A stretch of 40,137 nucleotides of DNA from Pleurocapsaceae cyanobacterium CSU_1_1. Its GTDB lineage: Bacteria; Cyanobacteriota; Cyanobacteriia; Cyanobacteriales; Xenococcaceae. This document shows positions 1-40,137 of this stretch, one piece after another (the stretch's first letter is position 1; each line of letters opens with the position of its first letter). The notes below the pieces were generated by a model, which was given only the letters and a program-made list of their open reading frames with translations, ran no database searches and was not told the origin of the DNA. The position numbers and the translations under genes were made by a program. The stretch spans positions 1-40,137 of the forward strand of contig JAAUOU010000035.1 in the NCBI GenBank assembly GCA_012034765.1. The letters are read 5' to 3'.

Positions 1-146
1 GGCTTAACCATAGTCTTAGTCTTGATTTCAAGCTTTCTTCCTCATTCTACCTCCCCTACTTTGACAGAAGAGAGTTATTACCAGTCCTATTTTTTGTCAT
101 TTATTTAATTCAAATTAATCAAATCAGATAGGAGTAATCAATTGAT

Positions 147-644
147 ATGGCTAAAGTTAATCATAATCAGTCTGTCCCAAAGGTTAGAAGTGTTGATGAA
201 CTACTTGCTGCCAAAAGAGCTAACAACCAACTTGGACGCAATAAAGCAACTGAAACTATTAAGACAACATCTGATGTGCTTCGGACTAACACTAAGAAAG
301 CTACCAGAGCCGAGCTACAAAATGATTTAGTTAAGAGTGCCGAACTAGCTCAGGCTCAGGGTGAAGAGGATGGTATCAAACAATTCCTCACAGAAGATAT
401 CCCTGCTGTGGTTAGAGCATTACAGGGTGAGCTTAAAACCAAACATCAGGAAGTATTAGCTAATAACGAAATCAAGTTGTTAGAATCCAGTGTCATTGAT
501 GCCGACTGGGAAAGTATCAACACTGATTATGATATGTCTTTTGAAACTGATAACTGGTTTTCTCTGGAAGGAGAAGTAGAAGTTAAATCATTACCCTCGA
601 TAAATGATAATAATCCCTTCAACTCGGACGATTTACCAGAGTAA
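147..644 (+). CDS. Hypothetical protein, 165 aa, first gene of the element
   Basis: I do not recognise a family. The start ATG is preceded by a GGAG Shine-Dalgarno about 12 bases upstream (131-134). The protein is hydrophilic, with a basic N-terminal third (many K, R, N and Q), a helical Ala/Glu/Leu-rich middle, and an acidic C-terminal tail ending near DDLPE. There is no signal peptide or membrane segment, so it is probably cytoplasmic. It heads a same-strand run with the genes at 688 and 1305. The basic head and acidic tail would suit a nucleic-acid or chaperone-like accessory role, but that is only inference. Confidence 0.6.
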   Translation: MAKVNHNQSVPKVRSVDELLAAKRANNQLGRNKATETIKTTSDVLRTNTKKATRAELQNDLVKSAELAQAQGEEDGIKQFLTEDIPAVVRALQGELKTKHQEVLANNEIKLLESSVIDADWESINTDYDMSFETDNWFSLEGEVEVKSLPSINDNNPFNSDDLPE

Positions 645-687
645 GAACAATATCAGATTTATAAAGTGAAATGGAGAAAACATTATT

Positions 688-1275
688 ATGGAACTTACTC
701 AAGTTCAAAAGGATTTAATTATCAAGGGTTATGAAGCTCATTGTGCTGAGATAGAAAGATTAATTCAAGTACGCCTAACGGAGAATATGTTAGAGCTATA
801 CAGTCTTTTGTTATCGGATGGAAGAGCAGATGTTAAACGTTATTGTGCCGATAATAATATTGATGAACTGGATATAGATGAAGAAACTAAGGCAGATATA
901 GCATTAGGCATTACAGAAATAGAGCTTAAGACTTTACTGAAGCAGAAAGGCATTTATGACACTGAGTTAAAAGAGTTGGGTATCAGAACAAAAAGGATTA
1001 CTAACGGGATAGAAAATTGTCCTTGGTTCTCTATCTTTAATTCACCCGTCAGCCTTCAATGGCTGACTAAAAACACCGAGAAGATGTTAAAAAAATGCGC
1101 TATCAATCATAAATATTATGACTGGGTTAATAGCAAGATAGAGCATATCAAGGATGTCTGGAGTGAAATTGACCCACAGCAAGCCTTACCTGACATTAAA
1201 CGATACTGGCAGGTTTATAACTTTGAAGTGCCTGAGAGTGTGAAAGAGTTCTTGGTAAAGCAGTCTGGCAATTAG
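688..1275 (+). CDS. Hypothetical protein, 195 aa
   Basis: Family not recognised. It starts 43 bases after the previous stop. A purine-rich stretch (GGAG at 673-676) lies about 12 bases before the ATG and can serve as ribosome site. The protein is mostly alpha-helical, rich in E, K, I and L, with no signal peptide or membrane segment. Residues about 105-125 contain a Trp/Phe-rich patch (CPWFSIFNSPVSLQW). The end of this gene overlaps an open stretch in the next frame that runs into the following gene, so the C-terminus could be affected by a frameshift. Confidence 0.6.
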   Translation: MELTQVQKDLIIKGYEAHCAEIERLIQVRLTENMLELYSLLLSDGRADVKRYCADNNIDELDIDEETKADIALGITEIELKTLLKQKGIYDTELKELGIRTKRITNGIENCPWFSIFNSPVSLQWLTKNTEKMLKKCAINHKYYDWVNSKIEHIKDVWSEIDPQQALPDIKRYWQVYNFEVPESVKEFLVKQSGN

Positions 1276-1304
1276 TAGATAATCCTCCTCCTTCTATTTC
1301 AGAA

Positions 1305-1625
1305 ATGGATGGAGATATTAATTGTCAAGAGGAAGAGGATATCAATAACCAAAATGAGAGTATCAATTTATCAACACAAGTAATAGTTGAGATATTCAAC
1401 GATAAAGAAGTTGAGTTTAGAGAAAGATTTAATATCGTATTTCCCATCATCAAAGGGCAATGTTTAAACACTAAAGACTTTCAATTGGTAAGACAGAGTT
1501 TAATAACTGAGATAAGTAAAAGTTTAAATCCTGCTGATGTTATAAAAAACTTTTTGGATAACTACTCAAATGTAATTAACTGCTCACAGGAGAAACAATT
1601 AATAAAAATGATTGATAGTAGATAA
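1305..1625 (+). CDS. Hypothetical protein, 106 aa
   Basis: No family recognised. It is acidic, with an N-terminal stretch rich in E, D, N and Q (about residues 1-25) and a helical C-terminal half. The ATG lacks a clear Shine-Dalgarno. The same frame stays open upstream to about 1236 without ATG, reading into the 3' end of the previous gene, which raises the possibility that the two were once one longer reading frame. It is the last member of the same-strand run that begins at 147. Confidence 0.45.
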   Translation: MDGDINCQEEEDINNQNESINLSTQVIVEIFNDKEVEFRERFNIVFPIIKGQCLNTKDFQLVRQSLITEISKSLNPADVIKNFLDNYSNVINCSQEKQLIKMIDSR

Positions 1626-1828
1626 GATTAATCCATTAACTTTAGTAATTAGATGTTTAGAGATAAAACACTAACATATAGCAAAAATTTTACAGTAATA
1701 AAACTCGTTAAGCAACTAAATGATAAAACTTAAAAAACAGCCAAAGCATTGATATCAAACTTTTTAAGCTAGTATGTAGTGTTCAAATTGAACGTTGCCC
1801 ATAATATCTATTTGTATGACATTTAGTA

Positions 1829-1844
1829 TTGTATGTAAATACAA
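1829..1844. promoter_or_regulatory. Candidate operator upstream of the RHH-polymerase operon
   Basis: A perfect inverted repeat TTGTAT-GTAA-ATACAA lies 34 bases before the RHH start codon. A further TTGTATG copy begins at 1812, giving two direct copies 17 bases apart. Small ribbon-helix-helix proteins next to replication genes commonly repress their own operon by binding such repeats. The repeat is seen; its function as operator is inferred. Confidence 0.35.
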
Positions 1845-1878
1845 CTATAGCTAATAAACAAGATAAAAACATATCAAT

Positions 1879-2052
1879 ATGAAACTAAAAAATACTCCCA
1901 AACAAGTTAGGATACCTGTTAATAAATTAACCATTATTGAGAGGATAGCAAGGTCAGAAGATAAAACTTCTTGCCAAGTAATAAGAGATGCGATTAACGC
2001 TCATCTAAAAAACTATCCTCATCTACTTGTGTACTCCACTACTAGCAGATGA
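1879..2052 (+). CDS. Small ribbon-helix-helix (CopG/Arc-like) protein, 57 aa
   Basis: A short gene of 58 codons from ATG 1879 to TGA 2050-2052. Residues about 8-14 (KQVRIPV) match the N-terminal beta strand of ribbon-helix-helix proteins. Two helices follow, about 16-26 and 31-45, joined by a short turn (SEDKTS), ending in a basic segment. The family binds DNA as dimers through the beta strand and often autoregulates plasmid replication or toxin-antitoxin operons. Its stop overlaps the start of the polymerase gene in an ATGA (2049-2052), so translation of the two is probably coupled. I infer a repressor or copy-control role. Confidence 0.7.
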   Translation: MKLKNTPKQVRIPVNKLTIIERIARSEDKTSCQVIRDAINAHLKNYPHLLVYSTTSR

Positions 2053-3539
2053 GACAAACAGTATCCAAAAAGTTTAGAGATGAAATAATTAAATGCTACC
2101 CTCAGTGTGCAGTAGACATCTCATACATGAGGTTTTTGCAGTACAGATTGTTTAGCAACAACTGGGAAGACCAAAGTAAGAATCTAATCAAAGTCCCCCA
2201 ATTTGCTTTAGCCTACTGCGAAGATAAACAGAAACAGTTAGCTAATAAGAATTACCAAGGACATTTGTTTTTACAGCGATTCAGAAAAGATGTACAGTAC
2301 ATTACTTGGACGGATTGGAGTTATGAGGAAGGTCGTTGTCGGGTAGTTGAGTTTTCTATTGCTGCCAGTCTTGACGCTTTTTTAGCACAAGAGCTTTACA
2401 AGGATTATCAAAATCAAGGCGGACGAGTTTATTTAATTAGTGGTGCTAAGTTTACCACCAGAAATAGAAATGCCGAACTTAAAAAAGCACAGGCAAAGCT
2501 GAGAAAAAATCTAGAACACATAAGAAAGTGTAGAAAAGTCCGAAAAGGTGCAGCCAAAGTATTCTTCTACATGATGAAAGTAGATATCAAGCATTACATC
2601 AAAATAATCGATAGCAATATCGATACCGTCGAACTAGCCATTAAAAACAGAATTGACCTAACCGAGACTAAGAAGAAAGTTTATTTAGAAACAGTAGATT
2701 GTTTAAGGGAGATAAAAAAACCGATGTTACATGGAGTACAAAACAGTTGGCGATTGTATGATGCAGGTGTTTCCATAACAGGCTTGCCTCGTCAATATCG
2801 CAAAATGCTCTGTAAAGGCTGGACTGAGTTTGATATTAAATCTAGTCAGTTAGCAATAGTTAGCAGTAAATGGAATATACCTACTATCCATAAGTTCCTC
2901 AGCGAACGTAATAGCGTATGGGACTTGTTCTTTAATGTCTTTCCTGTCTCCACCAATGAATATGAGGATGCCAAAAGGTTTTTCAAAGAAAGCTTATACA
3001 GTGTCGTATTCGGTAAAGCAGAATCAAGTATTGCCAAAGACTACGATAAGATATTTGGTTTAGGAGCAGGTAAAAAGTTTAGTGATATCTGGCTAGTTAA
3101 AGATTTATTTGATGCTCGTGAAGCTGAAATTAATAGATTAGCTAATGAACCACAGGGACGTTACTATTCCCTAGTTGCTGGACTGACTTGTAACCCCAAT
3201 AATTACTTTAAAACAGGAATGAGCAAAGGCGAACTCAATAAGTTTAAAAAAGAAACAGGAGTTATGCCTTACACTCAACGTAAGCGTATCACTTCTGCTA
3301 TGGCTCAAGAAGTACAGATGATAGAAATGGCGATACTGACTCCCATCATAGACTTAGCAGAAAAGAATAGTAACAATTATGTCATTACTCTATGGCAGCA
3401 TGACGGATTCTCAGTTAAGTTCCTAGATAAGAGTAAAAGGGACAAGTGTACTAAGGTAATTGTCAACAGATTCAAGACAACTATAGATAACCTCAAAGTC
3501 TTCAATATTCCTACCTATCTGGAATACGAACATCTTTGA
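2049..3539 (+). CDS. Family A-type polymerase palm protein (TV-Pol-like), putative replication protein, 496 aa
   Basis: The C-terminal half carries the order of motifs seen in family A DNA polymerases and T7-type RNA polymerases. Before motif A is a Leu-Pro-Arg segment (about residues 246-258). Motif A has Asp262 in EFDIKSSQLAI. Motif B has R310, K313 and a Phe-Gly at 321-322. Motif C has His451-Asp452 in LWQHDGFSV. At 496 aa it is much shorter than Pol I, and I see no 3'-5' exonuclease motifs. The basic N-terminal half is unassigned. As I remember it, this resembles the TV-Pol group of mobile-element polymerases. Coupling to an RHH gene and a VapE ATPase in the same element suggests a replication or primer-making role. 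The fold is well supported by motifs; the function is inferred. Confidence 0.7.
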   Translation: MRQTVSKKFRDEIIKCYPQCAVDISYMRFLQYRLFSNNWEDQSKNLIKVPQFALAYCEDKQKQLANKNYQGHLFLQRFRKDVQYITWTDWSYEEGRCRVVEFSIAASLDAFLAQELYKDYQNQGGRVYLISGAKFTTRNRNAELKKAQAKLRKNLEHIRKCRKVRKGAAKVFFYMMKVDIKHYIKIIDSNIDTVELAIKNRIDLTETKKKVYLETVDCLREIKKPMLHGVQNSWRLYDAGVSITGLPRQYRKMLCKGWTEFDIKSSQLAIVSSKWNIPTIHKFLSERNSVWDLFFNVFPVSTNEYEDAKRFFKESLYSVVFGKAESSIAKDYDKIFGLGAGKKFSDIWLVKDLFDAREAEINRLANEPQGRYYSLVAGLTCNPNNYFKTGMSKGELNKFKKETGVMPYTQRKRITSAMAQEVQMIEMAILTPIIDLAEKNSNNYVITLWQHDGFSVKFLDKSKRDKCTKVIVNRFKTTIDNLKVFNIPTYLEYEHL

Positions 3540-3958
3540 ACTACATTGCTCTAATTTCTGCCTTTAATGTCTGATAGCAAGAGCCATTGCTACCATCATC
3601 TATCAACCAGCTAGATTTCTCCACAGGTAGCTATTAAGGATACAACACCAGACAGGGATTATTATTTTCTCCTCTTATAGATACGTAGATATAGAGAGAT
3701 AGAAATAGCTGTAGTGTTTGTGTAGAAAACCATAGCTCGCTTTTGACTTACTGCAAGTTTCTCCCCCAAGATATTAGGTGGTTAATACAAGCTACTTGTT
3801 CTAAGTTATACAGTCTATAGTTCATGTCAAAAAAAGTTTTAGTTCTACGATATTAATCTCAAATAAATACCCAACCTGTTAGGAAGTTGTAAAAAGACTT
3901 AGACCCATCTTCTTAATTGAGGGTGGTTTTTTATTGTCTATTTATCGCTACAAAGACT
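3540..3958. other. Gene-poor spacer after the polymerase gene
   Basis: About 420 bases with no convincing reading frame. It contains a GATA/TAGA-rich stretch (about 3675-3710) and, near its end, a weak hairpin (ACCC at 3903-3906 with GGGT at 3921-3924) followed by six T residues, which may end the polymerase transcript. It could hold an origin because it follows the replication gene, but there are no clear iterons. Confidence 0.4.
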
Positions 3959-4270
3959 ATGACAACCTTTAAACCAATTCACAATACTTATGACCCTAAC
4001 AGAGATGACCGTCCTAAATTAGTTTCTATTGGCGTAAGTTTAATCACCTACGAAGTGCATCACATAATTCAAGACGATCGCCATATAGAAATACCTGTCG
4101 AAGACGAAGTAGTTTATCTCACAGTTCCAAGAGAAATCCTACATTTACCTTGTGGAGGCGCGTCTTATGACATTATTGCCGACTTACTAGAAGCACAAGG
4201 TTATCTCAGAAAGCATTGGTCAATTATGTCAGTTTGGGAGTGCATTCCTGAAGACCAGCATCCATTCTAA
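3959..4270 (+). CDS. Hypothetical protein, 103 aa
   Basis: Not recognised. I place the start at ATG 3959 (MTTFKPIHNTYDPN) instead of the longer GTG frame from 3917, because that upstream part overlaps a terminator-like hairpin. The protein is soluble, beta-rich and acidic, with repeated His, Tyr and Val in the middle and a C-terminal Trp-containing segment. It is followed after 56 bases by a second hypothetical gene on the same strand and probably shares its transcript, which ends at the strong terminator at 4901. Confidence 0.5.
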   Translation: MTTFKPIHNTYDPNRDDRPKLVSIGVSLITYEVHHIIQDDRHIEIPVEDEVVYLTVPREILHLPCGGASYDIIADLLEAQGYLRKHWSIMSVWECIPEDQHPF

Positions 4271-4326
4271 TAATCCCTCTTTTTATTTGTCTAAACACTT
4301 GAATAATAAATCAACAAAATATCACT

Positions 4327-4887
4327 ATGAAAACTCATCAAGCAGAAGTAATTAACTGTGTAATTGCCAATACAAAGTATGGTCGCAAGCTTGTCCTCAA
4401 CTGTAAATTATTATCTGATAATTCTCAGGTAGCCTGTTGGAGTAATGAGCTAGGTAATAAACTATATCGCTCAAAGCATAAAGGCGATATTGTTGAGATT
4501 ATCGAATCTGACAAAGGTAAATATAGTGTTCTTGACAGAGAGCCACCTCACAACATAGGAGGGGAAGGATTAAAGCCTGTTAAAGACATAATGCCCAATA
4601 TACCCAAATCAAATGGCTATGTTAACAATGGTACTACTACTACTCAACAAGTCGCCTCTAGTGCTGTAGACGACTATCTTAGTAATGATTTGGGACTGCC
4701 AGAGTTACTAACAGATAAGCAGAAACATGATTTGTCTAAGCTCACAGTTGAACGCGCCCGTCTTTTAGTTTTCTGTATTGAGACTATGAAAAATGAGATG
4801 GATGCTAAAGGCTTCGAGTTCTACGAAAATTCAGTCCGTAGCCTTGGGGTGAGTTTGTTTATCCAAATCACCCGTTATCTTTCATAA
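4327..4887 (+). CDS. Hypothetical protein with OB-fold-like N-terminus, 186 aa
   Basis: Family not recognised. Residues about 5-70 alternate short beta strands and turns with aromatic and basic residues, and read like an OB-fold. A flexible segment rich in Gly, Asn and Thr (about 78-112, including TTTTQQ) follows, then a helical C-terminal domain (about 115-186). An OB-fold with a flexible linker inside a replicon would fit a single-stranded DNA-binding or other replication accessory protein, but no SSB signature is present and this is inference. The stop is followed 13 bases later by a near-ideal terminator. Confidence 0.55.
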   Translation: MKTHQAEVINCVIANTKYGRKLVLNCKLLSDNSQVACWSNELGNKLYRSKHKGDIVEIIESDKGKYSVLDREPPHNIGGEGLKPVKDIMPNIPKSNGYVNNGTTTTQQVASSAVDDYLSNDLGLPELLTDKQKHDLSKLTVERARLLVFCIETMKNEMDAKGFEFYENSVRSLGVSLFIQITRYLS

Positions 4888-4900
4888 GTGAGAGAACACC

Positions 4901-4950
4901 AAACTTTGACTAAAATCACTTCAAAATAGTGATTTTAGTCAAAGTTTTTT
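4901..4950 (+). terminator. Strong intrinsic terminator
   Basis: A perfect 20-bp stem (4901-4920 with 4928-4947) with a 7-base loop is followed by T residues at 4945-4950. It lies 13 bases after the stop of the 186-aa gene. A run of A does not precede the left arm strongly, so it acts mainly on the plus strand. Confidence 0.85.
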
Positions 4951-5003
4951 CCTAATAAATCATTCAACATTGAGATTATAAGAGTTTTATTGAGTGTAAT
5001 TTA

Positions 5004-5382
5004 ATGAAGTTAATTTTAAAAATTTCGCAATAAGTGTATTTATTTTTTACCATTAATCTCAACTATAGTTATCAATCCTAAAAATGCAAACGCTGCAACT
5101 CGGGTTGCATTTGCAAGAGGAAGTTATTGTGGCTCTTACTCTGGTAATTTCTCAGGAGGGCGCGAATTTGCCTTAAATTTGGGAGGAGGACAAACCTTTA
5201 CTGCTCGTAATACTGGTGGTGGCGTTCAATATGATATCTCTGTTTATGGAGCTACTGGATATGTTTATGGAAACAAAGTGTCATCAAACCAGATTAATTA
5301 TCAGATTCCTCGTCGTGGTGATTACTATATTTATATAAAATCAAGCACTGCATACAACTCTGTAGAGTTTTGCGCTTACTAG
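5004..5382 (+). pseudogene. Small secreted protein gene with one frameshift in the signal peptide
   Basis: The ATG at 5004 opens MKLILK and then hits a stop at 5031. The other frame, open from 5020 to TAG 5382, supplies a hydrophobic stretch (IYFLPLISTIVI), a typical cleavage region (NANA) and a mature part rich in Gly, Tyr and Ser with two Cys (CGSYSG and the C-terminal FCAY). Removing one A from the AAAAA run at 5018-5022 joins the frames into a normal signal peptide and a mature domain of about 90 aa. In the second frame the only start of usual type is an internal TTG at 5179, which would lose the signal peptide. It is either a real pseudogene or a base-call error. The function of the mature domain is unknown. 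Confidence 0.65.
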
Positions 5383-5459
5383 ATAAGCGCATTTTAAATT
5401 ATTTAAGAAAGTTTAGGTCATTTAATCTAATTAATTTGTATTTTATATATTACTTCAAA

Positions 5460-5999
5460 ATGAATAAAACAATTACAAAAAGTTTAACTTTAAACGCACT
5501 ATTGTCAGTATTTTTGTTATTACCTTTTAGTTTCAAAACTCCCGCTCAAGCTCAATCTAATCAAGATTGTTCATTAGCATTAAATCAAGTGGCAGAACAA
5601 ATATATAATTATGGAACTTCTATTAATGTAGCCGAATATAATGATGCTAACGATAGTTATATAGGGAACCCCAGTAGCAGAAAAGCAATGATAGTATTCG
5701 GGTTGGGTAATCCAATTTATCAGGATACAAATTCAATTTTATTTGTGGAAAATAGCTCGACTAAATCAGATAGTATTGCTGCTAATATTTTAAATTCATT
5801 TCAATTGCAACAAGATTGGGCAAATCATTTGGTGAAAAATTGTAATAATTTAGCTGTTGTAACATTTTCCAAGGCTCACTCAGGCTGGTCTAACCAATAT
5901 GCTATTCAGACTAATGGTTTAACTGCACCAAGAGAATGTATAGACCCAGCTATGAGTTCTGGTAAATTTTTACCTTGGAATTATACTTATTGTACGTAA
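5460..5999 (+). CDS. Secreted hypothetical protein, 179 aa
   Basis: I place the start at ATG 5460 because it begins a standard signal peptide: charged MNKTITK, a hydrophobic core LNALLSVFLLLPF and a cleavage region TPAQAQS near residue 32. The longer frame from 5370 would bury that signal. The mature part has four Cys (near the N-terminus after QD, in KNCNN, in RECID and the last-but-one residue), consistent with disulfides outside the cytoplasm. The family is not recognised. It follows the frameshifted secreted gene by 77 bases and may be in the same transcript. Confidence 0.65.
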   Translation: MNKTITKSLTLNALLSVFLLLPFSFKTPAQAQSNQDCSLALNQVAEQIYNYGTSINVAEYNDANDSYIGNPSSRKAMIVFGLGNPIYQDTNSILFVENSSTKSDSIAANILNSFQLQQDWANHLVKNCNNLAVVTFSKAHSGWSNQYAIQTNGLTAPRECIDPAMSSGKFLPWNYTYCT

Positions 6000-6003
6000 G
6001 CTA

Positions 6004-6027
6004 GATGTTAACAATCTAACATTTTTC
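6004..6027 (+). terminator. Weak terminator-like hairpin
   Basis: ATGTTA (6005-6010) pairs with TAACAT (6017-6022) and runs into TTTTT, five bases after the stop of the 179-aa secreted gene. The stem is short and AT-rich. Confidence 0.4.
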
Positions 6028-6091
6028 AGAAATATTTTATTGCAGATGCTGTATCAAATTTTATTATAAAAAACAGATACACCATTTTTTC

Positions 6092-6463
6092 TTATCTTGT
6101 TGTTCTAAGATTTTTTATGAACCCTTGCTGTAGATTGAAAGGAGAGCAACCAAGGAAATCGGCTCGCATATAACCAATATCATTACCTGCACGATTATCA
6201 CTTACTTTTACCCAGTAATATCCGTCTCGGTCTTTTGGTGGAACAGCATTATCATCACTCATCATTCCTTCGTAACTATAGAACAAATTTTGACCGTTAT
6301 AAGCTTCACCTACAATTCCATAGTTAGTTCCAGCACCAGACCTAATGTTAACGCTTCCGCTAGGAGTTTTAGTACAGACACTGAGATGAGTTGATGCAAA
6401 AGCCTTATTTACTGTGCCAATCAAAATCATTAGAGAAGTAAGTAGAAAAGTTTTAAATTTCAT
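6092..6463 (-). CDS. Secreted SH3b-domain protein, 123 aa
   Basis: The N-terminus is a clear signal peptide (MKFKTFLLTSLMILIGTV, then KAFAS). Residues about 28-107 form a bacterial SH3 (SH3b, SH3_3-type) domain, with the hallmark VNIRSGAGTNYGIVGEAYNG and later the YYWVKV and IGYMRADFL segments. Two Cys flank the domain and may form a disulfide. SH3b domains typically bind peptidoglycan or envelope peptides; no catalytic domain is attached. AAGGAA sits six bases before the ATG. It is divergent from the gene at 6652 and convergent with the one at 5460. Confidence 0.8.
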   Translation of the reverse strand: MKFKTFLLTSLMILIGTVNKAFASTHLSVCTKTPSGSVNIRSGAGTNYGIVGEAYNGQNLFYSYEGMMSDDNAVPPKDRDGYYWVKVSDNRAGNDIGYMRADFLGCSPFNLQQGFIKNLRTTR

Positions 6464-6651
6464 AAATTCCTTTGTTGATTATTTTGGGTATGATGTTTAA
6501 CTTTGTTAGTTACAAAGAAGCTCATATTATAGATTTCTCAAAAACAAACAGGAATTCAACATTTTGGTTTGGTTGACAGAATGTTAATTAAACTATGTTA
6601 TTGGGGAATGTTAGTAGAGTTGAAAATTATTTAGCTTTAAAAATGTTGTCT

Positions 6652-7080
6652 ATGAATAGACTATTTAAACTGGGAATCACAGCGAATATCCTATCTGTTC
6701 TACTATTCTCTTTGACTCTTCCAGTCAAAGCTTGGGGTCCAGAATATGAACATGCAACGTGCCATATCAATACAGGTATAAGTACAAGTCCTCAAAACAG
6801 AAGTTTTAATTGTTTTAAAGAAAGTGCGGGAGGTGCAGGTGCGACCTTTATAAGTTTTATTCCCATAGTAGGAATTAATAGTAAAGGTTCCAGAGTACTT
6901 ACAATTAATATGCATCATGGACATCCTACCACTACAAAATCCACTTTATCCATAACATGGGCAGATGGTCGTGTAGAAAAAATAATTGGTGAAAAGTATC
7001 AGGGAGAAGTACAAACTTTTTGGACTGAAAGAGGTTGGGCAATTAGTTTTCATCCTCCACGCAATGAAGATTCATACTAA
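6652..7080 (+). CDS. Secreted hypothetical protein, about 142 aa
   Basis: Several in-frame ATGs exist (6595, 6643, 6652). I prefer 6652 because MNRLFKLGITANILSVLLF followed by PVKAWG is a complete signal peptide. The mature part has two Cys (in ATCHIN and FNCFKE), a Gly/Ala-rich turn and a C-terminal segment with several Trp. No family is recognised. The next gene starts 17 bases downstream and both share the strong terminator at 7358. Together they look like a two-gene secreted or membrane unit. Confidence 0.6.
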   Translation: MNRLFKLGITANILSVLLFSLTLPVKAWGPEYEHATCHINTGISTSPQNRSFNCFKESAGGAGATFISFIPIVGINSKGSRVLTINMHHGHPTTTKSTLSITWADGRVEKIIGEKYQGEVQTFWTERGWAISFHPPRNEDSY

Positions 7081-7097
7081 ATTAGAAATTTAAAGCC

Positions 7098-7352
7098 ATG
7101 AAGAAAAAGAAATTAATCGCAGGAATCCTTATTGCTTCAGGTCTAATTCTGGGAGTAAAAGGAGTTCGAGATATTACTTTTAAGTCTAATGTAAACATGA
7201 GTACACAATGGATATTCGGTTCTCCTAGTGAAGGACAATTATCTTTTGCCCGTAATGGACAAGTATATCAGGAAAAAGTAAATAGCAAAGGTACTATTGA
7301 AACAGTTATTGCTGGAGTTTTATTCACTACGGGAATTGTTTTTATTAAATAA
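7098..7352 (+). CDS. Small membrane protein, 84 aa
   Basis: A basic start (MKKKKL) is followed by a hydrophobic segment (about residues 6-20), a polar stretch of about 45 residues, and a second hydrophobic segment at the C-terminus (about 68-83). This predicts a hairpin with both ends on the same side of the membrane, or an N-terminal anchor with a buried tail. Family unknown. It is very likely co-transcribed with the secreted gene ending at 7080. Confidence 0.55.
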   Translation: MKKKKLIAGILIASGLILGVKGVRDITFKSNVNMSTQWIFGSPSEGQLSFARNGQVYQEKVNSKGTIETVIAGVLFTTGIVFIK

Positions 7353-7357
7353 TGTAC

Positions 7358-7408
7358 AAACATACAAATATCTTGTTGTTATTTGTCAAGATATTTGTAT
7401 GTTTTTTT
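7358..7408 (+). terminator. Strong intrinsic terminator
   Basis: An 18-bp stem (7358-7375 with 7387-7404) with an 11-base loop ends in seven T residues on the plus strand, just after the 84-aa membrane protein. The A residues before the left arm mean it may also work for the WD40 gene coming from the other side. Confidence 0.85.
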
Positions 7409-7616
7409 ATCTAAAAACTAATATTATACAAATTCGTAGAATGCTCAATATTAATAGAGGATAGATATTATTAGTTTAAGTACTTAAGTTGATATAACAA
7501 ATTTTACAGTTATTTTATTCTATAACAATCAACATGAAAAGATGAAGTAATAACTACAAGTTTGAATATAATAGCAAACTGCTGCTAACTTACCAAAAAC
7601 ATTTGCTTTTATATTC

Positions 7617-8948
7617 CTATGGTAACTGCCAAACTTTAATTGTTTTGTTCTTATCATCATAAGACCCTCTACTAACACTAATTAAAGTTTTAGCATTAGA
7701 AGTAAAGGCGAGATCGTTAGTTTCTTTATGCCCAATCAAAGTCGTTTTTAATTTTCCTGTGTTTAAGTCCCAGACTTTAATAGGTTCTGTTTCAGTCACA
7801 GTGACTATAGTTTTATTATTTGGACTAATAGCAATAGCACTATGACCTTTTGTCTCTATATTGTCTTCTAAGGTATTTTTTAACCTTCCTGTTTCTAGAT
7901 TCCAAGTTTTTATGGATTTTGGATGACTAGTAACTAAAGTTTCGCTGTCTGGACTTATAGCAAATATCATTGAGTAAAAAGATCTTCCCTCAATATTTGA
8001 AATGTTTTTATTGTATCCATTCAAAGTATATTTAATACTTCCTGTTATTATATCTATAACCGCAATATTTTCTTCGTAACCAACAACCATAATTTTACTG
8101 TTAGGACTAATAACAACTTTAGGCACAATAAGTTTGTCAGATACAGATTTATTAAGATAGTAACTATGTTTAAGTTGTCCAGTACCAAGATTTCGTAAGT
8201 TAATATTTATTTTTTCGTTTACATGATTGACAGTGACTAAAGTTTGACCATTCAAGCTGATAGTATTTGGATGAGAATTGTCATTTATCGTGTATAGTAG
8301 TTTTCCTGTTTTTAAATTCCAAACTTTTATATTTTCTTTAGAACTACCAACTTTAGAACTACCAACTAAAGTCTGACCGTCATTACTAAGAATAAGATTT
8401 CTGCGAAAAAGCTCTTCATCCTCTAATAAAGTATATCTAAGCTTTCCTGTTTTTAGATTCCAAGCTTTTATAGCATTAACTTGTGTGTACTTTTCATTGT
8501 CATAATAACTATTTTCTGTAACTAAAATTTGACCATCAGAACTAACATCAAAGCCAGAATATCCGTGATTGTTTAAAGAATAGATGAGCTTACCTGTATC
8601 AAGATGCCAAACTTTTATAAATCTTTCATTGTCAGAATAAGAGGAACTATCTATGTTAACCAAAGTTTGTCCATCACTCGTTACTACAAATGAGCCAACA
8701 TATTTTTTATTGTTTAAAGAGTATTTTAAAAAACTTTCTTGAGCGTTTAAAACACTCTTGCTACTATTCCGTTGATTTTGCTTTTTAAATTCTAGTAACT
8801 CGCTGCATCGTAGTTGCATTAGATATTCACTAGATTTACAAGCTTCTTTTAGTTGATTTGCTTGCGCTTTTGGAGACAAAATTAAACTAATACTTGTAAA
8901 CAAAAACAATATGTAAAAGCTGTATAAATTTAATTTATGCATTTTCAT
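7617..8948 (-). CDS. Secreted WD40 beta-propeller protein, 443 aa
   Basis: The signal peptide is MKMHKLNLYSFYILFLFTS with a cleavage region near SPKAQAN (about residue 30). The rest is built from about seven WD40-type blades, recognisable by repeated KVWNLKTGKL-type strands (variants end WHLDTGKL, AWNLKTGKL, TWNLETGRL, WDLNTGKL) and by DGQTLV or NNKTIV strands. Seven blades would close one propeller with no extra catalytic domain. Secreted propellers generally act as protein-interaction scaffolds. The long AT-rich upstream region contains a 10-bp inverted repeat in its predicted leader. Confidence 0.8.
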   Translation of the reverse strand: MKMHKLNLYSFYILFLFTSISLILSPKAQANQLKEACKSSEYLMQLRCSELLEFKKQNQRNSSKSVLNAQESFLKYSLNNKKYVGSFVVTSDGQTLVNIDSSSYSDNERFIKVWHLDTGKLIYSLNNHGYSGFDVSSDGQILVTENSYYDNEKYTQVNAIKAWNLKTGKLRYTLLEDEELFRRNLILSNDGQTLVGSSKVGSSKENIKVWNLKTGKLLYTINDNSHPNTISLNGQTLVTVNHVNEKININLRNLGTGQLKHSYYLNKSVSDKLIVPKVVISPNSKIMVVGYEENIAVIDIITGSIKYTLNGYNKNISNIEGRSFYSMIFAISPDSETLVTSHPKSIKTWNLETGRLKNTLEDNIETKGHSAIAISPNNKTIVTVTETEPIKVWDLNTGKLKTTLIGHKETNDLAFTSNAKTLISVSRGSYDDKNKTIKVWQLP

Positions 8949-9267
8949 AGTTACTTTTTGTTAGTTTTATTTAATTTACTATTCATCAGTTTTGCTGAGT
9001 AATATCGCTGAACTCAGCAAAGTATATTTCATAAATAGTTATATTATTAAGTATTCCCAAACTATACCCATAACATTGTCAGTAGTTTTACATGATTTTC
9101 TTTAGAATTATTCAAGAATAGCACTGCTTCTAAAGTTAAATTATCTTTTCTATAATTGCTTTTTTTATACTTTTTTCTACTACTAATAGTTAAACGTCTT
9201 GTCCTAAGTCATTGACGTAAAACTGACTCTCTTTTTTTTCTACTTATTTGACTAAAAAATCAATACT
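8949..9267. other. Divergent intergenic region with a 10-bp inverted repeat
   Basis: This spacer separates the divergent WD40 gene and the 171-aa gene. TTTGCTGAGT (8991-9000) and ACTCAGCAAA (9012-9021) form a perfect 10-bp inverted repeat with an 11-base loop, 43 to 73 bases before the WD40 start. No T-run follows, so an operator or leader hairpin is more likely than a terminator. The rest is AT-rich without recognisable signals. Confidence 0.5.
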
Positions 9268-9783
9268 ATGACTAGAACAATAAAAGAATTAGTAGAAACT
9301 GAAGTTATCTATTGCGTATCCTCTCTTGTACATACGCTGACGCAAGAAAACAAACTCGAAGAGGAACAAGCACTTGAGCTATGGACTGCTCCTATCGATT
9401 ATGGGTCAGCCAAATATGAATTAGAACTAGAACAGGATTATGTCTTTAAGCACTTCTGCACTGAAGATAATCAGTATTACTTTGGAGTAAGGAATAAAGA
9501 CGCAGTATGGAAAATTGACCCAATTCATAACGACGAAGAAACTGCTATCTATGAATGGTTTGAGATTTATAGAGGCGGTAGTTTGGGGGATTATCGCCAG
9601 GAAATCTTTGAACACTGGATAGTTAGTTCTTGGCTTGGAAAGAAATTACAGGAACATGGTGAAACTGTAGTAGAAGATCTATTGGGTATAGATTATATTT
9701 GGGGACGCACTACAACTGGTCAGGCTATTTGGTGCGATTACATTATCCAAACTATTTACAACGAACTTATATCTAGGAGATGA
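9268..9783 (+). CDS. Hypothetical protein, 171 aa, coupled to the GHL10 gene
   Basis: I do not recognise a named domain. It is acidic and soluble, with several Trp (LWTAP, YEWFEIY, WLGKKLQ, YIWGR and IWCDY). The C-terminal part around WGRTTTGQAIWCDYIIQ resembles a segment I associate with small hypothetical proteins of cyanobacterial plasmids, but I cannot verify that. The stop codon overlaps the next start in ATGA (9780-9783), so the two genes are translationally coupled and may work together, despite one being cytoplasmic and the other membrane-anchored. Confidence 0.6.
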   Translation: MTRTIKELVETEVIYCVSSLVHTLTQENKLEEEQALELWTAPIDYGSAKYELELEQDYVFKHFCTEDNQYYFGVRNKDAVWKIDPIHNDEETAIYEWFEIYRGGSLGDYRQEIFEHWIVSSWLGKKLQEHGETVVEDLLGIDYIWGRTTTGQAIWCDYIIQTIYNELISRR

Positions 9784-11003
9784 TAAAACTTAAACTTAAA
9801 AAATTAATATTAGTTCGCCAAAAGTACATCCTCGTTCTCCTGTTTTGTATTTTAATTGTATGTTTTTGGCAGACACCTATAATTGAATCTCCCAAGAGCG
9901 ATGAACTAAGAGGCGTTTGGATGACCAATTATGGTGCATCACTTTCTTACCACACAACCAGATTAGATGAAGTTGTAGCCAACATAGCCAAACATCACTT
10001 AAATACTATTTACCCTGCTGTTTGGAATAGGGGCTATACTCTTTATCCTTCTCCCATAACTAAAAATGTAGGAGGGCTAAAGCAAGACCGTCTAACCTCA
10101 CTGCCTTATGAAGATATTCTTTCCAGTTTAATTTATCAAGCTCATCGTCAAAATCTCAAACTAGTACCTTGGTTTGAATATGGCTTGATGATTCCCACCA
10201 CATCCAAGATTGCTCAAGAACATCCAGATTGGCTGACTACCACTCAGAATGGGGAGACTGTAATTAATTACAAAGCAACTAAACCAAAGTGGATATTAAA
10301 CTCGTTATTTAATTTTGCTCAAGAGATAACTGGGGCTAATCAAGGATGGCTTAATCCTTTTCATCCAGAGGTTCAAAGATTTTTAATTGAGTTAATTGCT
10401 GATGTAGTAAAAAGATACTCAGTAGATGGTATTCAGTTAGATGACCACTTTGGTTTGCCTATTGAGTTTGGATATGACGATTTCACAGTAAAACTATATC
10501 GCCAAGAACATAATGGTGATAGCCCACCAAATAATCCATCAGATACAGAATGGGTTGCTTGGAGAGCAAATAAGATTACACAGTTTGTGACTCAACTTGT
10601 AAAAGAAGTTAAAGCCACCAATAGTAATTTAGTTGTGTCTCTATCTCCAAACTTACCTAACTATTCATACAGAAAGTATCTACAAGATTGGACTAGGTGG
10701 ATTGAACTTAGGTTACTAGATGAAGTAGTAGTTCAAGTTTATCGTCCAACTGACAAGTTAGCTAATGAATTAGCTAATAGAGAGTTAGTTAATCTAATTC
10801 ACAGTATGCCAATTAATATAGGTCTTTATACTGGAACATTTTCTTCACCAAAAACCATAGAGCAGATACAACGTGAAGTAGAAATTGTCAAAGACAAAGA
10901 TTACCAAGGGGTTGCTTTCTTTTGTTGGGAAACAACGCTTTGGTTTTTCAAGAGCAGTGCTGCTTCTCAAGTCAAACAAGTGTTTCAACAATTATTCAGC
11001 TAA
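9780..11003 (+). CDS. Glycoside hydrolase-like GHL10 family protein, membrane-anchored, 407 aa
   Basis: An N-terminal hydrophobic segment (about residues 15-31, YILVLLFCILIVCFW) acts as signal or anchor. It is followed by the start of a GHL10 (DUF187-type) TIM-barrel domain: LRGVWMTNYG near residue 44, then ILSSLIYQAHRQNLKLVPWF, then VDGIQLDDHFG near 220, then SLSPNLP and VVVQVYRP. This domain is common in cyanobacterial envelope proteins and is thought to act on polysaccharide or peptidoglycan glycans; the two Asp in QLDDH are plausible active-site residues. The only Shine-Dalgarno (TAGGAG) touches the ATG, so translation probably relies on the upstream overlapping gene. Confidence 0.8.
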   Translation: MIKLKLKKLILVRQKYILVLLFCILIVCFWQTPIIESPKSDELRGVWMTNYGASLSYHTTRLDEVVANIAKHHLNTIYPAVWNRGYTLYPSPITKNVGGLKQDRLTSLPYEDILSSLIYQAHRQNLKLVPWFEYGLMIPTTSKIAQEHPDWLTTTQNGETVINYKATKPKWILNSLFNFAQEITGANQGWLNPFHPEVQRFLIELIADVVKRYSVDGIQLDDHFGLPIEFGYDDFTVKLYRQEHNGDSPPNNPSDTEWVAWRANKITQFVTQLVKEVKATNSNLVVSLSPNLPNYSYRKYLQDWTRWIELRLLDEVVVQVYRPTDKLANELANRELVNLIHSMPINIGLYTGTFSSPKTIEQIQREVEIVKDKDYQGVAFFCWETTLWFFKSSAASQVKQVFQQLFS

Positions 11004-11061
11004 TACTTATATTAAGTCAAGAGAATAAAAGATAACTCTCTACTCAAGTTATCTGTAAGGG

Positions 11062-11148
11062 AAAGTCATCAGGCATTACTTAGGACACTGACTATCAAAG
11101 TTAACAATCACTAGCGTTTGAGATAATCCTAAGATGCCTGATGGACTT
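11062..11148. repeat. Long imperfect inverted repeat
   Basis: AAAGTCATCAGGCAT (11062-11076) pairs with ATGCCTGATGGACTTT (11134-11149) with one bulged base, and a second inner pair TAGGA (11081-11085) / TCCTA (11127-11131) extends it. The loop is about 41 bases. The TTTT after the right arm allows it to end the GHL10 transcript, but the loop is unusually long for a simple terminator; a structured RNA or a recombination/replication site is also possible. Confidence 0.55.
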
Positions 11149-11183
11149 TTAACAGAGAATAATTTATTTTTTATATTTATGCT

Positions 11184-11530
11184 TTAACGTCAATCAAGCT
11201 CGACTTAATAGCCTGAAATCCTTATACAGAGTACTTTTTGTCTAGTTGACGTTGAGAAGACTAGCAGACAAAAAGGTGGGTAACTCTATAAAAACAAAAA
11301 ATTACTAATTTCAAATTCACGATAACGTCAATTTCTTTTTCCTTATCAAACTAAAATTTTTACCCTGACTTTGTTTTATCCAGTTGACGTTAAGAAAATC
11401 CTCAAACTAAAAAATCAGGAACTCTACCGAAATAGAATGTTCCTGATTAATTATTGAACTTAACGTCAATTAGCTAGAACTAAATGACTTCAATCTTTTA
11501 CGCAGCCTTGTCTTCGTCTAGTTGACATTG
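11184..11530. repeat. Three spaced TTGACGTTA-type inverted-repeat units
   Basis: Each unit has a left arm TAACGTCAAT and a right arm AGTTGACGTT facing each other about 50 bases apart: 11185-11194 with 11244-11253, 11323-11332 with 11382-11391, and 11461-11470 with 11520-11529. Units repeat every 138-139 bases. The last right arm has one change (AGTTGACATT) and lies within the 3' end of the VapE gene. Intervening sequences differ, so only the arms are conserved. Regular spacing of a protein-sized palindromic site suggests an origin or a regulatory/recombination region, which is inference. Confidence 0.75.
11409..11448 (-). terminator. Intrinsic terminator of the VapE gene
   Basis: Read on the minus strand, AATCAGGAAC (11448 to 11439) pairs with GTTCCTGATT (11422 to 11413) and continues into six T residues (11414-11409). 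It lies 50 bases after the VapE stop and between two of the TTGACGTTA arms. Confidence 0.75.
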
Positions 11531-13126
11531 ACTATCAGAATTATCTCCGAAATAGTCATCAGCCTTGACCCAAATAGCGTGAGGAATCTCACTTATGTCT
11601 AACACTTGAGGTTGACATCTAGGGTCACTATTCAACTTATTAAATAGCTTTTGTCTTTGTTGATTACTAATCTTCTTGGGACAATAGCCAAAGTTTTGCT
11701 GCAATAGATTTCTAATGTCTTTCAGAGCTTTGCTATTAGGCTTGTTTATTTCTCGTTTTGAGATATCGAGTGCAGGGAGTGCTGCAATGTTCTCAGGGAG
11801 AACATATTCATCCATTTTATGGCGTTCAAGATATTGTTTAATTGGTTGATACCACGGGGACTCATAAGTGAATGAGGCGTTGGATTTCTCCAGCTTCGCA
11901 GCTTCTTCTTCATTCAACCACCATTGTTCGCCATTGTTATAGGCATGAACAGCAGCAGCCCAAATTCCATCAATCTCTTGTTCCAAACGAGGAATATCAA
12001 TCTTACCGTTGACAGGCACAATCCAATATCGGCGTGAACCTGTTTGGTCGGTGAGAAAACTTCCATTATTGGCAGTGCCAGTCAGAACAAATCGTCGGTC
12101 ACACTTCTGCATTGTGGCTGAATATGCTGGACGAAAGACATCTGTTGAAGAAGTGATAAAGTCTTTTATTTCCTCCTGTTTAATGCGACGGAATTTAGTG
12201 TCAATTTCCCCTATCTCAGTGAACCAATATTGGTGCAGCTTTGAATAGAAGTCCTTGTTTAGGTTAATTTCTGGAACAGTGTCATTGAACCACGCAGGGT
12301 TTTTTGCCAAAGTTCTTAAGAAACTAGATTTTCCAATCCCTTGTTGGGGAGAATAAAGAATCAAGATGGCATGGACGGAACATCCAGGGTTGAGAACCCT
12401 TGCCACAGCAGCTATCAATGTTTTTTTGATTAACAAGTTAGCTAGCTGATTTTTATTCCCTAGATATCGTTCTGCTAAATTATCAATATCAACTGGACTA
12501 ACTGAATCTAATTCGTCCTTGAGATATTTTTCCACTGGATGATAAGTATTTCTACTTAGAGCATCCATTAAGTGGTTTTTAAAAGCTTTCTCTTTTTGGA
12601 ATTTAACTTGATAATCTTTTTCGCATTCTACCAAGACACGATTCTCCACATTGAGAGTTTCGTTCTGATGTCGGCGCAAACTCTTTTCGTCTAATTCGAC
12701 ATCTTGAGTTAAAAGATTATATTTTAGTCTTGATTCAAGAATTTGTTTGACAAATCCTTGAGTTTCTTCCAGTGAGATTGTCGTTAGTTCAGGAGCTTTA
12801 TGCTGGTTGCGGAAATTTGCAACTTGCTCTAGTTTAGTTTCACCCTTACTAGAATTATCAATTTGTTCTTCGTTACTGCTTTCAGAAAATTCTCTGTCAG
12901 CAAAAGTATCGAACTCATTGAAAGCATTAGATTTGTTATCAGTCTGCTCAACTACGACATTGTTGATATTGGGTTTTTCAGTTTGAATATCTAGGTTATT
13001 GCTGTTATCGACAGAAGTTTCTGAATTTACAGCGTCAACTTCCATCTGTGATGAAAAATCAACTTTGGAAGTTTTTGGGACAGGAGATTGAAAATTTTTT
13101 CTATTATTAGTCATTGATATTTCCAT
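11498..13126 (-). CDS. VapE/VirE-family P-loop ATPase (putative replicative helicase), 542 aa
   Basis: Residues about 1-115 are polar and low-complexity (Q, N, E, S), probably disordered. From about 190 the protein matches the virulence-associated E (VirE/VapE) domain: a Walker A at 263-268 (GIGKSS after SPQQ), a Walker B-like WFTEIGE at about 301-307, then TSSTDVFRPAY, and the family signature around TGTANNGSFLTD and GSRRYWIVPV (350-371). A C-terminal segment rich in K and Q follows. In phages, satellites and plasmids, such proteins act in replication, probably as hexameric helicases. It shares the element with the family A-like polymerase. The start could also be ATG 13114, which has GGAAA upstream. 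Confidence 0.85.
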   Translation of the reverse strand: MEISMTNNRKNFQSPVPKTSKVDFSSQMEVDAVNSETSVDNSNNLDIQTEKPNINNVVVEQTDNKSNAFNEFDTFADREFSESSNEEQIDNSSKGETKLEQVANFRNQHKAPELTTISLEETQGFVKQILESRLKYNLLTQDVELDEKSLRRHQNETLNVENRVLVECEKDYQVKFQKEKAFKNHLMDALSRNTYHPVEKYLKDELDSVSPVDIDNLAERYLGNKNQLANLLIKKTLIAAVARVLNPGCSVHAILILYSPQQGIGKSSFLRTLAKNPAWFNDTVPEINLNKDFYSKLHQYWFTEIGEIDTKFRRIKQEEIKDFITSSTDVFRPAYSATMQKCDRRFVLTGTANNGSFLTDQTGSRRYWIVPVNGKIDIPRLEQEIDGIWAAAVHAYNNGEQWWLNEEEAAKLEKSNASFTYESPWYQPIKQYLERHKMDEYVLPENIAALPALDISKREINKPNSKALKDIRNLLQQNFGYCPKKISNQQRQKLFNKLNSDPRCQPQVLDISEIPHAIWVKADDYFGDNSDSQCQLDEDKAA

Positions 13127-13410
13127 GTTTTTAAAATTTAATCGAGTTTGATAATCTCTTCAAAAATTGAAGTAAATTATTAACTCTAAATAAATTACCT
13201 GGAGTTATAAACTCTACGTTTATAAAGTTATCAACGTCACTAATATCACTTAAACCTTATTCCTGCACTTCTCTAATATATGACTTTGTAATACTAAATG
13301 ATGTGATTTGAATCAATCCCTTGTTTGATTTTGGTCACACTACTAGTATCTAGAGTATGATAAAGAAAAATGTAATTTATTTGAAACCTTTAAAACTATG
13401 AATAATATTA

Positions 13411-14001
13411 ATGTACGAATTATCAATGGCGTTAAGACACGCCCCCGAAGTATTTGTAGATATCTCAAACTATGAAGGATATTATCAAGTCTCAAACTAC
13501 GGTAATGTAAGAAGCTTAGACCGTGTAATCAAAGAAAAGACTGGTAAAACTCAAACTCTCAAAGGTCGAATACTAAAACCAAGAATAAATCCTGGCGGAT
13601 ACTATCATGTAGGGTTAGGAAAAAATGGCACTAGAGCAACATTTGCCATTCATCAACTTGTAGCACGAGCTTTTATACCCAATCCCAACAATAAAAAAAC
13701 CGTCAATCACATTAACGGAAATAAGCTCTCAAACAGCGTTTCTAATCTCGAATGGTCTACATACTCAGAGAACTTAGAACACGCTTATAAAACTGGATTA
13801 AGACGGGCTGTTAAATCTAATGAAGTGGTTGGTAAAAACTATAAAAGGAAAGTTACAGAGCAACAAGTGAGAGAAATTAAGTTATTGATAGCAGCTAAAT
13901 CTCTTACCCTCAAACAGATTGCAAATCAGTATAACGTAGGACGCTCCACTATCGGCTCTATCAAGTCTGGTAGAAACTGGAGCTATATTTTAGTTCAGTA
14001 A
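13411..14001 (+). CDS. NUMOD4-HNH endonuclease with C-terminal HTH, 196 aa
   Basis: Residues about 13-57 are a NUMOD4 DNA-binding motif (FVDISNYEGYYQVSNYG, VRSLDR). An HNH nuclease core follows at about 78-125, with IHQLVARAFIP, TVNHINGNKLSNS and NLEWST, where His100, Asn109/112 and the earlier His81 are likely metal or catalytic residues. A helix-turn-helix at about 150-190 (VREIKLLI, LKQIANQYNVGRSTIGSI) should give sequence specificity. This is the standard architecture of free-standing phage and plasmid homing endonucleases. Start may also be ATG 13426. It sits 100 bases from the truncated tRNA, on the opposite strand to it. Confidence 0.9.
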   Translation: MYELSMALRHAPEVFVDISNYEGYYQVSNYGNVRSLDRVIKEKTGKTQTLKGRILKPRINPGGYYHVGLGKNGTRATFAIHQLVARAFIPNPNNKKTVNHINGNKLSNSVSNLEWSTYSENLEHAYKTGLRRAVKSNEVVGKNYKRKVTEQQVREIKLLIAAKSLTLKQIANQYNVGRSTIGSIKSGRNWSYILVQ

Positions 14002-14103
14002 AAAATCTGGGCAAAACCAGGGCAGTATATAACAGTAAACACTCACCCTAGATGAGTTTAGTAAAGCCAATCAATTGATATAGTTTTGTTGTGGAGTTTT
14101 GTG

Positions 14104-14162
14104 TTGAACCTGCGACATCCTGCTCCCAAAGCAGGCGCGCTACCAAGCTGCGCTACATCCCG
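14104..14162 (-). tRNA. tRNA-Pro(UGG), 3'-truncated in the T-loop
   Basis: On the minus strand the first 59 bases are an almost ideal tRNA-Pro: acceptor 5' strand CGGGATG, D-arm GCGCAGCTTGGTAGCGC, anticodon arm with CCTGC and GCAGG around TTTGGGA (anticodon TGG), then the variable loop and the 5' half of the T-arm GCAGG-TTCAA. After TTCAA the sequence changes to CACAAAACTCC and neither the T-stem partner (CCTGC/CCTGT) nor the acceptor partner (CATCCCG) is present. The gene as shown cannot fold. The break faces the foreign region on the left, which fits site-specific insertion into a tRNA gene without restoration of its 3' end. Confidence 0.85.
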
Positions 14163-14285
14163 TTTCGCTTTTGCACTCTGGACTAGAATAGCACAATTCG
14201 ATTGAATTAAGTTAAACAATACACAAACATAGGCTTTAAAAATCTATTGCCACGAGTATTGGTGGTGTAAGAAATACTTAAAGGA

Positions 14286-15890
14286 CTAAAAATCAAAATC
14301 AGGCATTAACTTCAACACTCCCATGCCTAAATCTTCACCGTTGATTGATTTAACTTCAAACAAAGCCAGCATATCTTTTGCTTGGGGATTACCTCGGTTA
14401 GCTCCTGTCGCTCCCATGGCGATTACTAAGCCACAATAGCCTTTGGTTTTTTTACAGCGTTGATGCCATTTTTCTAGAGCTTTAGCTTGTTGTACTACAT
14501 CGTGAGAATACTCCGCAAAGATGTATAGTTCATCATCTTCGGTTTGCAGCATACCTAAGTCATAAACCTCCCCATTAAAAGGATCGTGACCAGGATTGAA
14601 ACAAACAGCTTTTAACCCCCCAGCATCTTGAATTCTGGTAATTAAACGATTTGCCTTAGAGCGAGTAGTTTGGATAAAAATTGTTGGTAGTTCGGCAGTT
14701 TTAGTCGTAACTTTTGCCGACTGACAGTAAGTCTTTGACTGGTGCTGAAGTTGTTTAATCAATTCTCTAGGTATGCTAGCTAAACTGACCAATGCGCCAT
14801 CAGGAATTAAATCTTCTTGGATTGGCATATTTGCTTCTGGGGAAAAGCCAGGAAAATCGCTGTGTCCCATATCCAGCAGTTCTGCTGATAATTCTGGTAG
14901 GGTAGAAACTTTGGTAGTAATTGTCCGTTTCTGCTCTGTTGTAGCTGGTAGAGCAATCCGATAGGATTTAGTTACTGCTTCGATTGGCTCTTGAGCAAGA
15001 ATGGCACGATGGCGATCGCAAAAACGCTGTAAAGATTCTAGAGTAGCATAAACAATGCTGGTTTCGGCTTCGTCTAGAAAATGGCGCATTCCTTCAAAAG
15101 GATGCAGACTACCAAAAAATGCCTCCATTGATGACTCATCTACAACATTTTCTAGATCTTCTATCTCTTCATAATTGAGAAACCAACAGTCTTGAGCCAA
15201 AAAGGCTTTTTCTAACTCCGCTGCTGAGTGATTATCGCCCAAAGCTGCTTGACGAAATTGTTTGAGGGAATCTAAGGAGCGATAAATTAACACTCCATAT
15301 TCTGCCGACATCATGCCCATAACACAGATGTATACTCGTTCAATTTCACAGTCTTTTAACTCTACCTGTAAAATATCGCTGTCGGCTAATAATTCCCAAG
15401 GAGCCTGTGACCAAATCTTGCTAGCAACCCGATCGATTGCTTCTTCATAGACAGCAGGCAATGGACTCGGCTGATCCTCTTCCATGACGGCAAAACCTTC
15501 AAACAGACGATCTATCAAAGGTAGTTGAGGAGCATATTCAACGTTAATTCCCAGATCTTGTAATACTCCCCGCAGGAAAAACTGAATTTCGCGATCGCGC
15601 ACCACAATTTTTTGCGGACGACAAGGCTGGGTTGGATGGTGCGGTGATTCAATTGCTCGTAATAAAGTTCGTACCACTGCCTCCATCCCCATATCTTCTG
15701 CTACCACATCCATGGCACGGACAGCACCCTCAGAACCATCCACCCAGATAATACACTGATCATCAGTGTTTTTTACCCCATCTAAATGTGATGCCATACT
15801 GCCTAGGGAACGGCGATCGCCTTCCCAAACAATACTTGCCAGGGGAATTTTTTGTAGTCTACTTCTAGTGGTGGGGGGAAGAGTGGTCAT
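14286..15890 (-). CDS. Conserved cyanobacterial protein (DUF6930-like), 534 aa
   Basis: A soluble, acidic protein without signal peptide. I recognise it as a long conserved cyanobacterial hypothetical, probably carrying a DUF6930-type domain, but I cannot be certain of the domain name. Visible stretches include an N-terminal segment with CIIWVDGSEGAVRAMD and a central acidic region (EEIEDLENVVDESS). The function is unknown. It starts 22 bases after the end of cimA on the same strand and is probably in its operon. The first intact chromosomal gene beyond the broken tRNA, it has the HIP1 sites and codon use of the right-hand region. Confidence 0.6.
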   Translation of the reverse strand: MTTLPPTTRSRLQKIPLASIVWEGDRRSLGSMASHLDGVKNTDDQCIIWVDGSEGAVRAMDVVAEDMGMEAVVRTLLRAIESPHHPTQPCRPQKIVVRDREIQFFLRGVLQDLGINVEYAPQLPLIDRLFEGFAVMEEDQPSPLPAVYEEAIDRVASKIWSQAPWELLADSDILQVELKDCEIERVYICVMGMMSAEYGVLIYRSLDSLKQFRQAALGDNHSAAELEKAFLAQDCWFLNYEEIEDLENVVDESSMEAFFGSLHPFEGMRHFLDEAETSIVYATLESLQRFCDRHRAILAQEPIEAVTKSYRIALPATTEQKRTITTKVSTLPELSAELLDMGHSDFPGFSPEANMPIQEDLIPDGALVSLASIPRELIKQLQHQSKTYCQSAKVTTKTAELPTIFIQTTRSKANRLITRIQDAGGLKAVCFNPGHDPFNGEVYDLGMLQTEDDELYIFAEYSHDVVQQAKALEKWHQRCKKTKGYCGLVIAMGATGANRGNPQAKDMLALFEVKSINGEDLGMGVLKLMPDFDF

Positions 15891-15912
15891 ATATGTTTAT
15901 CGCTATTTGTCG

Positions 15913-17570
15913 CTACGTTCTTTGTTTTATACTATCTGCTTTGTTTTCTTGGGCAGTTTGCAAGAGTAAACCATACTCCATACCCTCAACAACTGCTTGG
16001 TAGGAAGCGTCTAAAATATTGGCAGATACGCCTACAGTTGTCCAGCGTTTAACTCCATTACTTGATTCTACTAAAACACGAGTCTTGGCTGCTGTGCCTG
16101 CACTACCATCAAGAATACGAACTTTATAGTCTGCTAGATAGAAATCGGCGATTTGAGGATAAAATTCAACTAAAGCCTTGCGTAAAGCACTATCTAAAGC
16201 TGCCACGGGTCCATTACCTTCTGCTACCTCTAATAAGTTTTTGCCATCTACTTCTACTTTAATAGTTGCTAACGCTTTACTGGCAGGATTATCTTGTTCT
16301 TGATAAATATTACAGTGAACTTGAAAACCTTTGAGTAAAAATAATTGTTTACCTGGAGTAAGAATTGAGCGCATTAATAGTTCGAAGCTGGCTTCTGCTG
16401 CCTCAAATTGATAGCCTTCATTCTCTAAGATTTTAAGCTTGTCGAGAATCTGACGACAGGTAAGATCCTGTTTGCTTAAATTGATGCCAAACTTGGCAGC
16501 ATAATGTAATACATTGCTTAATCCTGACTGGTCAGAAATGACAATTCTGCGTTCATTGCCCACTAATTCTGGCTGAATATGTTCGTAAGTTAAAGGATTT
16601 TTCTCAACCGCCGAAACGTGAACTCCTGCCTTATGAGCAAATGCCGAGCGCCCGACAAAAGGAGCATGATCATTAGGAGCTAAGTTAACAATCTCGCTAA
16701 TCAAACGACTAGTCGGACTTAAATCACTTAGTTGTTGTTGTCCTAAACAAGAGTAATTTAATTTTAACTGCAAATTCGGAATCAATGTACAAAGGTTGGC
16801 GTTTCCACATCTTTCACCATAACCATTAATTGTTCCCTGAATCATCGTTGCTCCAGATATCACAGCAGCGATCGCATTGGCCACCGCCACTCCTGCATCG
16901 TTATGGGTATGAATGCCTAATTTACCTTCGAGATCTGGTATTGCCTGAATTACCTCTGTGACAATCTGAGTTACTTCGTGGGGCAATGTACCGCCGTTAG
17001 TATCGCACAGGGCTAGCCATTCTGCTCCTGCGGTTAAAGCCGTTCTTAGGGTTAAAACCGCATATTCAGGATTATGTTTATAACCATCGAACCAGTGTTC
17101 GGCATCATAGATTACTCGTCTGCCCTGACTCCGCAAATACTCAATGGTGTCGCGAATCATCGCCAAGTTTTCAGCCAGACTGGTTTTGAGAGTTTCCGTA
17201 ACGTGGAGATTCCAAGATTTGCCAAAAATTGTCACCCAAAGAGTACCTGCTGCCAAGATTGCCTGGAGCATCTTATCTTCGCCTACCGCCAGATGAGGAC
17301 GACGAGTAGAGCAAAAAGCCACTATTTGCGAATTCTGCAAAGGTTCTTCCTTTAATTGCCAAAAAACTGTACATCTTTAGGATTTGCCCCTGGCCATCCT
17401 CCTTCAATAAAAGGAACTCCCAAGCGATCGAGCTGTCGCGCAATTTTTAGCTTGTCATCTAAAGACAAAGAAATACCTTCCCCTTGAGAGCCATCTCTAA
17501 GGGTGGTGTCATAAACCTGAATTACTGGTTTTTGCTTCATCGAGTTAATTGGTGCAACCATCATTAACAA
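15913..17570 (-). CDS. cimA: Citramalate synthase CimA (split by one frameshift)
   Basis: CimA condenses acetyl-CoA with pyruvate to make citramalate for the threonine-independent route to isoleucine. The first 72 residues (17570-17352) carry the HMGL-like barrel start [17 protein letters not shown], and the rest (to 15913) contains the metal-binding [13 protein letters not shown], the [12 protein letters not shown] loop, and a C-terminal LeuA-type regulatory domain ending in the [11 protein letters not shown] region. The two parts are in different frames. Adding one T to the T-run before GGCAATTAAAG (about 17356) restores a continuous FFWQLKEEP segment and a length near 550 aa, normal for the family. 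A base-call deletion is the likely cause. It precedes the DUF6930-like gene. Confidence 0.85.
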
Positions 17571-17646
17571 ATGTTAAGTTACTCAAAGACAAATATTTAA
17601 ATTGCCTGAGCTTAAGATTTTTTTTTATGCCTATCGTAACTGTACA

Positions 17647-18184
17647 ATGAACATCTTTAAAATATCACCGATTATTCGCATCACTCTTTTATCTCTTTAT
17701 ATTGGTTTAACTGTACCATTACCTTTTCTTGCCGACTTTACTGATGCCCCTGTACCATCATGGCTATTGTGGATCGGTATTGTCTTTGGGTGCGATCGCT
17801 GTTTATGCTGCTCTCAGTGAACGGGTAATTTTAGATGATGATAAAATTCAGGTGACTTATCCCAACTGGGTGCCAAAGTTTTTCCGCCAAGGTTGGTCTT
17901 TGTCTTGGCAAGAGATTGATAACTTAAAAATGCGTACCACTGGACAGGGTGGCTTAGTTTATTATTTTACTTCTCCTACTACTGAGAAAGCTTATTTATT
18001 GCCAATGCGGGTAGCTGGGTTTAATAAAATGGTAAATTTAGTCACTGAGAAAACTGGTATTGATACGGTTGATATTCGTCCTCTGTCGCAACCCTGGATG
18101 TATTTGATTCTATTTGCCTGCACGATGGTTTTGTGGCTTTTAGACGGTTGGACAATCTGGACGGCAACTCAAATTAGTATTTGA
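17647..18184 (+). CDS. Membrane protein with a PH-like middle domain (one frameshift), about 178 aa
   Basis: From ATG 17647 the protein has two hydrophobic segments (LLSLYIGLTVPLPFL, then LLWIGIVLGAIAVYAAL), a soluble middle (LDDDKIQVTYP, WQEIDNLKM, PMRVAGFNKMVNLV) that looks like a bacterial PH-type domain, and a C-terminal membrane segment (YLILFACTMVLWLL). The frame changes within GTCTTTGGGTGCG (about 17787); removing one base joins the two parts into this normal order. It resembles conserved cyanobacterial proteins of unknown function. It is divergent from cimA and convergent with dnaG. Confidence 0.6.
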
Positions 18185-18243
18185 GCTATAAGCCATAAGC
18201 TATAAGCTGGATTTTGGTTAACCTAAGTTCGAGAAATGATGGG

Positions 18244-20222
18244 TTACTGAATGATGGGATCTTGGGCATAGTTGAGACGTATTTGTTCTAGCTCCCTAAT
18301 TTTTTCCACAGCAGTTTGGATTTCTTGACAGTAATATTCCATTAGCTTGATATCTGTCGCTGGATTGAGGTTTTGTAGCTGCTCTGAACAGTAAATTTGG
18401 CGTTTTTGATAGTTTACCTGTTCTAAGGAGGCGATCGCTTCGGCGATTCTAACCTCGGTGCGGAAGACATCTTCTTGGGTTTTTTCGTCTAGATGAAATA
18501 GTTTCGTTACAGCCATCATTGCTTTGGGGAAACTGGCACTAAGATTGTGTAATTCACTTAGTAGCGGATTAATGTTACTCATAGAAGAAGTTGGGATTGT
18601 TTCCTCTGCCATGATTATTTGTTGCCAGAGAAAACGATGGGATGCCAAGTTAAATAATAAGTCTTGAGTTTCTAGCTGCTCGATAATTGACTCACGATAG
18701 CGGGGATAGTGGATATAGATGCGTAAAAGTAAGGCTTCGGCTTGTTCTAATAGTTCGCTTTCAGGATCGGTGGCGATCGCGAAGCGTTCCCCAGGGGAAA
18801 TCGCCAAAGCAGGTTTAGAGAAGGATTTTTTGTTTTGACTTAAATTATTTTGATAGTTTGAGCGTGTTGACTTTATTTGTGATTTGAGGGTAGCTAAATT
18901 TTGCAATACTAATCGACTATCCCCCAGGCTTAGTAATTCGGCGCAGTGAGTCAAGTAATGGTTGCGTTGGTTAGCATCCTGGAGCTTGTTGAGGAGTTTA
19001 ATCATTCCTGCTGCTACCTGTTGCAATTCATCCGCAGCCTTGAGATTTTTGTCGGCTAAGAGGCGAGCAATCAACCAGTCAAGCCATAAGGGAGCAGTTT
19101 CTAGCGCCTGATGATAAAGCACTACGCCCTCTGCTCGGCTTTTGATAAATTCATCGGCATCTTTGCCTTCAGGAAGATTGAGAATACGTAGCTGTACTAC
19201 ACCACCGTAAACTAGATCTTCAATCTCGGCGATCGCTCTTTCCGTGGCTTTTTTCCCTGCCTGATCGGCATCAAAATTAAGGATCACTTGTTTAGAAGCA
19301 GTAAAGCGCAGTAGCTGCTTAAGCTGATCCTGAGTAAAAGCTGTACCCAAGGAAGCCACCACATGGTTGATTCCTGCCTCATGGAGCGCGATCGCATCAA
19401 AATAGCCTTCAACCACTACTGCACAGTCTGCTTTACCAATAGCACTACGAGCCTGATCTAGGGCAAATAAAGTCTTGCTTTTATCAAACAGCGGGGTTTC
19501 AGGAGAATTAAGATACTTCGGCTGATCCTCTTCTTTCAGGCTACGACTGCCAAAGCCAATAATTCTTCCTTGGAGATCCATAATCGGAATAATTAAGCGA
19601 TCGCGAAATACGTCATAATAGCCACTCCCTGTCTTACGGGGTTTAATTAATCCCGCTTGTTCGACTAGGTTAACGGGATAGCGTTTTTGTTCGACTAAAT
19701 AGCGATATAAAGTTTCCCATCCCAGGGGAGCATAACCAAGCTGGAAACGTTTAATAGTATTCTCTTCAATGTTTCTTTGCTGACGGAGATAGGTTAATGC
19801 CACTTCTCCCTGAGACTGATAGAGAGCGTGCTGAAAAAAACTGGAGGCGATCGCTAATACTTCGTAAAGCTGCTCTTTCAAGGTAAATTGACGCTGAATT
19901 TCCTGTCTTTGCTCAGGCTCTACTGTCTTGATTTCAACTTGATAACGCCGAGCCAAATCAAGAACAACTTCCGCAAAAGACTGCTTATTAGTCTCCATCA
20001 AAAATTTATAAGCATTTCCCCCTTCTCCACAGCCAAAACAGTAATATACCTGCTTGTCTTGACTAACGCTAAAGCTCGGTGTCTTCTCGTTATGAAAAGG
20101 ACATAAGCCCAAAAATCTTTGCCTCTTTTTCGCAGTACGATATGTTCTGAAATTACATCAACAATATCGACTCGTTGCTGTACTTCTTCGATGGTGTCGG
20201 GATGCAGTCGGGGAACTCTCAC
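18244..20222 (-). CDS. dnaG: DNA primase DnaG (split by one frameshift)
   Basis: DnaG makes the RNA primers for chromosome replication. The N-terminal part (20222 down to about 20110) reads TIEEVQQRVDIVDVI and LRKRGKDF. The second frame resumes with LGLCPFHNEKTPSFSV and CFGCGEGG, the zinc-binding module. The TOPRIM core (VVEGYFDAIALHEAGI, NFDADQAGKKATERA) follows and a helicase-binding C-terminal region ends the protein. The frames meet in GATTTTTGGGC on the minus strand; one more T restores KDFLGLCPF. Total length is about 660 aa, normal for cyanobacterial DnaG. Because DnaG is essential, the break is almost certainly a sequence error. Confidence 0.9.
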
Positions 20223-20364
20223 GCTTGAACAATCTCAATTTATTAGTCTAAATTAGTCTAAAATTGCCACAGTATTATTTTATCCTGTTATCTATGGCAA
20301 TCTTAACAGTTATGCTTACAAGCAAAGATTGGATTGCTCATTAATAATTGTTCACTGATAACTG

Positions 20365-21204
20365 ATGAAGATGCTGGCACAATGGGATTGTTTTCTTAAA
20401 AACTTAGGACAATGGCATGGTTCATTTACGCGCTTTTCGCCTCAAGGGGAAGAAACAGCCGATACTCCTACCTTAGTAACTTTAGAGGGGTTAAATAATA
20501 ATCAAAATGTGCATCAGGTAGTACGCTACTTACCGACCGATGAGCCATCGCGGGATGTGGTGGTAGATTATGATTCTCTCAACCGCAGTATCTTGTTTTT
20601 TGCTAACGGTGCTTTCTCCCAAGGAAGTATGCAGTGGAGTCCCTATAGTACTTTTGGTGGTGAATTTGGTCTGATTGATAATGAGTTTGGCGATGGTACT
20701 CGTCGGCTGCGAATGGTAGAGCTTTATAACAGTTCATCTCAGCTTGAGAGAGTGGTGCTGATTAGAGAAAAACTACCTCATAGTAATGTGCCAGAAAGAC
20801 CAACCTTAAACGTAGAGAGCTTAATCGGCGAATGGTCAGGACAAGCCGTGACGCTATATGCCGATCTCAGTCAGCCGACGGAGTTTTCTACTCATTTAGC
20901 AATTCAACAAAAGGATAGTAATCAACTCGAACAGAGTCTATCTTTCGGAAACCATACGATTAGTTCAACCGCGAGAATAGAAGGCTCAAGATTATTATTT
21001 GACAACAGCGATTTTCCAACTCAAGTAATGTTATTTCCTGATGGCGCATCCTGTAGCTGTCCTTTGAAAGTAGGTTTAGGTCATAATTTCGTCTTAGAAA
21101 TGGGCTGGCTTCTGCAACCTAATATTAGACAGAGAATTATGCGTAGCTATAATGAAAAAGGTAATTGGGTAAGCTGTAGCTTAGTTACCGAAAAGAAAAT
21201 ATAG
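20365..21204 (+). CDS. DUF3598 family protein, 279 aa
   Basis: The N-terminal FLKNLGQWHGSFTRFSPQGEE and the repeated beta-strand pattern (two related halves, the second beginning ESLIGEWSGQAVTLYADL) match the cyanobacterial DUF3598 family, thought to have a calycin/lipocalin-like barrel. It is soluble and has no signal peptide. Function is not established; a pigment- or lipid-binding role is sometimes suspected because of the fold. It is a single gene, divergent from dnaG and convergent with the GGDEF regulator. Confidence 0.7.
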   Translation: MKMLAQWDCFLKNLGQWHGSFTRFSPQGEETADTPTLVTLEGLNNNQNVHQVVRYLPTDEPSRDVVVDYDSLNRSILFFANGAFSQGSMQWSPYSTFGGEFGLIDNEFGDGTRRLRMVELYNSSSQLERVVLIREKLPHSNVPERPTLNVESLIGEWSGQAVTLYADLSQPTEFSTHLAIQQKDSNQLEQSLSFGNHTISSTARIEGSRLLFDNSDFPTQVMLFPDGASCSCPLKVGLGHNFVLEMGWLLQPNIRQRIMRSYNEKGNWVSCSLVTEKKI

Positions 21205-21261
21205 TCAGAGCAAATTCAATAAATTAAATTGTTAAACAAGAAGTATTAAATTCACTGCAAT

Positions 21262-22656
21262 TTAACCTAGCTCAACAGAACGGTAAATTATGCGATTACG
21301 ACCTTTGACTTTGGCATCATATAAGGCACTGTCAGCAGCAGATATTAAATTGTGAGGTGAGGTTTGAGCATTAGGAATAATGCTAGATACACCAACGCTG
21401 AGGGTGATAATATCATTAATTTGGGAAGCAACATGGATAAGATTAAGCTCTTGAATCTGCTTTTGAACTTCTTCGGCTACTTTGATTGCACCCTCCCCAT
21501 CGGTATGAGGCAAAATAACTGCAAACTCTTCTCCACCATAGCGGAATGCCACGTCAGCAGGTCGCCTTACGGATCGTTCGATTCCCTGAGCTACCTCGTA
21601 TAGACAGCTATCTCCTGTCTGATGTCCATAGGTATCATTGTAGGCTTTAAAATAATCTACATCACACAATAGAAGCGATAAATATTTTTGCTCACGATCG
21701 CATCGCGACCATTCTTGAGCAATATATTCGTCAAATCGACGACGGTTAGCTATTTGAGTCAGGCTATCGATGTTTGCCTCATAGGTTAGGCGCTGATTGG
21801 CATTTTTGAGAGTAGTTTCAATTTGCTTGCGATCGCTAATATCACGGAAAGTAATCGCTAAACCATCCCCTAATTTTACCGCCACGATTTGAAACCAAGT
21901 TTTGAGCGAGGAGGAGTTGTAGTAATATTCTTGTTCTAAAACTGTGCAGGTTTCTACCACCTGCACAAATAGCTCGAATAGACCATCAAATAAATGACCC
22001 TGAGAATTTTCGACAAAAAGTCTTTTTCCTTTAAGAGTCTCAATTGTACCGCCAACCGTCATAGCAGCTACAGGATTAGCAATTAACCACCGAAAATCCA
22101 CAATTTCACCCTGGCGATCGCGAATTGCTTCAAAGGCTGCTACTCCGTCTAAGGAACTGTCCAAAACCCCTGTAAGTAAAGCACGGGACTTATGTAATTC
22201 TTGTTCGGCAATTTTGCGCTCTGCTATTTGTTCCTCCAGCATTTGCTGAAATTTCTGTTGCTGGTGAATGCTTGCTAGTTGAGCTTTGACCCGAAATACT
22301 ACTTCTTCGACAAAGAATGGCTTAGTTATATAGTCCACTCCACCAACTTTAAAAGCCTCAATTTTATCAAGTTCTGAATCTAAGCCACTTAAAAAAATGA
22401 TCGGAATATGTTTAGTTTCTGCTTCAGATTTTAAGTAACGACAAATTTGATAGCCATCTATTTGGGGAATCATAATGTCTAGCAAGATCAAATCTGGACA
22501 CTTTTGTTTGACTATTGCTAAAGCCATTTTGCCATCAGTAGCAGAGCTAACGCCATAACCTTGCTCACTTAATAGCGATGAAAGAAGTCTGACGTTTTCT
22601 GGTAAATCATCTACGATCAGTATTTGTTCTTGTAGTTTTTTGTTGTACTTCTTCAT
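21262..22656 (-). CDS. Response regulator with PAS-like region and GGDEF diguanylate cyclase domain, 464 aa
   Basis: Residues about 12-125 are a receiver domain with acidic pair Asp16/Asp17, phospho-acceptor Asp60 (LILLDIMIPQIDG) and Lys112. A coiled segment (about 130-160, QQQKFQQMLEEQIAERK) joins a PAS-like domain (about 160-275). A GGDEF domain follows (about 290-460) with an intact active site GGEEF at 374-378 and an RxxD inhibitory site (RPAD, 365-368) five residues before it. It should therefore make cyclic di-GMP when phosphorylated and be inhibited by its product. No partner kinase is adjacent. The role is strongly predicted from motifs. Confidence 0.9.
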   Translation of the reverse strand: MKKYNKKLQEQILIVDDLPENVRLLSSLLSEQGYGVSSATDGKMALAIVKQKCPDLILLDIMIPQIDGYQICRYLKSEAETKHIPIIFLSGLDSELDKIEAFKVGGVDYITKPFFVEEVVFRVKAQLASIHQQQKFQQMLEEQIAERKIAEQELHKSRALLTGVLDSSLDGVAAFEAIRDRQGEIVDFRWLIANPVAAMTVGGTIETLKGKRLFVENSQGHLFDGLFELFVQVVETCTVLEQEYYYNSSSLKTWFQIVAVKLGDGLAITFRDISDRKQIETTLKNANQRLTYEANIDSLTQIANRRRFDEYIAQEWSRCDREQKYLSLLLCDVDYFKAYNDTYGHQTGDSCLYEVAQGIERSVRRPADVAFRYGGEEFAVILPHTDGEGAIKVAEEVQKQIQELNLIHVASQINDIITLSVGVSSIIPNAQTSPHNLISAADSALYDAKVKGRNRIIYRSVELG

Positions 22657-23227
22657 CTACCATTAATTGGTAACGAGCAATAGTTAAATTGTGTGGTTTG
22701 AAAAATTTTCAACTATTGCCTAAACTTGAAATATCTTTTTAAGAGTTACTGATTTAAAATTAGTAGTCAAACTACAGGTAGATAATAATTTGTTGCTCAA
22801 TATATATAATTGTGTCTGATGGCAATAGAGTTTTCTCTATTTATAGTCCAACTTTAATCAATTTAACGTTAGTTTAACTGAAAATCAATCAAATAATAAT
22901 AGTCCTTATAAAATATGACTAATTTAGTAGGTGCTGAACTATATGTCAGTTATATCATTTATTTTTTAAGACGCAAACAATAACGACCATCGCTTGATTC
23001 ATTTCGTTTTAAACCATTTTATATTTGCGTATATTCTCTGAGTAATACTGTTGTTTTTTTGCGCCAAAGCGATCTCGTTGTGAGAGATAGCTTGAGTTAT
23101 TTAAATATAAACAGGAACGGGCAGAATTTGAAAAGAAGCTGAATTTTGATTGTCAAATCTCTATTCAGCCAAAATTAAGCCTAAGTGAGGAGGAACTAGA
23201 CTTACTTTTAGCCATAGCTTGACAAGA
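22657..23227. other. AT-rich intergenic region with a gene remnant at 23091-23222
   Basis: Most of this 570-base stretch shows no signal. Near its right end an open frame without any start codon runs from 23091 to TGA 23222 and translates to a plausible helical C-terminus (beginning LELFKYKQERAEFEKK and ending SLSEEELDLLLAIA). A stop lies immediately upstream. It looks like the tail of a lost gene on the plus strand; the family is unknown. Confidence 0.45.
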
Positions 23228-23455
23228 TTATAAAGATTGACGTGAAGCAAATTTTTCGGCGATCGCCTGAGTTTCCTGCAACATCTGCTGTCGGCTATTA
23301 GTCATCGTGGTGTTGGTGAAGCTGGGAATCAAGTTGCGAGCCTGTAATGCCATATGAAGCTGTAATTGAGCCACGTATTCGCTAATATCTTCCCGTAGTA
23401 ATTCTGGTGTTGTAGGTTGAATGTCCAAGACGCTTCGACTCCTGCTATTTGCCAA
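23228..23455 (-). CDS. Small hypothetical protein, 75 aa
   Basis: Family not recognised. It is a soluble, Gln-rich, helical protein (ELLREDISEYVAQLQLHMALQARN, in the middle third) with no Cys and no signal peptide. The HIP1 octamer is inside the gene, matching host DNA. It is convergent with the plus-strand remnant ending at 23222 and separated from cobI by 124 bases on the same strand, so it might be transcribed with cobI. Confidence 0.5.
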   Translation of the reverse strand: MANSRSRSVLDIQPTTPELLREDISEYVAQLQLHMALQARNLIPSFTNTTMTNSRQQMLQETQAIAEKFASRQSL

Positions 23456-23579
23456 TTATGCTTAACTTCCTGTCCCAAGCTAACATGGCGATGGCTCATC
23501 TCCTTGAGCTTAGAGCTGATTTAAAATAATTTGCAATGTTTTTGCAAGAAAAATTAACCAAGCTACTCTTGACAAATAA

Positions 23580-24308
23580 TCATTGAAAGTGTGTTGGTTC
23601 TATTGTTTGATTAATTAACAAAACCGAAAAGTAAGATAAATCTAGTTGCGGATAGTTGCGGAGATCGCGATAGATCTTTTGTTCGGGGAAAGTAGCCTTT
23701 TCCACGATCGCACTAGATGCCAATAAATTTCTTTGCTTGAGGATCTGCCATACTTGGGAATAAACAGAACTCACCTTGAGCAATACCACAACTTCTGCCC
23801 AATTTAACGCTGTTTCTAATTCTTGAACCGAATACAAAGCAGGTAAAACTGCCATGCGCTGCTGATTTACGGTTAGGGGAATTCCTAATACCGAAGCGAT
23901 CGCCATGGGCGAACAAACTCCAGGAACAGTCTCGATAGTCACTTCAGGATGCGATCGCCTTAAAGTTTGAGCTAGATAAGTAAAAGTACCATAAAAATTG
24001 ATATCTCCTAAACAAGCAAAGGCAATATTCTGACCGAGGCTTAGTTCTTGTCCAACTTGCTGTGCGGCTTTTGACCAGGCTGTTTTGAGTTTTAATTCGT
24101 CTTGAACATAAGGAAATTCTAAAGGCAGAATCTGCTGATGTGGCCCAAGCCAGCCTTGGATGATATTTTGCGCGATTCCTAAACGATTATTTACTCCTGC
24201 GGGAAAAGCAATAATATCGCTGGATTGTAGGATACGTAATCCTTTAACAGTAATCAATTCAGGATCGCCTGTGCCGACACTTACGCCGTATAAAATGCCT
24301 GGTTTCAC
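23580..24308 (-). CDS. cobI: Precorrin-2 C20-methyltransferase
   Basis: This enzyme transfers a methyl group from S-adenosylmethionine to C20 of precorrin-2 in cobalamin synthesis. The tetrapyrrole methylase fold begins with LYGVSVGTGDPELITVKGLR, giving the glycine-rich SAM loop. Later come the ACLGDINFYGTFTYLAQ segment and the family-typical ETVPGVCSPMAIASVLGIPL. At 242 aa it has the usual length. CbiL is the name used for the cobalt-precorrin enzyme and cannot be excluded. No other cobalamin gene is adjacent. Confidence 0.88.
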   Translation of the reverse strand: MKPGILYGVSVGTGDPELITVKGLRILQSSDIIAFPAGVNNRLGIAQNIIQGWLGPHQQILPLEFPYVQDELKLKTAWSKAAQQVGQELSLGQNIAFACLGDINFYGTFTYLAQTLRRSHPEVTIETVPGVCSPMAIASVLGIPLTVNQQRMAVLPALYSVQELETALNWAEVVVLLKVSSVYSQVWQILKQRNLLASSAIVEKATFPEQKIYRDLRNYPQLDLSYFSVLLINQTIEPTHFQ

Positions 24309-24698
24309 TCTCTAATATTCAATTGATAATGCTTGAGTCAGTTCTTACCATAACGTTAGTTCGCTCATCCGTGCAGAAGCAGAATTATAGATGTTCCCCA
24401 AATTAGGTCGGTGGTCAATCAATTGCCGATTCCTGATTCACCTAAAGCTCAAAAGCGATCGCTGTACTCAACTCAATCCAGGGTGTAGGTTCTACCGTTG
24501 GCATCCCCGCTCAATGCAGCAGTCAATAAGATCTCTTTATTCTGTTTAAAAGAAATACATATTTCAAAATTGGAAATATTTATTGCATTGCTCACTTTTT
24601 AGTTTATTATGACTATAGTGTAATATCAATTGAAATGAATTAATGATAGCTTTCTATCTATCTCAAACTTAAACAAGATTTTTAACTGGTGTAATTCA
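24309..24698. other. Intergenic region upstream of the inorganic-carbon module
   Basis: About 390 bases without a gene. A HIP1 octamer lies near 24456. The segment 24540-24698 is very AT-rich and should hold the promoter for the small membrane protein at 24699, but I cannot single out -35 and -10 boxes. The earlier part shows nothing recognisable. Confidence 0.4.
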
Positions 24699-24902
24699 AT
24701 GGCGTACTGCATTTTATTTTTTTTAGGATTAGCAATACTTTGGGTTGCCAGCAAAACTGCTGATGAAATTCATCAAATAGCTTTAGCAACTGCTGCTATT
24801 TTTCCCTTGAGTTGGGGATATTGTTTTGCACCCTCTTTATGGCAATGTTTAGGCGGAATCATCATTGTTTGTGCCTACGAAATTTATGTTTCTTATAGTT
24901 GA
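24699..24902 (+). CDS. Small membrane protein, 67 aa
   Basis: Two hydrophobic segments (about residues 3-18, ILFFLGLAILWVASK, and about 26-64, with LATAAIFPLSWGYCF and CLGGIIIVCAYEIYV) make it an integral membrane protein. No family is recognised. It lies 147 bases before the Na+/H+ antiporter on the same strand, and may be part of the same low-CO2 or ion-transport transcript, but nothing in its sequence shows that. Confidence 0.5.
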   Translation: MAYCILFFLGLAILWVASKTADEIHQIALATAAIFPLSWGYCFAPSLWQCLGGIIIVCAYEIYVSYS

Positions 24903-25049
24903 GTAAGATCTATGGTTTTTTTCTTTAACATAGTTTTAATTCTTTTGTCAAGATTTAAAGCTTAAAATAAGCTTAAAACATAGTAAAATTCGTGAAGATA
25001 ACCTTTGAAACTAAATAACAAATTTTTTAATAATCGAAAAAACATTACT

Positions 25050-26461
25050 ATGACAAACTCACTCGCACTATTTAATAGTGGATTTTCCGATCTTGTATTT
25101 CCATCATTACTAGCCACAGAGCCTAATGCTGAAGCTGCACCGATGGTGTTAGCAGGAGTTTTACTAAGTCTTGTATTTATCTATCTAGCAAGTAAACTAG
25201 GGGGAGAACTTGCCCAATTAGTCGATTTACCGCCAGTATTAGGGGAATTAGTAGCAGGGGTAATAGTTGGGGTTTCTGCCTTGCATCTTTTAGTCTTTCC
25301 TGAAGCAGGTGCAATTGCTAGTGATTCGGTTGTAATTACCATTTGCAAAAAGTTGCTGGTTTAAACCCCGAAAGTATTGGCGAAGTCTTTGCTTCTCAAA
25401 GTGAAGTTATTTCTGTTTTAGCCGAATTAGGGGTAATTATTCTCTTATTTGAAATCGGTTTAGAATCGGACTTAAGGGAATTACAAAAAGTCGGAGCCAG
25501 AGCAGCGATCGTTGCAACAGTAGGTGTTGTCGCTCCCTTTGTGGCTGGTACAGTAGGGTTGATTTTAATCTTTGGAATGCCGACAATTCCTGCGGTGTTT
25601 GCAGGTGCTGCATTGACTGCTACCAGTATTGGAATTACCTCTAAAGTTTTGTCAGAGTTGGGGCAATTGAAATCCACAGAAGGACAAATTATTGTAGGTG
25701 CTGCGGTTATTGATGATGTTCTCGGTATTATTGTTTTAGCTGTAGTCGCTAGTTTGGCAAAAACTGGAGAAGTGGATATTGCTAATGTTATCTACTTAAT
25801 TATTAGTGCTACTGCGTTTTTGTTAGGTTCGATCTTTTTGGGTAAATTCTTGAATCAAAGCTTTGTTGCGATCGCTGATAAGTTACAAACTAGAGGGAAT
25901 CTAGTTATCCCCGCTTTAGTCTTTGCTCTTGCTATGGCATTTTTAGCTCATGCAATTCATTTAGAAGCAATTTTAGGGGCTTTTGCTGCTGGTTTAGTTT
26001 TGGATGAAACCGATAAACGCAAAGAATTAGACCAACAAATTATTCCTATTGCTGATATTTTAGTGCCTATTTTCTTTGTCTGTGTCGGTGCAAGAGTTGA
26101 TCTTAGTGTACTGAACCCCAGTAGTGCTGATAATCGTCAAGGATTAATCATTGCAGTCTTCTTAATTGTGGTGGCGATCATTGGCAAGATTATCACTGGT
26201 TGGGCAGTTTTTGGCAAAGAAAAAGTCAATCGTTTGGCGATCGGTATTGGCATGATTCCCCGTGGGGAAGTAGGTTTAGTCTTTGCGGGTATTGGAGCCG
26301 CCAGTGGTGTTCTGGATAAACCATTACAGGCGGCTATTATCATTATGGTAATTCTAACGACCTTTATTGCACCACCTTTATTACGTTTCGCCTTTGGCTC
26401 AGAGGAAACAGCAGCCCAAGAAGCCATCAAAGAAGCAGATTTAGCTTCAACTAACAATTAA
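25050..26461 (+). CDS. CPA2-family Na+/H+ antiporter (split by one frameshift)
   Basis: A membrane antiporter of the CPA2 (NapA/NhaS3-like) type, which expels Na+ in exchange for H+. I start at ATG 25050 (MTNSLALFNSG), since the longer frame begins with TTG. About twelve hydrophobic segments are visible. The ion-binding Asp pair is in GAAVIDDVLGIIVLAV, as in electrogenic members. The frames change in ACCATTTGC (about 25340); one extra T gives VITILQKVAGLNPES and a protein of about 470 aa. It sits upstream of sbtA-sbtB on the same strand and would renew the Na+ gradient used by SbtA. The nhaS3 symbol is likely but not proven. Confidence 0.85.
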
Positions 26462-26708
26462 TTTAGAAAATTTTGCTGAAATATAAGGTAAGAAGAATGG
26501 TATTATGAGCCTATAGAAATTAGTGTAGGAATACTGGTTTCAAATCCATTTGGAGAGTGTTTCCTTCCAAATCCTCTATATGCAGGTTCTTTTGCTACAC
26601 CTGTGGCTGTAACTAAAGCAACTTATTCTTACTTTGATATTAACTCGTTAAATTTCAAATTTCATTTATTGTATTACTCCTCATTAGAGGAGACAAAAGG
26701 AGGTATTA

Positions 26709-27842
26709 GTGGATTTTGTTTCTCTTTTCGTGAAGGACTTTATTCTCCAGTTACAGTCCCCAACACTCGCCTTTTTGATTGGTGGGATGATCATTGCTGC
26801 TCTCGGTAGCGAATTGGTAATTCCAGAGTCGATTTGTACGATCATCGTCTTCATGCTGCTCACCAAAATCGGTTTGACCGGTGGAATTGCGATCCGCAAT
26901 TCCAACCTGCTGGATATGGTATTACCCATGATCTCTGCCATAATAATAGGGATTATTGTTGTCTTCATCGCTCGCTATACATTGGCCAAGCTGCCAAATG
27001 TCAAAGTCGTGGATGCGATCGCAACTGGGGGGTTGTTTGGTGCCGTGAGTGGCTCTACCATGGCTGCCGGTCTGACGGTACTAGAAGAACAAAACATCCA
27101 ATACGAGGCATGGGCTGGCGCACTCTATCCCTTCATGGATATCCCAGCGCTCGTAACTGCGATTGTTATAGCCAACATTTATCTCAACAAGAAAAAGAAG
27201 AAGAGTGTAGCAGCCCAATCTATCAAAGAGGAGTCTTTGAGTAAGCAGCCCGTTGCAGCAGGCGATTATCCCGCTCAACAGGATTATCCTAGCACCCGGC
27301 AGGAGTATCGCAGCCAGCAGCAAGACCCTGACGATAATCGAGTTAAGGTATGGCCGATTATTCAGGAAAGCCTCCAGGGTTCTGCTTTATCGGCAATGTT
27401 ATTAGGTCTCGCTCTTGGCATACTCACCAAGCCAGAAACTGTCTATGAAGGCTTCTACGATCCTGCCTTCAGAGGCTTGCTTTCGATCTTGATGCTGGTC
27501 ATGGGTATAGAGGCCTGGTCAAGGCTTGGCGAACTGCGCAAGGTTGCCCAGTGGTATATCGTGTATAGTGTGGTAGCACCGTTTTTGCATGGGTGCATCG
27601 CCTTCGGTCTCGGGCTGATTGCCCACTACACCGTGGGATTCAGCATGGGCGGGGTCGTGATCCTGGCCGTCATCGCCTCCTCTAGTTCAGACATCTCAGG
27701 CCCCCCCACGTTACGAGCTGGTATCCCATCGGCTAATCCCTCCTCTTACATTGGTGCCTCCACAGCCGTCGGTACGCCAATTGCAATCGGCGTGTGTATA
27801 CCGTTCTTCATCGGGCTAGCCCAGGCGATAGGTGGCATCTAG
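26709..27842 (+). CDS. sbtA: Sodium-dependent bicarbonate transporter SbtA, 377 aa
   Basis: SbtA imports bicarbonate with Na+ for the carbon-concentrating mechanism. The start is GTG 26709 with an excellent AAGGAGGT at 26697-26704. The sequence is that of the SbtA family, with two five-helix halves: an N-terminal half with PTLAFLIGGMIIAALGSEL and ATGGLFGAVSGSTMAAG, a polar cytosolic loop (about 165-215) rich in K, Q and D, and a second half with AVIASSSSDISGPPTLRAG, typical of the substrate site. Codon use is GC-rich compared with both neighbours except for roughly the first 50 bases. One HIP1 octamer (about 27016) shows a cyanobacterial source. It is followed by its regulator sbtB. Confidence 0.93.
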   Translation: MDFVSLFVKDFILQLQSPTLAFLIGGMIIAALGSELVIPESICTIIVFMLLTKIGLTGGIAIRNSNLLDMVLPMISAIIIGIIVVFIARYTLAKLPNVKVVDAIATGGLFGAVSGSTMAAGLTVLEEQNIQYEAWAGALYPFMDIPALVTAIVIANIYLNKKKKKSVAAQSIKEESLSKQPVAAGDYPAQQDYPSTRQEYRSQQQDPDDNRVKVWPIIQESLQGSALSAMLLGLALGILTKPETVYEGFYDPAFRGLLSILMLVMGIEAWSRLGELRKVAQWYIVYSVVAPFLHGCIAFGLGLIAHYTVGFSMGGVVILAVIASSSSDISGPPTLRAGIPSANPSSYIGASTAVGTPIAIGVCIPFFIGLAQAIGGI

Positions 27843-27914
27843 TCTAATCCCAGACGGGTCGCGGTCTGTCCGCTCTCTCTTGACCTGGCAGACCAAATAT
27901 ATTAATGTACATCA

Positions 27915-28282
<368 letters not shown>

Positions 28283-28293
28283 ATCGAGACGAC

Positions 28294-28404
28294 ATGATCA
28301 TGGTAATTCTCACTACCTTTATTGCTCCTCCTCTATTGCGTTTTGCGTTTGGAACAGAGGGAGAAGTGGCAGAAGCGGATTTAGCTTCTAATAGCAATCA
28401 ATAA
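28294..28404 (+). pseudogene. Orphan 3' end of a second CPA2 antiporter gene
   Basis: Immediately after sbtB an open frame of 36 codons reads MIMVILTTFIAPPLLRFAFG, then an acidic tail ending DLASNSNQ. This is the C-terminus of a CPA2 antiporter, very like the end of the intact gene at 26,333-26,461 but with silent and coding differences, so it is a paralogue and not an exact copy. GC content drops at this point to that of the host. The rest of the gene is missing; the sbtA-sbtB block stands in its place. It is too short to be functional. Confidence 0.8.
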
Positions 28405-28421
28405 TTAATTATGCTTAATTG

Positions 28422-28438
28422 GGTGGACAATGTCCACC
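28422..28438. other. Short hairpin after the antiporter remnant
   Basis: GGTGGAC-AAT-GTCCACC is a perfect 7-bp stem with a 3-base loop, 18 bases after the stop. There is no T-run, so it is probably not a rho-independent terminator; it may protect an RNA end. Confidence 0.45.
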
Positions 28439-28632
28439 TATAGTATATTTACCATAAAATAACTTGGATAAAAATTAGCATCTGGCGATTAATAATTTTC
28501 TGAGATAAGATTGACCATCGCTAGTAACTGTTCATATAGCTTGATAGTCACAGTCACAGCAATTTGTTTTGCAGCGTTAAATTAGTCGAATTAGTCGAAA
28601 TTTAGTCTAAATATTTTACTCATGGTTTTTTG

Positions 28633-30052
28633 ATGAACACTACTTTAAAATCCGCCAATCTCGTCTCTTTGAACAACAACCCTGAGAATAATTTGCCAAA
28701 TTCTCAGACTTCATTGGCGTTAATTAAACCTACTAATAAACTAAATCAATTAAATCAACAGCAAAAAAAAGCGATCGCCAAAATTTACGTTGAACAAGCC
28801 TGGATTTATTATCAGGGAAGCAGTTGGCATGAGGCGATTTTAGCCTGTAAAAATTGTCTGCGCTTAAATCCTCACGATGCTGATGCCTATAAAATCTTGG
28901 GCAACATTTTAATCAAAAAAGGCAAGAAAGCCGAAGCGTTGGGAGTATATGCTAAGGCATTAGAGATCAATCCAAATTCTGCACCTATCTATGCTAATTT
29001 AGGCAGTTTTTACGCCGAACAAAAAAAATGGCAAGAGAGCTTAAACTATTATCAACAAGCGGTAATTATCGATCCTGGTTTGGCTGGAGCATATCGCAGC
29101 TTGGCACGTATTTGGGAAGAATTAGGAGATAGCAAGCAAGCTTTGGAATGTCTTTGTTTAGCTGTTAAGCTTGAACCACAAAAGCTCTCTGCTTCAGAGT
29201 ATTTTAGTTTTGGCGATCGCCTTTATCAAGGAGGAAAACTTAAAGAAGCCAGTATTTTTTATATTCAGGGAATAGAGCTAAATCCTCAAGCCCAAACCCA
29301 GTTAAGCAAACTAGTGAAAATTTTAGAAGAATTAGGAGAATGGGAACAAGCAGTAGATTTTTATCATAGGCTGATGTCTTTATCTAATCAAAAGTCTGCC
29401 GATGAGAATTTAGCTTTAACTAAACCAATTAAATACCTGTTATCCAAGTCTAAACCTGCTGCTAACAACAATCCAGTTGTTGAGCAACTTGCTCAAGTCC
29501 CACCATTACCGAACAACACACCTCAACCAGGCGCTAAATCAGCAAAAATTTTGCCCTCATCACCAATAGCTGAACAACCAAATTCGGCAGTTTCTTGGCA
29601 TAATTTGGGTAACTCTTATGGGCAAAAACAGCAGTGGGTTAAAGCAATTAACTGCTATCAAGAGTCAATTGCACTTAATCCCCATCTTGTTGAGACTCAA
29701 CGCAATTTGGCTAAAGTTTACTCAAAAATTGGCAAAAAAAAACCAGGCAATACTCTGTTGGTATGAAGCTTTTAATTTAGAACCAGATTTAGTCAAGCCA
29801 CAAGAACATTTTAGGTTAGCAAAACATCTTATGCAGCTACGTCAAGTAGATAAAGCGATCGCTTGTTTACGCCATAGCATTAAACTAAATCCCAACTTTG
29901 ATCAGGCTTATTTAGCTTTGGGCAAACTATTGACTAGTCAAGGTAAAACCGAGGAAGCAAAGGGTTGTTACGCTAAAGTTAGAGGTCAAAAATCCCCCAG
30001 TTTGCAGTTGCAGGTAGTTAAAAGACAAGGGAAGCTTGTTGAGGAAAAATAA
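28633..30052 (+). CDS. Tetratricopeptide-repeat protein (one frameshift), about 470 aa
   Basis: I start at ATG 28633 (MNTTLKSANL), not the TTG at 28630. After a low-complexity N-terminus of about 40 residues come TPR units: WIYYQGSSWHEAILACKN, ADAYKILGNILIKKGKKAEA, PIYANLGSFYAEQKKWQESL, AGAYRSLARIWEELGDSKQA and more. A Pro/Asn-rich linker (about 275-315) precedes further repeats. The frame breaks in the nine A at 29734-29742; eight would continue as GKKNQAILCWYEAFNLEP and lead into two or three more TPRs. TPR arrays mediate protein-protein contacts; the partner is unknown. It is convergent with vipp1. Confidence 0.75.
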
Positions 30053-30056
30053 AGAC

Positions 30057-30089
30057 AAAAATAGCAGGTGGTATGAATAACTACCTGCT
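30057..30089 (-). terminator. Intrinsic terminator of vipp1
   Basis: Read on the minus strand, AGCAGGTAGT and its partner ACCACCTGCT form a stem with one mismatch, followed by TATTTTT (to 30057). It lies between the convergent TPR and vipp1 genes and mainly serves vipp1. Confidence 0.7.
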
Positions 30090-30120
30090 GAATCAATAGG
30101 TTAGGTTTAAAAATAGCTAA

Positions 30121-30882
30121 TTATTTATCAAGCTGAGAACGTAGTTCCTCTAGCTCGGCATCAATTACATCACTTTGAGGGTTGGCGGGGGCGGCTGGTT
30201 CTAATTTAGGAGTTTCCGCGGAAGTACCTGATAGTTGTGCTTTCATAGCGGCCAGCTCATCATCAACTCCACTCCCCGCTTCCAAGGCGGCAAACTGCTG
30301 TTCAATCCCACTACCACCCAATTCGCCTGCGGTTTCCGATTCTGCCTCTAATGCCATGACCTTTTCTTCCATGCGCTCAAATGCACCCATGGCAGTACTA
30401 GTGCCAATATTGGTCATGGAATCTTGTAGCTGTTTATTAGCTTTGGCGGCATTAGCTCTAGCGCGCAGCATATCTTTTTTAGTTTTAGCTTCCGAGATTT
30501 TACTCTCAAGAGCAATCAAGTTACGCTTCAAGGTGCCGACTTGACCACTTTGCTGATCTAATTGAGTCTTGAGGCTAGTGGCAGTATCGGCAAATGACTT
30601 TTTACGAACTAGTGCTTCACGAGCTAAGTTCTCGTCACCTTTAGATAGTGCTAACTGCGCTCTTTGCTGCCAGTTATTAGCCTCTGCTTGATTTTTATTA
30701 TATTGTTGCTCGGTACGTTTTTGAGTGGCGATCGATCTGGCAACAGCTTGACGCAGTTGCACTAGATCTTCTTGCATATCAATGACAGCTTGTTCTAAAA
30801 CTTTTTCAGGATCTTCAGCTTTGCTAACTAGATCATTAATATTGGCTCGAACAACTCTGCTAAGGCGATCAAATAATCCCAT
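30121..30882 (-). CDS. vipp1: Vipp1/IM30 membrane-remodelling protein, 253 aa
   Basis: Vipp1 is an ESCRT-III-related protein needed for thylakoid biogenesis and membrane repair. The sequence is the PspA/IM30 family: N-terminal amphipathic helix (MGLFDRLSRVVRANINDLV), a conserved AEDPEKVLEQAVIDMQEDL region, and long coiled-coil helices to about residue 185. Beyond the PspA length there is a linker rich in Ala, Pro and Glu, and a short C-terminal helix (SDVIDAELEELRSQL), which is the Vipp1-specific extension that separates it from PspA. It stands alone with its own terminator. Confidence 0.92.
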   Translation of the reverse strand: MGLFDRLSRVVRANINDLVSKAEDPEKVLEQAVIDMQEDLVQLRQAVARSIATQKRTEQQYNKNQAEANNWQQRAQLALSKGDENLAREALVRKKSFADTATSLKTQLDQQSGQVGTLKRNLIALESKISEAKTKKDMLRARANAAKANKQLQDSMTNIGTSTAMGAFERMEEKVMALEAESETAGELGGSGIEQQFAALEAGSGVDDELAAMKAQLSGTSAETPKLEPAAPANPQSDVIDAELEELRSQLDK

Positions 30883-31176
30883 GACTTGTATATCCTTATA
30901 ACCGTTTACAAAAAAATATTAGGTTTGGTAGACTCCAGGATACTAAAATCCACCACCAATTTTTGATTAAGAGAGTTAAGACTGCTCTTTATGTTCCTAG
31001 TGTGACATATTCTTTTAGTGTACTGTTGATCGTTAAATAAAATGCTTGCTTAAGTCAAATCTGGCTGTAAATTAACTAAAAATAAAATTAATTAGAGTTA
31101 ATTGCTGCATAAGTAAAAGTAGTATGTATAATTTAGGGCAAAAAAGCGAAATTGTGACAATTTAATTAACAGGGTA

Positions 31177-32508
31177 ATGATGGTCGATAAAAAATGCTTG
31201 ACTGTTCTTAAACGCGGTGTTAAATACTGGAATAAGTGGCGAAAAAGAGATCGCTATCTTCAGTTAGATTTGAGAGGAATTAATTTAAGTGGCGAAATTT
31301 TACTAGGAATTAACTTTGCTGGAGTTAATCTAGCAGGAGCAATACTAATTAAATGTAATTTTTGCGGTGCAAATTTTGATGGAGCAGATTTAACAGGAGC
31401 TAATCTTAGCGAAGCTAATTTAAGCGGTGTTAGCCTGTGTGGGGTAAATTTAACAGGCGCTATCCTGGTTGGAACTAACTACCGTGGGGCAGAATCTACT
31501 AGCTCTAATTGGAGTTTAGCTGATTTGACTGGTGCAGACTTGAGGGTTATCGATTTTGCTAGAGCTGAGTTATCAGGAGCTAACTTTATCGGCGCTAATC
31601 TTAACGGAGCTAACTTTATTGGCGCTAATCTAACTAGAGCAAACTTGCAGCTAGCACAGTTGGAGGGTGCTAACTTTAATCATGCTAATCTAGTTCAGGC
31701 TAATTTTACGAGCGCTAATTTAACTAGTGCTAACCTAAAGCACGCAAATCTCAGCGAAGCGAATTTAACTAAAGTCAAGCTTGCCAAGACAAACTTAACT
31801 CAAGCCGACTTAACAGAAGCAAATCTTAGTGAGGCCAACTTAATTCAAGCTGATGTAACAGGTGCAAACTTGACCCAAGCCAATTTAGCCCAAGCCGATT
31901 TGACAGGTGCAAATCTAAGCCAGACAAACTTGACTCAAGCCGATTTAACAGGCGCAAATCTAAGCCAGACAAACTTGACCCAAGCTGATTTAATTCTTGC
32001 CAAAGCTTGGAATACCAATTTTAATCAATCAATTTTGACTGGTGCTTGTTTAGAAAATACTAAAATTGATGAGCGGACTAGTTTTGCCCAGGTGATTTGC
32101 CAATATTTATATAAAAATCACGCTCGGCAGCAGCGTTTGCCTGAAAATCAGCAGGACAGTCTTAGTTCCAGTGATTTTAAAACAATGCTTCAAGATTTGA
32201 TGGATGCAGTTGAGGTAACTTTCAATGAAGATATTAACTGGAGAATAATGCTTGCTGCTTTTGAATCCCTACAGCAAAAATACCAGTCTCATAAAATTCA
32301 CTTAAAATCTGTTGAAGCCAATGCAAATTATCGGTTTGTGGTGAAAATTCAAGTCAAGCCTAGCACGAAAACAGCAGCGATCGCCCAATCTTTCCGTCAA
32401 GAATACAATTTACTGGCTCTGGCAAAACAAAATTTTGCTACTCCTAAAGATATCCAGAGGGAGCAAAAAATTAAACAGGAACTGTCTAAATCCTATAAGC
32501 AAAATTAG
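31177..32508 (+). CDS. Pentapeptide-repeat protein with C-terminal helical domain, 443 aa
   Basis: Residues about 25-290 consist of A(D/N)Lxx pentapeptides (GANFDGADLTGANLSEANLS and many more), which fold as a right-handed quadrilateral beta helix. Within this part the DNA has nearly exact repeats (for example TTGACTCAAGCCGATTTAAC-type units at 31900-31990), suggesting recent unit duplication. The C-terminal 140 residues are not repetitive and look helical (around FKTMLQDLMDAVEVTFNED), similar to effector-like parts seen in other cyanobacterial pentapeptide proteins. The role is unknown. The stop overlaps the end of the next, convergent gene by four bases. Confidence 0.8.
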   Translation: MMVDKKCLTVLKRGVKYWNKWRKRDRYLQLDLRGINLSGEILLGINFAGVNLAGAILIKCNFCGANFDGADLTGANLSEANLSGVSLCGVNLTGAILVGTNYRGAESTSSNWSLADLTGADLRVIDFARAELSGANFIGANLNGANFIGANLTRANLQLAQLEGANFNHANLVQANFTSANLTSANLKHANLSEANLTKVKLAKTNLTQADLTEANLSEANLIQADVTGANLTQANLAQADLTGANLSQTNLTQADLTGANLSQTNLTQADLILAKAWNTNFNQSILTGACLENTKIDERTSFAQVICQYLYKNHARQQRLPENQQDSLSSSDFKTMLQDLMDAVEVTFNEDINWRIMLAAFESLQQKYQSHKIHLKSVEANANYRFVVKIQVKPSTKTAAIAQSFRQEYNLLALAKQNFATPKDIQREQKIKQELSKSYKQN

Positions 32509-33254
32509 TCGGGAGGGTAAATGTGAGCTACAAAATTTTCTTGTTTTAAGTGAGCTATAAAGTGCTCTGCCTGAACGAGATCTTTATATGCACCTAAGTA
32601 AATATATACTCCTTGAGGCAAATTTACCAAAGAAACTTGCTCAACTTTTTGCTGGGCTAAAGTTAGGGAAGAATCGCCATTATATTCAGTTAGTATGTAA
32701 TAATATTGCGGAGCAATGGTCGATAGGGTAAGATTAATCGGTGCAAGAGCAGGGCTAATCGGCGCAACAATAGGCTCTGTTTCGCTTTCTAAGATTTTTA
32801 ATCGACTTAAAGTACTCAGGTTGAGAGGCATAAATTCCGCACTGGCGATATTTGCACTACCCAAAGTAGCTACTGCTTTAACTGGCTTTACACTTGCCAT
32901 TAAATGAGAATTGCGCCAAATCACTATTCCTGAAATCAAATTAGCCAATAGAACAATGGCGATCGCGCTAATACTCCAGGGATTGAGTAAGCGATCCAAC
33001 CAATGGGACTGCTGATATTCGACTTGAGCAGACTCATGGATTGCTACCTCCGTGGCTAATCGCTCAGATTCTAGTTGAGCATCTAAATACAGCTTTGGTG
33101 CAGCTAATTGGTCTTTGGTTTGACTGCCTTTAGTTCGATAAGGATTAAAGATATTGATTGTCCCTGTTGCAAAAGGTTTATGGACAATACTCGACTTCAA
33201 TTGAGAATTGCTTTTCGACTCTTGAGAGCGATCGTCTTGATTCTTGGGGGACAT
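32505..33254 (-). CDS. Membrane-anchored protein with SPOR-like C-terminus, 249 aa
   Basis: A polar cytoplasmic N-terminus of about 90 residues is followed by one membrane segment (about 95-112, ISAIAIVLLANLISGIVIW), a spacer rich in Pro, Ala and Ser, and a C-terminal domain of about 75 residues with YYYILTEYNG, LPQGVYIYLGAY and AEHFIAHLKQENFVAHIYPP. The latter is SPOR-like (peptidoglycan-binding in division proteins), though I would not insist on it. Type II membrane topology would place the domain in the periplasm, which suits a SPOR role. Confidence 0.6.
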   Translation of the reverse strand: MSPKNQDDRSQESKSNSQLKSSIVHKPFATGTINIFNPYRTKGSQTKDQLAAPKLYLDAQLESERLATEVAIHESAQVEYQQSHWLDRLLNPWSISAIAIVLLANLISGIVIWRNSHLMASVKPVKAVATLGSANIASAEFMPLNLSTLSRLKILESETEPIVAPISPALAPINLTLSTIAPQYYYILTEYNGDSSLTLAQQKVEQVSLVNLPQGVYIYLGAYKDLVQAEHFIAHLKQENFVAHIYPPD

Positions 33255-33399
33255 AGTTAAATAAAAACAAAGTCAAATAAAGAGTTAGCTTAATTGAAGT
33301 GTCTAGCTTAACCTTGGCGCTAAAAAATCGCCCTATTCACAACCAATTTTCACGGAGTGACTGGCAAAGTATCAGAATTAATCGTAGTTTTAGGTGGAG

Positions 33400-33690
33400 T
33401 TATTTATTTTCATCTTTAGCCTGATCGATCCGAAACAAAAACACCATCAGCGCAACTACACCAATTTGCAGAGCAAAGTTAGGAAAGTTATTTGCCAAAT
33501 CTTGACCTGCTGCTAATTTTGCCAAAAATACAAATGCGCCAATTAAACCCGATGCGCCAAAAGCAAGATAGAAAAACTTGCGTAAGCCTCTGTAGGGTGC
33601 TTTAGATTCTGCTTTCAAACGAGCATACTTTTCAGGAGAAAGATTGTTTTTTCTAGCTCTGGCTAGTTCTTGTGGAGATAAATCTACCAT
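33400..33690 (-). CDS. DUF3493 (LPA3-like) membrane protein, 96 aa
   Basis: The N-terminus LSPEKYARLKAESKAPYRGLRKFFY is the signature of DUF3493, found in cyanobacteria and in the plant protein LPA3 (low PSII accumulation 3), which helps photosystem II assembly. Two membrane segments follow (about residues 40-62 and 72-88). The small cyanobacterial version is commonly about this size. A role in PSII assembly is inferred from the plant homologue. It lies downstream of petE on the same strand with the petE terminator between. Confidence 0.75.
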   Translation of the reverse strand: MVDLSPQELARARKNNLSPEKYARLKAESKAPYRGLRKFFYLAFGASGLIGAFVFLAKLAAGQDLANNFPNFALQIGVVALMVFLFRIDQAKDENK

Positions 33691-33753
33691 TATTTAGATT
33701 GGAAATAAATATTAAAGAAGTTTCAATAGTTGCCATTAACATTCATATTAGCG

Positions 33754-33788
33754 AAAAAATAGAGGTAAGCTAAACTTCAGCTACCTCT
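33754..33788 (-). terminator. Intrinsic terminator of petE
   Basis: On the minus strand AGAGGTAGCT pairs with AGCTTACCTCT (one bulged base) and is followed by ATTTTTT. It lies about 70 bases after the petE stop. Confidence 0.75.
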
Positions 33789-33856
33789 ACTCTCTATTAC
33801 TTGATAATTCTTAAGTTTATAGCAAGCTATAAACGAGCAAGCTAATATTTCTCTTA

Positions 33857-34216
33857 TTACTGAACTACAACTTTACCAACCATCCCCGCGCCACGGTGAG
33901 GCTCACAGTAGTAGGAATATTCACCAGCTTCATTGAAAGTGCTTTCGTAACCCTCTCCAGGAGAAAACACGAGGTTTTTGTGTGACTTGTCAGAAGCCTT
34001 CTCAAATACTACGTTGTGGGGAGACATTTTGTTATTTTCCCACTTCACTGTATCCCCAGCTTTAATTGTCACGGTAGCAGGTTCAAACTTAAGCATTCCA
34101 TTATCACTACCCATCTTTACAGAAACAGTCTCTGCTGCTGCGGGGTTAACACCAAGAAAGAAAGTAGATACTACTAATACTAGTGCGGTCAATAACAAGC
34201 TTATTCTTTTAGTCAT
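33857..34216 (-). CDS. petE: Plastocyanin
   Basis: Plastocyanin is the copper carrier from cytochrome b6f to photosystem I in the thylakoid lumen. The signal peptide is [20 protein letters not shown] with cleavage near AAAET. The mature domain has the four type-1 copper ligands: His67 (in SPHNVVFE), Cys104, His107 and Met112 ([13 protein letters not shown]). At 119 aa it has the normal length. It is divergent from petJ, its iron-containing substitute, across 273 bases; palindromes in that gap suggest copper-responsive control. Confidence 0.95.
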
Positions 34217-34359
34217 TTTGTTGAACTCTCTGTTGTCAAATATGATTTTTTTTAAGGAGCAATTCCCAAAATCTGGATTTAAAACCCTAGCTAAAATCTA
34301 GTTGCTTTAATTAAAAATCTAGAATTTTAAGAACGCTCAATTCCTACCTATATATATTA

Positions 34360-34409
34360 CTACACAAGTTTGACGACTTGTAGAACTTCTACGACCTGTC
34401 TTTTGACAG
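34360..34409. promoter_or_regulatory. Palindrome cluster between petE and petJ, candidate copper-switch operators
   Basis: Three close inverted repeats are seen: CTACACAAGT with ACTTGTAG (34360-34369, 34376-34383), GTAGAACTTCTAC (34380-34392, perfect) and CTGTC-TTTT-GACAG (34396-34409). In Synechocystis a BlaI/CopY-type repressor (PetR) with its protease (PetP) reciprocally controls petE and petJ, and such repressors bind CTACA/TGTAG-type palindromes. Matching these repeats to that system is inference. Confidence 0.5.
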
Positions 34410-34489
34410 TTTTGTGTGGATCACTGAATATTAGCAGTTGACCACAATTAGCTTGTGATTTAAATCTATTTGTTTTAAGAGGAGAAACC

Positions 34490-34825
34490 ATGTTTGCCAA
34501 ACTTTTATCAATGTTGTTAGTATTTTTAACTGCTGCAATCTTCACCTTTGCTACTCCTGCTCTCGCGGGGGATGCTGCTAGCGGAGGTAAAATTTTTAGT
34601 GCTAACTGTGCTGCTTGCCATGCAGGGGGAAGGAATGTGATTAACGGAGCTAAAACCCTGCAAAAAGATGCTCTTGATAAGTATGAAATGAATTCCCTTG
34701 AGGCAATTACCAACCAAGTTACTAATGGTAAAAATGCAATGCCAGCATTTAAAGGTCGTTTGACTGATGCTCAAATTGATGATGTAGCAACTTATGTCTT
34801 GTCTCAAGCGGAAAATGGCTGGTAG
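34490..34825 (+). CDS. petJ: Cytochrome c6
   Basis: A soluble haem protein of the thylakoid lumen that replaces plastocyanin when copper is scarce. The signal peptide ([20 protein letters not shown]) ends near TPALAGD. The haem site is CAACH (Cys40, Cys43, His44) and the sixth ligand is Met84 in KNAMPAFKG. The C-terminal helix ([20 protein letters not shown]) is typical. An AGAGGAG ribosome site lies 6 bases before the ATG. It is divergent from petE. Confidence 0.95.
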
Positions 34826-35253
34826 TTTTAGTTACTGGCTTAATTAAAATTTAAGATTTAATATATTGTCTGTCCTCTGTCTTTTTAACTAAAGATTGAG
34901 GATATTTTTATTCTGATAATTAAAACTGATACTAAATCCTGTTGACTTTTGACTCCTGATCCCTAAATCCGATTCTCAACACGGTGATTGGACAAGCGCA
35001 GGAAACATCACCGTCCCTCACCGCCAAAGTACACTATTAATTTAAGATAATTTAAGAGTCAAAAACGAGTTCAAAACCTTCTGAATTTTGAATTAACACA
35101 ACTTTGAAGTGTTGTATACGAACAGGATGTAGTATGTTTTTTAGATAACTTTGAGGTCAAACGCTAATTTTTGGTAGACAGAATGATTAGGTACGAATTG
35201 CAGAACCAGAATCGGGTTAAAAACTACCTTCTGTGATAATTTTCTGCTAATTC
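34826..35253. other. Intergenic region after petJ
   Basis: About 430 bases without a gene. ACGGTGAT (34981-34988) and ATCACCGT (35007-35014) form an 8-bp inverted repeat with an 18-base loop, with no T-run. There are other short AT-rich repeats but nothing I can name. Confidence 0.35.
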
Positions 35254-35784
35254 CTAACCCGACCAACTAACCCAATTATGAGATGTATGCTTCTGCTTTC
35301 TGAGAGATTCACCCCAATTTATACTGCTTAAAATTGCTCCTGCCATTTCGGCTACAGAAATATCAGTACCCGCTAGTTTTGCCTCGGTCAAGTCTGCATT
35401 GGTTAAATCTGCTCCCCCAAGATCAACATCTGTTAAATTAGCGCTGCTTAAATCTGCACCACTTAAGTTGGCACAGCGCAAATCTGCACCGCTTAAGTCT
35501 GCTCCTTTGAGATCGGCATTTTCTAGGTCTGCACCAATTAAATTGACTTGTGATAAGTTTGCACCGACTAAACTAGCGCGTACTAAATTAACATTAGTTA
35601 AATTAGCCTGTTGCAAACAAGCTCCACTTAGATCTGCATCGTTTAAGTCCGCATCACTAAGGTCTGCTTGAGTTAGATTGATCCTGGTTAAATCCGCTGC
35701 TTCAAGATGAACAGAGTGTAAGCTTGCACCTTGAAAATCCAAGATACCATATCGATATTGACGGAGTAGTTGTGTCGCTTTCAT
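35254..35784 (-). CDS. Pentapeptide-repeat protein, 176 aa
   Basis: I start at ATG 35784 (MKATQLLRQYRYG), which has GGAGC 10 bases upstream; the longer frame from 35811 has no such site. Almost the whole protein is pentapeptides of the ADLxx type (for example AADLTRINLTQADLSDADLN), forming a beta helix of about seven turns. Short pentapeptide proteins are frequent in cyanobacteria; the function is not known. No signal peptide is present, so it is cytoplasmic. Confidence 0.8.
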   Translation of the reverse strand: MKATQLLRQYRYGILDFQGASLHSVHLEAADLTRINLTQADLSDADLNDADLSGACLQQANLTNVNLVRASLVGANLSQVNLIGADLENADLKGADLSGADLRCANLSGADLSSANLTDVDLGGADLTNADLTEAKLAGTDISVAEMAGAILSSINWGESLRKQKHTSHNWVSWSG

Positions 35785-36319
35785 GGTTATTTTGCTCCTT
35801 TGGTTGATCAATTAGCAGCTAGCTCGGATGACAAACTAATTATTCAAGTTAGCTATTTAACAAAATTGAAAATTTGATCTTTAGGCTCACCAATTAAATA
35901 TTAAATTGTGTAAAACTAAAAAAGTTTAAAGTTATGTCTTGATAGCAAAATATTTTACAAGTAAAATTTGAGGAACTTGTGAGGAAAGTATTGGACAAAG
36001 AATAAAAAGACTAATAAGTGTAAGTGAGGATTAAATTGCATTAGGTTGTCTTTCTGAAAATTATAAATAGTGCGATCGCTACTGAAATAGCTAAAACTAA
36101 TAATTATTTTAGTGAATCATCATCATGATTAATAATACTCATTTAAAAATAAATATTTAACTAACATTATTAATTAATCCAAAAATAAAGTTAGTTTTAA
36201 GAATACAATATATATTATTTTCAAGGATAGAGATCACAATTAAGATAGTCATTTTAAGTTATGCTGTGGCGACAAGCGAGTTTAAAGACTCTATTAAATT
36301 ACTACCTAAAGCTAAAATT
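35785..36319. other. AT-rich intergenic region
   Basis: About 535 bases, strongly AT-rich, with one HIP1 octamer near 36072. I see no convincing gene; a frame from 36266 merges with the small gene at 36320 but has no ribosome site. It must contain the promoter for the pentapeptide gene; I cannot define its boxes. Confidence 0.35.
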
Positions 36320-36487
36320 ATGAGCAACCTAACTATTCAACAATATTGTCAACTAGAAAGCTTAAAAACCGATCTTCATCTTAAATCTGGCTATAATTTT
36401 CAAGAGCAATTTCAAGGAAACTTGACAGTGATTAAAATTACTGACTCTGAAGGAAACATCCTACAGGAATTGATCGTAGTACTTTAA
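36320..36487 (+). CDS. Small hypothetical protein, 55 aa
   Basis: From ATG 36320 the protein reads MSNLTIQQYCQLESLKTDL and ends EGNILQELIVVL, a short helix followed by beta strands. An upstream in-frame start at 36266 would add 18 residues. The family is not recognised and the coding status is plausible, not certain. It is convergent with the tocopherol cyclase. Confidence 0.4.
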   Translation: MSNLTIQQYCQLESLKTDLHLKSGYNFQEQFQGNLTVIKITDSEGNILQELIVVL

Positions 36488-36513
36488 GTTATATTCAAGT
36501 TATATTTTCATTG

Positions 36514-37571
36514 TCAATTACTTCCTACCCAAGTCTTTTCCCAAGGTGTTCCGCCTACTTCTAAACCTGCTTGATTGCTATCTGCTTCAACAATAATTTT
36601 TCCCTGGCAATCATATAGGGATAAGCTTAGTTTTCCCAGAGTGGTATCTCGGCAATTAAATACTAAACCATTTGCCGTCGGAGTCCGTACATAAATACCA
36701 GATAAATTTGTTTCTCCTTTTAAAACAACTTGATACTGTGGTAACTTGCCTTGAAGCTGCCATTCTCCCCAAGGCTTTATTTGCCAGCTTATTTGAGAAT
36801 TCCAGGGAGCAAATTCATAAAATTTTCCTTGGTTATGAATACCGATTAAGGCAACTTCTTCTCGCCACCACAACACTTGTCTGATTCCTCCCCCCGCAGT
36901 TAATGCTAAATCGCTTTCGCCATTAAAACTATTACAGTTAAGCCAAAACCATTTTTGAGGAAAAGAGCTACCCCAGTTTTTCTCACTATAGGCGGGTGCA
37001 TTAGCAAACTGATATCTCTCCCCGCGCCATTCAATCCAGCCTGTTGCCAAACCATGAGCCATAGTAATTTGCCATCCTGGCTCAAATATTGGTAGAGAAG
37101 AGAACAAGCCAGCAGATGATTGTTGAGACTGTTGTGAGTTTCCCCAGCCGTATACAGGCTTAATTTGATATTCCCAACGACAATATTCATCTCTAACAGG
37201 ATCGTAAATACTTCCCTGATTAAGATTTGCCATTGCTTGATATCCTTCTGTAACATGGGTATTAAATTCTGCCGACGATAACAGTTTGGTTTGATTTTTA
37301 GATTGGTTTTGCCCCAATGACCAAAAATCAAATTATTTTTACTGGCAAAAAATTTGTGAACATCAGGAAAAGTGCGACAAAGATAAGCTTCATTCTTACC
37401 TAATATTTGTACTGCACCACCACTATTAGGCTGATTGCCCAAGGGATCTTCAATTGAATACATAAAAGCAAAGGTTTGTCCGATCTCTGGTAATGTTAAA
37501 CGGAAATACCAGCCTTCAAAATAGCCAAGAGTAATGTAATTTCCGTGATAGCCACTATGAGGTGTTTTCAT
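36514..37571 (-). CDS. Tocopherol cyclase (split by one frameshift)
   Basis: Tocopherol cyclase closes the chromanol ring of vitamin E. The first part, from 37571, has the family signature HSGYHGNYITLGYFEGWYFR and FAFMYSIEDPLGN, then FGHWGKTNL. The second frame continues KLLSSAEFNTHVTEGYQ and includes ATGWIEWRGERYQF and NWGSSFPQKWFWLNCNSF. The change of frame lies in CTAAAAATC on the minus strand (near 37275); one more A joins the two into about 352 aa, close to the family length. The gene probably corresponds to cyanobacterial VTE1 homologues. It is likely intact in the organism. Confidence 0.85.
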
Positions 37572-37751
37572 ATGATTATGTCAGCACAGCCACATTTTTG
37601 TAGAGTTATTTGAACTTATAATGGTAGAGATTTTAGCGAAATTTTTGAACAATCGCTTAATCTTGGAGCTTTAAATTTCTAATAATTATTCACTATTGCA
37701 GTCGAGCAATTTAAAAACTCTAATCGATGATTAACAATAATTTTATTTTTT

Positions 37752-38468
37752 GTGGACAGTAGCAACCAGGAGAATTCTAAACTAACAATTGATGAAAAGC
37801 TAGAAAATGCTCTTAAAGATATCTACTGTGTTAGCGGTTTGGGTGCAGACGAGCGAGTATTTCAAAAGTTAAAATTTCAAGGCTATCAGCCAATACATAT
37901 TAAATGGTTAAAACCAAAAACAGGAGAAAGTATTGAAGATTATGCTCAACGCTTAACTAGTCAAATACAAGCTGAAAAACCTATAATAATTGGTTTATCT
38001 TTTGGAGGAATTATTGCTGTTGAAATGTCCAAGCAAATTGCTACCGACAAAGTAATTTTAATTTCTAGTACAAAGAATTATCAGGAAATACCTTTCTATT
38101 TTCAGATGTTTCGTTGGCTGCCAATTTATTTGCTCTTACCTGCTAAATCTATACTTTGGATTGGACAATTTATTGCTAGCTGGTTTTTTAGCTTGAAATC
38201 TGTTGATGAACGTAAACTATTAAAAGCTATTTTGTTTGACACTGATGCGCAGTTCGTAAAATGGGCAATTCATCAAATTGTCATCTGGAAAAATGAATTA
38301 ATTCCTGAAAATATTTATCATATTCATGGTGAACGCGATCGCATTTTTCCTTATCAGTTTGTTCAGGAAGATTTCAACATTAAATATGGCGGACATTTAA
38401 TGATCATGAGTCAGGCTGAACATATTTCTAATTTAATTCAAAAAATTGTCGATTTGGATAATGGATAA
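37752..38468 (+). CDS. Alpha/beta hydrolase, 238 aa
   Basis: Starts with GTG 37752; no ATG gives a better fit. The nucleophile elbow is GLSFGG with Ser83. Likely acid Asp196 lies in HGERDRIFP and the likely histidine is His215 in GGHLMI (or His224). The oxyanion-like SGLGADERVF stretch is near residue 28. A hydrophobic lid (PFYFQMFRWLPIYLLLP) suggests a lipophilic substrate. The actual substrate is unknown. No signal peptide is present. Confidence 0.75.
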   Translation: MDSSNQENSKLTIDEKLENALKDIYCVSGLGADERVFQKLKFQGYQPIHIKWLKPKTGESIEDYAQRLTSQIQAEKPIIIGLSFGGIIAVEMSKQIATDKVILISSTKNYQEIPFYFQMFRWLPIYLLLPAKSILWIGQFIASWFFSLKSVDERKLLKAILFDTDAQFVKWAIHQIVIWKNELIPENIYHIHGERDRIFPYQFVQEDFNIKYGGHLMIMSQAEHISNLIQKIVDLDNG

Positions 38469-38483
38469 TAAATAATTTAAATA

Positions 38484-39950
38484 TTAAAAAGGGATTTGAA
38501 TACAAACGTATGTTCCTTTTCCTGGTTCGCCGTTAATGAGCAATTTACCTCCGTGTTGTTCGACGATCGCTTTGGTTAAAGTTAGTCCTACACCAGTATT
38601 TGTATCTGATAAAGTGTTTGAAGAACTAAAAACTTTTTCAACCAGGGGTTGTTCGATACCTTTACCATCGTCAGCTATTTCAATTAGTAATGCAGAACCA
38701 TCTTCACTAACATTAGTACGCATACCAATACAACCACCTCGTTCAGGTAAGGCGGATAGAGCATTACGAATTAATTCGCTCAAAACCTCGCGCAATTTGA
38801 GGCGATCAACCACAGCATAGCTTATCTCTGGAGAGAGATTTAAATCAAGGCTAATTGATCTTTCGATTAACTCTGACTGAAACCGCATTATTACTTCGTA
38901 AATTAGTGATCTAATATCAGTACGGGCAAGATTTAAATCTAAGGGAAAACCAAATTCGGTAATACGTCTGACTGCAAGCAAAAGCGAATCAAGTCGCTCA
39001 ACCAATTGCTGTTTGTGTTCTCTTAAAGAAACTCCGTCATCATAGTTTAGCTGTAAAACTTGCGATCGCAATTGGGATAATAATCGATGCAGTGTTAGCC
39101 GTGACGGTATATTTTGCCAAGCGGAATTATCTACTCCCCTACCATCATTATTGGTATTATCTGGTAAATTGGTTAAACCTGCCAGGCGATCGCGATCGCC
39201 AATAATTTCTGTCATGCGATTAAAAGCTTGATTAATTGCCCCGATTTCATCAGTTCTTTCCTGATTAAGACGAGTTTTCCAGTTTCCTTTGGCAAAATCA
39301 TTTAATGCTTGTTCAACTTCTCGCAACGGCGCAAATAAATCTGAAGCCAAATAAGCTGCTAAAAGCAACATCAAAGAAATACTACCAAAAGCGACGATCA
39401 CTAGCACGAGTTCAGCGGTTTGTCTGGTATTTTGAGTTTGACTTTGAATGATTTGACGATTTTGGCGATCGCTCTCCACTGCTTGTTGAGTTAATTCTTG
39501 AAATCTGACAAAATCTTTGCCTTCCAGTTGGTTTTCTAATAATCTAAAAGCGCGATCGCGACGATTTTGCTCAATTAGATCTAAAGTTATACGAGCATCT
39601 TTAATCAAGGTTTCGTAGCCATTACGAACTTGTTGCACTTGTTGTTGTTCGGCTTCAGTGTCAGCCAAGGCTGTCCAGAGTTGAAAGTCTGCTTCGGCTG
39701 GCTTAAGAAAATCTTCAAACTCCTGTCGGGCATCTGGATCATTACCGATGATCGCATCTGGTAATTCTTTAATAGCGCGAAAGGTAGAAGCTTGAACACC
39801 GAGGAGAAGCAAACTGCGCTGATAATGGGCTTTAAGTCTTTGTTCGCTATCTTGCCACTTAGCGATCGCCCAGAGTGTCATACTAGCGGTTGCCAAGGTT
39901 AATAATGCTAAAGCACTAAATGTAGTTAAGAGTTTTTTGCGTAAGTTCAT
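38484..39950 (-). CDS. Histidine kinase-like membrane sensor, 488 aa
   Basis: I start at ATG 39950 (MNLRKKLLTTFSALAL), which begins a membrane segment; the longer frame reaches into the transposon end. Order: first membrane segment (about 8-32), a periplasmic helical sensor of about 145 residues, second membrane segment (about 181-203), HAMP (about 204-256), then a helical linker and a HATPase_c domain (about 375-485). The ATPase has the N box ELIRNA (Asn396), DDGKG (427-431) and GVGLTLTKAIVEQHGG. No standard phospho-acceptor HExxTP box is seen in the linker. No response regulator is adjacent. Confidence 0.8.
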   Translation of the reverse strand: MNLRKKLLTTFSALALLTLATASMTLWAIAKWQDSEQRLKAHYQRSLLLLGVQASTFRAIKELPDAIIGNDPDARQEFEDFLKPAEADFQLWTALADTEAEQQQVQQVRNGYETLIKDARITLDLIEQNRRDRAFRLLENQLEGKDFVRFQELTQQAVESDRQNRQIIQSQTQNTRQTAELVLVIVAFGSISLMLLLAAYLASDLFAPLREVEQALNDFAKGNWKTRLNQERTDEIGAINQAFNRMTEIIGDRDRLAGLTNLPDNTNNDGRGVDNSAWQNIPSRLTLHRLLSQLRSQVLQLNYDDGVSLREHKQQLVERLDSLLLAVRRITEFGFPLDLNLARTDIRSLIYEVIMRFQSELIERSISLDLNLSPEISYAVVDRLKLREVLSELIRNALSALPERGGCIGMRTNVSEDGSALLIEIADDGKGIEQPLVEKVFSSSNTLSDTNTGVGLTLTKAIVEQHGGKLLINGEPGKGTYVCIQIPF

Positions 39951-40015
39951 AGTTTTAAAATTGCAAACCAATCCAACGCCAGTATGTGTAATAGAACAAA
40001 ACAATTAATCCAGGG

Positions 40016-40137
40016 CTATTTCATTCTAAAAAGAGACGCGATATGTTTTAGGCTGAATTGGCATTTGCGCTGTGCCTGAGCCATATTGTCAAATCCAGCA
40101 TCTCGATATAAGTTTAGGGCTAAGTTGCGCGCGATCG
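40016..40137 (-). mobile_element. 3' end of an ISAs1-like transposase gene and IS terminus
   Basis: The minus frame from the window edge to TAG at 40018-40016 reads IARNLALNLYRDAGFDNMAQ, then QRKCQFSLKHIASLFRMK. This is a typical C-terminus of the ISAs1 (H-repeat) transposase family. The likely terminal inverted repeat CAGGGCTATTT starts at 40011 (reading into the element), overlapping the stop. The rest is outside the window. The element ends only about 60 bases upstream of the kinase start, so it may affect that gene's promoter. Confidence 0.6.

Follow-up and report, generated by a model that had tools for sequence, protein, structure and literature searches.

A TV-Pol-like family A polymerase and a neighbouring ribbon-helix-helix gene in a probable mobile element of a Pleurocapsaceae cyanobacterium

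The 40,137-nucleotide stretch of Pleurocapsaceae cyanobacterium CSU_1_1 DNA analysed here (contig JAAUOU010000035.1; the window) codes for a 496-amino acid protein whose assignment to the family A polymerase superfamily, as a TV-Pol-like member, is supported by profile comparisons, a predicted fold and invariant catalytic residues. Its gene is preceded by a small gene coding a likely ribbon-helix-helix (RHH) repressor. We favour, with moderate confidence, the view that the polymerase makes the DNA of a mobile element and that the neighbouring RHH protein represses the module. An earlier reading of the letters alone (the sequence-only reading) had described a 57-amino acid RHH gene overlapping the 496-amino acid gene by ATGA; both open reading frames are present as described. 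The features used below are the following, with fractions giving the number of aligned family members that keep a residue.

147..644, + strand: element gene, 165 aa (84% to G010)
688..1275, + strand: element backbone gene, 195 aa (74% to G010, 43% to G003, 42% to G007)
1305..1625, + strand: element gene, 106 aa (63% to G010)
1879..2052, + strand: 57-aa RHH (CopG/Arc-type) protein, likely repressor (weak Pfam and PHROG matches; homologues in G009 and G003)
2049..2052, + strand: ATGA start/stop overlap of the RHH and polymerase ORFs (among the loci compared, in the window genome only)
2049..3539, + strand: 496-aa TV-Pol-like family A polymerase without recognisable exonuclease domain (predicted structure, Foldseek, profile comparison)
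2751..2753, + strand: R235 codon, beta-hairpin Arg aligned with the TGR Arg of Pol I (11/11)
2832..2834, + strand: D262 codon, motif A catalytic Asp (11/11)
2847..2849, + strand: Q267 codon, at the place of the Pol I steric-gate Glu, E710 (Gln in 11/11)
2973..3014, + strand: motif B, K309-x3-K313-x3-Y317-x3-F321-G322 (K309, K313 and G322 in 11/11)
3399..3407, + strand: motif C, H451-D452-G453 (11/11)
3959..4270, + strand: element backbone gene, 103 aa (start at 3917 in the ORF list; the ATG at 3959 fits the G005 homologue)
4327..4887, + strand: element backbone gene, 186 aa, candidate ssDNA-binding protein (low-confidence model)

Neither Pfam nor NCBIfam gives the 496-amino acid protein a match above cut-off, and it is unmatched in PHROGs and among PDB sequences. 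Searches of phages and IMG/VR with the window protein gave nothing useful, nor did profile searches of PDB sequences and a phage search with a relative; homologues came from searches of genomes, from profile scans and from a single plasmid record. They include proteins of G010 (80%), G009 (72-78%, two fragments) and G118 (32-34%), and one at 24% encoded by a 557-kb plasmid of Deinococcus peraridilitoris. Profiles added members from a Chloroflexales genome, from two contigs of a MAG titled Bacteroidetes, from another MAG titled Chthonomonas and from two IMG/VR contigs, together with a divergent polymerase copy in the fetched stretch of G003 (E 3.6e-25). Since this last copy was overlooked by single-protein searches, the tallies of 3/60, 3/27 and 2/386 (the last by protein and by profile alike; the window's own genome is in each) are lower bounds. 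The alignment discussed below has 11 members, the window protein and its 80% relative included and the G009 fragments left out.

The best of five structure models, computed from the 11-sequence input, reached a pLDDT of 83.3 and a pTM of 0.76, and the remaining four had pLDDT values of 71-74. When compared to the PDB with Foldseek, the best 50 of its 406 matches were family A DNA polymerases without exception (best E 8.1e-7, probability 1.00), at TM-scores of only 0.37-0.44 and rmsd values of 6.6-15.3 A. The top match in BFVD is an uncharacterised 509-amino acid phage protein (4.7e-8), followed mostly by phage polymerases where the proteins are named. The polymerase identity read from the motifs is supported by the best predicted structure.

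Eleven positions are invariant in the 11 aligned members: R235, D262, Q267, K309, K313, G322, Q423, E426, H451, D452 and G453. Y317 is found in 10 of them, and position 321 is F or Y in all. In a profile alignment with Pol I (Prob 91.9) the conserved residues fall on the Pol I motifs in order, D262 being paired with the motif A Asp, Q267 with the steric-gate Glu, K309 and K313 with the Arg and Lys of the O helix and H451-D452 with motif C. We take the Pol I roles of these positions (motif A, steric gate, O helix and motif C) as commonly understood, and the spacing of motif B is that of the Pol I O helix. The residue numbers given earlier for D262, K313, F321-G322 and H451-D452 are correct, and D262, K313 and D452 are kept in 11/11 members. 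R310, proposed as a motif B residue, lies outside the invariant columns, and the invariant positive pair is K309/K313. The steric-gate role of Pol I E710 is covered in the accessible part of PMC7581432.

The sequence-only reading saw no exonuclease domain, and no exonuclease signature is conserved in the family: within residues 1-224, acidic residues shared by 9 or more of the 11 members occur at positions 40 and 58 only, with no four-acid exonuclease site. Tested for the attributes of Pol I, the protein lacks the 5'-3' and 3'-5' exonuclease domains and the steric-gate Glu. The predicted fold and the conserved motifs support placing it, as a palm polymerase with no recognisable exonuclease domain, in the Pol I superfamily. 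It shares with Pol I the fold and the order of the motifs but differs by the unrecognised exonucleases, by Gln at the steric gate and by HDG in place of HDE at motif C.

TV-Pols are relatives of family A polymerases with 400-600 amino acids, carried by mobile elements and viruses, one of them being found in cyanophage Ma-LMM01 (available part of PMC2579912). Five TV-Pol-like sequences were assembled for comparison: Ma-LMM01 gp30 (506 amino acids, adjoining transposase genes), a Calothrix and two Polaromonas plasmid proteins, and a protein of G054. We infer that gp30 and its relatives belong to the TV-Pols as defined by Iyer 2008, the set being distinct from the published alignment. The 11-sequence family profile aligned to this set by hhalign with Prob 99.3 and E 4.7e-20 over 393 columns, and two non-overlapping family subsets of 3 and 4 sequences reached Prob 97.3 and 98.0. 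Controls stayed far lower (integrases 0.5, the giant protein of the element 0.1, best of 20 column shuffles 0.2). Against single TV-Pol-like sequences the family profile gave uneven Prob values, 98 for both Polaromonas proteins, 80 for G054, 52 for Calothrix and 20 for gp30. The earlier note had invoked a Pol I / T7 RNA polymerase superfamily. Its Pol I side stands, with Prob 94.2 and the predicted fold in its favour, while the T7/SP6 RNA polymerase profile gave Prob 0.4, a weak test as this profile holds two sequences. Against the TV-Pol-like placement speak the low values obtained with Pol I, Prob 5.2 and 30.8 for the two family subsets and 2.4 for the TV-Pol-like set, one row of which is broken; all these profiles are shallow.

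The motifs agree with the TV-Pol-like placement. QHDG occurs at motif C in 9/11 family members and in 4/5 TV-Pol-like sequences, the fifth ending before the motif. At motif A the window has D-I-K-S-S-Q, and Calothrix and G054 have D-L-K-S-S-Q; the last place, Gln in 11/11 family members, is His in the other three TV-Pol-like sequences. The fingers carry KxxxK in 11/11 family members and RxxxK in TV-Pol, and the TV-Pol-like alignment, judged by eye, has no fixed Arg at the same place. In a tree subject to a long-branch warning, Pol I is split from all other sequences (100/99) and 10 of the 11 family members form their own branch (95/97), all 11 grouping at 74/45. The tree fits the TV-Pol link, lending it weak support short of proof. 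The comparison with the divPolA2 protein AUR84708, a single sequence, had no power (Prob 0.2, likewise 0.2 for the Pol I control). As judged from these profiles and motifs, the nearest relatives found are the phage and plasmid set that we identify with TV-Pols, a described group of mobile-element polymerases.

The family resembles TV-Pol, as presented in the available part of PMC2579912, in its length of 400-600 amino acids, family A palm and fingers, hairpin Arg and lack of a nuclease, and also in its residence in mobile elements and phages with integrase- and KilA-C-type neighbours. It differs by the branch, gate residue and fingers described above and by the RHH gene as recurrent neighbour. 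TV-Pol is moreover often, though not universally, linked to a D5-like helicase, whereas no helicase was recognised among the family neighbours scanned or by a P-loop pattern, an insensitive one that overlooked the P-loop of a VapE-like gene in the same window. This gene (11498-13126, Pfam E 2e-64) was considered as partner helicase and discarded, being 8 kb off, on the other strand and unmatched in the fetched G010 stretches. With a NUMOD4/HNH endonuclease gene it occupies 11498-14001, possibly a second mobile island.

The window RHH protein scores 14.6 bits with RHH_1, under the Pfam cut-off of 20.5, and matches phrog_876 weakly (E 0.0027). Its homologue in G009 is at 76%, and that of G003 (33%, BLAST 5e-5) scores 29.9 bits with Arc and 25 bits with RHH_1, above both cut-offs. 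The window, G009, G118 and G003 proteins served to build a model, which was run on 332 small ORFs located within 3 kb of the polymerase in 12 loci, G009 being counted once, by its upstream contig. An RHH-like gene is present in 7/12 loci, four of which built the model and one of which is borderline, so that the pairing put forward for the window recurs. The model matches genes of G010 (1.4e-7 and 1.4e-4) and, on the opposite strand, of G427 (4.9e-4); the G428 gene, directly upstream on the same strand, falls below the inclusion line (E 0.013). Pfam RHH_1 backs the G010, G427 and G428 genes weakly (E 0.002-0.033, below cut-off), and the remaining five loci gave the model no match at E 1 or below.

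Position and strand of the RHH-like neighbours vary among loci. Translational coupling by the ATGA overlap, suggested at first, can be seen in the window and is not kept in G009, G118, G003 or G010; as a family feature it was dropped. In G009, whose polymerase has the same start context as that of the window, a gap of 464 bp with a second small ORF separates the two genes. In G118 an antirepressor gene sits between them, and in G003 and G010 the RHH genes are downstream of the polymerase. A 61-amino acid ORF between the RHH and polymerase genes of G009 (L004:693-878) looks itself like an RHH gene, with no Pfam support. The palindrome TTGTAT-N4-ATACAA at 1829-1844, the sole candidate operator standing out for the autoregulation proposed in the sequence-only reading, was rejected since it is not kept in G009.

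CopG-type RHH proteins act as repressors, and in CopG-RepB plasmid operons a small RHH gene precedes that of the replication initiator RepB. The window has the same order with the small RHH gene first, but RepB is unrelated to the polymerase, and repression would be assigned here by analogy. The recurrent neighbourhood together with the CopG precedent makes it plausible that the RHH protein represses transcription of the module, which would hold the polymerase at a low level while the element is integrated.

The relatives of the polymerase reside in integrated elements, a prophage, phage contigs and a plasmid. The element of G010 comprises a tyrosine integrase, a giant 1124-amino acid protein, the three genes found upstream in the window, the polymerase and the two genes found downstream. 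The G118 polymerase comes after an RHH gene and the antirepressor gene, and is flanked by an integrase and, about 6 kb off, by a major head protein. A tyrosine integrase is found near the polymerase in G010, G118 and L013, downstream in the latter. G428, an IMG/VR contig of 38.7 kb, carries the polymerase alongside terminase, portal and head proteins. Beyond about 6 kb, many of the window genes scanned look chromosomal (LeuA, DnaG, BFA1 and others), and the RHH/polymerase pair therefore seems to lie at the edge of an integrated element.

The elements of G003 and G007 have nine upstream proteins that are 93-100% identical and two common downstream genes at 61-79%. Within this shared frame the polymerase and RHH genes of G003 (L050:2375-4438) are replaced in G007 by a gene coding 397 amino acids (L048:10722-11915), which is not related to the polymerase profile (Prob 0.3). 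Because the swap occurs within so similar an upstream backbone, the polymerase and RHH genes look like an exchangeable module and not part of the element backbone. Their function as a replication module is plausible, although the slot has no polymerase in G007.

The same exchange would fit an accessory polymerase, carried as cargo for repair, translesion synthesis or phage conflict and swapped in and out without being the replicase of the element. The G007 slot occupied by an unrelated gene favours this explanation, as do the canonical PolA that the 190-kb contig G427 carries about 6 kb from the family polymerase and the candidate OB-fold gene (4327-4887), which is retained in G005 and G007, in fetched stretches with no polymerase detected by the family profile. 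On the other side, G428 shows no second polymerase by PF00476, though this record may be a fragment, and DNA polymerases of phages likewise swap in situ according to the accessible part of PMC11348598. We regard a cargo enzyme as somewhat unlikely, though less so than the other alternatives. The canonical PolA of G427 is split into an exonuclease and a polymerase ORF, with an ORF for 293 amino acids on the opposite strand between them (L029:16114-19462).

In the explanation preferred here, the polymerase would synthesise DNA for the mobile element on its excision, cell entry or replication. It would extend primers and perhaps make its own, as suggested by the proposals for TV-Pol and by CcPol-MP, and would be of low fidelity since it has no exonuclease. 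Weighing against this view are the lack of a recognised helicase among the neighbours scanned, the G007 slot without polymerase, the canonical PolA of G427, the lower pLDDT of four of the five models, the low TM-scores and the uneven profile values.

Two replacements in 11/11 members could be taken to indicate a single-subunit RNA polymerase or a maker of RNA primers akin to T7 RNA polymerase: Gln for the steric-gate Glu and Gly for the Glu after the motif C Asp, the Pol I residues being taken from the alignment and from general knowledge. The Gln gate may leave room for ribonucleotide use. The T7/SP6 comparison, weak as a test, and the exclusive presence of DNA polymerases among the best 50 of 406 PDB matches speak against such an enzyme, which we hold to be very unlikely.

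The window and G010 polymerase genes differ by dN 0.116 and dS 1.12 (dN/dS ~0.1 over 495 codons, dS being near saturation), which indicates that purifying selection acts on the gene. This selection, combined with the relatives that cover most of the length of the protein in other phyla, implies that the ORF is more than chance. A pseudogene or decaying remnant at the contig edge is scarcely credible with a fully open frame, catalytic residues retained and dN this far below dS, even if the related element of G005 has decayed, its integrase lying in two ORFs and its giant gene being shortened.

Other exonuclease-free members of family A offer points of comparison. CcPol-MP, a polymerase of family A, primes once a second protein with a predicted OB fold has joined it (accessible parts of PMC10061031 and PMC7581432). 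The CcPol-MP / PolA-SSB primases described there share with the family the loss of exonuclease, an integrating element and an OB-fold-like gene in the same element. CcPol keeps the equivalents of E710 and F762 (PMC7581432, in part), whereas the family has Gln and Tyr, the latter being His in one member. In PolA-SSB primases the gene of the OB-fold SSB is located between those of the polymerase and helicase; here the OB candidate is not adjacent and no helicase was recognised. No family member was found in Bacillota by searches aimed elsewhere. The divergent PolA proteins divPolA1 and divPolA2 of phages also have no working exonuclease and accompany a regular DNA polymerase, an arrangement seen in G427 too (PMC11348598, accessible part).

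The OB candidate gene starts 787 bp past the polymerase gene, with another gene intervening. Its product of 186 amino acids was modelled at a pLDDT of 57, with block means of 70-85 over most of residues 1-40 and 51-70. The first ~70 amino acids probably form an OB fold, and the carboxyl-terminal half is predicted to be helical. Foldseek gave no match at E <=0.001 for this model (best 1.5e-3); the recognisable ones among the matches listed are mainly OB folds (ribosomal S12-type chains, IF-1 and RPA). The pairing of this protein with the polymerase as a PolA-SSB primase was rated weak, the model being of low confidence, and was not retained since the gene is not adjacent and occurs where the polymerase does not. 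The 186-amino acid protein (window 4327-4887, L050:344-889) looks mosaic, its carboxyl-terminal half being near-identical between G003 and the others while the amino-terminal half has strongly diverged.

The TV-Pol kind has been known since 2008, and the window family would be a variant within it. In the accessible parts of the open-access literature no description of this polymerase branch or of its RHH link was found, most subscription papers being outside this scope. A 2026 survey of bacterial DNA polymerases recognises three main PolA groups, and the terms TV-Pol and CcPol are absent from its accessible part (PMC12926913). According to the part of the CcPol paper available, no TV-Pol besides CcPol has been characterised biochemically (PMC7581432). 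Members of the family are small and well defined, and they differ naturally from Pol I at a residue that helps it to exclude ribonucleotides. With them, priming by minimal family A polymerases can be tested in groups other than Bacillota, and they suggest a cassette of regulator and polymerase moving between phages and integrating elements. A bolder proposal, which we consider unlikely, is that of a new exonuclease-free family A branch with a Gln gate that starts synthesis de novo, possibly with ribonucleotides, without dedicated helicase or SSB, is repressed by the RHH protein and passes, as a unit of two genes, between elements and phages. Such a branch would extend over Cyanobacteria, Deinococcus and contigs titled Chloroflexales, Chthonomonas and Bacteroidetes.

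The giant protein of the elements has 1118-1238 amino acids (L017:3510-6884 in G010, and L009, L048 and L050) and Ma-LMM01 gp64 (L047:7812-12833) has 1673. A DxDGD motif is present in 5/5 sequences inspected, which in our estimation resembles the catalytic loop of two-barrel RNA polymerases. The G010 copy has no Pfam or PHROG match and no meaningful NCBIfam match. A weak tblastn link connects the giant protein to Microcystis phages (E 9e-4 to 1e-2).
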